Shown piece after piece: positions 1-64,000 of a stretch of 64,000 nt of DNA. Where the stretch lies: the NCBI RefSeq assembly GCF_020084865.1, contig NZ_CP071953.1:1054001-1118000 (forward strand), read 5' to 3'. The notes under the pieces are model-generated. The model was not told the origin of the DNA. It ran no database searches and saw nothing but the letters and a program-made list of their open reading frames with translations. The stretch is from Candidatus Kaistella beijingensis. Its GTDB lineage: Bacteria; Bacteroidota; Bacteroidia; Flavobacteriales; Weeksellaceae. Every line of letters starts with the position of its first letter. Within the stretch, counting starts at the first letter, position 1. The position numbers and the translations under genes were made by a program.

Positions 1-683
1 TAATTTCTGAACTTGATAAAGTGGATGGAATCGAAAGAATCCGAATTTCCTCGATCGAACCCAATCTTTTAAAAGACGAAAGCATCGAATTGGTTTCCAA
101 ATCGAAAAGTTTTGTGCCTCATTTTCACATTCCTCTTCAAAGCGGAAGCGATGAACTTTTGAAGAAAATGAAACGCCGTTATCTGACGAAACTTTACACC
201 GACCGAGTTGCAAAAATCCGTGAAGTGATGCCCGATTCCTGTATTGGAGTTGATGTGATTGTTGGTTTTCCGGGAGAAACGGAAGAGGAATTTTTAAAGA
301 CTTACAACTTCTTGAACGAGCTTCCGATTTCTTATCTGCACGTTTTCACCTATTCGGAAAGAGAAAACACGGAGGCCGCAGAAATGGATGGAATCGTCCC
401 GATTTCCGAAAGAAAAAAGCGAAACAAAATGTTGCGCATTCTTTCCGAGAAAAAGAAAATGGCATTTTATCAAACCCAGATTGGAAAGACTTTACCTGTT
501 CTTTGGGAACATGAGAATAAGAGTGGTTTAATGTACGGTTTTACCGAAAATTATGTTCGCGTACAAAAACCTTTTGAGGAAAATTCTGTTAACCAAATTG
601 AATTCTTAAAACTCAATAAAGTTGAAAACGACGGAACAGTTTCTGTGATGCCTGTGTTTGAAGAGTTTTTGGCGAAGGTTTAG
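1..683 (+). CDS. mtaB: tRNA threonylcarbamoyladenosine methylthiotransferase MtaB, 3' part
   Basis: The reading frame is open from the first bases, so the 5' part with the N-terminal domain and the radical-SAM CxxxCxxC cluster lies outside the window. What remains is the second half of the radical-SAM barrel (IRISSIEP, HFHIPLQSGSD, MKRRY, VDVIVGFPGETEEEF, YLHVFTYSERENT) and a C-terminal TRAM-like segment. These are signatures of the MiaB/MtaB/RimO family, and the HVFTYSER stretch fits MtaB best. Family members methylthiolate t6A37 in tRNAs reading ANN codons. It converges on the PPK2 gene to its right, with a strong hairpin between them. The choice of MtaB over MiaB is by resemblance only. 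Confidence 0.85.
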   Translation, partial: ISELDKVDGIERIRISSIEPNLLKDESIELVSKSKSFVPHFHIPLQSGSDELLKKMKRRYLTKLYTDRVAKIREVMPDSCIGVDVIVGFPGETEEEFLKTYNFLNELPISYLHVFTYSERENTEAAEMDGIVPISERKKRNKMLRILSEKKKMAFYQTQIGKTLPVLWEHENKSGLMYGFTENYVRVQKPFEENSVNQIEFLKLNKVENDGTVSVMPVFEEFLAKV

Positions 684-705
684 AAGCTTAATGATTTATA
701 AAATT

Positions 706-727
706 GAACGCGCCTTTCGGCGCGTTC
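706..727. terminator. Bidirectional hairpin between mtaB and ppk2
   Basis: A perfect 9-bp stem (GAACGCGCC at 706-714 with GGCGCGTTC at 719-727) with a TTTC loop lies in the 50-bp gap between two convergent genes. There is no strong T tract on either side, so it may be an attenuating hairpin rather than a textbook intrinsic terminator. Confidence 0.6.
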
Positions 728-733
728 CTACGC

Positions 734-1537
734 TTAATCAATATCTTCGTGTTTTAAAACCTCTTCATTTTTAACCTGATACGGAATATTTTCTAAAATA
801 TATTCTAATGATTCAATTCTTGCTTTCGATTTTCTGTTGGCTTTGAAAATTTTCCACGGCGCATATTCGGTATTGGTTTTATCGAACATTTTTTCTTTGT
901 ATTCCGTGTATTTGTCCCACAATTCTAAAGCATTTTTGTCCACATCACTGTATTTCCATTTTTTTAGCGGACTTTCAATAATTTCTGCAAAACGTTTTTC
1001 CTGTTCGTCTTTGGAAATAGAGAAATAAAGTTTTAAGAGATAGGTTCCCGAAGTGATGATCATTCTTTCAAAATCATTCACCTGTTCCATAAAAATTCTA
1101 TACTGTTCCTCGGTGCAAAAACCGTTTACTGGTTCTACAACAGCACGGTTGTACCAACTTCGGTCGAAAAAAACGATTTCGCCCGCTTTAGGGAGCTGGT
1201 TCACGTACCTTTGGAAATACCATTGTCCCTGCTCCACTTCATCAGGTTTTGGTAACGCTACAACCCGGTGTTGACGAGGGTTTAGGTTTTCTGTAATTCT
1301 TCGGATTGCGCCACCTTTTCCTGCCGCATCCCGTCCTTCAAAAAGAACGATTACTCTTTTACTATTTTCGGCAACCCAATTCTGCATTTTGATGAGTTCG
1401 GCCTGCAATTTTGCGAGGCGGTTTTCATATTTAATGAATTTGTGGGCTTTTTCTGCATCCGGAGTTTCGTTTTGCAGTAAAGCATAAATTCCTTTTTTTG
1501 TATTTAAAGTTTCAAATTCTTCGGGGGAAATATTCAT
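734..1537 (-). CDS. ppk2: Polyphosphate kinase 2 family protein (first of two)
   Basis: PPK2 family enzymes move phosphate between polyphosphate and nucleotides. The 267-aa protein has the P-loop variant FEGRDAAGKGG at about residues 67-76, the lid-region motif FFDRSWYNRAVVEPV at about 123-137, and the NLNPRQHRVVALPKP segment, all typical of the single-domain class I PPK2. Length fits the family. It lies 80 bp downstream of a second, clearly paralogous PPK2 on the same strand, so the two may be cotranscribed. Whether it prefers ADP or GDP, or runs toward polyphosphate use, cannot be read from the sequence. Confidence 0.9.
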   Translation of the reverse strand: MNISPEEFETLNTKKGIYALLQNETPDAEKAHKFIKYENRLAKLQAELIKMQNWVAENSKRVIVLFEGRDAAGKGGAIRRITENLNPRQHRVVALPKPDEVEQGQWYFQRYVNQLPKAGEIVFFDRSWYNRAVVEPVNGFCTEEQYRIFMEQVNDFERMIITSGTYLLKLYFSISKDEQEKRFAEIIESPLKKWKYSDVDKNALELWDKYTEYKEKMFDKTNTEYAPWKIFKANRKSKARIESLEYILENIPYQVKNEEVLKHEDID

Positions 1538-1617
1538 GACTTAATTTTATAAATGATGATTGATAAATAATGATTGACGGTGCGCTGGGAAACTCGTAAT
1601 TCGAATCTCGCAACTCA

Positions 1618-2472
1618 TTAAAGGTCGATTTGTTTTACCATTCGGAAATAACGCTGAACCACATTCGGATCAGGATTCAAACTTACCGTTGCATGATCTT
1701 TTCCTTCATAATCGAAAAGTGAAAGAACATATCGAATCGCTTCAAGTCTCGCATTCTTTTTATTGTCGGATTTCACAATCACCCACGGTGAGAAAGCGTT
1801 GTGCGTTCTGCTGAACATTTGGTCTTTGTAAAAAGTAAATTGATCCCAAAGTTCCTGTCCTTTTTCGTCAACCGGAGAATATTTCCACATCTTTAAAGGA
1901 TTTTTCAAACGACGGTTAAAGCGGTAAAGCTGTTCATCTTTATTAACGGAGAACCAAAACTTGATGATGATTGTTCCCGCTTCATAAAGCATGTGTTCAA
2001 ACTCCGGAACCTGTACCATGAAAGATTCGTATTGTTCGGGTGTACAGAAACCCATTACCGGCTCTACAACGGCTCGGTTGTACCAACTTCTGTCGAAGAA
2101 AACAATTTCGCCACGGTTTGGAAGTTCTTTCACATATCTGCGGAAATACCATTGTCCACGTTCCACATCAGTCGGTTTGTTGAGGGCGACAAGTCGCATT
2201 GCTCTTGGATTCAGGTGCTCGGAAAATCTTTTGATGGTACCGCCTTTTCCCGAAGCGTCTCTTCCTTCAAAAATAATTGCGACTTTTTTCCCTTTTTTTT
2301 GAATCCAATTCTGAAGATTTACCAATTCAGCCTGTAACTTTTTAAGTTCTTCTTCGTAGAGATATTTTTCCAAAACCGAATCATAAATTGCATTTTCCTC
2401 TCGGTGTTCATTAAGGAAGTTCAACAATTCCGATTTGGTATTAATTCTTTGAAAATCGAGTAATTCAGCCAT
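1618..2472 (-). CDS. ppk2: Polyphosphate kinase 2 family protein (second of two)
   Basis: A 284-aa PPK2 with P-loop FEGRDASGKGG at about residues 68-78, followed by the FFDRSWYNRAVVEPVMGFC motif. It aligns over its whole length with the PPK2 encoded just downstream, with longer N- and C-terminal ends. The arrangement suggests an old tandem duplication with divergence, since many positions outside the catalytic core differ. A TAnnTTTG-like element (TAACTTTG read on the minus strand, 2496-2503) lies 24 bp before the start codon and could be its -7 box, but no convincing -33 element was seen. Confidence 0.9.
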   Translation of the reverse strand: MAELLDFQRINTKSELLNFLNEHREENAIYDSVLEKYLYEEELKKLQAELVNLQNWIQKKGKKVAIIFEGRDASGKGGTIKRFSEHLNPRAMRLVALNKPTDVERGQWYFRRYVKELPNRGEIVFFDRSWYNRAVVEPVMGFCTPEQYESFMVQVPEFEHMLYEAGTIIIKFWFSVNKDEQLYRFNRRLKNPLKMWKYSPVDEKGQELWDQFTFYKDQMFSRTHNAFSPWVIVKSDNKKNARLEAIRYVLSLFDYEGKDHATVSLNPDPNVVQRYFRMVKQIDL

Positions 2473-2745
2473 AGTTTAATCTTTAATCTGTTATACAAAG
2501 TTAAAGAGAATTGTAAAAAAATAAAGAATGTGGGGATATGATTTTTGGCAGTAATTAACCGCAATTCCGAATTTTCGAGGCAATAATTCAGAAAAGTGAA
2601 TTTTAAAAGCATTAATTATTACGCTTTAAAGTGAAAATGTGAATAAAAAAGTAAAAATTAGAGTTTATGTGGAAATTTTAGATAAGTTTTATTATTCATT
2701 GAAATACTTAAGAAATTAATAATGCATTCAAATAACAGGCAAAGG

Positions 2746-2975
2746 ATTTCGCCACTTCGTGGCTTCTCTAAATATATCCATCTTACCGTTCAAAGGGCTC
2801 CACCCTTTGCTAATGATTTCGCCACTTCGTGGCTTCTCTAAAAATCTCCATCTTACCGTTCAAAAGGCTTCGTCCTTGCTAATTATTTCGGCACTTCGTG
2901 GCTTCTCTAATAATCTCCATCTTACCGTTCAAAGGGCTTCATCCTTGCTAATTATTTCGCCACTTTGTAGCTCTC
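2746..2975. repeat. 69-70 bp tandem repeat, 3 full copies and a partial
   Basis: Units begin at 2746, 2816, 2885 and 2954 (spacing 70, 69, 69); the last breaks off after about 20 bp. Each unit starts ATTTCGCCACTTCGTGGC, which forms a small hairpin (GCCAC-TTC-GTGGC). The first three carry a second inverted repeat near the end, perfect in the first (CAAAGGG with CCCTTTG). Units differ by a few substitutions. The rest of the 2473-3041 gap is AT-rich with no gene. An open frame across the repeat on the plus strand is an artefact of the repeat. Confidence 0.85.
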
Positions 2976-3041
2976 CAACAAAAAAAAAGCAAACTATAAT
3001 AGTCTGCTTCAATCCAAATAACTCGTATCACGTAACTCGAA

Positions 3042-3428
3042 TTAATTACTCAAAACTTCCGCCACTAAGTTAAATTTTGGAATCTCAATTTCAATGTTCT
3101 CATTTGTGGTAAGATTTTTACAAAAGTAAATTCCGCTCATACTTCCAACTCCGGAACGCAGCGCAACGTTTGAAAAATATTTGAAAGTTTCACCGGGATG
3201 TATTTCAGGAGTCAATCCGATTACTCCATCTCCGGAAACTTGAGTAAATCCGAAACCAACATCATAAATCAGCCACTTTCTCCTCAAAAGTTTGACCGGG
3301 CTTTCACCAAGGTTTTCGATGAAAATATTGTAACGGAAAACAAAACGGTTTTCGGAAGGAAAACTATTCTTAATGTCATACTCCGGAATTACGGAAACCT
3401 TAATGTTGAAAGTAGTTATAGAGAACAT
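3042..3428 (-). CDS. apaG: ApaG domain protein
   Basis: A 128-aa protein with the single ApaG/F-box-associated beta-sandwich fold: ENRFVFRYNIFIENLGE, VKLLRRKWLIYD, GVIGLTPEIHPGE and FKYFSN are the family hallmarks, and the length is typical. ApaG proteins were linked genetically to cobalt/magnesium resistance in Salmonella, but the biochemical role is not settled. The gene lies downstream of the sucAB terminator and probably has its own promoter in the short gap. Confidence 0.9.
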   Translation of the reverse strand: MFSITTFNIKVSVIPEYDIKNSFPSENRFVFRYNIFIENLGESPVKLLRRKWLIYDVGFGFTQVSGDGVIGLTPEIHPGETFKYFSNVALRSGVGSMSGIYFCKNLTTNENIEIEIPKFNLVAEVLSN

Positions 3429-3452
3429 AACATGTGCTTTTTGAAATTAATA

Positions 3453-3479
3453 CAAAAATCCCGCCTTTTTTAGACGGGA
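3453..3479 (-). terminator. Rho-independent terminator of sucA-sucB
   Basis: Read on the minus strand, TCCCGTCT pairs with AGGCGGGA (one G-U pair) around an A-rich loop and is followed by TTTTTG. It sits 33 bp after the sucB stop codon. Confidence 0.8.
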
Positions 3480-3511
3480 CTTAAAATATTTGAAAAAATC
3501 TACAAATTTTA

Positions 3512-4777
3512 TTAAAGTTCTAACGCTTTTCTTTCATCACCACCCATTAAAATCTCGACAGGATTGTCGATTCCTTCTTTTACGGCGACCAAGAAACCTA
3601 CAGATTCTCTACCGTCGATAATTCTGTGGTCATAAGACATTGCAACGTACATCATTGGTCGGATAACCACCTGTCCGTCAACTGCAACCGGTCTTTGAAT
3701 AATATTGTGCATTCCCAAAATTGCAGATTGTGGCGGATTGATAATCGGCGTCGAAAGCATTGAACCGAAAACTCCTCCGTTCGTAACAGTGAATGTTCCG
3801 CCGGTCATTTCGTCCACCGTAATTTTTCCGTCTCTTACTTTTTCTGCCAATTCTTTGATGTTGGCTTCAACACCTCTGAAAGACATGGTTTCAGCATTTC
3901 TTAAAACAGGAACCATTAAACCTTTCGGTCCTGAAACCGCAATCGAAATATCGCAGAAATCGTAATTGATTTTAAAATCTCCATCAATCGATGCATTTAC
4001 ATCAGGATACATTTGAAGGGCTCTAGTTACCGCTTTCGTGAAGAAAGACATAAAACCTAAACCAACACCGTGTTTCGCTGCAAACTCGTCTTTATATTGT
4101 TTTCTGATTCTGAAAATTTCAGACATATCCACTTCGTTGAAAGTGGTCAACATTGCAGTTTCGTTTTTCACGGAAACCAATCTTGCCGCCAATTTTCTTC
4201 TTAAAACTGAAAGTTTCGTGGTGCTTGATGCTCTCGAACCACTTGTAGAAGTTTGTGAACCCATTGCAGGAACAGAAGCTGTTTCAGCGTCCTGTTTGGT
4301 AATTCTACCGTCTTTTCCTGTACCGGAAACTTGCGATGCATCTACTCCTTTCTCATCAAGTATTTTCTTCGCTGCAGGTGATGGAGTTCCGGTTGCGTAA
4401 GACGTTGGTTTTGCTTCTTCTTTCTTCGCTTCCTGAACGATTGCAGGTTTTTCTACCACTTTTTGTTCTGCTTTCGGAGCTTCTGCGTTTTCTGCTTTTG
4501 GAGCTTCTGCAGCAGGAGCTGAACCTTCAGGTTTTTTGGCATCCATGTCGATTAAACAAACTACTTGACCAACTTGTACCACTTCACCTTCTTCGGCTTT
4601 TAAAGTGATAATTCCGCTTTCTTCAGCAGGTAAATCAAGGGTTGCTTTGTCGGAATCAACTTCGGCAATCGGCTGGTCTTTTTCTACGTAATCGCCGTCT
4701 TTTACCAACCATGATGCGATTTCAACTTCTGTGATGGATTCTCCCGGTGAAGGGACTTTCATTTCTAATATTGACAT
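3512..4777 (-). CDS. sucB: Dihydrolipoyl succinyltransferase (2-oxoglutarate dehydrogenase E2)
   Basis: E2 core of the TCA-cycle 2-oxoglutarate dehydrogenase. Residues 1-77 are a lipoyl domain with the modified lysine at about K44 ([12 protein letters not shown]). An Ala/Glu/Lys/Pro-rich linker follows, then a peripheral subunit-binding domain (about 130-165, [20 protein letters not shown]), and a catalytic acyltransferase domain ending in [16 protein letters not shown], with the HxxxDG catalytic motif. Length (421 aa) is standard. It starts 42 bp after the sucA stop codon, so the two form an operon; the E3 gene is not here. Confidence 0.95.
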
Positions 4778-4819
4778 CGTGAATATTTTTGTTTATTATT
4801 TTTAAAAATTTTAATTGAA

Positions 4820-7627
4820 TTAAGCCGTAACCGGTCTTTTTGCAGGTGCATCATCACGGTCGAAAACTTTGTTGATGATGGCGTTTTGGTTTCTCTCAAA
4901 CATTTTGTGGCTTCCCGGCGCAGGTGAACCACTCGGAACCGGAGAAACAACCTGAATTCCCGTGTCTCTGAAATTTCTTAAAATATAGCTCCAAGCTCCC
5001 ATATTTTCAGGTTCTTCCTGAACCCAAAGCAATGATTTTCTGTTGGAATATTTTGCGAAAATCTCTTCAATTTTATCATGCTGAATCGGATAAAGCTGCT
5101 CGAATCTTACCAAAGCAATCGTATCACAGTTCAATTCTTCTTTTTTGGCTAAAAGTTCGTAGTAGATTTTACCGGAACACAACACCAATTTTTCAATTTT
5201 TTCAGGATTTGCAGTTGCATCATCAATGATTGGCTGGAATTGACCGTCTGCAAACTCTTCTAATGGTGAAACTACTTTCGGATGACGAAGCAATGATTTC
5301 GGCGTCATTACCACCAATGGTTTTCTGAAATTCCACTTCATCTGTCTTCTCAACAAATGGAAGTAGTTTGCAGGAGTTGTCGCATTTGCCACGATGATAT
5401 TTTCATTCGCACATAGCGTTAAAAATCTTTCCAATCTTGCGGAAGAGTGTTCTGCACCCTGACCTTCAAAACCGTGCGGAAGCATCATCACCAAACCATC
5501 CTGAATTTTCCATTTTTCCTCTGCTGCGACCAAATATTGATCAACAATAATTTGAGCGCCGTTCACAAAATCTCCAAATTGCGCTTCCCAAATCGTCAAA
5601 GTATTTGGTGAAGCCATCGCATATCCGTAATCAAAACCGAGAACGCCATATTCCGAAAGATGCGAATTAAACACATCAAAACGGCTGTCTGAAATATGTC
5701 TTAAAGGAATGTATTCTTCCTCTGTATCTTCCGTTTTCACGACTGCATGACGGTGAGAAAACGTACCTCTTTCCACATCTTCCCCCGAAATTCGCACATT
5801 GCTTCCTTCCGTAAGCAGTGTGGCGTAAGCCAACCATTCTCCTAAAGCCCAATCAAGCGAGTTGGCTTCGATTTGCTTTAAGCGGGTTTCGAAAAGTCTT
5901 GTAATTTTATTGATGAATTTTTTGTCTCCTGGTAAAGTTGACATTTTCACCGCTAGTTTCTTTAGCTCATCGATGTTAAATCCTGTATTTACAGGGATTT
6001 CAACGGCTCCTTTTGCACAGATCGGATAATTTTTCCAATCATCTGCCATGAAAATATCCATGGTGTTTTTTTCGATTTCCTTGGAAGCATCGTAATCTGC
6101 ATCAAGAAGCGTTTTGAATTCGGTTTCCATTTTCTTTAAAACCTCATCAGAAACAACTCCTTCCTTGATCAATTCATTTTTATAAATTTCTCTTGGATTT
6201 GGGTGTTTTGAAATGACTTTATATAAATTTGGCTGAGTAAATCTTGGTTCGTCGCCTTCGTTGTGACCGTATTTTCTGTAGCCCAACAAATCAATGTACA
6301 CATCTTTCCCAAACTGTGCACGGAAATCCGCCGCAAAACGAATCGCATGTACAACCGCTTCCACATCGTCTGCATTCACGTGCATTACAGGAGATTCGGT
6401 CACTTTTGCAATATCTGTGCAGTAAGTTGAGGAACGTGCATCCAAATAATTGGTCGTAAAAGAAACCTGATTGTTCACCACAATATGTACTGTTCCACCT
6501 GTTTTATAACCTTCAAGCGTCATCATTTGTGCAACTTCATAAACAATTCCTTGTCCTGCGATTGCTCCGTCGCCGTGAATGACGATTGGTAAAACTTTAT
6601 TGTAATCTTTATACTTGTCGTCAACTTTTGCGCGGCAAATTCCGTCCACCAACGCTGCAACTGTTTCCAAGTGCGATGGATTCGGCGTTAAATTGATGAT
6701 TACTTCTTCGCCGTTTGCCGTTTTAATGGTTTTTGAAGAACCTAAATGGTATTTCACATCACCTGAAAAAACGTCTTCCTCGAATTCTTTTCCTTCAAAT
6801 TCAGAAAAAATTTGTTTGTAAGATTTCCCGAATATATTGGTCAAAACGTTTAATCGTCCACGGTGTGCCATTCCTAAAACCACTTCATCAACACCTAATT
6901 GCGAAGAACGCGTAATCAACTGATCCAAAGCAGGAATCAATGATTCGCCACCTTCCAATGAAAATCTTTTCTGTCCAACGAATTTGGTGTGAAGATAATT
7001 TTCAAAAGCGACGGCTTGATTTAATTTTCCGAGGATTTCTACCTTTTCGTCAGCACTTAATTTCGGACGGTTTTCATTCACTTGCAACCATTTTCTGATG
7101 TACATTTTCTCCTCCACATTGTTGATGTGCATGTATTCTGTACCTATGGATTCGCAGTAAATATTTTCAAGACGCTTTACGATTTCTGCTAAAGTGGCTG
7201 CACCTTCCATCCCGATTTCTGTGGCGGAATTGAATTTTTTGTTCAAATCCTCTTTAGACAAACCAAAATTTTCAATATCTAAAGTCGGTTCATAATGTCT
7301 TCTTTCACGAACAGGATTGGTGTTGGTGAAAAGGTGACCTCTGTGCCGATATGCCTGAATTAAATTCATCACATCAAACTCCTTCTGAATATCATTCGGA
7401 ATTTGTCCGTTTGCGGCTTGTTGATTGGCAAACTGAACAGCGTTTTGCGGAGTTGTAGCGGGTTGATTTCCCCCGATTTCATCACCATAGTTCTCCAAAG
7501 CAAAATCAAATCCCTGGAAAAATGCTTTCCAGGAAGGCTCTAAAGTGTCGGGATATTTTAAATATTGTTGGTATAAGTCTTCTATTAACTGCGAATGCGC
7601 CGCATTCAGGAATGAAAATTTGTCCAT
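4820..7627 (-). CDS. sucA: 2-oxoglutarate dehydrogenase E1
   Basis: A 935-aa thiamine-diphosphate-dependent E1 that decarboxylates 2-oxoglutarate and passes succinyl to the E2 lipoyl arm. It starts with the conserved N-terminal segment FLNAAHSQLIEDLYQQYLKY and contains QAYRHRGHLF, GMAHRGRLNVLTN, the ThDP/Mg region HGDGAIAGQGIVYE and the C-terminal pyrimidine-binding domain (GTFSHRHAV, MLPHGFEGQGAEHSSARLER). Full length. A TAAATTTG -7-like element lies about 40 bp upstream on the minus strand (7665-7672). First gene of a two-gene operon with sucB. Confidence 0.96.
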   Translation of the reverse strand: MDKFSFLNAAHSQLIEDLYQQYLKYPDTLEPSWKAFFQGFDFALENYGDEIGGNQPATTPQNAVQFANQQAANGQIPNDIQKEFDVMNLIQAYRHRGHLFTNTNPVRERRHYEPTLDIENFGLSKEDLNKKFNSATEIGMEGAATLAEIVKRLENIYCESIGTEYMHINNVEEKMYIRKWLQVNENRPKLSADEKVEILGKLNQAVAFENYLHTKFVGQKRFSLEGGESLIPALDQLITRSSQLGVDEVVLGMAHRGRLNVLTNIFGKSYKQIFSEFEGKEFEEDVFSGDVKYHLGSSKTIKTANGEEVIINLTPNPSHLETVAALVDGICRAKVDDKYKDYNKVLPIVIHGDGAIAGQGIVYEVAQMMTLEGYKTGGTVHIVVNNQVSFTTNYLDARSSTYCTDIAKVTESPVMHVNADDVEAVVHAIRFAADFRAQFGKDVYIDLLGYRKYGHNEGDEPRFTQPNLYKVISKHPNPREIYKNELIKEGVVSDEVLKKMETEFKTLLDADYDASKEIEKNTMDIFMADDWKNYPICAKGAVEIPVNTGFNIDELKKLAVKMSTLPGDKKFINKITRLFETRLKQIEANSLDWALGEWLAYATLLTEGSNVRISGEDVERGTFSHRHAVVKTEDTEEEYIPLRHISDSRFDVFNSHLSEYGVLGFDYGYAMASPNTLTIWEAQFGDFVNGAQIIVDQYLVAAEEKWKIQDGLVMMLPHGFEGQGAEHSSARLERFLTLCANENIIVANATTPANYFHLLRRQMKWNFRKPLVVMTPKSLLRHPKVVSPLEEFADGQFQPIIDDATANPEKIEKLVLCSGKIYYELLAKKEELNCDTIALVRFEQLYPIQHDKIEEIFAKYSNRKSLLWVQEEPENMGAWSYILRNFRDTGIQVVSPVPSGSPAPGSHKMFERNQNAIINKVFDRDDAPAKRPVTA

Positions 7628-7950
7628 TATTTACAGGTTAAACTGTTGATTTTTATTTAAACTACAAATTTAACAAAAATAAGTGAAGTATTAAAGCCGA
7701 AATTGCCTTAAAAATAGTTAAAAGAATTGATTCTTATTTGGATGAGTGATTTAGAAAAACAATCAAAAAAATTTGATGAAAAATCATATCTTTTGATTCA
7801 ATTCTCTCATTTCTAAATGCTTTCTTTCACGCAAGGAAAAACAAAGATTTTATCCGCAATTGTACTGCATATTTTTAAGATAAAACAAAGCCGCTTCGCT
7901 TATTTTTGATACAAAAAGATGGGGAAAATATTTTTAGAATTTTCGAAAAA
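7628..7950. other. Intergenic stretch, no gene
   Basis: AT-rich DNA between the sucA start and the end of the next gene on the same strand. It holds the probable sucA promoter (-7-like element 7665-7672). No ORF with protein-like composition, hairpin terminator or repeat was seen. Confidence 0.6.
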
Positions 7951-8988
7951 CTATCTAAAAACAGGCAGTGACAATTTCATTACGGTATTGTTATCTACAG
8001 AAGGTCCTTCCAAGAAAGTTTGCTGCAAATCGCCTGTTCGCATCGTGTCTCGTTTTGCTTTTAGCAAGAGTTGTTGAATTGCTTTCACTCTTCCTGCATA
8101 AGTTCCCTGATAATAAATCACATAAATTCGCGAAGCGTTCAACGTTCTGAAACTGAAATTATTATCAGAAACTCCTACTCTTTTCGATAAAGGAATTCCA
8201 TAATAATAAGAGACTTCTTTATCTTTGAAGTTATCGGCATCGGTAATTAGGACAGGTTCGCCGTATTCGTCATCTCGTTTTGCCAAATCCATTTTCACGT
8301 AATTTAATACTTTATTGTGGTTCATCACGATGTTTTTAAACAATGCGTCTTTCACATTTTTTGTAGTCACGTTGATTCCCAAAAGCAATTGACCTTCCTG
8401 ATTCTCAACCATTAAACTGTCAAACTTCAAATTTTTTCGTTGTTCTTCTTTATCCACTTTATTTCCTAAAATATTGTAAAGATTTTTCATACTTTTATCA
8501 ATATTATCGGCAATATAATCTTTGGAGATTAAGTTTAAAGAACGTTTTAATAGCGGCTGTTTTGGAGTGTGGATATACCAAGTGAGTTTTGTTTTGTTAC
8601 CGTCTCCTCTGAATTTGATGTCGATCAGATACGGACTGTTTTCCTTCCCCTCGAAAAGTTGGTACCTCAAAGTTCTGTTGGGATTTTCGTAACGGATAAA
8701 AACGTCACCGAAAGTTCCGCTACTTTTTCGGTCACGATACGTCATTGAACTTCCCTTTCCTTCATAAGGCGTGAAGAACTGAAAAGAAAGATTACTATTA
8801 TCAGAAAAGAAAGCATTCCATCTTACAAAATTCTGCAGATTGTTGAACTGAGGAAAAACCTTGTCGACAGGATAATTGATTTCCTTCTCGATGGTAAAGT
8901 TTTTACTTTCGTCAACAAAAGTCATGGAAACCGCATAAACCGCCGCCAAAAAAAGAACAATCAGAATTCCGAACTTGAAAAATCGCAT
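7951..8988 (-). CDS. Membrane-anchored SRPBCC-like protein of unknown function
   Basis: The start is placed at 8988 (MRFFKFGILIVLFLAAVYAV), which puts a clean N-terminal membrane anchor first; an upstream in-frame ATG at 9027 would add a non-hydrophobic tail. Residues 30-180 resemble the START/SRPBCC (polyketide cyclase-like) fold: NYPVDKVFPQFNNLQNFVRW, then a beta-rich stretch and a basic helix. The C-terminal half resembles GyrI-like/effector-binding repeats (YYYGIPLSKRV, YYQGTYAG). Such proteins are common in Flavobacteriia and uncharacterised. The SRPBCC call is moderately supported; function is not inferred. Confidence 0.7.
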   Translation of the reverse strand: MRFFKFGILIVLFLAAVYAVSMTFVDESKNFTIEKEINYPVDKVFPQFNNLQNFVRWNAFFSDNSNLSFQFFTPYEGKGSSMTYRDRKSSGTFGDVFIRYENPNRTLRYQLFEGKENSPYLIDIKFRGDGNKTKLTWYIHTPKQPLLKRSLNLISKDYIADNIDKSMKNLYNILGNKVDKEEQRKNLKFDSLMVENQEGQLLLGINVTTKNVKDALFKNIVMNHNKVLNYVKMDLAKRDDEYGEPVLITDADNFKDKEVSYYYGIPLSKRVGVSDNNFSFRTLNASRIYVIYYQGTYAGRVKAIQQLLLKAKRDTMRTGDLQQTFLEGPSVDNNTVMKLSLPVFR

Positions 8989-9075
8989 GCGGCAAAAGTA
9001 AGAAATAGACGTGAGATTTTTAGACACAAGACGCGAGATTTTAATCCCATGCTTAAATTACCCATAGAAAAAATC

Positions 9076-9106
9076 AAAAAAACAGCACCCGGAATGGATG
9101 CTGTTT
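9076..9106 (-). terminator. Rho-independent terminator of glgC
   Basis: On the minus strand AACAGCATCC pairs with GGGTGCTGTT (one wobble) and is followed by a T tract. It lies 20 bp after the glgC stop. Confidence 0.85.
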
Positions 9107-9125
9107 TCTATTAAAAATTTTGTGA

Positions 9126-10394
9126 TTAGGGAATATGAGTTCCCGGAGCAATTTGTGCATTTTTCTTCACCACCACAATTCCGTCTTTGATAGAATGGGT
9201 TTCGTAATCGCCATCGGGAAGATGTTTACCTCCGATGATTCGCACATTGTCACCAATGCTGCAGTTTTTGTCGAGAATTGCACGTTCGATGTAGCAATAT
9301 TTACCAACGCCGAGATTTGGTTTTCCCACACTGTCATTGGAAACAATTTCATTTGTGTCCTGATAATAATCTGCTCCCATCATGTACGTATTCATCAAGG
9401 TACTTCCTCTGTCGATGCGGCTTCTGTTGCCTACAATCGAATTTTCAATTTTATCCGCCATCACAATACATCCATCGCCGAAAATGGCTTTACTTACATA
9501 AGAACCCAAAATTTTTGAAGGCGGAAGCATTCTCGCTCTCGTGTAAACCGGCGCTTTTGTAAATAAATTGAATTTCGGGAAATCCCGCGTCAAATCCAGG
9601 TTTGCATCGAAGAAGGATTGAATGGTTCCAATATCCGTCCAATAGCCGTCGTATTGAAAACTTAAAGTTTTGTAAGTTCCAATACCGTTCGGAATCAGTT
9701 CGCCACCGAAGTCATCGCCCGGATCTTCTGCAAACATTTTTTTGAGGACATTTTTGCTAAAGACGTAAATACCCATTGAAGCGAGATATTCTTTACCTTC
9801 AGACTTGCTTTTTTCTGAAACTTCAGATTTCCAGTCGGGTAATAAATCGGTTGAAGGTTTTTCAATAAAAGACGTGATATTTCCTTCATCATCCGATTTT
9901 AGAATTCCAAAACCTGGAGCGTCGTGTGAATTCACGGGAATGGTTGCAATGGTGATATCACCTTCATTTTTGCAGTGGAAATCAATCATTTCGCGAAAAT
10001 CCATCTGATAAAGTTGGTCACCCGAAAGAATCAAAATATAGTCGTACTCGTACTTATCAAGGTGTTTCATCGATTGTCGCACCGCATCGGCTGTTCCTTG
10101 ATACCACTGATCGTTTTCCACATTTTGTTCTGCTGCCAAAATATCTACAAATCCTTTACTGAAAATATCGAAGTGGTAAGAATTTTTGATGTGCGAGTTC
10201 AAAGAAGCAGAATTAAACTGCGTTAAAACCATAATTCTGTTATAACCCGAATTCAGACAGTTAGATATCGGAATATCGACCAACCTGTATTTTCCTGCAA
10301 TGGGAACCGCAGGTTTCGAACGCGAATACGTTAATGGGAACAATCGTGTCCCTCTTCCACCACCGAGAACTATTGAGATTACGCTGGGTTTCAT
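9126..10394 (-). CDS. glgC: Glucose-1-phosphate adenylyltransferase
   Basis: Makes ADP-glucose from ATP and glucose-1-phosphate for glycogen synthesis. The 422-aa protein opens with the nucleotidyltransferase signature GGGRGTRLFPLT, then SRSKPAVPIAGKYRLVDIP, the catalytic-loop aspartate region (ILSGDQLYQMD), the sugar-phosphate site FIEKPSTD, and a C-terminal left-handed beta-helix with hexapeptide-like repeats (about 290-420). Length and domain order are standard. No other glycogen gene is adjacent. Its promoter region (10,395-10,560) faces the IS element; a hairpin remnant and the IS begin about 170 bp upstream. Confidence 0.95.
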   Translation of the reverse strand: MKPSVISIVLGGGRGTRLFPLTYSRSKPAVPIAGKYRLVDIPISNCLNSGYNRIMVLTQFNSASLNSHIKNSYHFDIFSKGFVDILAAEQNVENDQWYQGTADAVRQSMKHLDKYEYDYILILSGDQLYQMDFREMIDFHCKNEGDITIATIPVNSHDAPGFGILKSDDEGNITSFIEKPSTDLLPDWKSEVSEKSKSEGKEYLASMGIYVFSKNVLKKMFAEDPGDDFGGELIPNGIGTYKTLSFQYDGYWTDIGTIQSFFDANLDLTRDFPKFNLFTKAPVYTRARMLPPSKILGSYVSKAIFGDGCIVMADKIENSIVGNRSRIDRGSTLMNTYMMGADYYQDTNEIVSNDSVGKPNLGVGKYCYIERAILDKNCSIGDNVRIIGGKHLPDGDYETHSIKDGIVVVKKNAQIAPGTHIP

Positions 10395-10560
10395 CGTTTA
10401 TTTTTTTGTTATTAATTTATCAGCTTGAGACATAACAATATTACTGATTTTTAGCCATTGAGCAAAATAAAATTACATGATAATTCATGGTTTTTCGCTC
10501 CCTCTTTTAATTTCAAAAAATTAAGACAAAACACGGAAAAGTCATCAGAATAACCAAACA

Positions 10561-10575
10561 AAAAAAACTCCCTCA
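10561..10575. terminator. Left half of terminator hairpin split by the IS
   Basis: The sequence AAAACTCCCTCA ends here and its exact complement TGAGGGAGTTTT begins at 12,009, on the far side of the IS. Together they form a 12-bp stem just beyond the displaced tRNA-Asp 3' end at 12,022-12,037, as expected for the original terminator of the tRNA-Asp transcript (leftward). The halves are now about 1.4 kb apart. Confidence 0.7.
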
Positions 10576-10624
10576 AATTGGACTGCCCCCAAAAAGTTAG
10601 ACACTTTTTAGGGGCATTTTTATT

Positions 10625-11149
10625 ATGGGAGAATCAAAGTATAGTTTAGAATTTAAGGTGAGTTGTGTGGAGAAGATTAAGAAAAATGATCTGTCGATCC
10701 ACTCTTTGGCACAGGAAGTAGGTTTGGATGCGACGGTTGTTCGCAAATGGAAAAGGTTTTATGATTTGTACGGAATTGAAGGACTGCAACGCAGAAGCAA
10801 TCGCCGTTATGACGTAAAATTTAAGTTAAGAGTTTTGGAAACGATCAAGGCACAAGACTTATCTCTAAAGCAAGCTGCTGCACGGTTTAATATCGCTGCA
10901 GAATCCAGCATCACCAATTGGCGGAGCGCTTACGAAAAAAGTGGTATTTTAGGGTTACAGAATAAACCCAAAGGAAGACCAGCAATTATGAGCGATTACC
11001 AACGTAAAAAGAAAAAGTCTGGCAAACCATTGACCAGGGAAGAAGAATTGTTACTGGAAAATGAAAGACTGCGAGCCGAAATCGATTTTCTAAAAAAGTT
11101 AGACGCCTTAACTCTCAAAAAGAACAAGCAAAAGCCATCGAAGAGTTAA
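10625..11149 (+). CDS. IS3-family transposase OrfA
   Basis: A 174-aa protein with two helix-turn-helix units (YSLEFKVSCVEKI, then KFKLRVLETIKAQDLSLKQAAARFN) that recognise the IS ends, followed by a C-terminal leucine-zipper segment (LTREEELLLENERLRAEIDFLKKLDAL). A slippery run of six A then G (TAAAAAAG, 11,091-11,098) lies near its 3' end, the usual site for -1 frameshifting into OrfB to make the full OrfAB transposase. It starts 46 bp inside the left inverted repeat. Confidence 0.9.
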   Translation: MGESKYSLEFKVSCVEKIKKNDLSIHSLAQEVGLDATVVRKWKRFYDLYGIEGLQRRSNRRYDVKFKLRVLETIKAQDLSLKQAAARFNIAAESSITNWRSAYEKSGILGLQNKPKGRPAIMSDYQRKKKKSGKPLTREEELLLENERLRAEIDFLKKLDALTLKKNKQKPSKS

Positions 11150-11976
11150 GGCCTAAATACAATCTGTCCGTATTATTGGATTGTACCGGGATGGCGAGAA
11201 GCAGTTTCTATTATCATCAAAACAAGGCTCAAACCGACAAATATTCGGACGTAAAAACAATGATAAAACAGATTTATCATCAACACAAAGGAAGGTTTGG
11301 ATACCGGCGTATTACTTTGACAATGAGAGATAAAGGAATTATTATCAATCATAAAACAGTATTGAGATTAATGAAATCGCTAGGACTGAAAAGCATTATA
11401 CGGGTAAAGAAATACAAATCTTACCGTGGAGAACAAGGAAAAATAGCACCCAATATTTTGAAAAGAAATTTCAAAGCCGACCAGCCGAACACGAAGTGGG
11501 CAACCGATGTAACGGAATTTAATGTCTCGGGAAATAAGCTCTATTTATCTCCGATAATCGATTTATTCAACGGTGAAATCATCAGCTATAATCTCTCAGA
11601 AAGGCCTGTCTTTGCACAGATTACAGATATGCTGAAAAAGGGTTTAAAGAAAATTAAAAATACAGAAAACATCATTTTACATTCAGACCAAGGTTGGCAA
11701 TATCAAATGAAAGCTTATCAAAATATATTAAAAGAAAAAGGAATTGTTCAAAGTATGTCCCGAAAAGGGAACTGTCTGGACAATGCCATAATCGAAAATT
11801 TCTTCGGAACATTGAAGTCTGAAATGTTTTATACCAAAAAGTTTGGTTCTATCGACGAACTCAGGAAAGAAATAAAAGAATACATTGATTATTACAACAA
11901 CGACAGAATAAGGCTTAATTTAAAAGGAAAGAGCCCGGTACAGTACCGAACTCTTTCCTTTAATAATATTGTTTAA
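11093..11976 (+). CDS. IS3-family transposase OrfB (DDE integrase domain)
   Basis: The frame is open upstream of its first ATG (11,176) back to the A6G slippery site and reads RLNSQKEQAKAIEELRPKY there, so it is most likely expressed as an OrfA-OrfB fusion by -1 frameshift. It has an HTH_21 region (KGRFGYRRITLTMRDKG) and an rve integrase domain with the DDE triad: D in WATDVTEF, D in HSDQGWQY and E in NAIIENFFGTLKSE. No disrupting stop was seen. Confidence 0.9.
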
Positions 11977-12021
11977 TTTTGTCTAAACTTTTGGGTGCAG
12001 TCTAAATATGAGGGAGTTTTG

Positions 12022-12037
12022 CGATCCGGACGGGACT
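12022..12037. other. attL-like 3' tRNA-Asp fragment, element A
   Basis: The 16 bases CGATCCGGACGGGACT are identical to the 3' end of the tRNA-Asp genes at 21,121 and 58,551 (minus strand) and to the fragment at 21,229; similarity stops abruptly after the T. Such a displaced tRNA end marks the far end of an element integrated at the tRNA 3' end. Confidence 0.8.
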
Positions 12038-12194
12038 TAAAAACGTTTGGTTTTGCCTTTTGCAATGGGCGTTTATAAATTGTGTTTCTAAAAGGACACC
12101 GAATTTTCCCCCTCCTATTTTATTACGTTTTGTAACATCTTGTAGGTTTATCAAAGATAAGAAATTAATAAAACATGTGCAATAAATGTATAGG

Positions 12195-12398
12195 TTAATC
12201 GCGGATTAATTCTTTTACGATTTCTGCTTGCAGACCGGCATATTGGCAGAATTCTTCTATGGTGATAAACTGATGTTCCTCCTCTCCTAGTTTTTGTTTG
12301 ATGCGCTGGATAAGATCGCGGGAAAAGCGTTCGCTTTTTCCTGTGATTCTTACGATATCTTTCGGGTAGATGCAGAGTCTTTGAGGCGGTCGTTTCAT
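12195..12398 (-). CDS. Small HTH-like protein of the island left end (copy A)
   Basis: A 67-aa protein nearly superposable on the 67-aa protein at 21,413-21,616; the first 30 residues are almost identical (CIYPKDIVRITGKSERFSRD). The predicted helices and the pattern of a recognition helix followed by ITIEEFCQYAGL suggest a small DNA-binding protein. Its position just inside the attL site in both elements suggests a role in element control or excision, but that is inference. Coding DNA is about 85 percent identical to copy B by eye at the 5' end. Confidence 0.7.
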   Translation of the reverse strand: MKRPPQRLCIYPKDIVRITGKSERFSRDLIQRIKQKLGEEEHQFITIEEFCQYAGLQAEIVKELIRD

Positions 12399-12637
12399 AC
12401 TCTATCCTTGGTTTTGGGTTGGAGTTGCTATACTGATTCTGCGGTGACTATGCAAAGGTAAAATTATTCTTTTTCCTACTAAATAGGAAACTTGTGTCCT
12501 TTTCGGCAAAAAGCGTCGTTATCGGCACGGAAACTTGCTCTGCATATTTGTTTTGCAAAATTTTGTCTTGTGAATTCACCAAGATTTGAGAGAATGAACC
12601 TCATCATTCTAAAATCAATTTTTTAAAATTTAAGAAA

Positions 12638-12760
12638 ATGGCTAGACAAAGCAGTATTATCAAACTGAAAGGCACTATTGGTGGTGTAATGTTCTATAGT
12701 CTCCACTTGGTTCTCCGTGAACAGCAACAATCATTGTATAGAGTACTCATATCAGTATAA
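12638..12760 (+). pseudogene. Truncated 5' remnant of the 251-aa phage-like gene
   Basis: The first 20 codons (MARQSSIIKLKGTIGG...) match the start of the gene at 21,885 except for one substitution. The similarity then ends at a junction near 12,700 and an unrelated frame runs to a stop at 12,758. The leader before the ATG (CAATTTTTTAAAATT) is also conserved. This marks the left edge of a large deletion or replacement in element A. Confidence 0.8.
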
Positions 12761-13916
12761 ACTTATCCCAAAAGAGGATTCTTTTCCAAGTCCACGCTTT
12801 CCAAACAATGAAGAATGTAAGAGTACTCTCCAAAAAAGCAAGCATTACATAAAAAATGCGCCATTCTGAAATGGATGAAATACCAATAAGGAATGTAAAT
12901 AAAGCAAGGAATCCCGCAATTGAGATATTTAAAATTCTGTTGATTTTAGGTTTTAAAATCAATGAGAGAAATATCATCAATGAAGGAACTGTGAGAAGTA
13001 TGGTTGCATAAAGCAATTTGTATGGTGTATTCAATAAATTTTCACCACTAATTAATCCTTCAACTTTTCGGGGAACATACAGCTCAAAATAATCTGCGTA
13101 AATGTAGAGGAACATTACCGAAGTCCACAAACCGGACAATAAAATTTTAATATTAATCTTAAAATCTTCAAATTCTGTTTTTTTTGTTTTCATTATAATT
13201 TTTTTTGATTTTTTTATACCAATTACTAATAGCCATAAACAAATCCCAATCTCCGCAACAGAAGGAATTTTACCGATAATTCTTGAAATTCCTATATCTT
13301 GATAATTCGCAAATAAAGTATTGCCGAAAAAATTAATAACATAACCGAAGCATCCCAACATTAAAAGAATTCCGAATATTTTAGGAATAAAACCAGATTT
13401 GTAAACCAAATAACCGAAAGGAAACAACCAAAGTCCCCAAAAAAATGTAGAGATAAAAATTCCGTATTCGTATCGATTAAGATGAAACATAACCAAAGAT
13501 TGCAGTTGAGATTCATTATAAATTTTTAGATACTCTTCCTTGTGAATGATATCTAAAATAATATACTTACTATAAAGATTAAAAAACGAAATAGGGATAC
13601 TCACCAATACAGAAACCACCATAAAATTGGCAACAAATTGATTGACAGTTTTCAACAATTCTCTTAAAACCAAAGGCAAGAAAATAAAAGCCAAATAACA
13701 GAGTACACTCGAAAAAACCCCAATTCGGTAAAGGTTTTCATTTTTGAGAATATTATTAAAAGTTGCTACTTTATCTTCCCAAACTATTAATTGTTTTGGT
13801 ATATATCCTAAACTTACAATTCCTGTTATAACTACGATTAAATAAAGAATTCCTGCAATTCTTGCTGTCCTTTTATTTGAACCGAAATTTGTATCGTTTT
13901 CAAAAATTCCTACCAT
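12747..13916 (-). CDS. Fused DUF4386-DUF6326 membrane protein
   Basis: A 389-aa polytopic membrane protein. Residues 18-240 are a DUF4386 domain (TARIAGILYLIVVITGIVSL start, about six hydrophobic segments); residues 243-378 match a DUF6326 protein with about four more. In element B the same two domains are separate overlapping genes (47,916-48,617 and 47,504-47,926), differing by one A in a homopolymer (eight here, nine there). DNA similarity to element B spans about 12,777-13,871. The first 15 residues and the last 10 differ, so both ends are recombination junctions. Function unknown. Confidence 0.75.
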   Translation of the reverse strand: MVGIFENDTNFGSNKRTARIAGILYLIVVITGIVSLGYIPKQLIVWEDKVATFNNILKNENLYRIGVFSSVLCYLAFIFLPLVLRELLKTVNQFVANFMVVSVLVSIPISFFNLYSKYIILDIIHKEEYLKIYNESQLQSLVMFHLNRYEYGIFISTFFWGLWLFPFGYLVYKSGFIPKIFGILLMLGCFGYVINFFGNTLFANYQDIGISRIIGKIPSVAEIGICLWLLVIGIKKSKKIIMKTKKTEFEDFKINIKILLSGLWTSVMFLYIYADYFELYVPRKVEGLISGENLLNTPYKLLYATILLTVPSLMIFLSLILKPKINRILNISIAGFLALFTFLIGISSISEWRIFYVMLAFLESTLTFFIVWKAWTWKRILFWDKFILI

Positions 13917-14037
13917 TCCTTTATATTAATAAAATCAATCTTTACACGAAGTTTTAACATTTTGCATCAAAAAATAATGCGCTATACAAAAATGAAAGAA
14001 TATAATTTAAAGTGCTCTTGACTTTTGTTAGGAAAAT

Positions 14038-14066
14038 AAAAAATCTTCTAAATTTTAGAAGATTTT
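14038..14066 (-). terminator. Terminator of the Crp/Fnr gene
   Basis: AATCTTCTAA (14,041-14,050) pairs perfectly with TTAGAAGATT (14,054-14,063) around a 3-nt loop, with a T tract in the minus-strand direction. It begins a few bases after the stop codon. Confidence 0.8.
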
Positions 14067-14070
14067 GCTA

Positions 14071-14661
14071 TTATTTGTTTAATTTTTTTCTGATTCTGCT
14101 TAAACTTTCGGGTTTCATTCCTAGAAGTGATGCAATGTATTGTATCGGGACATTTTGAACAATCTGTGGAGCTTCTCTTAATAATTTCACATACCGTTCT
14201 TCTGCACTTAAAGTAGCCAACTCAAATGCTTTTCGATTTTTTTCTTCAATGATGTTTTGAAATAACTGAATGGTGTATTGTTTTACGGATATACCTTTTT
14301 CAAAAACAGTATCCATATCGTCTCTTTTAATTCTCAGTATTTTGCAGTCCGTAATTGTTTGCAGAGTTTCTGTGGCAGGTTTCCTCTCCATCAAACTCAT
14401 GTAAGAAGCAATAAAACGAGGTTCACTATTGATTTCTACCGTAATTTCATTCCCATCAACGTCAGTATGAAATTTACGCATAAACCCTGATAAAATGTAA
14501 TTTTGATACTGTGGAATTTCACCTTGCTTTTCATACAATGTATTTTTTGGCAACTCAAAATATTCAAAATACTGATAGCAAAGTTCCCTATCAATATCGT
14601 GCATAGGATAAACTTCACTTAGTTTGTTGCAGAAAAAGTTAAAAATCCCGACCTCTATCAT
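14071..14661 (-). CDS. Crp/Fnr-family transcriptional regulator
   Basis: A 196-aa protein with an N-terminal cyclic-nucleotide-binding-like beta-roll (YILSGFMRKFHTDVDGNEITVEI, RFIASYMSLMERKPATETLQTI) and a C-terminal winged helix ending VPIQYIASLLGMKPESLSRIRKKLNK. There are no Fnr-type cysteines, and the usual cAMP-contact residues are not evident. Many Flavobacteriia carry such single-gene regulators near membrane or stress genes; it precedes the DUF4386 gene by 154 bp on the same strand and may control it. Confidence 0.85.
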   Translation of the reverse strand: MIEVGIFNFFCNKLSEVYPMHDIDRELCYQYFEYFELPKNTLYEKQGEIPQYQNYILSGFMRKFHTDVDGNEITVEINSEPRFIASYMSLMERKPATETLQTITDCKILRIKRDDMDTVFEKGISVKQYTIQLFQNIIEEKNRKAFELATLSAEERYVKLLREAPQIVQNVPIQYIASLLGMKPESLSRIRKKLNK

Positions 14662-14757
14662 ATGCGAATAGTATGCGCATATCTAAAATTGTTATAAAAC
14701 TCGTTATACAAATGGTCTATATTTCAGAATAGTAATTTTATTGAGACCAAAAAAATC

Positions 14758-14797
14758 AAAAACCCCGCAGATTGGAAATCTTTTTCGGGATTTAAGA
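14758..14797 (-). terminator. Terminator of the three-gene secreted-protein operon
   Basis: Read on the minus strand, AATCCCG pairs with CGGGGTT and an inner AGATT-TCC-AATCT hairpin extends it; TTTTTG follows. It lies 20-60 bp beyond the stop at 14,816. Confidence 0.75.
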
Positions 14798-14815
14798 TTT
14801 TGCAGCTAACATAGT

Positions 14816-16243
14816 CTATCTTAGTAAATATGCACCAAAACTATTGTAACCGCCATAAGATCCGTCTATGGTAATTGCAACACCAGAAATATTTGTCAGC
14901 TGTACTTCTACGTAGTCATTTTCATTTAGCAATGCATTAGCAGAAAAACTTATCGTAGGAAGCGTGACTTGGTTAGTTCCTGTTCCCGGCAAAATGTAAT
15001 CTTGTATGCTTTCTGTACCATTCTTTAAAAGTGTAATTCTTACATAGTCATTCCAAGCAGAACCAGAAGCAATCCCAGAATTATTTACTAATTTTAAATT
15101 CACATCAAAATGATAATAGCCATTTTTGGGAACGTAATATTTATTGTTTTGGAAAATACCGCCATTATTATCAAATTGTACAGTACCATAATAACTATTT
15201 TGGAAGATCTGGTTAGTTGATTTTTTTGCAATTAGCAGGTAAGTGTTGCTATAATTTTCCTGCCAAGTTGCATTTCCATTAGCGTCAGAAGTGAGAACTT
15301 TTCCGTTTCCAGGAGAACCACTTGTAATTTTGAGCGCTCCGTTGATTTCTGTACCTCCGGTTCCGGTTTGCAATGCCAATCCTGATAAGCTGCTGAAGTA
15401 TCCTCCGATTCCATCGTCTGATGTTCCAGAAACACCAATTCCTGCAAAAATAGAGCTTCCTTTCACACCAGTTCCTGTATTAGAACTTCCTTGTACTCCT
15501 ATACTATTTGAACCCGACGAACTTCCACTTATTCCGACTCCACCATTACCATTATTGTAGTAGTTTGAAACTTGAAATGCAACATTGGAAGTGTTGCCAG
15601 AACCTGAATAAGGCAAAGAAAATCCTGATGAGGATGTTTGCCAAGTTGCATTTCCAGAAGCGTCAGATGTTAAAACTTTTCCTGCTCCAGCCCCGTTGGT
15701 CATTTGGAAATCGGTGGTTTTTGTTTTTCCGCTAACTACCAGTCTTTCCGTAGGATTGGTCATTCCAATCCCAACGTTTCCAGAGTTGGCATTATAAATA
15801 TTGTTCCCAGAAACATACCACTGCGAAGATCCGGAAGCACTTCCTGCAGAATTGGCATACATTGCATACGGAACACTCAATAATTGCGAAGTTCCTGCAA
15901 TCGTGTAATTGGTTCCGCCAGATGGATCGGTTTCTGTTTTCAGATAAAAATTTCCTGATGACCAGTTGATTGCAGAGAAATTTCCTGCAAAAACGGTTCC
16001 GCTGCCTATTTGCAAAGTTAAAAGTCCGTTTACGTTGGTAGTTCCGTTATGGGTTTCGGCATATACCAAATTTCCGGTAGGTGATCCCTGCAAAATACTT
16101 ACATATACAGATACATTTTGGTTTTGGATTAATTGTCCCGAAGCATTTCTAATAATGGCTTGGTAACTCATTTTTTGAGGTGCTTGTGCATAGGAAAACA
16201 ATATTCCTAAAAAAAGTAATATAATTGAAATTGATTTTTTCAT
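14816..16243 (-). CDS. Secreted fibre-like protein with C1q-like C-terminal domain
   Basis: A 475-aa exported protein: signal peptide MKKSISIILLFLGILFSYAQ, an N-terminal conserved domain (APQKMSYQAIIRNASGQLI to about 130), a central Gly/Ser/Thr/Asn-rich region with repeated GKVLTSDASGNATWQ motifs, and a C-terminal domain from about 340 with the alternating beta pattern of a C1q/TNF-like jelly roll (QFDNNGGIFQNNKYYVPKNG, YYHFDVNLKL). Repeated collagen-free stalk plus globular head suggests a trimeric surface fibre. The next gene upstream is a paralogue with a different head. Function unknown. Confidence 0.7.
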   Translation of the reverse strand: MKKSISIILLFLGILFSYAQAPQKMSYQAIIRNASGQLIQNQNVSVYVSILQGSPTGNLVYAETHNGTTNVNGLLTLQIGSGTVFAGNFSAINWSSGNFYLKTETDPSGGTNYTIAGTSQLLSVPYAMYANSAGSASGSSQWYVSGNNIYNANSGNVGIGMTNPTERLVVSGKTKTTDFQMTNGAGAGKVLTSDASGNATWQTSSSGFSLPYSGSGNTSNVAFQVSNYYNNGNGGVGISGSSSGSNSIGVQGSSNTGTGVKGSSIFAGIGVSGTSDDGIGGYFSSLSGLALQTGTGGTEINGALKITSGSPGNGKVLTSDANGNATWQENYSNTYLLIAKKSTNQIFQNSYYGTVQFDNNGGIFQNNKYYVPKNGYYHFDVNLKLVNNSGIASGSAWNDYVRITLLKNGTESIQDYILPGTGTNQVTLPTISFSANALLNENDYVEVQLTNISGVAITIDGSYGGYNSFGAYLLR

Positions 16244-16280
16244 GATGTTAATTTTGTTAATTTTTTTTTTATAAATTGTT

Positions 16281-17546
16281 TCAGTCAGATATTTTGTGTC
16301 CTCTAACTACAAATTTGTAATATGACATGGTGGAAGCCCCATCAAAATTATTTACATTAAACCAAATGGATTTTGGAGAAGAAATATAAACTTCGAGAGA
16401 TGCATAAAAATATTTTACGTTACTGGTGTTGTCAATAGGTATTTGATCTAAAACGAAATTTGAATCCATAGAAACACTATAAAAAATAGATGTCAATGCC
16501 GTTGGATTCCCATACCCACTGAATTCGAAATGATAAAGCCCTGGGTTATTGATATTTACGATTAAACTTTTTTTGGGGTTGGAATAGGACGCCTGGCTTC
16601 CTGCAATTACAGTTCCTGTGTTATAAATTGTTTCTAGAATTCCATCATTTGTATTTCCTGCTTTCTTATACAAAAAGAATTGAAATCTTTCCAAATTGTT
16701 ATAAGCAGATGATTTCCAACTTGCATTTCCACTTGCGTCAGAAGTCAACACTTTTCCAGCACCGGGATTTCCACCAGCAATTTTAACTGTTCCAGCAATA
16801 TCTATATTCCCATTGGCTTTAACAGCCAGACCTGTATTACTGCTAAATTCTCCACCTGGACCATCACTGGAAAATCCTGAAACTCCGGCATAGTTTCCAT
16901 CGGTTTCAAATTCCCCGCCTTTTCCAGAGGAAGAAAATCCGTAAACAGCACTTCCACTTGAAGATTCTGCATGAACAGCATTACCGCTTTCCGCAGAAGC
17001 ACTAACTGCAGTTCCCGCTCCCGAAGCATCTCCTACAATTGCCGTACTTCCAGTAGAAATGCCATTATTTGTAATTTTGAAAGCAGGATTATTCGTAGAA
17101 ACAGTTCCACTGTAAGGAACAGAAAATCCATTAGAAGCGTTCCCCGCATTTTTAGCATATAAAGCATAGGGCACACTCAACAATCTTGAGGTGGAACTTA
17201 TCGTATAATTGCTTCCTCCAGTAGGATCAATTTCAGTTTTTATGAAATACGGTGCGTTTGTACTCCAATCTATTGTAGAAAAATTACCTGTTAACGGAAC
17301 TCCAGAACCAATACTAATACTAAAAAGTCCGTTTTGATTGGTTGTAGCGGTTTGATTCTCTACATAAACTGCAGTTCCTGTTTCATACGTTTGCAAAATT
17401 GAGATTTTTATCCCCACATTTTGATTAATAATCAGTGCGTTGCCAGCGTTTCTAACAACAGCCTGATAACTCATTGCATTAGGTGCTTGCGCGAGGGAAT
17501 AGAAAATTCCTAAAAAAAGTAATATAATTGAAATTGATTTTTTCAT
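16281..17546 (-). CDS. Secreted fibre-like protein, paralogue of the gene downstream
   Basis: The first 140 residues match those of the 14,816-16,243 product (same signal peptide, AQAPNAMSYQAVVRNAG, GNFSTIDWS, SRLLSVPYALYA), and it has the same GKVLTSDASGNASWK stalk motif. The C-terminal 120 residues are a different beta-rich domain (NPKKSLIVNINNPGLYHFEF). Together the two look like a shared stalk with variable heads. It begins 4 bp before the end of the T9SS-sorted gene, so all three are an operon. Confidence 0.7.
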   Translation of the reverse strand: MKKSISIILLFLGIFYSLAQAPNAMSYQAVVRNAGNALIINQNVGIKISILQTYETGTAVYVENQTATTNQNGLFSISIGSGVPLTGNFSTIDWSTNAPYFIKTEIDPTGGSNYTISSTSRLLSVPYALYAKNAGNASNGFSVPYSGTVSTNNPAFKITNNGISTGSTAIVGDASGAGTAVSASAESGNAVHAESSSGSAVYGFSSSGKGGEFETDGNYAGVSGFSSDGPGGEFSSNTGLAVKANGNIDIAGTVKIAGGNPGAGKVLTSDASGNASWKSSAYNNLERFQFFLYKKAGNTNDGILETIYNTGTVIAGSQASYSNPKKSLIVNINNPGLYHFEFSGYGNPTALTSIFYSVSMDSNFVLDQIPIDNTSNVKYFYASLEVYISSPKSIWFNVNNFDGASTMSYYKFVVRGHKISD

Positions 17547-17550
17547 GATG

Positions 17551-18021
17551 TCATTTTTTTATAATTTTAAATGTTTTGGTGTTTTTTCCATCTTGCATTA
17601 CCTTCAAAATGTACATAGATTGAGGAAGCATACTCAAGTTAAGTTCGTTTTTTTTCTGGTTCAACTGTCCTTGTTTTATGAGTTTTCCTTGTGCATCATA
17701 CAATAGAAATTCAGAATTCTTGTAAGACTCTTCATGGAAATCTACATACAGTACATCTTGTACGGGATTTGGATACAGGCTAATGTTTTTCACAAGATTC
17801 TGTGTTTCCGAAGTTGACAATGTGGTGATTTCATACGCTTGCTGAACACCTTCGCTTACCATTCCTGAAGACGAACTGTAAGCGTGATACGCGATTTGCC
17901 CCACAGAATAAGAAGCACTACCGCCGCTTCCATTTGAGTTTCCGCCAGAAGCAACAATGGCTTGCTGTGCTTGCATTTGACTGACTATTGAAATCAGAAA
18001 AAGGATTACTAAATTTTTCAT
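17551..18021 (-). CDS. T9SS type A sorting-domain protein
   Basis: A 156-aa exported protein: signal peptide MKNLVILFLISIVSQMQAQ, a short domain (IVASGGNSNGSGGSASYSVG, typical of Bacteroidetes surface proteins), then the canonical type IX secretion C-terminal domain (ISLYPNPVQDVLYVDF, LYDAQGKLIKQG, LNLSMLPQSMYILKV, KTFKIIKK). It should be exported by Por/T9SS and anchored or released at the surface. It is first of the three-gene operon and is divergent from the response regulator 127 bp away. Confidence 0.88.
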   Translation of the reverse strand: MKNLVILFLISIVSQMQAQQAIVASGGNSNGSGGSASYSVGQIAYHAYSSSSGMVSEGVQQAYEITTLSTSETQNLVKNISLYPNPVQDVLYVDFHEESYKNSEFLLYDAQGKLIKQGQLNQKKNELNLSMLPQSMYILKVMQDGKNTKTFKIIKK

Positions 18022-18148
18022 GTCGTAAAATTTTTCATCAAAATTATTCCTTCGTAAAATTCAACAAAAGCAGAAATAGACAAAACGCATTTAAAATAGA
18101 CGAATGAATTCTAATATTTTTTTCTAAATTTGATGAGAACTAAAACTA

Positions 18149-18850
18149 ATGAAATCCCTAAACTGTATCATTGCGGATGATGACGAAATAGACCGGCTTT
18201 TGACATTATCTTTCGTCAAAAGGTTTCCCGAATTCAACATACTGGGATTTTGCTCCAACACAGAAGAAGCACTGGAAATTATCAACCAAAACAAGATTGA
18301 TGTCTTATTTTTGGACATTGACATGCCCGGTTTGTCAGGAATTGAACTCCGTAAAAAAGCTGCAGATATTCCCGTTTGTATTTACATTACTTCGCATCCG
18401 GAATTTGCAGTAGAAAGTTTTGAACTGGACACATTGGATTTTTTAGTAAAACCCATTAAATTTCAAAGATTTGAGCAAACCGCAAATAGAATTTTTGATT
18501 TTTTTGAAATGCGGGAAAAAGCCCAACTTTTTGAAGCAAGTATCGGTGGCGACATCATCTACATAAAGGAAGGACACAACCAAATAAAGGTAAAAATGCA
18601 TGAAATTCTCTATCTAGAAGCTTTGAAGGATTACACCAAAATTATTACTCCACAGAGAAAACACTGCGTGCTTGCCAGTATTGGAAATTTATTGAAAGAG
18701 AAACAATTTCAATCTTTCATTAGAATCCATAGGAGTTTTGCCGTGCAGAAAAATTTTATTGAGAAGATGATGACTTCGGAATTATTGCTTAACAACGGAA
18801 CTCAAATTCCAATTGGCAGAAGTTACCGCGAGAATTTAAAATTTTTATAA
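18149..18850 (+). CDS. LytTR-family response regulator
   Basis: A 233-aa regulator with an N-terminal receiver (acidic IADDDEIDR, phospho-acceptor in LFLDIDMPG at about D56, switch Thr/Ser in YITSHPEFA, lysine in FLVKPIKFQ) and a C-terminal LytTR DNA-binding domain (IIYIKEGHNQIKVKMHEILYLEALKDY, FIRIHRSFAVQK). A -7-like TAAATTTG lies at 18,125-18,132. It is 29 bp from the kinase gene, its obvious partner, and divergent from the secreted-protein operon, which it may regulate. Confidence 0.9.
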   Translation: MKSLNCIIADDDEIDRLLTLSFVKRFPEFNILGFCSNTEEALEIINQNKIDVLFLDIDMPGLSGIELRKKAADIPVCIYITSHPEFAVESFELDTLDFLVKPIKFQRFEQTANRIFDFFEMREKAQLFEASIGGDIIYIKEGHNQIKVKMHEILYLEALKDYTKIITPQRKHCVLASIGNLLKEKQFQSFIRIHRSFAVQKNFIEKMMTSELLLNNGTQIPIGRSYRENLKFL

Positions 18851-18879
18851 AACCTGTTCTTAAAAAAATTGTTTAAAAG

Positions 18880-20865
18880 ATGCTAAAAAAAATTTTCTTT
18901 TTCTTTTTTTTCAGCCATCTGATTTTTGCACAGATTCCTAAATCCAAGGATTCTCTGCAAATTTACCTCAATACCCAAGCAAAAGACACACTCTATATTC
19001 AGGCACTTAATGATTTTGCTTTCATAAACATTCAGGAAGGCGATTACGACAAAGCCGAACAAATGATTTCGCAAATGGAGCAACTTTCGCAAAAACTAAA
19101 ATACAAAACAGGTTTTTACAAAGTTGCCAATATGAAAGGCGTAATCGAGTTCAGCAAGCAAAAACCCGAAAATGCCTTACTTTATTTTCAACAATGTTCA
19201 GAAATCATCAAAAAGTACAAGCTCGAAAAAAAATATTATCAAAATGTTCTGAATAATATTTTAATTATCTACGATCAATTGGGAGATCGGGAAAACGCTA
19301 CGAAATACGCCATGGAACTCATTCATTTTCAGGAAAAAAACAAGTTGCATCCGCTGAAAACCAGTCCTTATGACCAAATCGGGAAAAATTTGAAATTCTA
19401 TAAAAAATACGATGAAGCGTTGGTGTATTTCAGTAAATCTCTATTGATAGAAACACAAAACAAAAACCTCAGCGGAATGGCAATCTCCGAAAACAATATT
19501 GCTACTCTTTATGAGGATATGGATGAAAACACGGATGCAATTTCACACCTGAAAAAAGGGTTGCAATATGCCCAGAAAATTGACTATAAATTATTGCAAA
19601 CCGATTTGCTTACCAATCTTGGAAGACTTTTTCAGAAACAAAATAATGACAAGGAAGCTGAAAAATATCTGTTGAAATCTGAAAAACTTTGTAGGGAACT
19701 CGATGCCAAGTCAAGCCTGAAAATCGTGTGTCAAAATTTGGGAGACCTTTATCAAAAAAAAGGTAAAGAACAACTCGCATTGAAATATTACAACGAAGCA
19801 CTTCGTATTTCCAAAACCACTTCGGATCCACAACTTTCTTATTCTATTAATGATGTTTTGGCAAAATTGTATGCCAATAAGAACGATTTCAAAAGCGCCT
19901 ACCAATTTCAGCAAGCCTCCATTTCTGCCAAAGATTCGTTATTCGAAATTAGGACGCAGGAAAACACCGAAAATCTTTTAAGAAAATATGAAGCCGAAAA
20001 AAAACAACAAGAAATAAAAACACTTACCGCCGAAAAAAACGTTCAAAAACTGCAAATAGAAGTCGCCGAAAAAAACAAAAAGTACTTCATTATAGGAAGT
20101 TTACTATTAGCAATTATCGGAGGAATGTTTTTTTACCAAGGCAGGAACCGGAAAATAGCAAATAAAAAACTGCAAATTTTGAACACAGAATTGGATAAAG
20201 CAAATAAAAATAAAGCACTATTTCTAGGAATCTTAAATCACGATTTGCGAAGTCCCGTTGCTTCTTTGGTAAATTTTTTGAAAATTCAGAAGAACAGTCC
20301 CGAATTGATGGATGAAGAAACCAGAAAACGTCTTAATTTGCAGGCGACAACTTCTGCCGAAAAACTGCTGAAAAACATGGAAGACCTTTTGCTTTGGTCT
20401 AAAAGTCAGATGGAAAAATTTGAAGTCCAAAGAAAAATATTCGCAGTTTCGGACCTGTTTTCAGACCTGAAAAATGAGTTTTCTTGGGTCGAAGAAACCA
20501 TAATACACTTTCAAAATCCCGAAAATTTGGAATTAAATTCCGACAAGGAATTTCTGAAAACCATTTTGAGAAACCTTATTGCCAACTCGGCAAAAATTTT
20601 GACAGATAAAACAAACGGAAAAATTGTCTGCGCCGCAAAAAGCACAGGAAACACTGTGGAAATCTCCATAAAAGACAACGGTGGCGGGAGCGATTTGGAA
20701 AAATTCAGCGCGTTATACAACGATCAGGGAAAAATTGGCATCAAAAACGGTCTTGGTCTGCACGTAATACGGGATTTGTGCAAAGCAATAAACGCTGAAA
20801 TCAAAGTAAATTCCGACAAGATAATCGGGGAAACGGAGGTGGTCGTTTATATGAGAAAAATTTAA
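18880..20865 (+). CDS. Sensor histidine kinase with TPR input domain
   Basis: A 661-aa protein: signal peptide/anchor MLKKIFFFFFFSHLIFA, about nine tetratricopeptide-like helix pairs (30-380), a coiled segment, a single membrane helix at about 397-418 (YFIIGSLLLAIIGGMFFYQG), then a cytoplasmic HisKA domain with the phospho-histidine in FLGILNHDLRSPVASL (about residue 452) and an HATPase domain (N box LRNLIANSAKIL, G1 box DNGGG). This periplasmic-TPR design is common in Bacteroidetes and pairs with LytTR regulators. The stimulus is unknown. Confidence 0.9.
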   Translation: MLKKIFFFFFFSHLIFAQIPKSKDSLQIYLNTQAKDTLYIQALNDFAFINIQEGDYDKAEQMISQMEQLSQKLKYKTGFYKVANMKGVIEFSKQKPENALLYFQQCSEIIKKYKLEKKYYQNVLNNILIIYDQLGDRENATKYAMELIHFQEKNKLHPLKTSPYDQIGKNLKFYKKYDEALVYFSKSLLIETQNKNLSGMAISENNIATLYEDMDENTDAISHLKKGLQYAQKIDYKLLQTDLLTNLGRLFQKQNNDKEAEKYLLKSEKLCRELDAKSSLKIVCQNLGDLYQKKGKEQLALKYYNEALRISKTTSDPQLSYSINDVLAKLYANKNDFKSAYQFQQASISAKDSLFEIRTQENTENLLRKYEAEKKQQEIKTLTAEKNVQKLQIEVAEKNKKYFIIGSLLLAIIGGMFFYQGRNRKIANKKLQILNTELDKANKNKALFLGILNHDLRSPVASLVNFLKIQKNSPELMDEETRKRLNLQATTSAEKLLKNMEDLLLWSKSQMEKFEVQRKIFAVSDLFSDLKNEFSWVEETIIHFQNPENLELNSDKEFLKTILRNLIANSAKILTDKTNGKIVCAAKSTGNTVEISIKDNGGGSDLEKFSALYNDQGKIGIKNGLGLHVIRDLCKAINAEIKVNSDKIIGETEVVVYMRKI

Positions 20866-21063
20866 ACTTGCGTTGGGGTTGGAAAAAAGAGTTTAAAACC
20901 AATCCTAAACAAAAGCACTCACAAGATATTCAATCTCTGAATAAGCCCGTGAACAGGTTCATTTTCAAACTTTCCAGTGACCTTTATCAAACCTTTTTAC
21001 AGGTCACTTAATAGATCACTTTCAGACTATGAAAAATTGGCTCAATTTGGTACCGACATAAAA

Positions 21064-21097
21064 AAAATGCAGTAAAACCTCTATTTTACTGCATTTT
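21064..21097. terminator. Bidirectional terminator at the right end of element A
   Basis: A perfect 14-bp stem AAAATGCAGTAAAA / TTTTACTGCATTTT with a 6-nt loop. It lies between the histidine kinase end and the 3' end of tRNA-Asp and can stop transcripts from both sides. Confidence 0.9.
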
Positions 21098-21120
21098 GTA
21101 TTACTTTGTTGTAATATTTG

Positions 21121-21194
21121 CGATCCGGACGGGACTCGAACCCGCGACCTCCGCCGTGACAGGGCGGCATTCTAACCAGCTGAACTACCGGATC
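21121..21194 (-). tRNA. tRNA-Asp(GTC), copy 2
   Basis: A complete cloverleaf on the minus strand: acceptor GATCCGG/CCGGATC with discriminator G, D arm GTTCAGCTGGTTAGAAT, anticodon stem CCGCC-CTGTCAC-GGCGG (anticodon GTC), and T arm GCGGGTTCGAGTCCCG(T). It is identical to the copy at 58,551 over the whole gene. No CCA is encoded (CAA follows). Upstream are only 34 bp before a foreign attL fragment, with no clear promoter. Confidence 0.97.
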
Positions 21195-21228
21195 AATTTT
21201 TTTTGAAAAGTAAATTGTAAAACTTTTG

Positions 21229-21244
21229 CGATCCGGACGGGACT
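21229..21244. other. attL-like 3' tRNA-Asp fragment, element B
   Basis: The 16-bp CGATCCGGACGGGACT identical to the tRNA-Asp 3' end, 34 bp upstream of tRNA-Asp copy 2. It is the displaced end left by integration of element B into the upstream tRNA-Asp. Confidence 0.85.
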
Positions 21245-21252
21245 TGTATTAT

Positions 21253-21301
21253 CTTAATTTTTTCTTTATTCATAATACTTTCAGAAAGTATTAAAATTAA
21301 G
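21253..21301. promoter_or_regulatory. Dyad element next to attL of element B
   Basis: Two nested inverted repeats: CTTAATTTT (21,253-21,261) with AAAATTAAG (21,293-21,301), and AATACTTTC (21,274-21,282) with GAAAGTATT (21,284-21,292). They form a long hairpin 9 bp inside the element. It could be a terminator for the small leftward gene or a recombinase/excision-protein site. Confidence 0.5.
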
Positions 21302-21412
21302 GTAACCTAAACTGACCCCTCCTATTTTTTATCAATTGGATACAAATCGTATGAGTGCAAATGTAGTAAAATTATTCAATTCTGCAAAGAACTTATTCAT
21401 TTTTTGCATAGG

Positions 21413-21616
21413 TTAATTTTTTATGAGTTCCTGTACCTTTTCAACTTTGAAGCCTGCATAGTGGCAGAACTCCTCTATTGTTATAAATTGATGTTCTTTT
21501 TTGTCCAAGGCAATTCTGATACGATGGATTAGGTCACGGGAAAAGCGTTCGCTTTTGCCGGTGATTCTTACGATGTCTTTCGGGTAGATGCAGAGTCTTT
21601 GGGGTGGCTTTTTCAT
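21413..21616 (-). CDS. Small HTH-like protein of the island left end (copy B)
   Basis: A 67-aa protein paralogous to the one at 12,195-12,398 (MKKPPQRLCIYPKDIVRITG start; ITIEEFCHYAGF near the end). It is conserved in place in two elements that otherwise share little, 170 bp from attL, which argues for an element function such as excision or copy control. No family name can be given with confidence. Confidence 0.7.
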   Translation of the reverse strand: MKKPPQRLCIYPKDIVRITGKSERFSRDLIHRIRIALDKKEHQFITIEEFCHYAGFKVEKVQELIKN

Positions 21617-21884
21617 ACTCTATCCTTGCTTTTGGTTGGGAGTTGCTATACGGATTCTGCGGTGACTCTGCAAATGTAAAATTATTCATTTTGTTTCTGA
21701 TATAGAAACTTTTTGCGGTTTCGGCAAAAAGTGTCGTGATCGGCACGGAAACTTGCTCCACATCTTTGTTTTGCGAAATTTTGCCCTGTGAATTCACAAA
21801 GGTTTGAGAAAATGAACCTTCCCCGAAGGAGAAGGGAGAAAGAGGAAAATCATTTTTATTATCAATTTTTTAAAATTAAACAAA
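21617..21884. other. Divergent leader region of the element left end
   Basis: The 268 bp between the small leftward gene and the phage-like gene is conserved with 12,399-12,637 in element A in patches, including the segment just before each start (CAATTTTTTAAAATT). It presumably holds both promoters. No ORF was seen. Confidence 0.5.
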
Positions 21885-22640
21885 ATGGCAAGGCAAAGTA
21901 GTATTATCAAACTGAAAGGCACTATTGGCGGTGTAACTTTCTACAAGTCCAAAGATGGTTATTTGGCAAGGGAAAAAGGCGGTGTTGATGCATCTAGAAT
22001 TAAGAATGACCCTGCATTTCAAAGAACCCGAGAAAACGGTTCGGAGTTCGGGCGTGCAGGAAATGCAGGAAAAGTTTTGCGAAACTCTATCAGGGTTTTG
22101 TTGTTGAAGGCTTCTGATTACAGAATGGTAAGCAGATTGACGCGTGATATGGTTAAGGTTATCCAAATGGATGCGACCAATCCGAGAGGTCAAAGAAATG
22201 TGATCGATGGCGAAGCAGAACTTTTGCAGGGTTTTGAATTTAATGTGAACGGAAAATTGGGGACTACTCTTTTTGCACCGTTTGCTGTGACCTTGGACAG
22301 AGTAACCGGTGATGCAAAAGCAGAAATTGAAGGATTTACTCCGGAGGTTTCTATCGCTGCTCCGGGAGGAACTACCCACTTCAAAATTCTTTCCGGTGCG
22401 ATGGGAATTGACTTTGAAAACCAAGTTTTCGAAGCAAAATTGAGCGAAAGCGTTATTCATCCTTGGGATGGAACTGCGGTTGCCCCACTTACTCTAGAGA
22501 ATAACCTTACGGCAAATTCAACGCATCCGTTGTTTTTTGTTTTGGGAATTGAATTCTATCAGGAAGTGAATGGCGAAAAATATCCGTTGAAAAACGGAGC
22601 ATTTAATGCGCTGCAGATTGTAAAAGTTGTTGGAACTTAA
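21885..22640 (+). CDS. Phage-like structural-type protein, unknown function
   Basis: A 251-aa soluble protein beginning MARQSSIIKLKGTIGGVTFY, with DGYLAREKGG, then a basic helical region and a beta-rich C-terminal half. I do not recognise a named family, but such proteins recur in Bacteroidetes genomes beside DUF5675 and small membrane proteins, which suggests a phage-derived or particle-like unit. It is followed at 15 bp by DUF5675 and shares its 5' end with a truncated copy in element A. No signal peptide. Confidence 0.65.
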   Translation: MARQSSIIKLKGTIGGVTFYKSKDGYLAREKGGVDASRIKNDPAFQRTRENGSEFGRAGNAGKVLRNSIRVLLLKASDYRMVSRLTRDMVKVIQMDATNPRGQRNVIDGEAELLQGFEFNVNGKLGTTLFAPFAVTLDRVTGDAKAEIEGFTPEVSIAAPGGTTHFKILSGAMGIDFENQVFEAKLSESVIHPWDGTAVAPLTLENNLTANSTHPLFFVLGIEFYQEVNGEKYPLKNGAFNALQIVKVVGT

Positions 22641-22655
22641 TTTCATTTCTTCATC

Positions 22656-23054
22656 ATGAAATTGGAATTATTTCGGCAATATTTTCCAAACGGAACGAAT
22701 GGGGAACTTTTCTTTAATGGTAAAAAAGTCTGCGATACTATTGAGTTGCCTTGGAAAGAAAACCACAGAAAAATTTCCTGTGTTCCGGAAGGAGTTTACA
22801 GAGTCAGGAAAAGGTTCAGTCAAAGATTTAAGTGGCATTTGGAAATTATTGATGTTAAAAACAGAGACCTCATCCTGTTTCATCCTGCCAATAACGCACT
22901 TAAAGAATTGAATGGCTGTATTGCTCCCGTAAGCGAAATTTCGGGAGAAGGTAAAGGGATCCGCTCTCGGATTGCTTTTGATAAGTTGAAGGAAATCCTG
23001 TTTCCGTTTTTGGAGAAAGGATTTGTAATTGCATTAACCATTAAAAGACCATAG
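22656..23054 (+). CDS. DUF5675 family protein
   Basis: A 132-aa protein matching DUF5675: LELFRQYFPNGTNGELFF, TIELPWKENHRKISCVPEGVY, LILFHPANNALKELNGCIAP and a C-terminal FDKLKEIL helix. The His-Pro-Ala-Asn...Gly-Cys-Ile pattern resembles the active-site layout of L,D-transpeptidase-like folds, but this is only resemblance. DUF5675 genes are often found in prophage lysis-like regions. Two small membrane proteins follow at 2 and 4 bp. Confidence 0.8.
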   Translation: MKLELFRQYFPNGTNGELFFNGKKVCDTIELPWKENHRKISCVPEGVYRVRKRFSQRFKWHLEIIDVKNRDLILFHPANNALKELNGCIAPVSEISGEGKGIRSRIAFDKLKEILFPFLEKGFVIALTIKRP

Positions 23055-23056
23055 AA

Positions 23057-23269
23057 ATGGGAAAAATAATTGAAAGAATGCTCGAACCTACGCCAAAATT
23101 TTTTAAGATTTTGAGAAATGTGGGCTTGGCTCTCACGGCTGTAAGTGGCGTGCTTGCTACGGCTCCAATATCGCTTCCTGCGGTTGTTGTTACGGTTGCA
23201 GGATATTTGACCGTTGCAGGCGGAATTGCGAGCGCGGTAAGTCAGGCAGCGGTTTATCGGGACGAGTAA
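23057..23269 (+). CDS. Small membrane protein, holin-like
   Basis: A 70-aa protein with a short basic N-terminus and two hydrophobic segments (VGLALTAVSGVLATAPI, LPAVVVTVAGYLTVAGGI). It sits 2 bp after the DUF5675 gene. Size and topology fit a holin, but no specific holin motif is present. Confidence 0.6.
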   Translation: MGKIIERMLEPTPKFFKILRNVGLALTAVSGVLATAPISLPAVVVTVAGYLTVAGGIASAVSQAAVYRDE

Positions 23270-23273
23270 GTGT

Positions 23274-23477
23274 ATGAATGTTGTGGATAACTCCACGAAA
23301 GCGAGCACGGCTTTCGGAACATTAATCACTATATTTGCGAATATCAGTCACAACGATTTGCTGAAAACCATGATTCTTGCAGCAGTTGGTGGCGCTTCAA
23401 GTTTTTTGGCAACGCTGGTGGTGAAATTTTTGATCTGCAAACTAAAAAATATTCGTTCCAAACAAAAGTTGTGGTGA
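23274..23477 (+). CDS. Small membrane protein, last gene of left-end cassette
   Basis: A 67-aa protein with one long or two short hydrophobic segments (MILAAVGGASSFLATLVVKFLI) and a basic tail (KLKNIRSKQKLW). It starts 4 bp after the previous gene and is followed by a strong terminator. Possibly a second holin or a spanin-like partner; not assignable. Confidence 0.6.
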   Translation: MNVVDNSTKASTAFGTLITIFANISHNDLLKTMILAAVGGASSFLATLVVKFLICKLKNIRSKQKLW

Positions 23478-23489
23478 CTTGGGAACAAA

Positions 23490-23518
23490 AAAGGCCTTCC
23501 GGTTTCGGAAGGCTTTTG
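23490..23518 (+). terminator. Terminator of the left-end cassette
   Basis: GCCTTCCG (23,494-23,501) pairs with CGGAAGGC (23,506-23,513) around GTTT, followed by TTTTG. Preceded by an A run, so it may also work leftward for the convergent DUF6943 gene. Confidence 0.9.
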
Positions 23519-23526
23519 TTGTTAAA

Positions 23527-23952
23527 TTAGATTGATAAATAATACTTTCTAATTAACGAATGCCGCAACTGCTGCAAGAGTTGCATCTGTTTGTGCGTTT
23601 TCTGCTCCAATTCCCAAGTGGACTTGATTTTCTGAACCATTTCGGGCGTTTTGCAGGACTTTTCAAAGGCGGGTTGTATGAAGTTCCGCATCAGGCTTTT
23701 CAGGTCGCAAAGGCGGAGCATTTCGATGACGCTTCCGCAAAGGTGTGGATGGAAGAAGCCGTGCTTCCAAAATGCATAAAATGTCCAATAGTAGGTTTCG
23801 AGTTCCTGCGAACTTGTAACATAAATGATGTGGCAGTTTGGGCAGGGTTCAAACATCGGTTTTCCTGCATTTCTTCCTCTTGAAAGGATGTAAAGAGCCG
23901 TTTTCGGGGCTGGACTGTGGACTGAGTACGTCCGTACTTTGTGTGCGAGCAT
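23527..23952 (-). CDS. DUF6943 family protein
   Basis: A 141-aa protein with the pattern LSRGRNAGKPMFEPCPNCHI, then an aromatic segment (YYWTFYAFWKHGFFHPHLCGS) and a charged helical tail; this matches the DUF6943 family as I recall it. A CPxC pair could bind metal. It converges on the phage-like cassette and is probably a separate transcript. Function unknown; common in Flavobacteriia mobile elements. Confidence 0.6.
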   Translation of the reverse strand: MLAHKVRTYSVHSPAPKTALYILSRGRNAGKPMFEPCPNCHIIYVTSSQELETYYWTFYAFWKHGFFHPHLCGSVIEMLRLCDLKSLMRNFIQPAFEKSCKTPEMVQKIKSTWELEQKTHKQMQLLQQLRHSLIRKYYLSI

Positions 23953-24290
23953 AATTTTGGTTTAAAAAATTTTGCTCCGCGAAATATTAACTAAAAGAAA
24001 AAAAAGAAAAAAAGAAAGTGCTCCACCCTCGTGGAAGGAAAATGCGATGCAATATTTTTTTGCAAAAAAGATGGACGTACTATTTTTCACGGCTATCTTT
24101 TTTTTCAAAAAACCCTTTAGGGCTTGATATTGTCAGCGCATTTTTCCTGACAACAGAAATTTACTTTCTTTTTTTTTATTTTTTCTTATTCCGAACTTTC
24201 TACGAAGGAAATTCCAAAACATCGATTGATGGGGATAATTGCTTGTGACAACTGCACTCAAAGCGAGGAAAAGCGATGGAAAAGACAGGT
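23953..24290. other. Non-coding, AT-rich region before the structured RNA
   Basis: It contains A/G-rich DNA at about 23,990-24,020, a TCCAC-CCTC-GTGGA hairpin near 24,030, and a 7-bp stem TTGTCAG/CTGACAA at about 24,130-24,154 followed by a long T-rich run, which may be a terminator. No protein-coding gene was recognised. Confidence 0.5.
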
Positions 24291-25037
24291 GCATAGTGCT
24301 GTGAATACTTGGAACAGTGCTATGCTCCTGTGCGCGGTGACGGAAGTGTATAGACGGCAGAGAAAAACGGTTGTTCAGCAACCGTAAAGTGAATGACGGC
24401 TATATACTGGAGGAACTTGGGAAAGCGTTGGCAAACCGGGGAAACAGACTCGCAGGAAAATGGTACCTTACATCAGAGTCAAGATACGAGAACCGAGATG
24501 CAAGACGGAATGGTAACAAGCGGTTGCAAAGACAGTGGTATGGAATGCTGAAAGAAAATGCTTTGCTTAGGAATTTTCAGCACGCGCCACAAACACACTA
24601 CAAACCTTTGCCTATGAAACTGAAGTGTTTTTGGTGTGTGGTGAAAATATGGTGGCTGCCGAAAGTATTTTCTTCAGTATGGAATACTACTGTGTGCGGT
24701 GACGAAAGCGACTGTATTGCCACTAAACTTTTCCGCTGAAAAAAAGCAATACAGTGGCTGTAGGAACTTGGGAAATCCCGAAACTCTCAGCACCATTTTT
24801 CTGCATCCTTAGCAGGGTTGGTGGGGAATTGTTGGTTTTTGATTGGAGGACTGAACGTGTAAATGATAACTGCACGAGCGGCTGGAAGGCGTTAGCGCAA
24901 AAGGGCTTCACCCGTTGCAAGGAAAGCATTTTACATAATCTCAAATTATAGGCACTGATGGATTTTGCCAGTAACGAAGCCTGCGGAGTGGAAGGCAACG
25001 TTTTGCGATGGATGTGCGTATAATTTTGATTATGTAA
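24291..25037 (+). ncRNA. Candidate large structured RNA with two paralogous modules
   Basis: About 750 nt with no credible gene and a base composition richer in G than its neighbours. Module 1 (24,291-24,424): a 12-bp hairpin (24,291-24,302 with 24,314-24,325), a CTGTGCGCGGTGACGGAAG core, a 9-bp stem (24,345-24,353 with 24,400-24,408) enclosing ACGGTTG/CAACCGT, then AGGAACTTGGGAAA. Module 2 (24,664-24,775) has the same order: hairpin, CTGTGTGCGGTGACGAAAG, a 10-bp stem (24,711-24,720 with 24,746-24,755), AGGAACTTGGGAAA. Stem sequences differ between modules while the linkers are conserved. Wobble pairs in module 1 are G-U only if read on the plus strand, which sets the strand. A last long stem joins 24,931-24,950 to 25,019-25,037. 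Confidence 0.6.
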
Positions 25038-25061
25038 CTTGCTGTGGCAGAGCGGAGATTA

Positions 25062-25694
25062 TTAAGACATCCAACTATTTAGATAGAGAAACTTATCTAT
25101 TTCGTCATTCATCAATGCATAAGTGAAATAATGGAGAGGGTTCAAGAAATATAAAAAACTTCTAATGATATCTTTATGGCTGTATTCTTCAATTAAAGAA
25201 AAAGTAGAATAATACTCTAAAAAATTCCTGTCATAATGTGCAACAGATTTATTTCTAATTTTAGGCATTATTTCGTCATAATCAAATTCATATTTAAATT
25301 CTGCCAATTCTCTGTTAAGCATATCAAAGAAAGTATGAAAAAACTGTTCATAATCCTTTTTTACAGTTTTATAAATTTCTCCTTTAAATTTGTAATATGT
25401 ATTAATTGTCTCATATGCTATTAGATAAGCAATTTTAATGTTATAATAATTTTCCCATTCAGATTTAGATCTCTGAAGATTTCTATAAACACATAGCCAA
25501 TCTATATAACTGGTCGTTACAAAACAAAAAAATTCAACTTTGAGTTTATGAGCTTTTGCCAAATTCTTTACTTCATCATTATCATTTTCTAAAAACAGTT
25601 CGGTTTGTGCAATTTCATCAACACATTTTTTAAGCTCAATTTCATAATGATTAATTTTTTCATCTACTTCTTTAAAAGTCATTATCTTCATCAA
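25062..25694 (-). CDS. Helical protein with HEPN-like RNxxxxH motif
   Basis: A 210-aa largely helical protein of no family I recognise. Near residue 150 it has IRNKSVAHYDRNF, which fits the R-(N)-x4-H ribonuclease motif of HEPN domains; the surrounding long helices (KIAYLIAYETINTYYKFKGEIY before it) are compatible. It is third in an operon behind a phospholipase-D-like and a DUF5655 gene, 3 bp after the former. A HEPN toxin or effector is a reasonable inference, but a chance motif is possible. Confidence 0.5.
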   Translation of the reverse strand: MMKIMTFKEVDEKINHYEIELKKCVDEIAQTELFLENDNDEVKNLAKAHKLKVEFFCFVTTSYIDWLCVYRNLQRSKSEWENYYNIKIAYLIAYETINTYYKFKGEIYKTVKKDYEQFFHTFFDMLNRELAEFKYEFDYDEIMPKIRNKSVAHYDRNFLEYYSTFSLIEEYSHKDIIRSFLYFLNPLHYFTYALMNDEIDKFLYLNSWMS

Positions 25695-25697
25695 CTA

Positions 25698-26639
25698 TTA
25701 TTTTTTCGTTTTTTGAATTTCCAATTTTAACAATTTAAAAAATTCGTTCAATCCATTAAAGTATCCCTGCAAAAATTCTTTGCTGTCAAAATCATAATCC
25801 CATAAATTGTGGCTTGAATATGAATATAAGGTTGGTGAAGATTTGTGATATGTCCAAAACATCCTGAAACAATCTACTATTCTGTAATCTTCGTTTTTAT
25901 AATATTTTGTAGTATTAAGGTTATTGAAAATTTCTTCAATCCGATTTTCTTCAAAATTCAATTTCAAAGAAATCCTATGGCCTTCTAAAATTAAATCTAC
26001 TCCATCAACAAAATCATCACATCTACAAAGCCAATCTTCACCATCTTGGAAAGCTGTAAATTTTTTATTTTTAGAAAATTTGTTAAGAAGATTACATTTC
26101 TCAATTGCCAAATCTTTGTTGGATTTTATAATTGACATTTCAAAACCAATGGTCTTTGTTTCAAAACTTTCTTTTTCAAATTCTGCACTGTTGATTATAC
26201 TCTGAATTTCTTCTATTGCATCCTGAAAGACACTGTCATCATCACGGCTATTTCGGTAATCGTCCCAATTGGTGGATTCATCAGTCCTTCTAAAAAGGAT
26301 TCCCATTTCGCGGTTATGCCTTTGAGAATATTCATATAAATTCATTGAGGTTATCATTAAATATTTCTCATTGTAAAGGCATTTGCTGTGTAAGTTGGAA
26401 TGATAAAGTAAGTTTAGGTTCTCAATTTCATTAAATTTATTTCTTTCTTTGTCGGAAAGTTCACCTTCTTTGTAAATGAGGGTGATTTCAACACCTCTTT
26501 TTTCAGCGTCTTTGAGTAACGAGAAAATTTTTTCTGAAACCTGAATATAGGGGCTAATTATTATAAGTTCTTTTTCTGCTGTTTCAATAATTTTTGGAAT
26601 CCATTCCAAAAGTTTCTTTTTATTTAGAAATTCTGCCAT
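25698..26639 (-). CDS. Phospholipase D-like domain protein
   Basis: A 313-aa protein whose first 150 residues form one PLD-like domain: IPKIIETAEKELIIISPYIQ, GVEITLIYKE, then the HxK motif in NLHSKCLYNEKYLMITSMNL. Only one HKD-type motif is visible, so it probably acts as a dimer, like bacterial PLD-type nucleases. The C-terminal half is unrelated and ends in a helical FFKLLKLEIQKTKK tail. Its start codon overlaps the stop of the DUF5655 gene and the next gene starts 3 bp after, so the three are translationally linked. Confidence 0.75.
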   Translation of the reverse strand: MAEFLNKKKLLEWIPKIIETAEKELIIISPYIQVSEKIFSLLKDAEKRGVEITLIYKEGELSDKERNKFNEIENLNLLYHSNLHSKCLYNEKYLMITSMNLYEYSQRHNREMGILFRRTDESTNWDDYRNSRDDDSVFQDAIEEIQSIINSAEFEKESFETKTIGFEMSIIKSNKDLAIEKCNLLNKFSKNKKFTAFQDGEDWLCRCDDFVDGVDLILEGHRISLKLNFEENRIEEIFNNLNTTKYYKNEDYRIVDCFRMFWTYHKSSPTLYSYSSHNLWDYDFDSKEFLQGYFNGLNEFFKLLKLEIQKTKK

Positions 26640-27553
26640 TACTTTTCTATAGCCTGTTTTATTAAACTCATAATATATTCTAAATTTTTAGTATCCTCAA
26701 CAATTATTTCGTAATCGCCATTTCCCCAATGCCCCACTGAAGAAACATCACGAGCAATCTTCTTAGGATCATCCAGTTTTCCTTTTTTCAGATTTATAAA
26801 AAATTTCAATCCATTTTTTTGAATACAGACATCACTAAAAATTTTATTTTTCGAAGTAAATCCGATTTCTAATTTTTTAGGCTTAATATCCAGGTCATTT
26901 TGCAGGTTTAAAATGGCACTTTTGTAGGTTTCGTATAATTCAACAGTATCATCAGACTTCCCTACAAGATGATCTTCTTCTGAATATACTTTCGTTTGCT
27001 GAATTACTTTGCTAATTTCTGAACTATCATTTTTCTGAACTTGCTTAATACTTGGTGCAGATTTAGATTTTTTAACAGGATTAATTACTACCACATCGTT
27101 TTCAAATTTTTTAATTTCCCACAATTCAATTGCCAAATCTTTGAAGTTTGAAGACTGCTTTTGAAAATCATTAAAAGAAGGAGAAACAAAAATAATTTTG
27201 CTTTGGGACCAATCCACATCTGATCTTTTTAAACTTTTCTTTTGAGATTCATTATATTCAACAATAAATTCAGCTTTGTATTCCAGCATTAAATTAAGAT
27301 AAGATACTCCTTGGTCAACCACACTATAATTCTGACTTTTTTTGTATTCAATTATCACGAATGATTTACTATCTTCATCAAAAGCCAAAGTATCAATCCT
27401 ATTACTTTTTATTGTAAATTCAGATTTCACAAAGTGAAGGCCGGTAATTGAGCAAAGGTTTTTTTCGAATAACACCTGGATATCCTTCTCGAGTTTAAAA
27501 GAATTTTCTTTCAGCTCTAAAAGCGAATTTTTTGAGTTTGTAAATAACAGCAT
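26639..27553 (-). CDS. DUF5655 protein with PD-(D/E)XK-like N-terminal domain
   Basis: A 304-aa protein. The N-terminal part has the layout of a PD-(D/E)XK nuclease: RIDTLAFDEDS followed by FVIIEYKKSQNYSVVDQG (D...E-x-K), then predicted helices. The last 100 residues are DUF5655 (LNLQNDLDIKPKKLEIGF, DPKKIARDVSSVGHWGNGDYEI). It starts 36 bp after the serine invertase stop, on the same strand, so the invertase could be first in this transcript. Such proteins occur alone or near restriction systems; cleavage is inferred. Confidence 0.75.
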   Translation of the reverse strand: MLLFTNSKNSLLELKENSFKLEKDIQVLFEKNLCSITGLHFVKSEFTIKSNRIDTLAFDEDSKSFVIIEYKKSQNYSVVDQGVSYLNLMLEYKAEFIVEYNESQKKSLKRSDVDWSQSKIIFVSPSFNDFQKQSSNFKDLAIELWEIKKFENDVVVINPVKKSKSAPSIKQVQKNDSSEISKVIQQTKVYSEEDHLVGKSDDTVELYETYKSAILNLQNDLDIKPKKLEIGFTSKNKIFSDVCIQKNGLKFFINLKKGKLDDPKKIARDVSSVGHWGNGDYEIIVEDTKNLEYIMSLIKQAIEK

Positions 27554-27589
27554 TATTAATTTTTATTAAAACTTATCAAATTTAACGAA

Positions 27590-28186
27590 TTAATTCATTT
27601 TCTCCTTAACAAAAGCCGAAACCGTAAGTCTGTGAACATTCAGGATTCTGCCGATAGCTGAATATGAAACTTTTTTGTCCAGAAGTTCTTTGATTTTTTT
27701 CTCCTGTCCTGTGAGTTTAGTTTTTGCTGATTTTCTTCCTTTTGGACGACCGAGAATGACGCCTTCTGCTTTTTTTCTTGCCAATGCTTCTTTGGTTCTT
27801 TGTGAAATGAGGTTGCGTTCTATTTCTGCGGATAAGCCAAAAGCAAATGCCAGAACTTTTGAATTGATGTCGCTTCCCAAACGGTAATTGTCTTTAATCG
27901 TCCAAACCTGAATATCTTTGTTCATACATTCATTCAAGATTCCCATAATCATTAAAAGGTTTCTTCCGAGACGAGAAAGTTCGGAACAAATGAGCACATC
28001 TCCTTTTTTCATTTTTTTGAGAAGCTTGCCGAGTTTTCTTTCTTCGAGTTTTTTGGAACCGGAAATGGTTTCTTCCAACCATTTATCTACCACCACAATA
28101 CTTTTTTCGCAAAACTGGTTAATTTCGTAGCGTTGGTTTTCTACTGTCTGTTTGTCTGTACTCACTCTAATGTAACCGTAAATCAT
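27590..28186 (-). CDS. Serine recombinase, DNA invertase type
   Basis: A 198-aa small serine recombinase: catalytic serine in YGYIRVSTDKQT, the LEERKLGKLLKKMKKGDVL region, SELSRLGRN, then helix E (SAEIERNLISQRTKEALARKKAEG) and a C-terminal HTH (SYSAIGRILNVHRLTVSAFV). It resembles the Bacteroidetes Mpi-type invertases. It lies 84 bp outside the left inverted repeat of the predicted invertible segment 28,270-29,993, so it is the likely enzyme for the specificity switch. Confidence 0.9.
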   Translation of the reverse strand: MIYGYIRVSTDKQTVENQRYEINQFCEKSIVVVDKWLEETISGSKKLEERKLGKLLKKMKKGDVLICSELSRLGRNLLMIMGILNECMNKDIQVWTIKDNYRLGSDINSKVLAFAFGLSAEIERNLISQRTKEALARKKAEGVILGRPKGRKSAKTKLTGQEKKIKELLDKKVSYSAIGRILNVHRLTVSAFVKEKMN

Positions 28187-28268
28187 AGTTTAATTTTTTA
28201 AAATTTAAGTGTTTAAAATAAACCAAAACCATATAAAATAAAACTTAGCTATTTTTTCATCAACGAAA

Positions 28269-29159
28269 ATGAGCGTTTTTGTTAGTCAGAACTCAGAAAA
28301 TTGTAGTTTTTCAAACAGCGAAAGTTGGGTGATTTTAAGTCCCATTGAGCAAAGTATTAAGCGAAAAATAGAAGCGGTTGGGAAACCTTTGAAAGATTGG
28401 GACATTAATATCTACAGGGGAATTCTTACTGGCTATAACGAAGCATTTATTATAGACGGAAAAAAGAAAAACCAATTGATTGCGGAAGATCCAAAATCAG
28501 CCGAAATAATACGACCGATTCTCAGAGGACGCGATATTAAGCGGTATACATATGATTTTGCTGATTTGTATATTATCACAACATTTCCCAGTCTAAAGAT
28601 TGACATTGAGCAGTATCCTGCGGTTAAGGCTCATTTATTAAGCTTTGGATATGACCGACTGAAACAAACGGGTCATACTGGCGCAAGGAAAAAGACTAAT
28701 AATCAATGGTTTGAAACACAAGATACGATAAGTTATAAGGACGATTTTTCTAAGCAGAAAATTATGTATCCTAATATGACCAAGTTTTTACCATTTTATT
28801 TTGATGAGAAAGGCTTTATGCAAAATGATAAATCGTTTATGATTACAGGCAAATATCTTTACTTTCTTACTGCATTTTTAAATTCATCACTGTTTAAATT
28901 TTGTTTCAAAGATAATTTTCCAGAATTACAAGGTGGAACAAGAGAATTACGGAAAATTTTTCTTGATAAGATACCGGTAATTACTGTTGATGAATTTCAA
29001 AATATTAGATTTAAAGATATGGTACTAAGTTGTCAGGATTTGGCTTCAAAAGGGATTTGTTCTAAAGATGTTGAAAGAGAACTAGATGAAGCCATATTTG
29101 ATCTTTATTCTTTAACAGAAGAAGAAAAACAAATTATCGGCTTCATTGAGATTCTATAA
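28269..29159 (+). pseudogene. Silent alternative target-recognition cassette of type IIG RM
   Basis: A 296-aa open frame resembling only the C-terminal 280 residues (TaqI_C-type specificity domain) of the type IIG enzyme on the opposite strand: SVFVSQNS, SESWVILS, GKPLKDWDI, RPILRGRDIKRY and YDFADL are shared, while the central recognition part (IEQYPAVKAHLLSFGY onward) differs. It has no methyltransferase or nuclease part, no own promoter and overlaps the 3' end of the RM gene tail-to-tail by 17 bp. It is intact, not decayed, and is best read as a stored alternative, not a dead gene. Confidence 0.8.
28270..28294 (+). repeat. Inversion site, left copy (25 bp)
   Basis: Begins TGAGCGTTTTTGTTAGTC and is the exact inverse complement of 29,969-29,993. 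It lies at the first codons of the silent cassette (ATG AGC GTT TTT), in the same frame as in the expressed gene (TTG AGC GTT TTT), so exchange preserves reading frame. Confidence 0.85.
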
Positions 29160-32100
29160 ATTCAATTTCTTCTGAGTTTAATTCAAACAGTTCATAAAAC
29201 ATATTGTTAAGCTTTTCTTCGCAAATATTATTTCCATTCATATTTTCAAAAATAATTTTTACTTTGTTTTCAAATTTTTCGGACGGTAATGGAGCTAATA
29301 TTGGCTCTATTGCTTGGACACTTATCAAAAGATCACCTGTGCCAGTTTTAGGTGAATCCTTTAACAAATAATTTCCGACTTTTGAATTTAAATAACAAAC
29401 TAAATATTCAATATGCTTTCCTGTAGCAAAACAAGTGCTATCTAGTGCAAAAGTTCCCTCATTATCAAATGAAAATCGAAGTATTGAGCCAACTCTCTTC
29501 CAAACTATTTTTGGTTTAGAAAAATCGTCCATATAAGCACAGTTTCTCAAATTGTAAGGGGTATCGCCTTTGTCAGAACGTTTCTCTAACTGAGGATAGA
29601 AAGAATCCAAATGTTTTTTAACTGCAGGATAATCCTCGATATTTACAGGCTTTATCCCTTTTTCCTTAATTCCATTGTGTGTATTAATTAACCATAAATC
29701 AGCGAAATCATATCCGTATCTTTTAATGTCCCTGCCACGTAAAATCGGTCGTATTATTTCTTCACTTTTAGGATCCTGTTCTATCAGTTCTTTTCGCTTT
29801 TCGCCCGTAATGATAAACGCATCATTAAAACCTGTTTTAATCCCATAATTAATTGAAATATCCCAATCTTTCAGGGGTTTGCCTACTTTCTCAATTTTGT
29901 CTTTAATCTGCCTTTCAATAGTTGAAAGAATCACCCAACTCTCAGAATTTCTGAAATCTGAAAAAACAGAGTTCTGACTAACAAAAACGCTCAAATTATT
30001 TAACAGCTTTTCTTTGATAATGCAAGCCTGTGTTTTGAACTGATTTTTTTGCTTTGCATACATCAGAATATTGGTATCCACAGTGGCAGTATCAAAAATT
30101 TGATTTCCAGAAAAATCAATCAGAGTTAACGGATTGGTTTGCTCCACAAAGAAACGGCGTAAGCTTTCGCCATAATTTGCTCGCATCCATTTGTTGGAAG
30201 TAATAAACATCAGCAGACCATTTTCACGCAGAATATTGTGCCCCTGTTCATAGAACAAACTGTAAATGTCGCCGGTTTTTGCGTAAGTTTTAAAACCAAC
30301 TTTTTCCAAAGTATCACTTTCTGCACCCATTTTCTGCAACTGGATATACGGCGGATTCCCAATAATCACATCAAAGCCAATAAAGTTGCCTTCATCATCC
30401 AACACTTCCGGAAACTCGAAGCGCCATTCGAAGGCGTTTTCATAAATCTTATTGCCTTTTACTTCCTCAATAACATCTTCAATTTTCTGAATTTTATTTT
30501 CAAGGTCTTTCTTGTCTTTTTGCTGTGCTTTGGTTAATTCCTCACCGAAAAGTTGTTCGCTACCATATTTTGTAAAGTACTCTCCGCGCAACAGATTAAG
30601 ATTTTTCATCTCTTTGCTGTTTCGGCTGATTTCAGTTCTGAAATCATTTTTCAGGGCAACCAAAAATTCTTCAAGACTTCTTTTCTTCTCCTTGCTTTCT
30701 GCTTCTTTGTAATCGCGAACTGCGTTTTTGTAATCTTCTACCGTAACTTTCGATTTCTTGAAGGCGGATTTTAAATCGCTGTCCAAAGGAAAACGACTTA
30801 TGAGTGAGTTTCCGTTTTTGATATTGATATCAATATTCGGTAAAGTTTCCAACTCATTTTCGGACTTGTAATAGGCGTTTTTTAGCAACTCAATCCACAA
30901 ACGTAGGCGACATATTTTAACGGAATTCGGGTTTAAATCGACACCAAAAAGACAATTTTCAATAATGTTCTGTTTCTCGTGAAAAAGGGTTTCCTGAACG
31001 CGCTGGCTTTCTTTGTTTTTGGGATTGTATCGGAACAGTTCGCTGGTGTTGGTATCTGTAATGACAATTTCATCACTTTCGACTTCAACATTATAGTCCT
31101 TGAACTTTTTACCGTTTTTATCCGCTAAAATCCCGAGATCATTTTTAATGGAAATCATCTCGTTCAGAACAGAAACTAAAAAGTGGCCGGAACCAACCGC
31201 AGGATCACAAATTTTGACTGAATTTACAATCTCATTGGCTTCTTTGACATCTTCAATTTTGTTGTAGAGTTGAGTAAAATCCTGACAATTCCAACCTTTT
31301 ACAGCGTTGAATTTTTCAATAACGGCTTTTCGCAACACTTCACGGCTCATATACATTGTAATAGAACCGGGCGTGTAGAAACTTCCATCTTTATAACCGT
31401 TGATTTTTTCGAAAATAAGTCCTAAAACCGAGGCGTTGATAATGGTTTTATTTTCTTCCTGAATTTCTTCCGTTCCTTCACTTGCAAAATCATAAGCATC
31501 CAAAAACTCGAACAAATATTGTAAGGTATTGAGTTCGCCTGTTCTTTTTTTACCTTGTCCATCTTTCAAAACGGTATTTCCCAACAACGGAATTTTTTTA
31601 TCATCCCGAAGATTGCTCATCATTAATGTGGTATGCTCCAATTCGGTCGGTTCGAACAAGGAACTGTTCAGATAAGGAACTTTTTCAAATGCTTTTCGGA
31701 CATCAGAATTCCGGTCCTCAAACTTTTTGGCCAAAACCTGAAAAAACAAAGTGTTGAGATCGTCATACTGGCGCAGTTTATCAAAGTTCAGAAACGCATA
31801 GGATTTATCACCACCGTGATAATTGATTAGCTGACCTTCCAATAATTTCAAAAATAAAACACGGTTAATCCAGGTAATATTGAGTTCCAACGCAATATTG
31901 AATAACTTCTCGTCCGTAGTTTCACCGTACAGAAACGATTTTTTAACACGATTTACTTTATCCAAAGTGTCGAGTTGAATGATCGTATCCTCAAGTAAAG
32001 ATCCGGAGTTTCTTTGTGCAGGTTTATTCCTTTCGATTAATCTTTTTCCGCCATCTTTGGTTTCAACAAGTCCGATAATATGCAGTAATTCGTTATAGAA

Positions 32101-32850
32101 ACTTTTGTCGAGAGTATTACTGTCATTGATAAAAGGAAGTTTGAGCAAATGCTGTGGCGATAATATTTTAAAAAGTGCAATCAGGTTATTATCGTCTTTC
32201 TTGCTGTCATTTCGGACAAATTTTTCAAAATCTTTCAGGTTGAAATGGGTATATTCTAAACTGTCAATTACGTCATCAATAGCAGGTTTTGCAATTTCTG
32301 AATAGAAAAAATCGGTTTTAATGCCTGATAGTCGTTTGCTTTCAAAATCCTCAAACTTCTTAATAAGTGCTTTGTCCTTCGCAAAGCAGTTTTCGAAAAT
32401 GTTTGCATCAAAAATGAACCATTCATAAACATTGGTCGCAACCAAATGTTTTACTTCCAAATTTTTATGAGTAATCCGTTCTCTCAGATAATACAGCAAC
32501 AGTTCTTGCAGTGCTTTTGAATTCAGTTTTTTTGAACTCACCATCTCAGAATTATTCCCAGACTGTTTTGTCTCAATAATCACCCCAACAGAACTGGAAT
32601 GTGCCTTGTCGTTGTGAATAACCAAATCGTTTCTGCCTTTGGTGTTGATATAATAATCGGGTGCAAAGCCAATGTTCTTCAGAAAATCTGAAATGAGATT
32701 CTTCTGAAACTCTTCAGATTCTTTTTCATTAATACCTTCTAAAAGCGTAATAAACCTACTTTTGAAGTTTTCAATTTCCTTGCGGTTTGGCTTTAATTTT
32801 AGAAATGATTTATTGAGGGACTGGCGTGGTGAAAGGTGAGATTTTGACAT
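29143..32850 (-). CDS. Type IIG restriction-modification enzyme (Eco57I-like)
   Basis: A 1,235-aa bifunctional enzyme. N-terminal nuclease: GRNDLVIHN (D75) and IIETK (E93, K95), a D...E-x-K site. A helical linker is followed by an adenine-N6 methyltransferase with SAM motif I CDPAVGSGHFL (about 548-560) and catalytic NPPY in VIIGNPPYIQL (about 832). The TaqI_C-type target-recognition domain starts at about 952, at the inversion site, and runs to the end. It should both cut and methylate. Third gene after RT and nuclease-like genes, 6 bp after the latter. Recognition sequence cannot be predicted. Confidence 0.9.
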   Translation of the reverse strand: MSKSHLSPRQSLNKSFLKLKPNRKEIENFKSRFITLLEGINEKESEEFQKNLISDFLKNIGFAPDYYINTKGRNDLVIHNDKAHSSSVGVIIETKQSGNNSEMVSSKKLNSKALQELLLYYLRERITHKNLEVKHLVATNVYEWFIFDANIFENCFAKDKALIKKFEDFESKRLSGIKTDFFYSEIAKPAIDDVIDSLEYTHFNLKDFEKFVRNDSKKDDNNLIALFKILSPQHLLKLPFINDSNTLDKSFYNELLHIIGLVETKDGGKRLIERNKPAQRNSGSLLEDTIIQLDTLDKVNRVKKSFLYGETTDEKLFNIALELNITWINRVLFLKLLEGQLINYHGGDKSYAFLNFDKLRQYDDLNTLFFQVLAKKFEDRNSDVRKAFEKVPYLNSSLFEPTELEHTTLMMSNLRDDKKIPLLGNTVLKDGQGKKRTGELNTLQYLFEFLDAYDFASEGTEEIQEENKTIINASVLGLIFEKINGYKDGSFYTPGSITMYMSREVLRKAVIEKFNAVKGWNCQDFTQLYNKIEDVKEANEIVNSVKICDPAVGSGHFLVSVLNEMISIKNDLGILADKNGKKFKDYNVEVESDEIVITDTNTSELFRYNPKNKESQRVQETLFHEKQNIIENCLFGVDLNPNSVKICRLRLWIELLKNAYYKSENELETLPNIDINIKNGNSLISRFPLDSDLKSAFKKSKVTVEDYKNAVRDYKEAESKEKKRSLEEFLVALKNDFRTEISRNSKEMKNLNLLRGEYFTKYGSEQLFGEELTKAQQKDKKDLENKIQKIEDVIEEVKGNKIYENAFEWRFEFPEVLDDEGNFIGFDVIIGNPPYIQLQKMGAESDTLEKVGFKTYAKTGDIYSLFYEQGHNILRENGLLMFITSNKWMRANYGESLRRFFVEQTNPLTLIDFSGNQIFDTATVDTNILMYAKQKNQFKTQACIIKEKLLNNLSVFVSQNSVFSDFRNSESWVILSTIERQIKDKIEKVGKPLKDWDISINYGIKTGFNDAFIITGEKRKELIEQDPKSEEIIRPILRGRDIKRYGYDFADLWLINTHNGIKEKGIKPVNIEDYPAVKKHLDSFYPQLEKRSDKGDTPYNLRNCAYMDDFSKPKIVWKRVGSILRFSFDNEGTFALDSTCFATGKHIEYLVCYLNSKVGNYLLKDSPKTGTGDLLISVQAIEPILAPLPSEKFENKVKIIFENMNGNNICEEKLNNMFYELFELNSEEIEFIESQ
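29969..29993 (-). repeat. Inversion site, right copy (25 bp)
   Basis: Exact inverted match to 28,270-28,294, inside the RM gene at about codons 953-960. Recombination between the two would swap the C-terminal recognition domains. Beyond 25 bp the similarity drops but continues in patches. Confidence 0.85.
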
Positions 32851-32856
32851 AGAGGA

Positions 32857-33888
32857 TTACAGTGAACTTATTTCTTTTTCAATCAGTTTATAGCGGTCTT
32901 TAACTTCTTCGCCTGAATAAAACTCAAGCAAATCTTCTTTTGTTAAGTTTCCATCTTTTAAAAATTTTAATAAATATTCCTGATTGAATTCCATTAACAG
33001 CATTGATTTTTCAAGCTGTTTGAGAATAGATTTATTGTTTTCAATATTGCTGTGAACGAGGTTTCGAATCAGCATAATTTGATCAATATCTTTGATGATC
33101 CGATTCACAATCATTGAAAGAATATCTTTATTCAGATCAACTTGTTTTGCATTCAGAATAATATCGCGAGCCAGCATATAAGCAATACCAAGATTAGAAT
33201 AGTCTCCTGCCTGCGAATTGATAACTGCTACAAATCCAACCTCCGGAATATAACCTACATTGTCAAAATTCTTTAAGATTGAATTGTCAATAAGGGAAAT
33301 ATCAAAAACGATAATTGCAGTATTGGTTCCGCGGTTCGCCTGAGCTTCAATCAACTGACTCCACGCGGTATCAGATTTACGAGTAAAAATGTCCTTGTTT
33401 TCAATCTCCCCAAACTTAATACTCTTATCAAACTTGCATTCTATGGCTATTCTTTGATTTGAATCTCCATTAATTTCACAAAGAATATCTCCTGTTTTGT
33501 TTTTAGCAAGATTACCTGCAGAATTACCGGTTAAATAAGCGCGATCTTTTAGTTTTTTATTTTGGAAAAACTCATTCAGATATTGCGCCACTTCATCTTC
33601 TGCCAAAGCACCTTTAATTGTTGATTTATAAAACAGTTCCTTTTTCATCTCGAAAATCATTTTCAGACTTTCAAGTTCAGTTCCGAGTTCGTTATTTGTC
33701 TTTGAAAGAAAGGCAGAAATACGGTCTTCCATCATAGCAAGAACACCAATGTAAATTGCACGAAGTAGTTTTTCATCTCTCTCTACTACCGGAAGACTAT
33801 CAAAATAATTGAAAACGATTTGGTTTTCGATTTCGAATTCTTTTATTTCAACTCGTTTGAGTTGTTGGTTTAGTGAAATATTTCCCAT
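32857..33888 (-). CDS. Restriction-endonuclease-like protein, partner of the RT gene
   Basis: A 343-aa mainly helical protein with a central D...E-x-K site: KTGDILCEING then RIAIECKF at about residues 132-152, in the layout of a PD-(D/E)XK nuclease core. Flanking helical regions (1-120, 245-343) resemble no family I can name. It starts 2 bp after the RT stop codon and ends 6 bp before the type IIG enzyme, so it is translated with both. It may be an effector of the RT system or an accessory of the restriction gene. Confidence 0.6.
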   Translation of the reverse strand: MGNISLNQQLKRVEIKEFEIENQIVFNYFDSLPVVERDEKLLRAIYIGVLAMMEDRISAFLSKTNNELGTELESLKMIFEMKKELFYKSTIKGALAEDEVAQYLNEFFQNKKLKDRAYLTGNSAGNLAKNKTGDILCEINGDSNQRIAIECKFDKSIKFGEIENKDIFTRKSDTAWSQLIEAQANRGTNTAIIVFDISLIDNSILKNFDNVGYIPEVGFVAVINSQAGDYSNLGIAYMLARDIILNAKQVDLNKDILSMIVNRIIKDIDQIMLIRNLVHSNIENNKSILKQLEKSMLLMEFNQEYLLKFLKDGNLTKEDLLEFYSGEEVKDRYKLIEKEISSL

Positions 33889-33890
33889 AA

Positions 33891-35552
33891 TTAATTAGTA
33901 TTTAATTGAAAGTAGTAGCTGAAAGGTGCCCCATAATATTTAGTTTCATTTGTTGCCAATACTTTCCTATTTTTATCTGGACGATTATTTTTATTCATAT
34001 TTTTTATTATGCGGTCCAATCTTGCAAGTTGTTTGCCTCTTTTTTTGTCCAAATGCCTTAATTGATATTTTACATTATCGTTTTGCTTGAGGACACGGAA
34101 CCCTGAAGACCAGCACATTTGTCCTTCCTTCTTTGGATTGAAAATACTTTTTCTGCCTACGGACATTGATAATAATCTCTGTGTAATCCTATATTTTATT
34201 GCACGTTCAGAAACTTTAAACTTTTTGTTAGTTTTTACGTATTCAATAATTTTATCTGTTTCCTTTAATTGTTTTAATATTTCATTTTTAATTGATGACT
34301 TACGGACCCTAATCTTCAAATCAAACTTAATTTGATAGCCAACAAATGAAAGCCAGGGGACATTCTTATTAGATAAAGCAGGATCTCCCCATTTATAGGA
34401 AGACTTTGATTTCGATTTCCAAAAATCCTTATCATAATACTTAATAGTAGTGAAATTATGATGCAAAAGTTTAATATCTTTAAGTGCAGTGCCGTAAACA
34501 TTTAATATTTCTTGTGAAATTTTCTTTTTGGTATGTATCAAAACCATATCGTCGCAGAATCTGGCGTAAAACAAATTTTTGTCATCATATGACAAAACTT
34601 TCTTATCAACGTAATCCATTAATAAATTTGCAATAAAACAGGAAATTGCACCACCTTGAGGCACTCCTATTTCCTCTTTTGAAGGATCAGATTGAATATC
34701 TCTGAGTTCTATTTCATCAACCCATCCAAATTCACAATCTTTTCCAAGATTAATACTTAGTACATCCTTATTAAAACTATAACACTTTAAATAAGATTCA
34801 AATAAATCTAAAGCCCGCTGGTTTATTATTGTACCATTACGCTTTAGTATAGAAACTTTATCATAAAAGTGTGACCTAACTACAGCATGATTGACGCAGT
34901 CATAGAACTTCTTTATATCACATTCAGCAACAAAAAGGTTTTTCTTGTTATTTTTCCTTTTGAACTCAATAATATCTTCCACAGCCCCATGATGAGAAAA
35001 TGACTTTCCTACAGAGGCTCGAGAACGAAATGCATAAGAACAATTTTCAAAAGTTCTATCGAAATGATACGTGAGATATTTATTTAATTGACTAATTATT
35101 ATTCTATCAACATATTCAAAATGAGCGATTGGACGAAATACTTTTATACCATTTTTTTCTTCTTTAAAGTGGCTAATAATTTTTGGTTTTGGTATTGAAT
35201 ATGAAGAACTTAATGCTTTTGAAATTATCTCGTCAATAAATCTTAGAAGCTTAGATTGCCAACCAGTAGAGGAAAATTTAGTTAATCTTTTAGTGGAAAG
35301 CAAAACTGTTCTTTCCAATTGTTCAGAATTTATCTGTGTCGCATTTTTACTAGACCTTTCTGATTTTCTCAGTCTTATCCACGTATTCCTTGGTGGAAAT
35401 ATCTCATATAATTCGTGTTGTTTAGCATGTGAACTTTTCACTAAAATGTTTTTATAGAACTGTCTATCATGCTCTTTTTTTGCAAGAAGGCATCTTTTCT
35501 TACACAAAATTTTTAACAATTCTCTTCTCGTAAACAAATATTCTAGTTCCAT
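33891..35552 (-). CDS. Divergent reverse transcriptase (UG/Abi or DRT type)
   Basis: A 553-aa protein with RT motifs in order: RPIAHFEYVDRIIISQL (RT1-2 region), FVAECDIKKFYDCVNH (motif A, about 207-222), EIGVPQGGAISCFIANLLMD (motif B), YARFCDDMVLI (motif C, with FCDD in place of YADD, about 328-338), and FVGYQI (motif E). The first 110 residues and the basic last 130 are unlike group II intron maturases or retron RTs: no VTG and no NAxxH motif was seen, and no HNH or maturase domain. This fits the unknown-group/defence-associated RT set. A structured RNA lies just upstream; a nuclease-like gene just downstream. Confidence 0.85.
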   Translation of the reverse strand: MELEYLFTRRELLKILCKKRCLLAKKEHDRQFYKNILVKSSHAKQHELYEIFPPRNTWIRLRKSERSSKNATQINSEQLERTVLLSTKRLTKFSSTGWQSKLLRFIDEIISKALSSSYSIPKPKIISHFKEEKNGIKVFRPIAHFEYVDRIIISQLNKYLTYHFDRTFENCSYAFRSRASVGKSFSHHGAVEDIIEFKRKNNKKNLFVAECDIKKFYDCVNHAVVRSHFYDKVSILKRNGTIINQRALDLFESYLKCYSFNKDVLSINLGKDCEFGWVDEIELRDIQSDPSKEEIGVPQGGAISCFIANLLMDYVDKKVLSYDDKNLFYARFCDDMVLIHTKKKISQEILNVYGTALKDIKLLHHNFTTIKYYDKDFWKSKSKSSYKWGDPALSNKNVPWLSFVGYQIKFDLKIRVRKSSIKNEILKQLKETDKIIEYVKTNKKFKVSERAIKYRITQRLLSMSVGRKSIFNPKKEGQMCWSSGFRVLKQNDNVKYQLRHLDKKRGKQLARLDRIIKNMNKNNRPDKNRKVLATNETKYYGAPFSYYFQLNTN

Positions 35553-35560
35553 AAAAAATA

Positions 35561-35717
35561 GATTAGCCCCGGCGCGGATTGCTCCGTAAATGAATCGAAT
35601 GTACGTTCCAAATTATTATATTTGTTATGGAAAATACAATAACAACAGGGAGTAGTGTAAACTTTGTCATACTTATAACTACCCTTCAACAGCACCTAGT
35701 GCTTAACAGGGCTAATC
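35561..35717 (-). ncRNA. Structured RNA upstream of the RT gene
   Basis: The 157 nt fills the gap between the OLD nuclease stop (3 nt away) and the RT start (8 nt away). Its ends pair perfectly over 9 bp (GATTAGCCC at 35,709-35,717 with GGGCTAATC at 35,561-35,569, read on the minus strand). Inside, in transcript order, are four hairpins: AGCAC-TAG-GTGCT (35,691-35,703), GGGTAGT with ACTACTC (35,650-35,684, one G-U), TTGTTAT with ATAACAA (35,622-35,645), and CGGA-GCAA-TCCG (35,575-35,586), a GNRA tetraloop. The wobble pair is legal only on the minus strand. The layout resembles retron msr-msd and DRT RNAs, whose terminal inverted repeats flank the template. Confidence 0.7.
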
Positions 35718-35720
35718 GTT

Positions 35721-37628
35721 TTATTCTGATAATTTTTTGAATGCTTCTATTATTTTGGATGGGATCTGATTTTTCTCTTTGAAGTTTTTCAGGATGAATT
35801 CTGCAGAATCTTTACCCTTGTCAGGTATAAGTTTTAATGAATCAGCTTCGCCATTTGTGGTTATATAATTTTGACGAATTTTAGCTTTCAGTTTTTTGTA
35901 AAATTTTTCATTTGAATTACATTTAACATTCGGAATATCTCTTTTAATAGATTCTATTTCGGCAACTGTAACAATTTCTTTATTATAAAATTCATTAATA
36001 TTATCGTACCAAATTTGAGTTTCAATACTATCTTCAATGTCTTGCATACCTACAAAAAACATGCTTGGGCTTTTAGCGGCTTCACCAATTTCATAACTCA
36101 TGTCGTTATCAAATAGATACACAATCTTGTCTTCTGTTTTTTGGAAACCTTTCATAACATTATCGATTATCTTCTTATTCTCCTGCCACTTATCTTTTCC
36201 TCCAATGTTTATCAATTGAATATTATCTTCTAAGATAGTTTTTCCAAAGTACAATTTATATAACTCTGGAATTAAATATTGTTCAGTATCACCCTCTACG
36301 ACGAGAAACTTATCAAAGAATAAAAAATCACTGTTTTTAACATTTAAACTACTAAAAACAGAGTCTATATTTTCACATTGATCAGAATACGAATAGCCAG
36401 ATTGATCTTTTGCTATACTTTTTATATTGTCAATTTTTGATTTATCAATAAAAATCGTAGAATGTGTACTTACAAAAACTTGAACATTAGACTTTGATAA
36501 TGAGTGTAATATATCAAAAAATTCTCTCTGAGCTCCAGGATAAAGATGAGTTTCTGGTTCATCAAATGCCCAAATAAACTCCTTGAAATTTTGCTCAGTT
36601 ACTGTTTTGGCTTTTGATTTAATTAGTGAAAACCATATCTTTCTTTTCAAACCCTCTCCCTGATTTTCAAGGTGTATTAATCCATCACTCGAAAATTTTC
36701 TAACCATAATATCAGATATTTTCTCTTTTACATCAAAAAACACTCTTGTTTCAATTGTTTCTATTTCTGGAGCTACTTCCGCTATCGTATCTTTTAATTC
36801 TGCAAATTTTTCATTGATTTTCATTTCAGCTTCTAAAGCTTTTGAAATTGCCGAATTCTTAATATCAGATATAAATGGATCAATATATTCTTTCATTAAA
36901 CTTCCCGCTAGATTATTTATATCTTCAAATGAGCAATTCCAATCAAAATATTTAAATACAGGCAAAATTTCAGTATCATTTTTTGCGGGCTTATACAAAG
37001 ACCAAACTTTCGATAATTCAACCTTGTTATAAAATGCTCTTAGTTTTTCCAAATTTGAAAAGCGTCCTTTGCCATTCTCATTACTAATATCTTCTGAAGA
37101 TACAGAATGTTCCCTTAATATTTTATTAAGATCTGTTGATGTTTTGCTCCATAATTCATCCTTTCCTGATGAATCAAAGGTAGAAATGTAAGTGCTAACT
37201 GTGTTTCCGTCAAAATTCTTAGAAATCCATAATTCAAGATCGCTGTTATTTTCCAAAGACCATGATAAATTAGTTGATATATCTAAAGACTGAATTCTTT
37301 CAAGTTCTTCTTCATTATAAACAAGTTTTCCTAATATTATCGTTTCATTCTCATTATATTCTAATCCATCGGGGAGATTATTTTCAGCAAGAAGTTTATT
37401 AAAGTCTTCTAACGACAATTTTGAATTAGAAAGATCACTTTTATTATTTCCTTCTTGCAAAGAGTTATATTTAGGTTTTTCACCTAAAAGTAAATCAATA
37501 GCCTGAAGAATTGTAGATTTTCCACAATCGTTTAATCCAATGAAAATATTTGGGTCATTATCTTTTAGTTCAAGTTGTAAAATTTTACAACTTCTATAAT
37601 TCACGATTATTAGTTTTTGCAAATACAT
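35721..37628 (-). CDS. OLD-family ATP-dependent nuclease (AAA ATPase + TOPRIM)
   Basis: A 635-aa protein: N-terminal ATPase with Walker A GLNDCGKST (about 32-40), the signature region near QGEGLKRKIWFSL, Walker B FIWAFDEPETHLYP and the switch histidine region STHSTIF; then a TOPRIM domain with VVEGDTEQYLIPELY and VYLFDNDM, and a helical C-terminus. This is the overcoming-lysogenization-defect class known in antiphage nucleases such as GajA. There is no GajB-type helicase next to it; instead an RNA and an RT follow, an association reported for a class of OLD proteins. Divergent from the AlbA-type gene, 98 bp apart. Confidence 0.9.
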   Translation of the reverse strand: MYLQKLIIVNYRSCKILQLELKDNDPNIFIGLNDCGKSTILQAIDLLLGEKPKYNSLQEGNNKSDLSNSKLSLEDFNKLLAENNLPDGLEYNENETIILGKLVYNEEELERIQSLDISTNLSWSLENNSDLELWISKNFDGNTVSTYISTFDSSGKDELWSKTSTDLNKILREHSVSSEDISNENGKGRFSNLEKLRAFYNKVELSKVWSLYKPAKNDTEILPVFKYFDWNCSFEDINNLAGSLMKEYIDPFISDIKNSAISKALEAEMKINEKFAELKDTIAEVAPEIETIETRVFFDVKEKISDIMVRKFSSDGLIHLENQGEGLKRKIWFSLIKSKAKTVTEQNFKEFIWAFDEPETHLYPGAQREFFDILHSLSKSNVQVFVSTHSTIFIDKSKIDNIKSIAKDQSGYSYSDQCENIDSVFSSLNVKNSDFLFFDKFLVVEGDTEQYLIPELYKLYFGKTILEDNIQLINIGGKDKWQENKKIIDNVMKGFQKTEDKIVYLFDNDMSYEIGEAAKSPSMFFVGMQDIEDSIETQIWYDNINEFYNKEIVTVAEIESIKRDIPNVKCNSNEKFYKKLKAKIRQNYITTNGEADSLKLIPDKGKDSAEFILKNFKEKNQIPSKIIEAFKKLSE

Positions 37629-37684
37629 TTTCTATAAAAACATTATTGTATAAAAATAACCAAAATAAATGTGACTGTGCAACA

Positions 37685-37712
37685 TTGTGGAAAAGTAAAA
37701 TCCTTATTTTTG
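37685..37712 (+). promoter_or_regulatory. Bacteroidetes-type promoter of the AlbA/Schlafen-like gene
   Basis: TTG at 37,685-37,687, 17-bp spacer, and TATTTTTG at 37,705-37,712 (TAnnTTTG -7 consensus), about 15 bp before the start codon. The short leader suggests a transcript starting close to the ATG. Confidence 0.65.
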
Positions 37713-37726
37713 TAAAACTGCAGAAT

Positions 37727-39010
37727 ATGGAAAATCAGAATACCGAATATAAAGAAAGCTGGCGCGACGAATACATTAAGTGGATTTGCGGTTTTGCCAA
37801 TGCAAATGGGGGAATAATGTATATAGGAATTGATGATAAAGGCAAGGTGAAAGGTATTTTGGAAGCTAAAAAACTGGCTGAAGACCTTCCTAATAAAGTG
37901 AAAGATATTCTTGGCGTGTTGGTGGATGTCAACATTAAAACTGAAAGCGGAAAAAATTACCTTGAAATTATTACCGACGCCTATCCATATCCTGTAAATT
38001 ACAAAGGCAGTTATTTTTACCGTAGCGGAGCCACCAATCAGGAACTGAAAGGTGCCGCACTGGACAAGTTTCTCCTGAGAAAGCAAGGCTTGAAATGGGA
38101 CGGAACACCAGAACCTTACACCAAGGCGGCCGATCTTTCAGATGCGGCTTTTGATCTGTTCAAAGAACGGGCTTCTGAAACCGAACGGTTTGATGAAAAC
38201 ATACAGCACGACAATTCGCAAGATCTTTTGGAAAAACTGAATCTTATTGCTCCGGATGGAAACCTAAAAAAAGCAGGTGTACTTCTTTTTCACCCTAAAC
38301 CGGACAAACTTTTTACAGGTTCTACAACCAAAATTGGGTTCTTCAGAAGTGATGATGATCTGGCTTTTCAGGATGAGGTGAAAGGACCATTAATAGAACA
38401 GGCAGAAAAAGTGATTGATTTGCTTCTGACTAAATACCTTAAAGCACAGATTACCTATTACGGACTGCAACGAAAAGAAAGTTATCCTGTTCCACCTGCT
38501 GCACTTCGTGAAGCGGTTTTGAATGCAATTGTCCACAAAGATTACGCAAGCGGAATTCCTATTCAAATCAGCGTTTATGATAACAAACTAGTTGTTTGGA
38601 ATGAAGGAGAACTACCTGAAAACTGGACTGTGGCCAAACTGAAAGTAAAGCATCCGTCCCGTCCTTACAATCCGGACATTGCCAATGCATTTTTCCGTGC
38701 CGGACTCATAGAATCCTGGGGACGCGGAACAATAAAAATTCTGAATGAGGCGAAAACTGCAAAAATCCCTATTCCGGTTTTCAAATATGACGATAACGGT
38801 TTTTATGTGATTTTTAATTTTGAGGAAGTAAATGTTGAACAGAGGGTTTTAGAATTAATTCAGATTAACAGCAAAACAACCGCTTTAAAAATGGCCGAAG
38901 AGTTGAATGTTACGGACAGAACTATTAAAAGAACTCTGAAAAATTTGCAGGAAAATAAAATTATTGCAAGAGTTGGCAACAACCGTAGTGGTGAATGGAA
39001 GATATTGTAA
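37727..39010 (+). CDS. AlbA/Schlafen-domain ATP-binding regulator
   Basis: The start is set at 37,727 (MENQNTEYKESWRDEYIKW); upstream in-frame ATGs lie inside the promoter region. The 427-aa protein has an N-terminal AlbA_2 (Schlafen) domain (EYKESWRDEYIKWICGFANA, IMYIGIDDKGKVKGI), an HATPase_c_4-type domain in the middle (LREAVLNAIVHKDYASGIPI, IWNEGELP-like VWNEGELPENW), and a C-terminal winged helix (TALKMAEELNVTDRTIKRTLKNLQE). Such proteins are common next to defence genes and are thought to regulate them. Divergent from the OLD gene, which it may control. Confidence 0.85.
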   Translation: MENQNTEYKESWRDEYIKWICGFANANGGIMYIGIDDKGKVKGILEAKKLAEDLPNKVKDILGVLVDVNIKTESGKNYLEIITDAYPYPVNYKGSYFYRSGATNQELKGAALDKFLLRKQGLKWDGTPEPYTKAADLSDAAFDLFKERASETERFDENIQHDNSQDLLEKLNLIAPDGNLKKAGVLLFHPKPDKLFTGSTTKIGFFRSDDDLAFQDEVKGPLIEQAEKVIDLLLTKYLKAQITYYGLQRKESYPVPPAALREAVLNAIVHKDYASGIPIQISVYDNKLVVWNEGELPENWTVAKLKVKHPSRPYNPDIANAFFRAGLIESWGRGTIKILNEAKTAKIPIPVFKYDDNGFYVIFNFEEVNVEQRVLELIQINSKTTALKMAEELNVTDRTIKRTLKNLQENKIIARVGNNRSGEWKIL

Positions 39011-39565
39011 AATATCACCATTGATGTCACCATTTGGGAATTGCTGATGGGCGCAAAAGTAAACAGCCAGACGTTCGAGTCGTGTCCCAACTATTAAAGA
39101 GTTTGTGATGTGATGTCACCATTGATGTCACTAATCACAAAGCATTACTTGGCTCATATTCACCAAGACGAACGTACGCTTACGTTGTATTTGGCTAGAA
39201 AATATTTGAATTTGCTGTGTCATCATTCTAGTATCAATAAAACTAATAAGCTTAGTTACTTTTATAACTAAACAAAGTATATAAGTTTTTCTCTTAATTA
39301 TTCCTAAACCTTATAAATAAAGGAAATTTCAGAAATCAACATCATAACAGCTTAGTTACACTTGTATACTTTTATGTAACATTTGTGTTATTCAGCAGTG
39401 TGCAAAATCTAATAAAGGAATGACGGATCCCAAACACTGCGTCCTTCGTGAACTTCGTTCGCAGGACTAGTCCTGTGCTCAGGATGACGGAATGTGCAGG
39501 GTGAGGAAGTGACAACTTGGATTTTTTGCTATGAGCCTCCGCTTTAAGTCCGTTGTAAGTCCGTA
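39011..39565. other. Non-coding stretch with short repeats
   Basis: CACCATTGATGTCAC occurs twice (39,016-39,030 and 39,117-39,131). A hairpin-rich repeat lies at 39,418-39,492 (GAAC-TTC-GTTC and the palindrome AGGACTAGTCCT), a type scattered in such genomes. No gene or terminator stands out otherwise. The right edge is the end of the DnaC-like gene. Confidence 0.6.
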
Positions 39566-40207
39566 TCATCTCCGTTTGTCGTATGAGTTTTCATCATAAC
39601 CAAACAGGTTGAACATTTCGCGCATTCTGGAACGCAGGCGGTTTCCGTAAATGAATTCTATTTCTCCGGCGGTGAGATTGGTGGTGAGGTGGGTTATAAT
39701 TCCTTTTTCTTTGAAAAGATCGTAGCGTGTGAGCAGGATTTCAGCCATAACATTGCAGTCGTTGCCGAAATATTTGGAAGTGGTTTCGGTTCCGAGGTCG
39801 TCAAAGCAAAAGTTCTTTGGAACTGGATGGTCGTTATAAAGGTTTCCACGGGAATAGTTTTCCAATATTTCGTAACCAGACTGCATAAATTCTGATACGA
39901 TTTGGCGGGTTGAAGCCATCATAAAGTTTTTTCTTCCGGAAGGTAGTTTTCTCATCAGTTTGAAAAGCGTCGTTTTTCCACAGCCGATTGGTCCACTCAG
40001 CATTATTCCTTTGTTGAGGTCGATATTCATTTCTTTGGCCACAAGTTCATCCTGAAGAAACCAAGCGAGCATTCCGAAAATAATTCCTTTTTCATTATCT
40101 GGAATGACAAAGTTTTTGCCGATGTGTTTTCTCCCGGTTTTTCGGAGCCAGGTTACGACTTCGCAGTAATCGTAGGACATTTCTATTTCATGATTGGGAA
40201 GTTGCAT
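39566..40207 (-). CDS. DnaC-like P-loop ATPase
   Basis: A 213-aa protein with Walker A GPIGCGKTT (about 73-81), Walker B FCFDDLGTE, a sensor-1 region (ITHLTTNLT) and a C-terminal RMREMFNLFGYD, like the helicase-loading ATPases DnaC/IstB of phages and integrative elements. It is in line with the DnaD-like initiator upstream, separated by a 228-bp repeat. Likely helps replicate the element after excision. Confidence 0.85.
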   Translation of the reverse strand: MQLPNHEIEMSYDYCEVVTWLRKTGRKHIGKNFVIPDNEKGIIFGMLAWFLQDELVAKEMNIDLNKGIMLSGPIGCGKTTLFKLMRKLPSGRKNFMMASTRQIVSEFMQSGYEILENYSRGNLYNDHPVPKNFCFDDLGTETTSKYFGNDCNVMAEILLTRYDLFKEKGIITHLTTNLTAGEIEFIYGNRLRSRMREMFNLFGYDENSYDKRR

Positions 40208-40228
40208 TGTTGCGGTGAGTTTTTATTA

Positions 40229-40456
40229 AGTTCTTTTGTCTTGAAACAAAAGAACCAAAAGTTCAAGACTGGATTTATTTGCTAAAAAATTCAAATTTCT
40301 TTTAAGAAAATTCCCAAAACTCGCGCGATTGATTACTTGTTTTGATTAATGAGATTTTAGCGCGCTCAAACAGTGGGAATTTTTATTTGGCGAAAGTTGA
40401 AATTGCCTTTATCAAGAAATTTGAATTTTTCTTTACGCAAATAACTCCTAGGTCGG
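40229..40456. repeat. Large palindromic repeat, copy 1 (228 bp)
   Basis: Starts TTCTTTTGTCTTGAAACAAAAG and ends CTCCTAGGTCGG. It is a big imperfect inverted repeat: AAATTCAAATTTCTT with AAGAAATTTGAATTT, and inside it ATTCCCA with TGGGAAT around CGCGC/GCGCG. A second copy in the same orientation lies at 41,368-41,593. It separates the ATPase and the initiator genes. Confidence 0.85.
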
Positions 40457-40469
40457 ATTTTTAGATGAT

Positions 40470-41351
40470 TCATAATTTTTCTTGATAGGATTTGTTGTGG
40501 GTGGCATTGAGGTGAGATTGCTTCGCTCCGCTCGTAATGACGGTATTGAATTTTTTGGAATTTAAAAGCCAATTTCTGGCGCCGGCTTGCCAGTTTTTCA
40601 TTTTGGATTTTCCACCGACAAGCCAACCATTGCTTTCGTAATGGTTATAAAATTTCTCGGCTTCTAATTTTGTGGAGTCTTTCTCTTCAAAATACATTTG
40701 GACTTCGGGAAATTCCGGAGGAATTTTTGAGCCTGGTTTCTGTAACGCTTCGACTCCGCTCAGCGTGACAGACTGGGTGACGTTTGAATAGATTGCTTCG
40801 TCGTTCCTCCTCGCAATGACAAAATCCTTTTTCTTTTCGCGCAACTTTTCTTTTTCCGGTTCTGAAAATTCATAATTTAATTCATCAATATTTTTTTGCG
40901 TGTTTACACTATGTTTATTGTTTAATATGTTTGTATTGTTTTTAGAAGGTATCAATGCTTGTTCAATACCTGTGTCGATTTTGATTCGGTGGCTGTTCAC
41001 TGCTTGTTCAGTAGCAGTCTGTTTTTTGATACGCTTCCCGTTCACTCTTTGAACATCTGAATTTTCAAAATTGTAGAGGTTCACTAAACTGCCTTTATAC
41101 GGATTGAACGACGGTAAATATTCGATATAACCAAAATCCTGCAGTTGTTTTATGCATTTGTGATACGTTCCTAAAGCAGAGATTTTACTTAACCTCATCA
41201 TTTCGTTTCGGGAAATACTGATTGGGTTCTGAAAATGGTTTAGATTCCAAAATTGGAATAAAGCCAAGTACAGACTAATATGCGTTGGATTGAGGCGGTC
41301 GTCTTCTTGTATGCGGTCGTAGAAGCCGGTAAGGTGACGGATGTAGTTCAT
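40470..41351 (-). CDS. Replication-initiator-like HTH/DnaD protein with inserted repeats
   Basis: A 293-aa protein: N-terminal winged-helix region (RLNPTHISLYLALFQFWNLNHF, SISRNEMMRLSKISALGTYH) and C-terminal phage-initiator motif (KFYNHYESNGWLVGGKSKMKNWQAG). Between them the frame runs through a dispersed repeat (40,744-40,821), translated as DFVIARRNDEAIYS and SVTLSGVEAL, and a second one forms the C-terminus after NWLLNSKKF (40,514-40,543). Both insertions keep the frame open. It lies between two copies of a 228-bp palindrome. Probably the element replication protein; whether it still works is uncertain. Confidence 0.75.
   Translation of the reverse strand: MNYIRHLTGFYDRIQEDDRLNPTHISLYLALFQFWNLNHFQNPISISRNEMMRLSKISALGTYHKCIKQLQDFGYIEYLPSFNPYKGSLVNLYNFENSDVQRVNGKRIKKQTATEQAVNSHRIKIDTGIEQALIPSKNNTNILNNKHSVNTQKNIDELNYEFSEPEKEKLREKKKDFVIARRNDEAIYSNVTQSVTLSGVEALQKPGSKIPPEFPEVQMYFEEKDSTKLEAEKFYNHYESNGWLVGGKSKMKNWQAGARNWLLNSKKFNTVITSGAKQSHLNATHNKSYQEKL
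40514..40543. repeat. Dispersed short repeat in the 3' end of the initiator gene
   Basis: The sequence GAGATTGCTTCGCTCCGCTC and following TAATGACGG, a repeat type scattered in Flavobacteriia genomes (AATGAC and GAAGC ends). It lies within the coding frame. Confidence 0.7.
40744..40821. repeat. Dispersed short repeat pair in the middle of the initiator gene
   Basis: Two units: CGCTTCGACTCCGCTCAGCG then TGACA (40,747-40,770) and AGATTGCTTCGTCGTTCCTC then CTCGCAATGACA (40,790-40,821). Each resembles a half of a REP-like hairpin. Both are read through as protein. Confidence 0.7.
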
Positions 41352-41367
41352 TTTTTTTTCTTTATTA

Positions 41368-41593
41368 TTCTTTTGTCTTGAAACAAAAGAATCAAAAATT
41401 CAAGACTGGATTTATTTGCTAAAAAATTCAAATTTCTTTTAAGAAAATTCCCAAAACTCGCGCGATTGAATATTTGCATTACTTAACGAGATTTTGGCGC
41501 GCTCAAACAGTGGGAATTTTTATTCGGTGGAAGTTGAACTTGCAGTTGTGAAGAAATTTGAATTTTTCTTCACGCAAATAACTCCTAGGTCGG
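41368..41593. repeat. Large palindromic repeat, copy 2 (226 bp)
   Basis: Same ends as copy 1 (TTCTTTTGTCTTGAAACAAAAG ... CTCCTAGGTCGG) and high similarity over its length; the central loop (ATTGAATATTTGCATTACTT) differs. It lies between the initiator and the HTH gene. Confidence 0.85.
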
Positions 41594-41605
41594 AAAGATT
41601 ATTTG

Positions 41606-41866
41606 CTATTTTTCAGATTGGAGGAGTTTTTCTATATCCTGATAGTTGTAGTAGAGCGTTCCGCCGACACGGGAATAGCGGAGTGTGCCGTTAATACGTA
41701 GATTTTGGAGCGTTCCGGATGAAATTTTGAGAAGCTCTTTTACTTCTGCAGAGCGAAGCCACAATTTTTGTTCTGTGGTTCTAATGTGAAACAGGTTTTT
41801 GATGTCTTCCAATAATTCTGTTTTGAATTCCTGAAGATCTTCTTTGGTTAAAACTTCGAGTGCCAT
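41606..41866 (-). CDS. Helix-turn-helix DNA-binding protein
   Basis: The start is placed at 41,866 (MALEVLTKEDLQEFKTELLE). The 86-aa protein has an excisionase-type winged helix: WLRSAEVKELLKISSGTLQNLRINGTLRYSRVGGTLYYNYQDIEKL. Proteins of this kind precede replication genes in Bacteroidetes integrative elements. An upstream in-frame ATG (41,893) is possible but would add a short basic segment of no known role. Confidence 0.85.
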   Translation of the reverse strand: MALEVLTKEDLQEFKTELLEDIKNLFHIRTTEQKLWLRSAEVKELLKISSGTLQNLRINGTLRYSRVGGTLYYNYQDIEKLLQSEK

Positions 41867-42018
41867 AAATTTGATTTTAATATTATGGCTCAAAATTGTA
41901 AGTTTTGAATTGTTTTATTTCACAACGGGGATTGCGTTGGGATTCATTTTTCTAAAAAAATGAGATTCCTCGTTTCTCTCGGATGACAAAAGTTTGTTTA
42001 TATCAAGCGTAATGACTT

Positions 42019-42872
42019 TTAATAAATGGATTCGTCGGTATCGTCCATTCTTTTGAGAAGTTTTTCGCGAAGTGTGGAAATAAATTTTGTTCTGTCTTCT
42101 TTTCTTACTCTAATTTCAAGAAAGGTTCTGCGGTATTGTCCCAAATCTATATTGAGACTTTCTTCAAAGTATTCTGCAATATCCTTTAAATCAGCAGTTC
42201 CGTTATTAAAAACTCCCTCCGTTTGCAATGCATAGAGTAATTCTGTGAGTGCAACTTTTGATCCAGTCCAAGTGAGTTTCGCGTTGGGATTGCGTTGGGT
42301 TTTTTGTTTGTCTTCTTTATTTTCCAAGAGAACCAATTGATTTTCCAAATACAGTTGTATTAAATCATTTGCAAGAATTTTTGCGACTTTAAAATCGTGA
42401 GAAGCAGTGAAATTGGTATCGGTTTCAAAGTAATAATTATCTAAACTCAACTTAATATCAAATTTACCTCTTACGAATTACTTATAATCTAAATAAGTGC
42501 TTCCGGTACGGTAATATTTGTAAAAATCAAGATTGTTATCAAAATATAATTTGAGTTTATCTAGTTCCTTATTGTAATATTTTTTCAGAATTCTTGGACT
42601 ACCGAAAGGTTTTTTTGTTTCAATTTTATAAAGCGAATTGTAGTAAATAAGTTTTGATGTGAACTGTGGCTTTATTTCTTTGAAGAATGTAATTTCTTCT
42701 TGTTCAGTCTTGAAGCCTGATTTGTATATTATACTCTTAATTTTTTCTAAACTTTTAAGAATTATTTCAACAGATTTTTCACAACGTAAAATAATATCAT
42801 CAACCTCAAGGTCAATGAAATTGAGTTGTTCTGATAATTCTATTAAAATATTTTGTAATCTAATTTTTTTTT
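42019..42872 (-). pseudogene. rteC: rteC, broken by an in-frame stop and 5' loss
   Basis: RteC is the tetracycline-element regulator of excision in CTnDOT-type elements. The frame from about 42,872 reads ILIELSEQLNFIDLEVDDII, YYRTGSTYLDYK, then TAA, then FVRGKFDIKLSLDNYYFETD in the same frame; most RteC proteins read YLDEKYFVRGK here, so a Tyr codon has become TAA (42,478-42,480 approximately). The remainder (42,019-42,450) is intact from an internal Met. The 5' end lacks a start codon: an in-frame TAA precedes it within an A run. Either a pseudogene or a short C-terminal protein is made. Confidence 0.8.
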
Positions 42873-42893
42873 ATTTAATTAATTCGTGATATT

Positions 42894-43559
42894 CTAAAAT
42901 TTTATGTTATAACCAATTTGTGAAAAAATTGGAAATAACGGTGATGTTTTGAAATCCTGAGATGTAATTTTTCCGACTGATAGAGTGATGTCGTTTTCCC
43001 CAAAACTGTAACCACCTTTAACATTATAATAGTAATTTCCACCTGTAGATGGCTCATACCAACCATCTTTGACATCGGGAAAGTTTGATTTATATAAATC
43101 GGTATGTATATAACGAGAAACAATTGCTTTATCAAAGCCAAACTCAGCTCCTGTAAACCACCTTTCCCTATAATACCCAATGGTCGTGGAGAAGTCACTT
43201 CCAAAATTTGAAATTTTAACAAAATCGCTATTGTAAACTCTAAAAATACCCTGCATTTTAATACTCATATTAAAATTATTTACTTTTAACACTCGTATTT
43301 GTCCACCTAATTTCACTTTAAAATCGTCTAATCTTTTTTCACCGAAAGGAATTGAAACTTCTGTATTTATTAGAAAGGGAAATTTTCCGTCGGATATTTT
43401 GTACCCGTAAGTCAACCCGGATATTATCCCGTACTCTGTTCCGAAATTTACACTGGCAATGTTATTTTGGGGTAGATTTTCCCAGTTAATAACTTGTGCA
43501 TGAATACGTAGTGATAAAGTGAATAAAAGTGCAAAGATTATTTCATGTAAACTTTTCAT
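42894..43559 (-). CDS. Exported beta-rich protein, outer-membrane type
   Basis: A 221-aa protein with a signal peptide (MKSLHEIIFALLFTLSLRIHAQ) and alternating beta segments (ASVNFGTEYGIISGLTYGYKI, TTIGYYRERWFTGAEFGFD, NYYYNVKGGYSFGENDITLS) ending SQIGYNIKF, with a terminal Phe, as in outer-membrane barrels. No family was recognised. It is 20 bp from an esterase/peptidase-like lipoprotein gene and likely cotranscribed. Confidence 0.65.
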   Translation of the reverse strand: MKSLHEIIFALLFTLSLRIHAQVINWENLPQNNIASVNFGTEYGIISGLTYGYKISDGKFPFLINTEVSIPFGEKRLDDFKVKLGGQIRVLKVNNFNMSIKMQGIFRVYNSDFVKISNFGSDFSTTIGYYRERWFTGAEFGFDKAIVSRYIHTDLYKSNFPDVKDGWYEPSTGGNYYYNVKGGYSFGENDITLSVGKITSQDFKTSPLFPIFSQIGYNIKF

Positions 43560-43578
43560 TTAAAAGGCATTTTATTTT

Positions 43579-44589
43579 TTATAAAGACTGGATGTATTGA
43601 ATAACTTTCGGCATCGTTTGTTGTTGCCAAACCTGTTTGTCGCTCAATATTCCGTTGTGGCCGACTCCAGTGATTTTTTGGATTATTACTGAACTATATG
43701 CGGAAGATATTTTATTTGCCCATTCCGTCGTATATTCTTTATTATTCTCACTGTATAAAAAAAGTGTTTTGGGAGAGTTTGTTTTCACATTTTGCGAAAA
43801 GTCGGGCTTTAATGAATCTCCTAACTCAAACAAAGCCGTATTGATTACTGCTCCAGATCTCCAAAAACTTTGTGGAAGTGTGTTATCTTCACCCGTAATA
43901 TCATTTTTTGAAGCCAGGATGTTTAGTTTGTAATCCAGTATTTCGTGTTGATTTTCTTTTCCTGTCATAAACTGATCCAAATAAGTTGCGTCATTGGATA
44001 TTTCGCTCCAAAGTTTGAAAGATCTGGAATTCTTTACATAATTTTCCAAATCTTCCCATTTTAGACCTCCAGGTTCACAAACAATTAAACCATTAACCAT
44101 ATTTGGATATTTCCCAACAAATGCACTAACCAAAATTCCTCCCCAAGAATGTCCCAGGAGTATTACTTTTTGATTAGAGCTTGTCCTGTAATGTTCAATT
44201 ACCCCTTTTAACTCTTTATACATATCTTCTAATGCCTGATCCCCTTTTTGCGTGTATTCTTCCGTGTTAAGTCTTTGAGAGAGACCTGAACCACGCTGGT
44301 CATAAAAAACGATGTAGTAGCCTTTATAAGCCAGTTCTTTACAATTCAGCATATACCTGTAATCTCCTCCAGGTCCTCCATGAACCGCGATAATCATAGT
44401 GTTTGAGGAATTTCCGAATGCTTCTGAATGTAATTTTATATTATTTACCACTATAGATGGCAGTGTATTGTCTTCAATTACAGTTTTAGGAACCAAATTT
44501 CCGGGTTGATTAATATATTTTTCTTCCCTGCAGGAAAAAAAGGAAAACATTGTAACTGATAAAAGCAGGTTGATTAAAATCTTTTTCAT
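43579..44589 (-). CDS. Alpha/beta-hydrolase lipoprotein, proline-iminopeptidase-like
   Basis: A 336-aa lipoprotein: MKKILINLLLSVTMFSFFSC lipobox, then an alpha/beta hydrolase with HGGPGG oxyanion-hole motif, DQRGSG, nucleophile elbow GHSWGG and a late VGHNG histidine (HN). This pattern is typical of the S33 prolyl aminopeptidase family. The substrate is not known. Flanked by unknown exported proteins and upstream of the barrel-like gene. Confidence 0.85.
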   Translation of the reverse strand: MKKILINLLLSVTMFSFFSCREEKYINQPGNLVPKTVIEDNTLPSIVVNNIKLHSEAFGNSSNTMIIAVHGGPGGDYRYMLNCKELAYKGYYIVFYDQRGSGLSQRLNTEEYTQKGDQALEDMYKELKGVIEHYRTSSNQKVILLGHSWGGILVSAFVGKYPNMVNGLIVCEPGGLKWEDLENYVKNSRSFKLWSEISNDATYLDQFMTGKENQHEILDYKLNILASKNDITGEDNTLPQSFWRSGAVINTALFELGDSLKPDFSQNVKTNSPKTLFLYSENNKEYTTEWANKISSAYSSVIIQKITGVGHNGILSDKQVWQQQTMPKVIQYIQSL

Positions 44590-44646
44590 TGTAAAAGTTT
44601 TTTTTATTTAAGAAAGTCTCAGATATTAAAAGAAGAATAGTATTTG

Positions 44647-45240
44647 TCACTTCTTTAGAAACAAATTCAAATCAATGATATATTGACTATAGAAATCGGA
44701 AAATATTTTTAAAGTATCCTGGTTCCGTAAAGTGGCTTTTCCGGATTTGTTATAGGTAAAAATGGATTCTGGATAAACTTCCTCATATCTGTAAGGTGCA
44801 GAAAATTCGTAATAACCAAATGGCAAATTATTTTCTGATGCCACATCATCATTATTATTTATCGATAATTCTGCGCCGACAATTGAAGAGTAAATTTCGT
44901 TTTCAAAACTTAATTTCACAAAGCCATCACCGTAATCCAAATAGAAAAAATTTTTGGCGACAATATCAGCCTTACATTTGTCTTTTTTACAGATGAAGGA
45001 AAAATCCCTGAAAACTATTCTGCTTTCACCCGACAAAAAAGGCTTGTAAACAAAGTTTTTGTCTTTAATGAATCTGAAAATTTTGTCCTTGATTTGCTCT
45101 TTTTTGAGATTAGGAAAATTAAGCATTATACTTTTATTTGGGATATAAACCCCAAAATGTTCAATTTTGAAATAAGATTCCTGCGATTTTAACAGGGTAG
45201 CAGAAAAAAGTAAAAGCAATATTAACAAATTTTGTTTCAT
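44647..45240 (-). CDS. Exported protein of unknown function
   Basis: A 197-aa protein with a signal peptide (MKQNLLILLLLFSATLLKSQ) and a mixed alpha/beta body (YFKIEHFGVYIPNKSIMLNF, FKLSFENEIYSSIVGAELS). No family was recognised. It overlaps the next gene upstream by a few bases, indicating translational coupling. Confidence 0.7.
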   Translation of the reverse strand: MKQNLLILLLLFSATLLKSQESYFKIEHFGVYIPNKSIMLNFPNLKKEQIKDKIFRFIKDKNFVYKPFLSGESRIVFRDFSFICKKDKCKADIVAKNFFYLDYGDGFVKLSFENEIYSSIVGAELSINNNDDVASENNLPFGYYEFSAPYRYEEVYPESIFTYNKSGKATLRNQDTLKIFSDFYSQYIIDLNLFLKK

Positions 45241-45677
45241 CTTGTCCCGATATTTACTTTTACAATCACATTATTTTTATCCACATAAAAATCATAGAAG
45301 TCCGTAAAGTCGTAAGAATACCGATTATCTTTGGAGACCTCTTGATGCAGAATATTCCCGAATTGGTCAGAAACTACATAACCTGGTTCATATTTTCCAC
45401 CGTTTCCAGAATATCTTGTTTCATAGATGTAAACGGTGTAACCATTTGGAGTTTCGTTTTTTTTGGTAAAATTTCCCCATTTATTGATTAATTCTGTAAT
45501 ATTTGCTCCCGCCCAACTTGTAATATTAAAAATTTTCCGTTGACTGTCTGCAAAAACTTTTTCCTTGTTCAGTCTTGCATCAAGTTTAGTATTGTTGCTT
45601 GCAAGTGATTGCGCTTTGATTAAAAAAAGCAGAGAATAAGAAAAAAAGAAAATAATTACTACAATTTTTGTTTTCAT
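45237..45677 (-). CDS. Exported protein of unknown function
   Basis: The start is placed at 45,677 (MKTKIVVIIFFFSYSLLFLI), giving a normal signal peptide. The mature part (about 120 aa) has WAGANITELINKWGNFTKKNE and YTVYIYETRYSGNGG, a pattern seen in exported Bacteroidetes proteins without known function. Stop and start overlap with the downstream gene. Confidence 0.7.
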   Translation of the reverse strand: MKTKIVVIIFFFSYSLLFLIKAQSLASNNTKLDARLNKEKVFADSQRKIFNITSWAGANITELINKWGNFTKKNETPNGYTVYIYETRYSGNGGKYEPGYVVSDQFGNILHQEVSKDNRYSYDFTDFYDFYVDKNNVIVKVNIGTR

Positions 45678-45699
45678 TTTTTTTAAAATCAATTAATAA

Positions 45700-46956
45700 T
45701 TACCATCGTTTCAGTTTAATCTTCACGGTATCGCCATTTGATTTTATGGTAACGATTTTTTGAAAATTTGCATCTCCAGTCTGCGCATAGTCGAAAATAT
45801 CGGTGTTAAGTTGAGTTCCGGCATATTGTCCATTCACATAAATATCAGAAGTTCCAGTGATTTCTCTTCTTGAAAAAGTATCGGTATAACCGAACGAAAT
45901 GAATACAAAAAAATCTCCTTCCATAAGATTAGTAAATTCAAAATTTCCTTTGTCGTTATAAATTTCCGTAGTTAAAACACAGGATTTTGCGTCTTCTGAT
46001 AGAGGAATTGGTGCTGCTCCTTTTATTTTTCTTTGCTTTTTATTAAGCTCCATCCATTCTTTGAAATATTCTGTATAAGGCAACAAAACGACTTTAGTTC
46101 CTTTCGGCGCGAATTGTTTTTTATTGATATTTAATACATCAATCCTGATTTTGCTGTCATCTCTACCAGAACGATCGTCTTTTGCAAATGCTTCTCCCGA
46201 AATTACAGAATTACCTTTAGTGAGCATTTTCAGCGTGGCTTCTTTATCAAATTTATTTTTGAAAGGATTAAAATCAGTTTCTTTATCCACCAACATTAAA
46301 TTATTTCCTTTTGAAGAAACCGTGATTTTATAAATTTTTCGGGAAGTTTTATCAATAAAATAATCATAGATGTTTCCTGTACTTTCTTCGTTTACAGATA
46401 CTTTCCAAACTTGATGCTCACCTGTAAGTTCAGAATTGTAGATATTGCTTTTTACATCGGTAATATTCACATTCTGTATTTTATCTTTATTCGGAGAATC
46501 ATAATCTATCACAGGAATTGTGGCTTTATAACCTGTATTCAAAGGCAATGCGCAAAGAAGTAAAGGATAAGTGGCAATATCGAAATAGTCTCCCGTGTTG
46601 ATATTTGAAAAATTAATGTTGAACGTGCGTGTATCTCTTTCAGATTTTCTGCTAATTGGTTTCAGTGTATTTTTATCCAAAACAATATGTTCTTTCCAAA
46701 GTTTATTTGTTTTTAGGAAAATTAATTTTGAACTAAACAGAACTTGGTCTCCATTTGTGGAAACTTCTGTTTGATAATTACAAATTTCCATAGGATTTCC
46801 ATCTTTTACAAAATAGTATCCCATGGTATAGTTACCAAGTTTAATTAACTTAGTGTTAATTGATTGGGAGCCAGGCAGAATTTTATTTTGTCCAAAAGAT
46901 AAAACTGCACAAATACAAAAACCAAAACTAAAAAATAATTTTTTTATTTTTTGCAT
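45700..46956 (-). CDS. Exported protein with DUF3108-like region
   Basis: A 418-aa protein with a signal peptide (MQKIKKLFFSFGFCICAVLSFGQ). The middle (LWKEHIVLDKNTLKPISRKSERDTRTF ... VWKVSVNEESTGNIYDYFIDKTSRKIYKI) resembles the DUF3108 beta-sheet family, and the last 120 residues look like a carboxypeptidase-regulatory-like beta sandwich (GNFEFTNLMEGDFFVFISFG). Function unknown. Confidence 0.65.
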   Translation of the reverse strand: MQKIKKLFFSFGFCICAVLSFGQNKILPGSQSINTKLIKLGNYTMGYYFVKDGNPMEICNYQTEVSTNGDQVLFSSKLIFLKTNKLWKEHIVLDKNTLKPISRKSERDTRTFNINFSNINTGDYFDIATYPLLLCALPLNTGYKATIPVIDYDSPNKDKIQNVNITDVKSNIYNSELTGEHQVWKVSVNEESTGNIYDYFIDKTSRKIYKITVSSKGNNLMLVDKETDFNPFKNKFDKEATLKMLTKGNSVISGEAFAKDDRSGRDDSKIRIDVLNINKKQFAPKGTKVVLLPYTEYFKEWMELNKKQRKIKGAAPIPLSEDAKSCVLTTEIYNDKGNFEFTNLMEGDFFVFISFGYTDTFSRREITGTSDIYVNGQYAGTQLNTDIFDYAQTGDANFQKIVTIKSNGDTVKIKLKRW

Positions 46957-46972
46957 AATTATGATGGTTATT

Positions 46973-47368
46973 TTAAGGAAACTGATATACTATTGCGCCT
47001 GAAGTGGTTGTAAATTCTTGTGATAAAACCGAAGCATTATTAACCAAAATTTCCAATTTCACAGTTTGATTTGTATTGGTACCATATGCAAGAGTTAGGA
47101 CATCACCTTTATTTACTGTTCTGTTTATAGTTTTTGAATAAGGCAATGAAGGATTTGCAACATCAGTATCACCTCCAGTTTCATTTTTGTATTTGATAAT
47201 TGATGCAGATGAAGTTGTTGCACTGGTTACTTTGTAAGTTATAGAAACCTGTTTAGGATATGTACTTCCACTTGGATTATCATCATTACTGTCGCTTCTG
47301 CACGAATTAGAAAAAATCGCGAGAAAAACGGTTAACAAAATTACCGATAGTGATTTGAATGTTTTCAT
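46973..47368 (-). CDS. Small lipoprotein of unknown function
   Basis: A 131-aa lipoprotein (LLTVFLAIFSNSC lipobox) followed by a short acidic/Ser-rich spacer and a beta-rich domain (QVSITYKVTSATTSSASIIK, VTLAYG-like LTLAYGTNTNQTVKLEILVN). Similar small lipoproteins are common in Flavobacteriia. It is 17 bp upstream of the DUF3108-like gene. Confidence 0.7.
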   Translation of the reverse strand: MKTFKSLSVILLTVFLAIFSNSCRSDSNDDNPSGSTYPKQVSITYKVTSATTSSASIIKYKNETGGDTDVANPSLPYSKTINRTVNKGDVLTLAYGTNTNQTVKLEILVNNASVLSQEFTTTSGAIVYQFP

Positions 47369-47503
47369 TTTTTAGAATTTTTAATGATTAGAATTTGATA
47401 CCTTTTATTTGAGGTTAAAATTATAATTAAACATAATTGTAAAAGATATTCTATCTACCAAAGACATTTTAAAATATACAAAGGGAATTTCGATTACAAA
47501 AAA

Positions 47504-47926
47504 TCAGCTGATTCTTTTCCAAGTCCACGCTTTCCAAACAATGAAGAATGTAAGAGTACTCTCCAAAAAAGCAAGCATTACATAAAAAATTCGCCATTCT
47601 GAAATGGATGAAATACCAACAAGGAATGTAAATAAAGCAAGGAATCCCGCAATTGAGATATTTAAAATTCTGTTAATTTTGGGTTTTAAAATCAATGAAA
47701 GAAATATCATCAATGAAGGAACAGTGAGAAGTATGGTTGCATACAGTAATTTGTATGGTGTATTCAATAAATTTTTACCACTAATTAATCCTTCAACTTT
47801 TCTGGGAACATACAGCTCAAAATAATCTCCGTAAATGTAGAGGAACATTACCGAAGTCCACAAACCGGCCAGTAAAATTTTAATATTAATTTTAAAGTCT
47901 TCAAATTCTGTTTTTTTAGTTTTCAT
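47504..47926 (-). CDS. DUF6326 family membrane protein
   Basis: A 140-aa protein with about four membrane helices (ILLAGLWTSVMFLYIYGDYF, YATILLTVPSLMIFLSLIL, AGFLALFTFLVGISSI, WRIFYVMLAFLESTLTFFIV). Its ATG lies inside the last codons of the DUF4386 gene, in another frame, so it is translationally coupled to it. In element A the two genes are one because of a single-base difference in the A run at this junction. Function unknown. Confidence 0.75.
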   Translation of the reverse strand: MKTKKTEFEDFKINIKILLAGLWTSVMFLYIYGDYFELYVPRKVEGLISGKNLLNTPYKLLYATILLTVPSLMIFLSLILKPKINRILNISIAGFLALFTFLVGISSISEWRIFYVMLAFLESTLTFFIVWKAWTWKRIS

Positions 47927-48617
47927 TATAATTTTTTTTTGATTTTTTTATACCAATTACTAATAGCCATAAACAAATCCCAATCTCCGCAACAGAAGGA
48001 ATTTTGCCGATAATTTTTGAAATTCCTATATCTTGATAATTCGCAAATAAAGTATTGCCGAAAAAATTAGTAACATAACCGAAGCATCCCAACATTAAAA
48101 AAATTCCGAAAATTTTAGGGATGAAACCTGATTTGTAAACCAAATAGCCAAAAGGCAACAGCCATAATCCCCAGAAAAAAGTGGAAATAAAAATGCCATA
48201 TTCATATTGATTAAGATGATACATTACCAAAGACTGCAGTTGAGATTCATTATAAATTTTTAGATACTCTTCCTTGTGAAGGATATCTAAAATAATATAC
48301 TTGTTATAAAGATTAAAAAATGAAATAGGGATACTCACCAATACAGAAACCACCATAAAATTGGCAACAAATTGACTGACATTTTTCAACAATTCTCTTA
48401 AAACCAAAGGCAAAAAAATAAAAGTCAAATAACAGAGTGCACTCGAAAAAATCCCAATTCGGAAAAGGTTTTCATTTTTGAGAATATTATTGAAAGTTGC
48501 TACTTTATCTCCCCAAACTATTAATTGTTTTGGTATATATCCTAAACTTACAATTCCTGTTATAACTACGATTAAATAAAGAATTCCTGCAATTCTTGCT
48601 GTTTTTTTCTGATCCAT
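47916..48617 (-). CDS. DUF4386 family membrane protein
   Basis: A 233-aa protein with six predicted membrane helices (MDQKKTARIAGILYLIVVIT start, VSVLVSIPISFFNL, WGLWLLPFGYLVY, FGIFLMLGCFGYV), standard length for DUF4386. It ends in SKKNYNEN after an A9 run. It overlaps DUF6326 by 11 bp and touches the DUF4395 gene at its start. About 92 percent identical at the protein level (by eye) to the N-terminal part of the fusion in element A. Confidence 0.85.
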   Translation of the reverse strand: MDQKKTARIAGILYLIVVITGIVSLGYIPKQLIVWGDKVATFNNILKNENLFRIGIFSSALCYLTFIFLPLVLRELLKNVSQFVANFMVVSVLVSIPISFFNLYNKYIILDILHKEEYLKIYNESQLQSLVMYHLNQYEYGIFISTFFWGLWLLPFGYLVYKSGFIPKIFGIFLMLGCFGYVTNFFGNTLFANYQDIGISKIIGKIPSVAEIGICLWLLVIGIKKSKKNYNEN

Positions 48618-49255
48618 TATATAAAAAGGTTATGAGGTTTTATGACAAAAAAGTCCTGAAATAAAACGAAAAGCAAAACAATCATTAAAAAAAGTCCTCC
48701 AATTACAAACCATTGCCTCAGCGAAATCCGCTGAATATCATGTTTCTTTCGAATATCACAAACTTCACCGGGACAATACTGTGCCTTATCTTTTTTGATA
48801 AAACCATACATTTTACAACCAATACAAATTCCGAAAGCCGATTCTGAAAACATCAAAATTAAACAGATAAGACAAGCAAAACCTGTAATAGGGCTGAAAG
48901 CATTCATAATGACTAGGAGAAAAAACATAATCACAGAAATGGTTAAGCCTATAAACCAAGCAAATTTTTTCTGTTCAGCACCTACAAATTCAGGGTTTTG
49001 GTTGCTTACGATCATTCTACCTATAATTAATAATGGCGCATACTTCGGATTAATGAATAAGCGAATAAAAAACTCTACTACAAAAACCGATAATACATAT
49101 TTTACAGGCACGAAATTTCCATTGCTTAAGATTAAGACTAAAGAAATAAAGGCCATAAGAAACATTATTCCTGCAGTTGCCCGTATTTCGCGGTTGTTAA
49201 GAACCGGGATTTCATAACCATTCACTATTTCTCCAAATCGTATATTCTTGTTCAT
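48617..49255 (-). CDS. DUF4395 family membrane protein
   Basis: A 212-aa protein with about four membrane helices and cysteines in CLICLILMFSESAFGICIGC plus a CPGEVC-type pair (YCPGEVCDI), matching DUF4395. Such proteins often neighbour thiol-disulfide or sulfur-handling genes. Its last base overlaps the DUF4386 start and its start overlaps the stop of the hydrolase gene, so the four genes from 50,070 to 47,504 are an operon. Confidence 0.8.
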   Translation of the reverse strand: MNKNIRFGEIVNGYEIPVLNNREIRATAGIMFLMAFISLVLILSNGNFVPVKYVLSVFVVEFFIRLFINPKYAPLLIIGRMIVSNQNPEFVGAEQKKFAWFIGLTISVIMFFLLVIMNAFSPITGFACLICLILMFSESAFGICIGCKMYGFIKKDKAQYCPGEVCDIRKKHDIQRISLRQWFVIGGLFLMIVLLFVLFQDFFVIKPHNLFI

Positions 49256-50070
49256 ATTTTTCTGTCTTTAATTTCTTCTAATAAAAATTTCCAAAAACTT
49301 TCTTTGAATTTAGTTTTAAATAAATCAAAATGTCCAATTTTAGAAACATCAAAATCTGCAGGAAATAAATGTTTTCTGGTTAGCTTAGTGTTCTGATATT
49401 GTTTGGTAAGCCAATCAACAGATTGTTCAGGAGCAAAAAAATCATCATCAATACTTATTGATAGAAGATCACATTTTATTTTGTTGAAGAAAAGCTGATC
49501 TTTAGAAAAAAATCGAAATAAATACTCACTGTTTCTGCACCATTTTGCCCATTCATTTGCAACGTTTTTAGGTAAATTTTCCATTTTGCTAAATTTTTTA
49601 GAAGGCATATATCCAAAAAAAGCCGGCAGGAAAGGAAATAATAAATGCCAATTCAAGAACATTTTAACCTTGTTAAATCCTTTCCAGAATCCCCAAAATC
49701 CTGATTGTGCAGAAATCAGAATAATTTTATCTAAATGAACTGATGACGGAGCCAAGCCGATTAATTGACCACCAACACTATGTCCCAAAACTACTTTTCT
49801 ATGATTTGGAAATTTTTCAATGGCATTCCTAATTACCATTTCTAAATCCTGATTCCCCCAACCGTGTAGAAACTCCTTTTGCTTTTTAATATTTCCAGAT
49901 AATGACTTTCCTATTCCGCTATAATCAAATGTGATAACAGAAATGTAATTTGAGCTGGCAAACTCTGCAAAATTTTGATAAAATGATTGTTTCACACCCA
50001 TTGCGGAAGCAATAATCAAAACCGTATTAGAATTGCTATTTTCATATAATTGCGAATCAATTGTACTCAT
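49252..50070 (-). CDS. Alpha/beta hydrolase
   Basis: A 272-aa cytoplasmic protein: NTVLIIASAMGVKQSFYQNF (oxyanion-hole strand), ITFDYSGIGKS, nucleophile elbow GHSVGG (Ser at about 97), acidic residue in LLSISIDDDFFAPEQS and the catalytic His in SKIGHFDLF. It resembles the serine aminopeptidase/esterase branch often annotated as hydrolase. First gene of the four-gene membrane-protein operon. Substrate unknown. Confidence 0.85.
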   Translation of the reverse strand: MSTIDSQLYENSNSNTVLIIASAMGVKQSFYQNFAEFASSNYISVITFDYSGIGKSLSGNIKKQKEFLHGWGNQDLEMVIRNAIEKFPNHRKVVLGHSVGGQLIGLAPSSVHLDKIILISAQSGFWGFWKGFNKVKMFLNWHLLFPFLPAFFGYMPSKKFSKMENLPKNVANEWAKWCRNSEYLFRFFSKDQLFFNKIKCDLLSISIDDDFFAPEQSVDWLTKQYQNTKLTRKHLFPADFDVSKIGHFDLFKTKFKESFWKFLLEEIKDRKI

Positions 50071-50087
50071 TATTCAATCAAGATTTT

Positions 50088-50118
50088 TAAAAAAATCCGC
50101 TTTACGGAGCGGATTAAC
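50088..50118 (-). terminator. Terminator of the susC-susD-like operon
   Basis: On the minus strand AATCCGCT pairs with AGCGGATT around a 6-nt loop, followed by TTTTTTT. It starts about 50 bp after the SusD-like stop and precedes the hydrolase operon. Confidence 0.85.
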
Positions 50119-50164
50119 CATAGTGGGTGAAAAATTTAATTTGATATTAAGAAACTATGGCATT

Positions 50165-51601
50165 TTAAAATTTATCCCAAAAAACTTTTGTTGTTAGTTT
50201 GTCACCACCTATTGCCGCGGAAGCATTACTGTAATTGGTTCCGTTTGTAGTTGCTTCCAAAGTTGGATACTGCAATCTTACCGGCACTTTACCTTCAGCA
50301 TTTGGATTTGCTGTAGAAGGCGCCTGCAATTGTGGATAATCTAATCTTCGGTAAAAATTCCAAGAGATTAAAGGTTGACTGTACATGGCAACCCAAGCTT
50401 GTTCACCAATCGATTTTTTCCAATTTGTAGAATTATATGGATGATTACTTATATAGTTTTGTGCATCTGAAGATGTAAAGCCCCACTCCAAAAATGAATA
50501 AGTAACGGCAGAAGTATATAAATCTGAGGGGTTTCCTGCAATTCCAAATCTTGCAGATGCTTCTAATAGATAAAATGCAACTTCGGTAGCGGTTATGATA
50601 TTCCCTGGAGTTGTTGGAGTATAAGCAAATTCTCCAGGTGCAGAAAAATCGGCAAATTCTCCAGGTTGGCCAATAACCTGCCCAATATAAGAACCATTAA
50701 CATCTTGAAAATATTTTGAAATTCTTGCATCAGAAGTTGCGTTAAGGTAATCTACAAATGGTTTTCCGGCAAAATAATCGTCTCTGTTTTTTGCATACAC
50801 ATTTTCGTAAACTGGACTGTAGTTTGGCGAAGTTGATAAGTAAGCAAACTGACAATTATCTGATACATTAGTAATAACGCCGCCAGAAATCGCGTCAGAA
50901 ATGGTAGTCTGTGCCAAAGTAGGATTTACATCTGCTAATGCAATCCCTAGTTTGAGCAGTAAAGAGTTTCCAAATTTTTTCCATTTCCCGATATTTCCAT
51001 TATAAAAAACATCACCCGTTCCAAATGCGCCACCAGTTTGCAATTTAGAAATATCCTCTTTTAATCTCGTTATGAGTTTCGGGTAAATATCGGAGTCATT
51101 ATCATAAACTGGAAGTGGAAATTCTGCATTATTTAAGGACTGCGTATAAGGAATATCACCATGAATATCTACCAAAGTTTGATATGTGAAAACCATCATT
51201 ATATCTGAGATTGCCAATTGGTTTTGTTTTTTAACAGGCCAGGAAGCAAGTTCTGAAGGTGTTGGTTGGTAGTTCGCAATTAATTCCTTTGCTTTATTTA
51301 AGTTATTGAGAACATTTACATAATTATCGGTCCAAATATTGTTGGCAACATTTCTATTGGTGAAATCGTAATTGCTTTCATTTACATACGTAGTCTCTTG
51401 CCAATATTGCATGGTTAGCCTGAAATTATTTTCATTTACATTCGGTGTATTCAGGAAGTCACTCAATTCTTTTTCTGCATAAGTTATAAGAGATTCAGAT
51501 GTTACATCATATGTTGCGTGCTGATCTTCGTTTACATTATCCCTTGTGCAACTTGAGAGTGAAATTCCCAAAAGGATTGACAAAATTATCTTGTTTTTCA
51601 T
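50165..51601 (-). CDS. SusD/RagB-like nutrient-binding lipoprotein
   Basis: A 478-aa lipoprotein: lipobox LLGISLSSC, then the SusD fold (YWQETTYVNESNYDFTNRNV, NNLNKAKELI, ISDIMMVFTYQTLVDIHGDI, IPYTQSLN, KFGNSLLLKLGIALAD) and a C-terminal sheet ending KVFWDKF. It works with the adjacent SusC-type porin to capture a substrate at the outer membrane. The lack of nearby glycoside hydrolases makes peptides as likely as sugars. It follows the SusC gene by 11 bp. Confidence 0.92.
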   Translation of the reverse strand: MKNKIILSILLGISLSSCTRDNVNEDQHATYDVTSESLITYAEKELSDFLNTPNVNENNFRLTMQYWQETTYVNESNYDFTNRNVANNIWTDNYVNVLNNLNKAKELIANYQPTPSELASWPVKKQNQLAISDIMMVFTYQTLVDIHGDIPYTQSLNNAEFPLPVYDNDSDIYPKLITRLKEDISKLQTGGAFGTGDVFYNGNIGKWKKFGNSLLLKLGIALADVNPTLAQTTISDAISGGVITNVSDNCQFAYLSTSPNYSPVYENVYAKNRDDYFAGKPFVDYLNATSDARISKYFQDVNGSYIGQVIGQPGEFADFSAPGEFAYTPTTPGNIITATEVAFYLLEASARFGIAGNPSDLYTSAVTYSFLEWGFTSSDAQNYISNHPYNSTNWKKSIGEQAWVAMYSQPLISWNFYRRLDYPQLQAPSTANPNAEGKVPVRLQYPTLEATTNGTNYSNASAAIGGDKLTTKVFWDKF

Positions 51602-51612
51602 TTTTTTAACTT

Positions 51613-54600
51613 TTAAAAATTTACTTTTAGATTAAAGGAATAGTTTCGGGTTGTTGGCATTACACCAGATTGATATCCCTGGATATTTCCGGAAGACAAC
51701 CCGGCTTCTGGATCGGCATAAGGAAGATTTTTATGAATAATCCAAAGATTGCTTCCTGATAGGCCTAATGTGAACCCTTGAATAAAGGTGTTACCCAAAA
51801 CTTTTTTGTCGAAAGTATAGGAAAGTGACGCTTCTCTTAGTTTTATATAGCTCGCATCGTAAACGAATGCCGCTGTTGGTGGATCCGTTCCTAAAACCTG
51901 ACTAGACATAGATCTGTCTAAACGGATTGTATTCGGAATATAATTATTCGGATTGTTTGGATCTACCATTACACCTGGCAGAATAACACCGCCTCCATTA
52001 CTCAATTCATTTCTGATAGGATTCCCCAAATCATTTAGACCTACAGAATCTGCATAAATACCGGTTCCGTAGCCATAGTATTGGTCTAAAGAAAATATTT
52101 TACCACCTTTTTTCCAATCGATAAGGAAACTGAAATTGAAGTTTTTATATTTAAAACTATTATTCAGACCCGCAATAAAATCAGCCTGAAAACTTCCCAA
52201 ATCATGGTTTGTATCGGGAGTTGAAAGATAAGCGCCGTTTTCGCCAACGACTTTGTTGCCATTTGGATCATATACAAAGTCTGCTCCCCAAATACTTCCA
52301 TAATCTCCGTTTAAAGGTGCATTTATCGTAATTCCTCCCTGCAAACTACCGATTGTGATATTTTCGATACCAGTTCTTAACTGTGTAACTTTAGTTCTCG
52401 GGTTAGACCAGTTGAGATTCACATCCCAGTTAAAGTTATCGAATTTAAGAGGCGTGATATTTAATGATACTTCAAAACCTTTCGTTGTAAGTTCTCCCGT
52501 GTTTTGTATTTTACTGATTGAGCCATTAGCAAGCGAAATTGGCAAAGGCAAGATTTGGTCAAAAGCAATATTGCGGAACCAAGAAACGTCAAAACCAAAT
52601 CTGTTATTGAATAACTGAACATTGGTTCCCACCTCTAAATTTTTTAATTTTTGTGGCAACAAATCTGCATTTCTTAAGGTGGTATTAAATGAATATACCG
52701 GAGATTCTCCAAATGCCGACTGCACAATATACCTGTTTCGCAACTGGTCTGCTCCTGTATCAGAGCCTACTTCTGCATAAGCGGCTCTTATTTTTCCGAA
52801 ACTCAGCCACTTTTCCTTGATTAAATTTGAAAACACAATACTTGCCGAAACGGATGGATAGTAATAAACAGATTTTTCCGAAGGCAGGGCCGTTGATTGG
52901 TCTCGTCTAAAAGTTCCTTCAACATAATATGTGTTCTTATACCCTAAAGAAGCCTGTGCAAAAGCACCATAAATATATTTTGATGTGTCCGAAATAATCG
53001 GTTTTTCCGGAGTTGCAGCAGAGTTTGAAATTGTATAAAGATTAGGAATATATAAACCTCCAGAAGTTGTCTGTGCGTTTGAATAATTTGTCTGGACATT
53101 AATATTTCCCCCTAAAATTGCCTGCAAATTAAAATCATCTAAAAACGTTTTTTTGTAGGTTGCAATTACATCATAATTTGTTTCTCTGAACCTTAAATTT
53201 GTAACCGCATAACCAGATGGTTGCTCCAAAGGATTAAAACTAAAAAATGCGGGAACAGAACCCACGGCTCTTCTTTCTTCAATCATCATATTATATCCAT
53301 CAATGCCCATTCTTCCAAGAATGTTAAAATCTTTCGAAACATCATAACTCAAACTGAAATTTCCGGCAAAACGGTCGCGGTTATCCGTCTGATAATTCTC
53401 GTATCTCTGAAAGTATGGATTATCCCAATATTGTGGGGCAAGATTAGAAACGCTTTTAATGTTCCACGTATAATTTTTTCTAAAATTTTCATATAGATAC
53501 TGCTGGGTTTTTAAATCCACATTTGTAGCCCACCATTGACGAAAATTGGTCATAATATTATCGCCATAACCGGTAGAATTTCTTCCTTTCGTATTTTGAG
53601 TGATGTAATTTGCAAAGATGCTTGCAGTAAGCTTTTCTGTCAGTTTGTAAGATGCGTTTCCACCAAAATTATTCTTCATTAATGAAGAATTTGGTAGAAT
53701 ATCGGTGGCATTGGTATTAGCATAGCTTAATCTAAAAGATGCTTTATCAGTACCTCCGCTAAAAGCGATATTATTTACCTGGTTAGTTCCTTTCTGGAAA
53801 AAAGTAATCGGACCATTTTTTGCCATTACCCAAGGTGTCTTTTTGCCGTAATTTTGTGAATCAGGAATAAATGCATCGTATTGCCACACCATTAAATTTG
53901 GATCATAAGGTGCACCGTAAGATGCATCATGTCCAAATAATGCTCTTGGACTTCCTTGATAAGTTGCAAAAACATCCCCTAAATAACCTTGACCATATTG
54001 TGTTTGATATTCCGGAAAAGTTGCTTTATCGACTGCAGAAACTGTAATAGAACTAGAAAACTCTAATCCTATGCCGGTGTTATTCTTTTTCCCTTTTTTT
54101 GTTGTGATAATAATTGCACCGTTTTGTGCCCTAGAACCATACAATGCAGTTGCAGCAGCACCTTTTAAAACATTTACAGATTCTATATCGCTAGGATTAA
54201 TATCTGAAACGGGACTGCCATAATCATAACCACCACCTCCGTTTTGCTGAAAATTTGAATTGATATTGTTATTAATAATAGGGACTCCATCTACCACAAA
54301 GAGTGCCTGATTATTTCCCAAAATACTTTTGTAACCCCTTGAAACGGCATTAATGGATCCGCCAAAATTTGTAGATTGCTTTATTTCAAGTCCTGCAACT
54401 TTTCCTGATAGGTTGTTTAGAAAATTTGTAGTTGGAGTTTTGTTAAGATCATCACCTTTAACTTCCTGTGTGGAATACCCGAGTGATTTTTTTTCTCGTT
54501 TTATTCCTAAAGCGGTTACAACTACACCTTCAATATTTTGGGTTTTCAGAGTGTCCTTTTCTTGGGCTGAAGTAAAATTTTGTCCTAGAAAAAAACTGAC

Positions 54601-54633
54601 AGCGATACCAATAATCTTTAGTTGATGTTTCAT
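51613..54633 (-). CDS. SusC/RagA-type TonB-linked outer-membrane protein
   Basis: A 1,006-aa TonB-dependent receptor: signal peptide to about residue 23, TonB-box-like VVVTALGIKREKKSLGYSTQE, plug domain (GKVAGLEIKQSTNFGGSI, NNQALFVVDGVPI, VNVLKGAAATALYGSRAQNGAIIITTKKG), then a large beta-barrel ending YSFNLKVNF. The N-terminal carboxypeptidase-like domain of many SusC proteins is missing; the mature protein starts at the TonB box. Operon with the SusD gene downstream and next to a LytTR regulator. Confidence 0.93.
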   Translation of the reverse strand: MKHQLKIIGIAVSFFLGQNFTSAQEKDTLKTQNIEGVVVTALGIKREKKSLGYSTQEVKGDDLNKTPTTNFLNNLSGKVAGLEIKQSTNFGGSINAVSRGYKSILGNNQALFVVDGVPIINNNINSNFQQNGGGGYDYGSPVSDINPSDIESVNVLKGAAATALYGSRAQNGAIIITTKKGKKNNTGIGLEFSSSITVSAVDKATFPEYQTQYGQGYLGDVFATYQGSPRALFGHDASYGAPYDPNLMVWQYDAFIPDSQNYGKKTPWVMAKNGPITFFQKGTNQVNNIAFSGGTDKASFRLSYANTNATDILPNSSLMKNNFGGNASYKLTEKLTASIFANYITQNTKGRNSTGYGDNIMTNFRQWWATNVDLKTQQYLYENFRKNYTWNIKSVSNLAPQYWDNPYFQRYENYQTDNRDRFAGNFSLSYDVSKDFNILGRMGIDGYNMMIEERRAVGSVPAFFSFNPLEQPSGYAVTNLRFRETNYDVIATYKKTFLDDFNLQAILGGNINVQTNYSNAQTTSGGLYIPNLYTISNSAATPEKPIISDTSKYIYGAFAQASLGYKNTYYVEGTFRRDQSTALPSEKSVYYYPSVSASIVFSNLIKEKWLSFGKIRAAYAEVGSDTGADQLRNRYIVQSAFGESPVYSFNTTLRNADLLPQKLKNLEVGTNVQLFNNRFGFDVSWFRNIAFDQILPLPISLANGSISKIQNTGELTTKGFEVSLNITPLKFDNFNWDVNLNWSNPRTKVTQLRTGIENITIGSLQGGITINAPLNGDYGSIWGADFVYDPNGNKVVGENGAYLSTPDTNHDLGSFQADFIAGLNNSFKYKNFNFSFLIDWKKGGKIFSLDQYYGYGTGIYADSVGLNDLGNPIRNELSNGGGVILPGVMVDPNNPNNYIPNTIRLDRSMSSQVLGTDPPTAAFVYDASYIKLREASLSYTFDKKVLGNTFIQGFTLGLSGSNLWIIHKNLPYADPEAGLSSGNIQGYQSGVMPTTRNYSFNLKVNF

Positions 54634-54762
54634 GATTTTGAATTTTTGTTAAATTATTGTTAACCAAAATTCAAAATTTGTTAAGGAATAAAGAAAAAAT
54701 ATCTACAAACTGCCTTTAATTGGCTATGAATATTAGAAAGTGTTCTGATTGTTAAGATTTAT

Positions 54763-55455
54763 TTATAAAATTACCGGTTTGTAGGTTCTTCCAATTGGCA
54801 ACTTTTTACCATCCACCTGAATTTCGGATGCTGATTTCATTTGAATTTTGGAAGTAGAAACAATATAGGATTTATGGATGCGGACAAAATACTTTTTATC
54901 CAATACCTCCTCAATTCTACTTATTGGCATTTTTACAATGTAAATTTCGGCTTTAGTATGGATATTGATGTACTCACGAAAACTCTCGATATAGAAAATA
55001 TCATCCAAATAAATTTTAATTTTCTTTTTGCCGATATTTATATAGATGAAATCACGGTCAGCAATTTCCAACAATGCTTCTTCTGCCTCTGCAAAGTGCT
55101 TGAATTTTCCAATTGCGGTAAGGAATCTACTGTAAGGAATTGGCTTCATTAAATAATCAACGATGTCAAGTTCGTAACTTTCAACTGCATATTCATGATA
55201 AGCCGTAGTAACAATTACGAAAGGAGGATTTTTCATTTTTCTTAAAAAATCGAATCCTTTTATGACGGGCAAATGCAGATCCAAAAAAATCAAATCTACT
55301 TTATGAATATGGAGAAGATTACTTGCATGCACTACATCTGAGCTTTTCCCGACCAAATTCAGTTCTTTGTCCTGCTTTACAAAGTTTTCTATAATTTCTG
55401 CTGCGATTGGCTCATCTTCCACAATGATGCAGCTGTATTTTTTTTGGGGGTTCAT
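54763..55455 (-). CDS. LytTR-family response regulator (LytR/AlgR type)
   Basis: A 230-aa protein: receiver with IIVEDEP, phospho-acceptor in LIFLDLHLP (about D59), TTAYHEYA and YLMKPIPYS; a LytTR domain (FIYINIGKKKIKIYLDDIFYIESFREY, FVRIHKSYIVS). It starts next to the stop of the sensor gene, so they are one unit. Position beside the SusCD operon (129 bp) suggests control of it. Confidence 0.92.
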   Translation of the reverse strand: MNPQKKYSCIIVEDEPIAAEIIENFVKQDKELNLVGKSSDVVHASNLLHIHKVDLIFLDLHLPVIKGFDFLRKMKNPPFVIVTTAYHEYAVESYELDIVDYLMKPIPYSRFLTAIGKFKHFAEAEEALLEIADRDFIYINIGKKKIKIYLDDIFYIESFREYINIHTKAEIYIVKMPISRIEEVLDKKYFVRIHKSYIVSTSKIQMKSASEIQVDGKKLPIGRTYKPVIL

Positions 55456-56499
55456 TTATTCAAAAAGGATTTTGAGGGTAACAAAATAGAGATCTTCAGC
55501 GTCGTTAATTGATAAACTATGTTTGGGATATAACAATTCTAACTGTCTTTTGATATTGTTGAGCCCTATTTTTGTACTGTCTTTGTGAACATTATGTTCT
55601 TTAGAATTTTCTACTTCATAAAACAGAATCTGGTTTTCAAGTTTCAAATTAATTTTTATGAAAGAATTGAACCTGCTTTCTGATGCTCCATGTTTAAAGG
55701 CATTTTCCACAAAATGAAGCAAAATTAATGGTGAAATTTCCTGTGAGCTATTATCAATGATATGATTAAATTCTACATTTACAGATTTATGCCTAATTTT
55801 TTGGATATCAATAAAATCCTGTATATTTTCAATTTCTTTCTGCACCGAAACTTTATCTTTTGCTGAATCAAAAATATTATATCTCATTATTTTGGAAAGC
55901 TTCAAAATAATTTCTGGAGTATCTTCTGACTTTTTGAGAGATAAACCGTAAATATTATTAAGTGTATTAAAAAGAAAATGTGGATTTATCTGCGTTTTTA
56001 ATAATTTAAGTTCTGCATCTGATTTTTCTTTTGAAATTTCGGTCAATTTTTTTTGCATTTCGTTTTGCTGGATAAATTTCTCAAAACCTAATCCTATAGC
56101 TACTGCAAAAACAACATTCATTAAAGCAGTAAAAATTCCAAACTGGGAAAATCTAGAAATTTCCTCTTGAACATTAAAATAGTAAGGGTATATTAAATCA
56201 TGGCTTAAAACCCTATATAATATTATGAAAATTACAAAAACTAAAATGGTTGCAGAAAATTTTAAATAAACATTTTTTAAACTTCTAAATTTATTATCTA
56301 CAATCGCAAGAATAAAATAGAATGCAGGAATTTCAGTAATCAAAAAAGAAAATTCGGATATGATAGAAAGATATAAAGTCTTTTGCAACGAAAAGTTTTT
56401 AAACACTTCTTGTAAATAAAGAAATTGGGCATTTATTTCAAATACAAAATATGCCAACCAAAAATAGAAATGATATTTTATTTTTCTCTTTAATTCCAA
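55456..56499 (-). CDS. LytS-type sensor histidine kinase
   Basis: A 347-aa protein with four membrane helices in residues 1-150 and a LytS-like His_kinase domain (TQINPHFLFNTLNNIYGLSL) then an HATPase-like region (ILLHFVENAFKHGASES, IGLNNIKRQLELLYP). It has no periplasmic domain of size, so signalling through the membrane segment is likely. Ends exactly where the regulator starts. Confidence 0.9.
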   Translation of the reverse strand: MELKRKIKYHFYFWLAYFVFEINAQFLYLQEVFKNFSLQKTLYLSIISEFSFLITEIPAFYFILAIVDNKFRSLKNVYLKFSATILVFVIFIILYRVLSHDLIYPYYFNVQEEISRFSQFGIFTALMNVVFAVAIGLGFEKFIQQNEMQKKLTEISKEKSDAELKLLKTQINPHFLFNTLNNIYGLSLKKSEDTPEIILKLSKIMRYNIFDSAKDKVSVQKEIENIQDFIDIQKIRHKSVNVEFNHIIDNSSQEISPLILLHFVENAFKHGASESRFNSFIKINLKLENQILFYEVENSKEHNVHKDSTKIGLNNIKRQLELLYPKHSLSINDAEDLYFVTLKILFE

Positions 56500-56564
56500 A
56501 ATATCTTACTGTTACATTTAAACTTACAAAAATGATTTTTCTTTCTTCAAATTAGGGTTCAAAT

Positions 56565-56975
56565 CTACGAACTACGTTTTTTAATCCACGAATGTAATTT
56601 GAGATTATATAATCCTTTTGGAAAAATGAAAGACAGAAAGCAAAATATAAGTAGAAAGTTAAACTCAACACCGTTGCTTCCTCCACCTACAACATACCAA
56701 CCTTCAGCCGCATGAATCATAATAATTCCAGCTACTAAAATAAGAATATTTAGGACTGAAATTAATTTAATATATTTATTTAGAAAAAGTAGTGGAATGG
56801 TAGTAAGATGAACTAACTTTATTAAAACAGCAAGGGGTAAACCAAAACTGCCAAATCCTTGTCCTGCTAAAAAATTATTGCCAAACTCTACAACACTTCC
56901 TGTTAAAAATGAGGGAATTGCATGCATTGCCATTATAACTGCAAGTGAAAATCTAATAAAAAATGAATTAATCAT
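56565..56975 (-). CDS. DoxX-like membrane protein
   Basis: The start is set at 56,975 (MINSFFIRFSLAVIMAMHAIP); the longer frame would add about 50 residues of low-complexity lysine-rich sequence. The 136-aa protein has four membrane helices with the DoxX pattern (NFLAGQGFGSFGLPLAVLIK, LISVLNILILVAGIIMIHA). Role unknown; it ends the element cargo before the integrase. Confidence 0.75.
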   Translation of the reverse strand: MINSFFIRFSLAVIMAMHAIPSFLTGSVVEFGNNFLAGQGFGSFGLPLAVLIKLVHLTTIPLLFLNKYIKLISVLNILILVAGIIMIHAAEGWYVVGGGSNGVEFNFLLIFCFLSFIFPKGLYNLKLHSWIKKRSS

Positions 56976-57048
56976 ATTATTTTTTATTTCAAAAATAAAT
57001 CTGTTTAAATGTTTGATTGCAAAACAAATACAAATAACTTGTTTACAT

Positions 57049-58305
57049 CTACAAAGAAATTTTTCGTTTAAGTTTTTCAGATTTCTCTTCTTTTTGATAT
57101 AAGATTTTTTTAAGTTTTTGCATATCCTCACTCACTTTTGCATCTAAGATTTTCGCATAATGCTGCGTTGTTTTGATACTTTTATGGCCAAGCATTTTGC
57201 TTACACTTTCAATAGAAACACCATTTGATAAGGTAACCGTAGTAGCAAAAGTATGTCTGGCAATGTGATACGTTAATTCTTTATTAATTCCACATAAATC
57301 CGCTATTTCCTTGAGGTAAGCATTCATTTTTTGATTACTTAGAACCGGCAAAAGCTTTCCGGTATTGAGACAGGTTTTGTGTTCCTTGTATTTTTGAATA
57401 ATATCTTCCGCTTGCCGAAGCAAAGGTATGTTGGAAGTTGTTTTGGTTTTCTGACGAGTGGTGAAAATCCACTTATTTCCATCCAGACCAAGGTTGATGT
57501 TATCCTGAGTTAATTTTTGAGTATCAATATAAGCCAAACCTGTAAAGCAACTGAAAAGAAAAATATCGCGTACCAATAAAAGTCTTTCATTTTTGAAATC
57601 TTTATTCATAAGGCTTTCTAATTCTTTTTCATTGAGGAAAGCTCTGGACACTTCATTAAATTTTGAAGGGTAGTTGAGGTAAGGATCTTTTTCAAGCCAA
57701 CCGTTTGCCAAACAAATTCTGATAATTTTCCCAAAATTTTTCAAATACTTTACTGCAGAATTATTATTGCAGGATTTTTCGGTTCGTAGATAAAATTCAA
57801 AATCATTAAGGAATGCATAATCAATTTTCTTTATGTCAATATCAGAAATATTGAATTTCCACTTCAGAAATTCCTTTGTATGGCTTATGCAGGTTTGATA
57901 TCTCCCAAGTGTCCCCTTCGCAAATTCTTTACCAACTAATTTTTCCATTCGGTTATTATGATCCTGGAAAATTGGGATGAGCATTCTTTTCTTAATTTCC
58001 GTACCAAGCAATTTACTTTTGAGCGTTTCTGCAGAAACTAGGTTTCCTCCCTGCACGATTTCCCTCTGTGCATCATATACTTTTCCTTTAAGGATGTCAA
58101 GATACGCATTTAGAGCTCTTGCTTCTTCTGAATTGCCTTTCATCCTGCATTGCTTTTGGCTCCATTTTTCGGGCATTATAAAACGTTTGGAACTGATTTC
58201 TATACGTGTTCCGTCAACTGTGATTCGCAAATAAATTGGGACTAAACCAGAAGTGCTGGCTTTGGCTCTCTTCGCATAGAAGAGGATAGAAATTTTGGCA
58301 TTCAT
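57049..58305 (-). CDS. int: Tyrosine recombinase (element integrase)
   Basis: A 418-aa integrase: N-terminal arm-binding region with the Bacteroidetes signature (FYAKRAKASTSGLVPIYLRI), SAM-like core-binding domain (about 105-200), and a catalytic domain with LFSCFTGLAYIDTQKLT, HIARHTFATT (HxxR, about 344-350) and H...KTTQHYAKI (Tyr nucleophile about 380). The usual first catalytic Arg is replaced (FTGLAY), as known for IntDOT and its relatives. Located 250 bp from tRNA-Asp, reading away from it, the usual place for the integrase. Likely drives integration into the tRNA 3' end. Confidence 0.93.
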   Translation of the reverse strand: MNAKISILFYAKRAKASTSGLVPIYLRITVDGTRIEISSKRFIMPEKWSQKQCRMKGNSEEARALNAYLDILKGKVYDAQREIVQGGNLVSAETLKSKLLGTEIKKRMLIPIFQDHNNRMEKLVGKEFAKGTLGRYQTCISHTKEFLKWKFNISDIDIKKIDYAFLNDFEFYLRTEKSCNNNSAVKYLKNFGKIIRICLANGWLEKDPYLNYPSKFNEVSRAFLNEKELESLMNKDFKNERLLLVRDIFLFSCFTGLAYIDTQKLTQDNINLGLDGNKWIFTTRQKTKTTSNIPLLRQAEDIIQKYKEHKTCLNTGKLLPVLSNQKMNAYLKEIADLCGINKELTYHIARHTFATTVTLSNGVSIESVSKMLGHKSIKTTQHYAKILDAKVSEDMQKLKKILYQKEEKSEKLKRKISL

Positions 58306-58490
58306 AGTGGTGACTTTATAGGATTAAAATTAATTCAAAAGACTCCTATTTACAAGACGTTCAATTATTGGACAGCCCATAAACAGGTAGTTTCTGATAA
58401 ATTCGGTTACCCTAATAAGGCAATATTTTGGGTAACCGAATTTATCCCCTACGAAATGCAAAAAATTGTAATTTTTATGATGCCGAAAAA

Positions 58491-58530
58491 ACAAAAACCC
58501 TCTAAATCATACGATTTAAAGGGTTTTGTA
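58491..58530 (-). terminator. Terminator of tRNA-Asp copy 1, provided by element B
   Basis: AAAACCCTCTAAATC (58,494-58,508) pairs with GATTTAAAGGGTTTT (58,513-58,527) with a small internal mismatch, 24 bp after the tRNA 3' end on the minus strand. Equivalent hairpins follow the tRNA end at 21,064-21,097 and 12,009-12,020 (split). Confidence 0.8.
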
Positions 58531-58550
58531 AGGTTTTGCCTTTTAAGTGG

Positions 58551-58624
58551 CGATCCGGACGGGACTCGAACCCGCGACCTCCGCCGTGACAGGGCGGCAT
58601 TCTAACCAGCTGAACTACCGGATC
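58551..58624 (-). tRNA. tRNA-Asp(GTC), copy 1, integration target of element B
   Basis: Complete gene, same sequence as copy 2; anticodon GTC; 3' CCA is encoded here (58,548-58,550), unlike at the other three sites, where CAA follows. The 3' half of the gene comes from the element side of the junction (attR). Confidence 0.97.
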
Positions 58625-58662
58625 TTCCTCAAGAAATATGGTTTCTTTCTTTTTGGTGAGTG

Positions 58663-58693
58663 CAAAAATACAACTTTTATCATATCCCACAAA
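58663..58693 (-). promoter_or_regulatory. Promoter of tRNA-Asp copy 1
   Basis: Read on the minus strand: TTTG (58,690-58,693), 19-bp spacer, TATTTTTG (58,663-58,670), an exact match to the Bacteroidetes consensus. It lies 39 bp upstream of the tRNA 5' end. Confidence 0.75.
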
Positions 58694-58700
58694 TAATTTC

Positions 58701-58735
58701 CAAAAAAAATGCTCTCCAAAAAAGGAAAGCACTCA
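58701..58735 (-). terminator. Terminator of trxA
   Basis: On the minus strand TGCTTTCC pairs with GGAGAGCA (one wobble) and is followed by a run of T. It starts about 20 bp after the trxA stop. Confidence 0.8.
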
Positions 58736-58754
58736 TTTTCAAGTAAATTATTTT

Positions 58755-59072
58755 CTATAAATGTGCAGAAAGTTTTTCCGCAATGGTTTCTTTCGGTGCA
58801 ACTCCTACAATTTTATCAACTACTTCACCATTTTTGAAGATCAAAACTGTGGGAATATTTCTGATGCCATAATCTACAGAAACTTGTTGATTGTTATCCA
58901 CATCTACTTTTCCAACTACCGCTTTTCCTTCGAAATCTGCCGCTACTTCCTCAATAATCGGTCCCAACATTCTACATGGTCCACACCAAACTGCCCAAAA
59001 ATCAACCAATACTGGTTTATCTGAATTCAGAACCATCTCCTGAAATGACTGATCTGTAATTTCTAATGCCAT
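58755..59072 (-). CDS. trxA: Thioredoxin
   Basis: A 105-aa thioredoxin with the WCGPC active site (WAVWCGPCRM, about 29-36), VDVDNNQQVSVDYGI and the cis-proline in RNIPTVLIF. Standard length, no signal peptide, so cytoplasmic. It reduces disulfides in ribonucleotide reductase and other targets. A -7-like TAAATTTG (minus strand, 59,102-59,109) lies about 30 bp upstream. Confidence 0.96.
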   Translation of the reverse strand: MALEITDQSFQEMVLNSDKPVLVDFWAVWCGPCRMLGPIIEEVAADFEGKAVVGKVDVDNNQQVSVDYGIRNIPTVLIFKNGEVVDKIVGVAPKETIAEKLSAHL

Positions 59073-59137
59073 TTTTCTATTTTTTAATTATAATTCTTAC
59101 GCAAATTTACAACTTTCCTGCCAATTTTTAACGCGGT

Positions 59138-60313
59138 TTATCTATGTTCAAAATTTGTTTTTTCTATTTCAAAGGATGAAGAAATTTCTTTTAAGGCATC
59201 CACCAAAACATCAATTTGTTCCGTTGTTGTCAGATGACTGAAAGAAATTCGCAACGGTGTTGAATTCTGCATTTCTTCCTCATCCAGAATCATCATCATG
59301 ACCATAGATGGTTTTGACGCACCAGATGAACACGCGCTTCCTTGTGAAACTGCTATTCCTTTCATATCCAACTTTAATCCAATCATTGGGTCTTTGAAAG
59401 GCAGCAATGCACTTACAAGAGTGTATAAACTTTTATCTTTTTCCGCGCTTCTTCCATTAAATTTAATTCCTGGAATTTCTGCACTTAATCGCTCAATTGT
59501 ATAATCTTTAATTGCTTGAATGTATGAAGCGTATTCGGTGATATTGTTCAATGAAATTTCCAAAGCTTTACCTAAACCTACAATTCCGCAAACGTTTTCG
59601 GTTCCTGCTCTTAAAGTTCTTTCCTGTGGTCCACCAGTAATAATTCCCTTTAAACCTGAAGATTTTCTTACAAAAGCAAAACCGATTCCTTTCGGACCAT
59701 GAAATTTGTGCGCGCTGCATGAAGCAAAATCTAAAGGAATTTCAGAAAAATCCAATTTCATGTGCGCCATCGACTGTACCGTGTCAGTATGAAAAAGCGC
59801 TTTGTTTTCTTTGCAGATTTCTGCTACTTTTTTTAGGTCAATCAAGTTTCCTATTTCATTGTTGGCGTGCATTAAACTCACCAAAGTTTTCTTTTCAGAA
59901 TTTTTCAGCAGTTCCTCTAATTTATTTAAATCAAGATCCCCTTTCTGATCAGGACGAAGGTAAACCACCTCAACTCCCCGTCTTTTCTTCATGTCCAAAA
60001 CCGTTTCTGCAACGCATTTATGTTCCATTGGAGAAGTAATGATTCTTTCCACCCCCAAATGATTGACGCAGGATTTGATAATCATATTATTGGACTCGGT
60101 TCCACAGCTGGTGAAAATGATTTCGGCGGGAGTAACGTGAAGATAATCAGCAACTTCTCTCCTTACGTTTTCAATAAGAATTTTCGCTTCCTGGCCGAAA
60201 CTGTGCGTTGATGACGGATTACCGAAATTCACTTTCATCACGTCCACCATTGCATCAATTACTTCTTCGGAAAGCGGCGTTGTTGCTGCGTTATCCAAAT
60301 ATATTTTATCCAT
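59138..60313 (-). CDS. Cysteine desulfurase (NifS/IscS-like)
   Basis: A 391-aa PLP enzyme that takes sulfur from cysteine for Fe-S clusters and tRNA thiolation. Motifs: YLDNAATTPLSEEV start, HTDTVQS, the PLP-lysine site SCSAHKFHGPKG, GGPQERTLRAGTENV and the catalytic-cysteine loop GSACSSGA. Class I type. Length typical. Not adjacent to an iscU-like scaffold here. Confidence 0.95.
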   Translation of the reverse strand: MDKIYLDNAATTPLSEEVIDAMVDVMKVNFGNPSSTHSFGQEAKILIENVRREVADYLHVTPAEIIFTSCGTESNNMIIKSCVNHLGVERIITSPMEHKCVAETVLDMKKRRGVEVVYLRPDQKGDLDLNKLEELLKNSEKKTLVSLMHANNEIGNLIDLKKVAEICKENKALFHTDTVQSMAHMKLDFSEIPLDFASCSAHKFHGPKGIGFAFVRKSSGLKGIITGGPQERTLRAGTENVCGIVGLGKALEISLNNITEYASYIQAIKDYTIERLSAEIPGIKFNGRSAEKDKSLYTLVSALLPFKDPMIGLKLDMKGIAVSQGSACSSGASKPSMVMMMILDEEEMQNSTPLRISFSHLTTTEQIDVLVDALKEISSSFEIEKTNFEHR

Positions 60314-60364
60314 TTTACTTTTATTGAAAAACTGATTTATTTGTGAAATTTTTCGGGAACTAAT

Positions 60365-60952
60365 TTAATGAAAAAATTCAAAGTGACTTTCATTTGCCCA
60401 TTCTAGCATCTCCTTGTCTCCCGAAGTATCTCCGAAAGCAATTGTTTTATCGAATTTTTTGCCTTGAAGCGCTTCCTTAATCCTATGAACTTTCTCTCCA
60501 CCGTTGCAATTATTTCCCACAAAATTGCCAGTGAAAATATCATTCTTGAATTCTGCTCTTGTTGCCAATAAATTCATCTTAAATTTTTCTGCAAATGGCT
60601 TTACCCAAATATCGAGAGAAGCAGTAACGAGATAGCTTTCCGTATGTTCTCTGTCAATATTTTGAATGAATTCTATGGCGTTTTCTCTGATGATCTCGGG
60701 ATAATATTTTTCAAAAAACTGCTGAGATTTCTCTTCGATTTTTGTTTTTGATTGCCCTTTTAAAATGGATGAAATAAAGCTTTTTTTAACTTTTTCGGCA
60801 CTGGCTAATTTTAATTTCAATAAAATAAAAAGCGGAATATGTTTCAGAAACTGAAAATTAAATTTCGCGGAATTGTAGAATTTAAGATACAAAAACATGG
60901 TGTCTTTGTAGGTTAAAGTTCCGTCAAAATCAAAAAAATACAACTTTTTCAT
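60365..60952 (-). CDS. HAD-IB family phosphatase
   Basis: A 195-aa HAD hydrolase: motif I FFDFDGTLT (nucleophile Asp), motif II VTAS, motif III around K in GGEKVHRI, motif IV FGDTSGDKEML. It resembles SerB-like phosphatases. Position downstream of DprE2, DprE1 and a UbiA-type phosphoribosyltransferase suggests that it dephosphorylates polyprenyl-phospho-ribose-5-phosphate, the step between UbiA and DprE1, by analogy with the mycobacterial pathway. Confidence 0.85.
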   Translation of the reverse strand: MKKLYFFDFDGTLTYKDTMFLYLKFYNSAKFNFQFLKHIPLFILLKLKLASAEKVKKSFISSILKGQSKTKIEEKSQQFFEKYYPEIIRENAIEFIQNIDREHTESYLVTASLDIWVKPFAEKFKMNLLATRAEFKNDIFTGNFVGNNCNGGEKVHRIKEALQGKKFDKTIAFGDTSGDKEMLEWANESHFEFFH

Positions 60953-60993
60953 CAGTAATAAGCAATGAGCAATGAGTAATATATTTTGTGAAT

Positions 60994-61719
60994 CTACAGC
61001 TTCAATTTCTTAAAAATAAATTCTGGAATGTTTTTAATAATCAACATAATGATTGACCAAATTGGCAAAACATAAGCCACGTTTTTTTGACTTTTATATG
61101 CTTTATAAATACTTTCCGCTGCTTGTTTTGGTGTTGCAGTGAGTTTGGGATTTAGAGGCAGACCTTCTGTCATTTTCGTGTCCATGAACCCAGGTTTTAC
61201 GGTCATCACGTGGACTTTTTTATCGTAAAGATAATTTCTCAATCCACTTAAATAAGCAGTTAATCCCGCTTTTGCACTTCCGTAGATGAAATTGCTTTGT
61301 CTTCCCCGATCACCTGCAACAGATGATAAAACAATCATGTTTCCTGAGCGTTGTCTTTCCATTTTTTCGGCAAAGAAATTGAGAACGGGAACAAGTTTTG
61401 CGTAATTGATATCGATGATTCTTTCTGTATTTTTATTGTCGTAAAGTCCTTCTTCTGTTCCTTCGCCCAGATAACCGGTTGCGCAGAAAAGCAGGTCAGA
61501 AGTGATGTCGTCAAATTTCGTGTAGTCGATTTCCTTCATCAAATCGAGTTCGATGATTTCAGATTGCTGAAAATATTTTACATCAATATGCTTTGCAAAT
61601 TTCTCCGTAGTTTCCTTATTGGAAGTAAAAAGAAAAATGGTTGAATATTTTCCACCTGCTTCCAAAACCTTTTCTACAAAGGATTGTGCGACTTCTGAAT
61701 TGCTTCCGAGTATAATCAT
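60994..61719 (-). CDS. dprE2: Short-chain dehydrogenase, DprE2-like
   Basis: A 241-aa SDR: N-terminal IILGSNSEVAQSFVEK (Rossmann), active-site SSVAGDRGR then YGSAKAGL (YxxxK), and a hydrophobic C-terminus. In DprE1-DprE2 pairs, DprE2 reduces the 2-keto intermediate to polyprenyl-phospho-arabinose. Identified by its place 50 bp after the DprE1 gene as well as by the SDR motifs. Confidence 0.85.
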   Translation of the reverse strand: MIILGSNSEVAQSFVEKVLEAGGKYSTIFLFTSNKETTEKFAKHIDVKYFQQSEIIELDLMKEIDYTKFDDITSDLLFCATGYLGEGTEEGLYDNKNTERIIDINYAKLVPVLNFFAEKMERQRSGNMIVLSSVAGDRGRQSNFIYGSAKAGLTAYLSGLRNYLYDKKVHVMTVKPGFMDTKMTEGLPLNPKLTATPKQAAESIYKAYKSQKNVAYVLPIWSIIMLIIKNIPEFIFKKLKL

Positions 61720-61769
61720 GAGTAATGCGTAATAAGCAATGAGTAATTTTGGTAATTGCTCAATACCTA

Positions 61770-63086
61770 CTAATTGTTATTAATAATTCTTTTATGTTGG
61801 AGTGAAACGAATTTCGGGTTTTGAACATTTTGCAGATAGTTCGTCAACGAAGATTTGCTCATGGAATCTTTGGTAAGATATATTCTTCCTCCAAATTCCT
61901 CCACGATTGCATCAAGTTTCTCTACCAAATTTTTCAGTTTTGAATTCACTTTAAAATCCAAAGCCAAAGTGTAACCTTCAAATGGGAATGAATTATAAGC
62001 TTCTGGATTATTTTTTCCGAAAAGTTTTAAAACTGCTAAAAAAGAACCGTTCCCACTTTTGGCGATGGTTTCTAAAATACGCTTCATACCTTCCTTTCCT
62101 TTTTCTTTCGGAATCACCATTTGGTACTGGATGAAACCTGTTTTTCCGTAAATTTTATTCCAGTCATTAACTGCATCCAAAGGATAAAAGAATGTTTCGT
62201 AATCAATATAATTCTTAATTTCTTTGGAGCGTTGTTTATTGAAATACAGAAAGTTAAATAGTTTTACCGTCAAATTATTCAAAACAAAATTGGGGAAATA
62301 AAAAGGAACGGTTGGGCTAAATTTCTTTTTCAGTCTTAAAGGATTTTCCTGAAGTTTTTTTGGCAATTGATGCTTAAATGCATGTTCACCACGCATCATG
62401 ATACTTCTGCCAATATTTTTTCCGGTTTGTAAGCAATCAATCCAAGCGACGTTGTAAGTCCAGGATTCACTTTCTTCAAACAGTTTGAAAATCTCGTCCA
62501 AATTTTCCGCTTTGATACTTTCTTGTCTTATGTAGGCGGTTTCAATGTTCTTTAGCTTGAATTTTGCGGAAAGGATAATTCCAGTAAGTCCCATTCCACC
62601 AATTGTTGACCAAAATTTTTCAGAATTTTCTTCTCTGGAACATTTTAAAACTTCACCGTTTTCGTTCAGCAAACTAAATTCTATAACATACTCTGAAAAA
62701 CAGCCTTCTGCATGATGATTTTTACCGTGAACATCGGATGCAATTGCTCCACCAACGGAAATAAACTTTGTTCCCGGTGTTACATACAAAAAATATCCCT
62801 GTGGAACAACGACCTCCAAAATGTCTGAAAGCAAAACGCCCGATTCACACTCAATAATTCCATTTAGGCGATCGAAACTGATGAACTTGTTTAGTCTTTT
62901 GGTAGAAAAAATGTGCTCTGAAAGTGATGCGTCACCGTAACATCTTCCGTTTCCTCGTGCGATGATTTCGTTGTTTGATTTTACGAAATCTTTGATTTTC
63001 TGTAGAGAATCTTCAGACTTTACTTCTTTTTCCACGACCGGAAAATTTCCCCAATTCGTGACTTTCTGTGTAAAATTCGGTTTCAT
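61770..63086 (-). CDS. dprE1: FAD-linked oxidoreductase, DprE1-like
   Basis: A 438-aa VAO-type flavoprotein: FAD-binding motif ARGNGRCYGDASLS, GVLLSDILEVVVPQGY, TKFISVGGAIASDVHGKNHH and GGMGLTGIIL; C-terminal substrate domain. It oxidises polyprenyl-phospho-ribose at C2. The active-site cysteine targeted by benzothiazinones in mycobacteria was not checked. One base overlaps the UbiA stop, so translation is coupled. Confidence 0.88.
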   Translation of the reverse strand: MKPNFTQKVTNWGNFPVVEKEVKSEDSLQKIKDFVKSNNEIIARGNGRCYGDASLSEHIFSTKRLNKFISFDRLNGIIECESGVLLSDILEVVVPQGYFLYVTPGTKFISVGGAIASDVHGKNHHAEGCFSEYVIEFSLLNENGEVLKCSREENSEKFWSTIGGMGLTGIILSAKFKLKNIETAYIRQESIKAENLDEIFKLFEESESWTYNVAWIDCLQTGKNIGRSIMMRGEHAFKHQLPKKLQENPLRLKKKFSPTVPFYFPNFVLNNLTVKLFNFLYFNKQRSKEIKNYIDYETFFYPLDAVNDWNKIYGKTGFIQYQMVIPKEKGKEGMKRILETIAKSGNGSFLAVLKLFGKNNPEAYNSFPFEGYTLALDFKVNSKLKNLVEKLDAIVEEFGGRIYLTKDSMSKSSLTNYLQNVQNPKFVSLQHKRIINNN

Positions 63087-63970
63087 TATTTGAAATAAAT
63101 TTGAAGTAAAAAGGCAACCAGCCAGAGTACTAAAGTGCCCTGAATATACCTGTCTTTATAGATAATTTTTGTGGGGGATTCGGTTTTATTATACACTAAA
63201 GTCTGCTGCAGATATCGTAAAAAAGCAAAAACCACGAAGATCACCGTATAAAAAACACGTGGGTGAAAACGCTGCTGAACTTCTGGCGAAAGCGTAAACA
63301 TCAAATAGCAAACAATCGCCAAAGCGCAGCTAATAGAAAGCGCAATGTCTGCAAACTGAACATTGTAACCGTCGAGAGCTTTTCTGGTTCTGCCTGAAAT
63401 CTGCGCATTGATGAGCTCTCCCCTTCTTTTTCCGATCGCCAAAACCAGCGCCAGAACAAAAGTTAATAAAATCGCCCATTGTGAAATGAAAATCCCAGTT
63501 GCATAACCTCCCGCTAAAACCCGCAATACAAAACCAATAGCTATGATGCAGACGTCTACAATGGCAACATGCTTTAGCTTAAAAGTATAAGCAATGTTCA
63601 TTAGAAAGTAAAAAATAATGATGGTGGCAAACTTCCAGAAATTTTGATGGAAATATTGTTCACCAAAAAATATCAGGCCTACACCAATTGCAATAACAAA
63701 AAGCAATATTCCTATTGCACCGCTTTTGGAAATCGCACCGCTTGCCAAAGGACGATTCTTTTTTTCAGGATGTTTTTTGTCCGATTCAATATCCGAATAA
63801 TCGTTGATGATGTAAATAGAACTGGCTGCGAGCGAAAAAACCACAAAAGCAAAAATGCTTTTCATCAAAAGGCCTAAGTTGGTAATATTGCCGGAAAAAA
63901 ACAAAGGTGCAAAAACGAAAAAGTTTTTCACCCATTGTTCAATCCTTAATAGTTTGAGATATTTCGCCAT
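63086..63970 (-). CDS. UbiA-type phosphoribosyltransferase (polyprenyl-phosphate)
   Basis: A 294-aa membrane protein with about eight helices and the prenyltransferase motif NDYSDIESDKKHPEKKNRPL, with a second DGYNVQFADIALS loop. Members close to Rv3806c transfer phosphoribose from PRPP to polyprenyl phosphate, the first step toward arabinofuranose donors. The DprE1 and DprE2 genes next to it support that role over quinone synthesis. Start at 63,970; the upstream end is near the window edge. Confidence 0.85.
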   Translation of the reverse strand: MAKYLKLLRIEQWVKNFFVFAPLFFSGNITNLGLLMKSIFAFVVFSLAASSIYIINDYSDIESDKKHPEKKNRPLASGAISKSGAIGILLFVIAIGVGLIFFGEQYFHQNFWKFATIIIFYFLMNIAYTFKLKHVAIVDVCIIAIGFVLRVLAGGYATGIFISQWAILLTFVLALVLAIGKRRGELINAQISGRTRKALDGYNVQFADIALSISCALAIVCYLMFTLSPEVQQRFHPRVFYTVIFVVFAFLRYLQQTLVYNKTESPTKIIYKDRYIQGTLVLWLVAFLLQIYFK

Positions 63971-64000
63971 CCGTGTTATAATCAGCTACAAAATTAATGA

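Follow-up and report, generated by a model that had tools for sequence, protein, structure and literature searches.

The reverse transcriptase (RT) investigated here is encoded in a 64,000-nt stretch of DNA from Candidatus Kaistella beijingensis (hereafter, the window), in which the minus strand carries, in this order, an OLD-family gene, an intergenic gap, the RT gene, a 343-aa gene, and a type IIG restriction-methylase gene:

35721–37628, minus strand: OLD-family ATPase/TOPRIM gene with AAA_15 and OLD-like_TOPRIM domains, upstream of the RT gene
33891–35552, minus strand: UG39 RT gene, 553 aa, with the active site FCDD and a C-terminal tail containing FSY
32857–33888, minus strand: 343-aa gene, 2 nt past the RT gene, weakly PDDEXK-like
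29143–32850, minus strand: type IIG restriction-methylase gene, next after the 343-aa gene

The initial annotation had reported a structured gap of 157 nt in front of the RT gene; the gap is real, but from the OLD stop to the RT start it measures 168 nt (35553–35720). Elsewhere in this neighborhood, a resolvase-family recombinase gene (27590–28186) lies by an inverted, incomplete copy of a TaqI_C specificity region (28269–29159), and a perfect 25-bp inverted repeat (28270–28294 / 29969–29993) is shared with the type IIG enzyme; the region 27590–29993 has the look of a system in which DNA inversion switches restriction specificity.

On the RT strand, the gap folds with a minimum free energy (MFE) of −46.1 kcal/mol, against an average of −33.2 for shuffled sequences (z −3.39; a single shuffle in 200 reaches so low a value), and the plus strand yields z −2.70, with 2 of 200 shuffles as low. 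From 5' to 3', the RNA comprises the following parts, where the model is the covariance model described below:

35555–35727, minus strand: conserved structured RNA, delimited by its match to the covariance model; at the 5' edge it runs into the final codons of OLD
35707–35717, minus strand: closing stem, 5' strand; 35707–35712 is the inner stem of the model and 35713–35717 a window-specific continuation
35691–35703, minus strand: hairpin AGCAC-UAG-GUGCU of the MFE fold; by eye, other loci have a hairpin of different sequence here
35647–35685, minus strand: branched stem of the middle part, from the MFE fold only; correspondence to helix 4 of the model is not established in the window
35606–35632, minus strand: short stem UUCC/GGAA, surrounding the most conserved segment CAUAA..AUA.AA.AAUUU and directly 5' of the template-like loop
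35592–35600, minus strand: template-like direct repeat ATTC-G-ATTC of period 5, with A at 35597–35600 and A' at 35592–35595, part of the loop in which ATTCGATT occurs in 9 of 9 loci
35575–35586, minus strand: hairpin CGGA-GCAA-UCCG, 3' of the template-like loop; helix 7 of alignment A6
35561–35571, minus strand: closing stem, 3' strand; from here a run of U leads to the RT start codon

Pairing of the two ends, already noticed in the initial annotation, amounts to 11 bp on the RT strand (35707–35717 with 35561–35571), made up of nine Watson-Crick pairs, one U-G wobble, and one G-C. As also stated there, the wobble is legal on the RT strand alone, given that the opposite strand would have A-C at this position, and the GCAA-tetraloop hairpin is present. 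The internal hairpins fared less uniformly: the fold is strong overall, but some hairpins of the single-sequence fold are not common to the relatives. Searching Rfam 15 returned no family at gathering score over the window RNA, none at E 1 for the RNA of a relative (L009), and only two tRNAs, located elsewhere, across five clade-A and four clade-B loci (clades defined below). Among the promoter types searched, no promoter-like site was found on the strand of the RNA, and the total was no greater than in shuffles.

The RT, which had been regarded as unclassified, belongs to the RT_UG39 group of PADLOC (PDLC03778; E 3.1e-175, residues 3–551, 582 bits; next best profile 1.3e-22). Its motifs are as first described, with FCDD present and both VTG and NAxxH, the motifs that mark retron RTs, absent; FCDD, however, is the family norm rather than an oddity, being found in 56 of 85 locus RTs, with YCDD in the other 29. 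After UG39 and the general RT profile, the leading profiles are Drt9, UG17, Drt2, and Drt3a, and the AlphaFold2 model of the RT (pLDDT 84) has DRT9 as its best Foldseek match. The window RT is thus nearest, in profile (Drt9, UG17/DRT10, Drt2) and in fold (DRT9), to RTs that copy a cis-encoded RNA, and it is a candidate member of the Class 2 UG/DRT group. All 36 aligned RTs carry [FY]SY near the C-terminus, and Y540, S545, and Y546 are invariant in them; across all 85 locus RTs, the motif was found in 63, and a number of the remaining ones are truncated or masked.

Of 110 confirmed loci from a genome scan, 80 were retained; searches of 395 genomes from the phylum and 395 from the order gave five and eight loci, respectively, the window being counted in both. 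Metagenome contigs carry about 30 RTs with 50–59% identity. At 1e-20, UG39 RT relatives were found in 1 of 72,556 plasmid records and in none of 50,697 phage records. An IMG/VR contig (L087) gave an RT match of just 63 residues, and a pattern match on another viral contig (L088), with neither the loop nor an RT match, was taken as chance. In a tree of 77 of the 85 RTs (8 duplicates or broken ones omitted), the window RT falls in clade A (9 rows, SH-aLRT 100), which consists of three groups: the window with L007 and L008; L009, L010, L011, and L031; and L012 and L013. The rest of the tree comprises clade B (57 rows) and 11 outer rows.

All nine clade-A loci share a common RNA plan: one or more closing stems, a hairpin, a branched middle, and a UUCC/GGAA-type stem with a nearly invariant loop, followed by ATTCGATT, a CGG..CCG hairpin, the return strands, a U-rich end, and the RT start. 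The closing stems vary by subgroup yet stay complementary (GGATACACC/GGTGTATCC, AAATGCC/GGCATTT, AAAAGTAGC/GCTACTTTT); the corresponding pair in the window, GATTAGCCC/GGGCTAATC, prolongs the inner stem and does not match the outer one. Folded singly, the nine RNAs have z-scores from −2.1 to −8.7 and 6–20 end-joining pairs, and an unbiased duplex test for the closing stem gave p ≤0.02 in six of them and 0.07–0.30 in the other three; clade-B rows were left out of this test because the start codon was chosen unreliably in many of those loci.

We built a covariance model, R1, from L009, L010, L011, and L031 only, leaving out the window. It recovered the five held-out loci (rough E-values: L008 1.3e-11, L007 3.2e-10, L013 9e-10, window 8.7e-7, L012 3.1e-6), each match being full length and ending ≤25 nt from the RT start. 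On 11 clade-B and outer loci, the best R1 match had E 3.8, and the clade-B RNAs were not found. Over the 395 genomes of the order, R1 matched the window's own locus and one weak site, G566 (23.2 bits, E 0.0057), which adjoins a sigma-70-type gene, has no RT in the 6 kb inspected, and is taken as chance. A single R1 match, directly before the RT, was obtained in G364, a genome with a locus like L013. As a separate observation, the UG39 RT of L013, from Balneolota (L013:5989-7485), ends before the conserved C-terminal tail although its RNA matches the model at full length; the RT of the locus in G364, which is probably identical, is likewise cut short.

Covariation among homologous loci, on which the initial annotation had staked its RNA, is found in the nine-row alignment A6, where standard pairs fill 97.2% of 287 cells and both sides change in 24 of 35 pairs; 0 of 500 shuffles reach any of the measures. 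The outer stem changes on both sides in 6 of 6 pairs and the inner stem (helix 2) in 5 of 6, with 100% of its cells paired, and sliding the partners lowers pairing to 30–45%. These figures are to be read in light of the fact that A6 was fitted to the model structure and that four of its nine rows are those that made the model. Gaps also interrupt its middle helices in L012, L008, and the window, and the outer stem of the window has 2 non-standard pairs out of 6. The MAFFT alignments A2–A4 misplace the closing stem and were excluded from pair counts. Aligned to the model, the window retains all 6 pairs of the inner closing stem, all 5 of the UUCC/GGAA stem, and 3 of the 4 that are modelled for the GCAA hairpin, whereas the outer stem is weak (4 of 6), the closing stem being prolonged instead by the window-specific pairs. 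The two hairpins at 35691–35703 and 35647–35685 have no pair-by-pair alignment with those of the model. The UUCC/GGAA stem (invariant columns in alignment A3; helix 6 of A6) is absent from the window's own MFE, in which an A/U-rich 12-pair hairpin (35612–35643) overlaps and excludes it. The conserved structured RNA is almost certainly real, and the unit common to the nine clade-A loci is this RNA plus the RT.

The place given to the OLD nuclease as a component is not supported. As a candidate fixed partner it was rejected: by tblastn, the window OLD has no match in L007 or L008 at 1e-5, and by blastp it shows just 32% identity over 80 aa and 23% over 256 aa to their OLDs, although these two share 63% identity. 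Among the 80 loci with an upstream ORF, only 4 have an OLD-like gene directly in front of the RNA and RT. Within clade A, such a gene is found in 4 of 9 loci (window, L007, L008, and L012), the window's not being closely similar to the others, so OLD may have a looser role; we consider it a neighbor and possibly a component. The 343-aa gene is 70–71% identical in L007 and L008 and linked to the RNA and RT in three loci, yet it was likewise rejected as a dedicated partner, being widespread without the RT: it has 2711 homologues at E ≤1e-10, versus 834 of 7997 scored candidates at 1e-30 for the RT, the limits differing. One homologue (L100) has SIR2-like and HerA-like genes as neighbors, and the 19 kb inspected there hold no RT. 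The window protein has no Pfam or PADLOC match, and its L007 copy matches PDDEXK_15 below cut-off. In its own right, this family (window 32857–33888; L007:7672-8703; L100:8823-9848) is very common and highly conserved, and it adjoins several kinds of defense genes: the RT, type I and type IIG restriction, and SIR2-like with HerA. In L007, the OLD, RNA-RT, and 343-aa genes are flanked by hsdM and hsdS on the upstream side and by hsdR on the other, the order in L008 being identical, and L013 adjoins PglZ and BrxL of BREX.

Within the RNA, the sequence ATTCGATT occurs in 9 of 9 clade-A loci in a single-stranded loop that follows the UUCC/GGAA stem and precedes the last hairpin. It is a period-5 repeat, and the tract, just past a stem, reaches up to 14 nt, the period extending to a varying degree and in varying direction among loci: ATTCGATTCGATTC in L007 and L008, TCGATTCGATTCGA in L010, TCGATTCGATTC in L009 and L011, CGATTCGATTC in L031, and TCGATTCGATT in L012 and L013. 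With loop ends chosen by hand, shuffling gave p ≤0.0083 in eight loci and 0.22 in the window, where just ATTC-G-ATTC remains. The loop repeat is inherited by descent, and thus the nine loci amount to about three independent lineages. According to passages of the DRT10 report, that system requires an A-B-A' repeat after a stable stem-loop, tolerates loss of B, and functions in the described systems with A of 2–4 nt (PMC12632851). By analogy, the single-stranded loop probably serves the RT as template; under the DRT10 rule, copying it would yield 5'-(CGAAT)n-3', the boldest step in our reasoning and one confined to clade A. That a 5-nt repeat is made from this loop is plausible but slightly doubtful.

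The larger branch, clade B, differs in both its neighbor and its RNA. In 58 of the 80 loci with an upstream ORF, a few of the 58 being duplicates, this ORF falls in one blastp cluster. The proteins of the cluster measure 324–375 aa save three partial ones, and eight are on the opposite strand; examples are L014:4830-5840, L045:4841-5830, and L061:4691-5707. The family appears primase-like, since all three cluster members tested have BT4734-like_N and two also have PriCT_2. For 17 loci of one sub-branch, RNAalifold points to a further conserved RNA before the RT, having a closing stem, GGGGTTCC/GGAACCCC, with both-side changes that keep pairing in 10 of 23 pairs and a small covariation energy term; the loop differs from that of clade A (GTCAGTAT). 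Of 53 clade-B loci submitted to the A-B-A' test, 19 lacked the core motif and were dropped; the 34 scored showed no general enrichment, with p ≤0.05 in 4, some of them misplaced, and p ≤0.01 in 1 (L040, with TATCAG repeated). The L040 loop (L040:5827-5993) holds GTATCAGTATCAGTATCA, which is 6 nt, or one unit, longer than in the closely related L022 and L084 and 7 nt longer than in L026.

What stands of the initial interpretation is a structured RNA on the RT strand, located among defense genes and accompanied by an RT nearest to the DRTs that use noncoding RNAs, whereas the OLD role and the RT class do not. The reading we favor, with moderate confidence, is that the gap RNA is a dedicated partner of the UG39 RT, the two assembling into a ribonucleoprotein like those of DRT9 and DRT10, and that its central loop templates (CGAAT)n single-stranded DNA for phage defense. 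Taken separately, partnership of the RNA with the RT is very likely, and a role in defense is likely. The RNA would form a closed multibranch scaffold, its central single-stranded loop acting as the template. Published excerpts describe the use of C-terminal tyrosines in DRT9 and of a C-terminal serine or tyrosine in DRT10; by analogy, the UG39 RT would most likely prime from a Ser or Tyr of its own C-terminal tail. It would then copy ATTCG, slip back via A-A' homology, and repeat, and the predicted product, long (CGAAT)n single-stranded DNA, would be active in phage defense.

Three other explanations have to be weighed against this one. The RNA could partner the RT but be copied in the manner of DRT2, as a long rolling template that gives rise to a gene, or the copied part could be a different one, for example the AUAAAGAUACAACAA loop; the ATTCG repeat would then be a binding element. 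We consider this unlikely, even though the most conserved segment of the RNA is the UUUUCCAUAAAGAUACAACAAUUUGGAA stem-loop, which carries AUAAAGAUACAACAA, rather than the repeat, so that the template could be elsewhere, and even though the window repeat alone has p 0.22 and clade B shows no general A-B-A' enrichment. Against DRT2-like copying, the longest stop-free RNA-sense frames span 16–75 codons, and none, read linearly, is open throughout in all nine; against the other segment, the neighboring conserved loop, examined in 7 of the 9 loci, has no significant repeat in any of these. Less likely still is a cis-acting leader function, in which the RNA would belong to the RT mRNA (as an attenuator, or a control of stability or translation) and the RT protein would not use it. 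Its end ≤~25 nt from the RT start in 9 of 9 loci and the U-rich stretch preceding the AUG would suit a leader, but no intrinsic-terminator-like site was found, the whole-molecule closing stem, inner hairpins, and invariant single-stranded core resemble DRT9 and DRT10 RNAs more than a short leader, and cis-encoded RNAs are used by the RTs to which profile and fold bring it closest. OLD-type retron effectors exist, and the RNA lies beside both an RT and an OLD gene. Retron-Eco2 has a Toprim effector (PMC12405507). An msr-msd RNA with OLD as the effector is nonetheless highly improbable, given 582 bits for RT_UG39 versus ≤35 for retron profiles, the missing retron motifs, and the scarcity of OLD-like genes directly upstream (4 of 80 loci).

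Returning to the RNA as partner and template of the RT, we tentatively extend the reading, although we hold the extension rather doubtful: clade-A UG39 RTs may be telomerase-like writers of 5-nt repeats, making (CGAAT)n from a C-terminal Tyr or Ser, with a BT4734/PriCT_2 protein recruited in the larger branch, perhaps for second-strand synthesis. If so, the B of the A-B-A' template would be a single nucleotide or missing, and the RT and primase-like pair of the larger branch would be the equivalent, in two genes, of DRT3 or of DRT7 with its RT-primase fusion. A 2026 overview, in the part consulted, tabulates DRT1–9 and the DRT7 fusion (PMC13213688). In the literature searched, which did not include the 2022 UG/Abi classification paper that may mention this RNA, we found no study of a UG39 RNA or UG39 RT, nor of a DRT11. 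An RT with a cis-encoded RNA in defense is an already known kind of system; the RNA family and the predicted 5-nt repeat are new as far as we checked. In the sections consulted, the DRT10 authors propose that telomerase-like repeat addition may unify all or part of the UG RTs and note that the templates of most UG systems are uncharacterized (PMC12632851). With a defined RNA, its consensus structure, and a specific DNA product predicted from it, UG39 offers a direct test of that proposal, with nine natural RNAs, unequal in the length and register of their repeat tracts, as ready-made variants.

Compared with known systems, the locus resembles OLD/TOPRIM retrons in combining an RNA, an RT, and an OLD-like gene, but the RT is not a retron RT and OLD is not conserved with it. 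DRT2 and DRT3a have Class 2 type RTs with a cis-encoded RNA, a class of which the window RT is a candidate member, and give significant profile matches, yet the window RT falls far under their cut-offs (57.9 vs 390 and 48 vs 200), a second RT is absent from the window's genome, and a long open template is not seen. DRT9 (UG28) has the closest solved fold, an RT and RNA core, conserved C-terminal tyrosines, and a conserved loop; the poly-U template of its loop is absent here, where ATTCGATT is found instead. DRT10 (UG17) is similar in its cis-encoded, upstream structured RNA with a large closed stem and smaller stem-loops, in a central loop that comes after a stem-loop and holds a template-like repeat, and in UG17 being among the best profile matches. 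It differs in profile score (60 bits for UG17 vs 582 for UG39), in its SLATT partner, which is absent by the window RT, where the neighbors are OLD-family and 343-aa proteins, in RNA length (137 nt vs 169–227 nt as cut here), and in RT size (456 vs 553 aa). The A-B-A' pattern that defines its template is present in all nine clade-A loops, with p 0.22 in the window and no enrichment in clade B, and the template-like loop, variable in DRT10, is conserved here.
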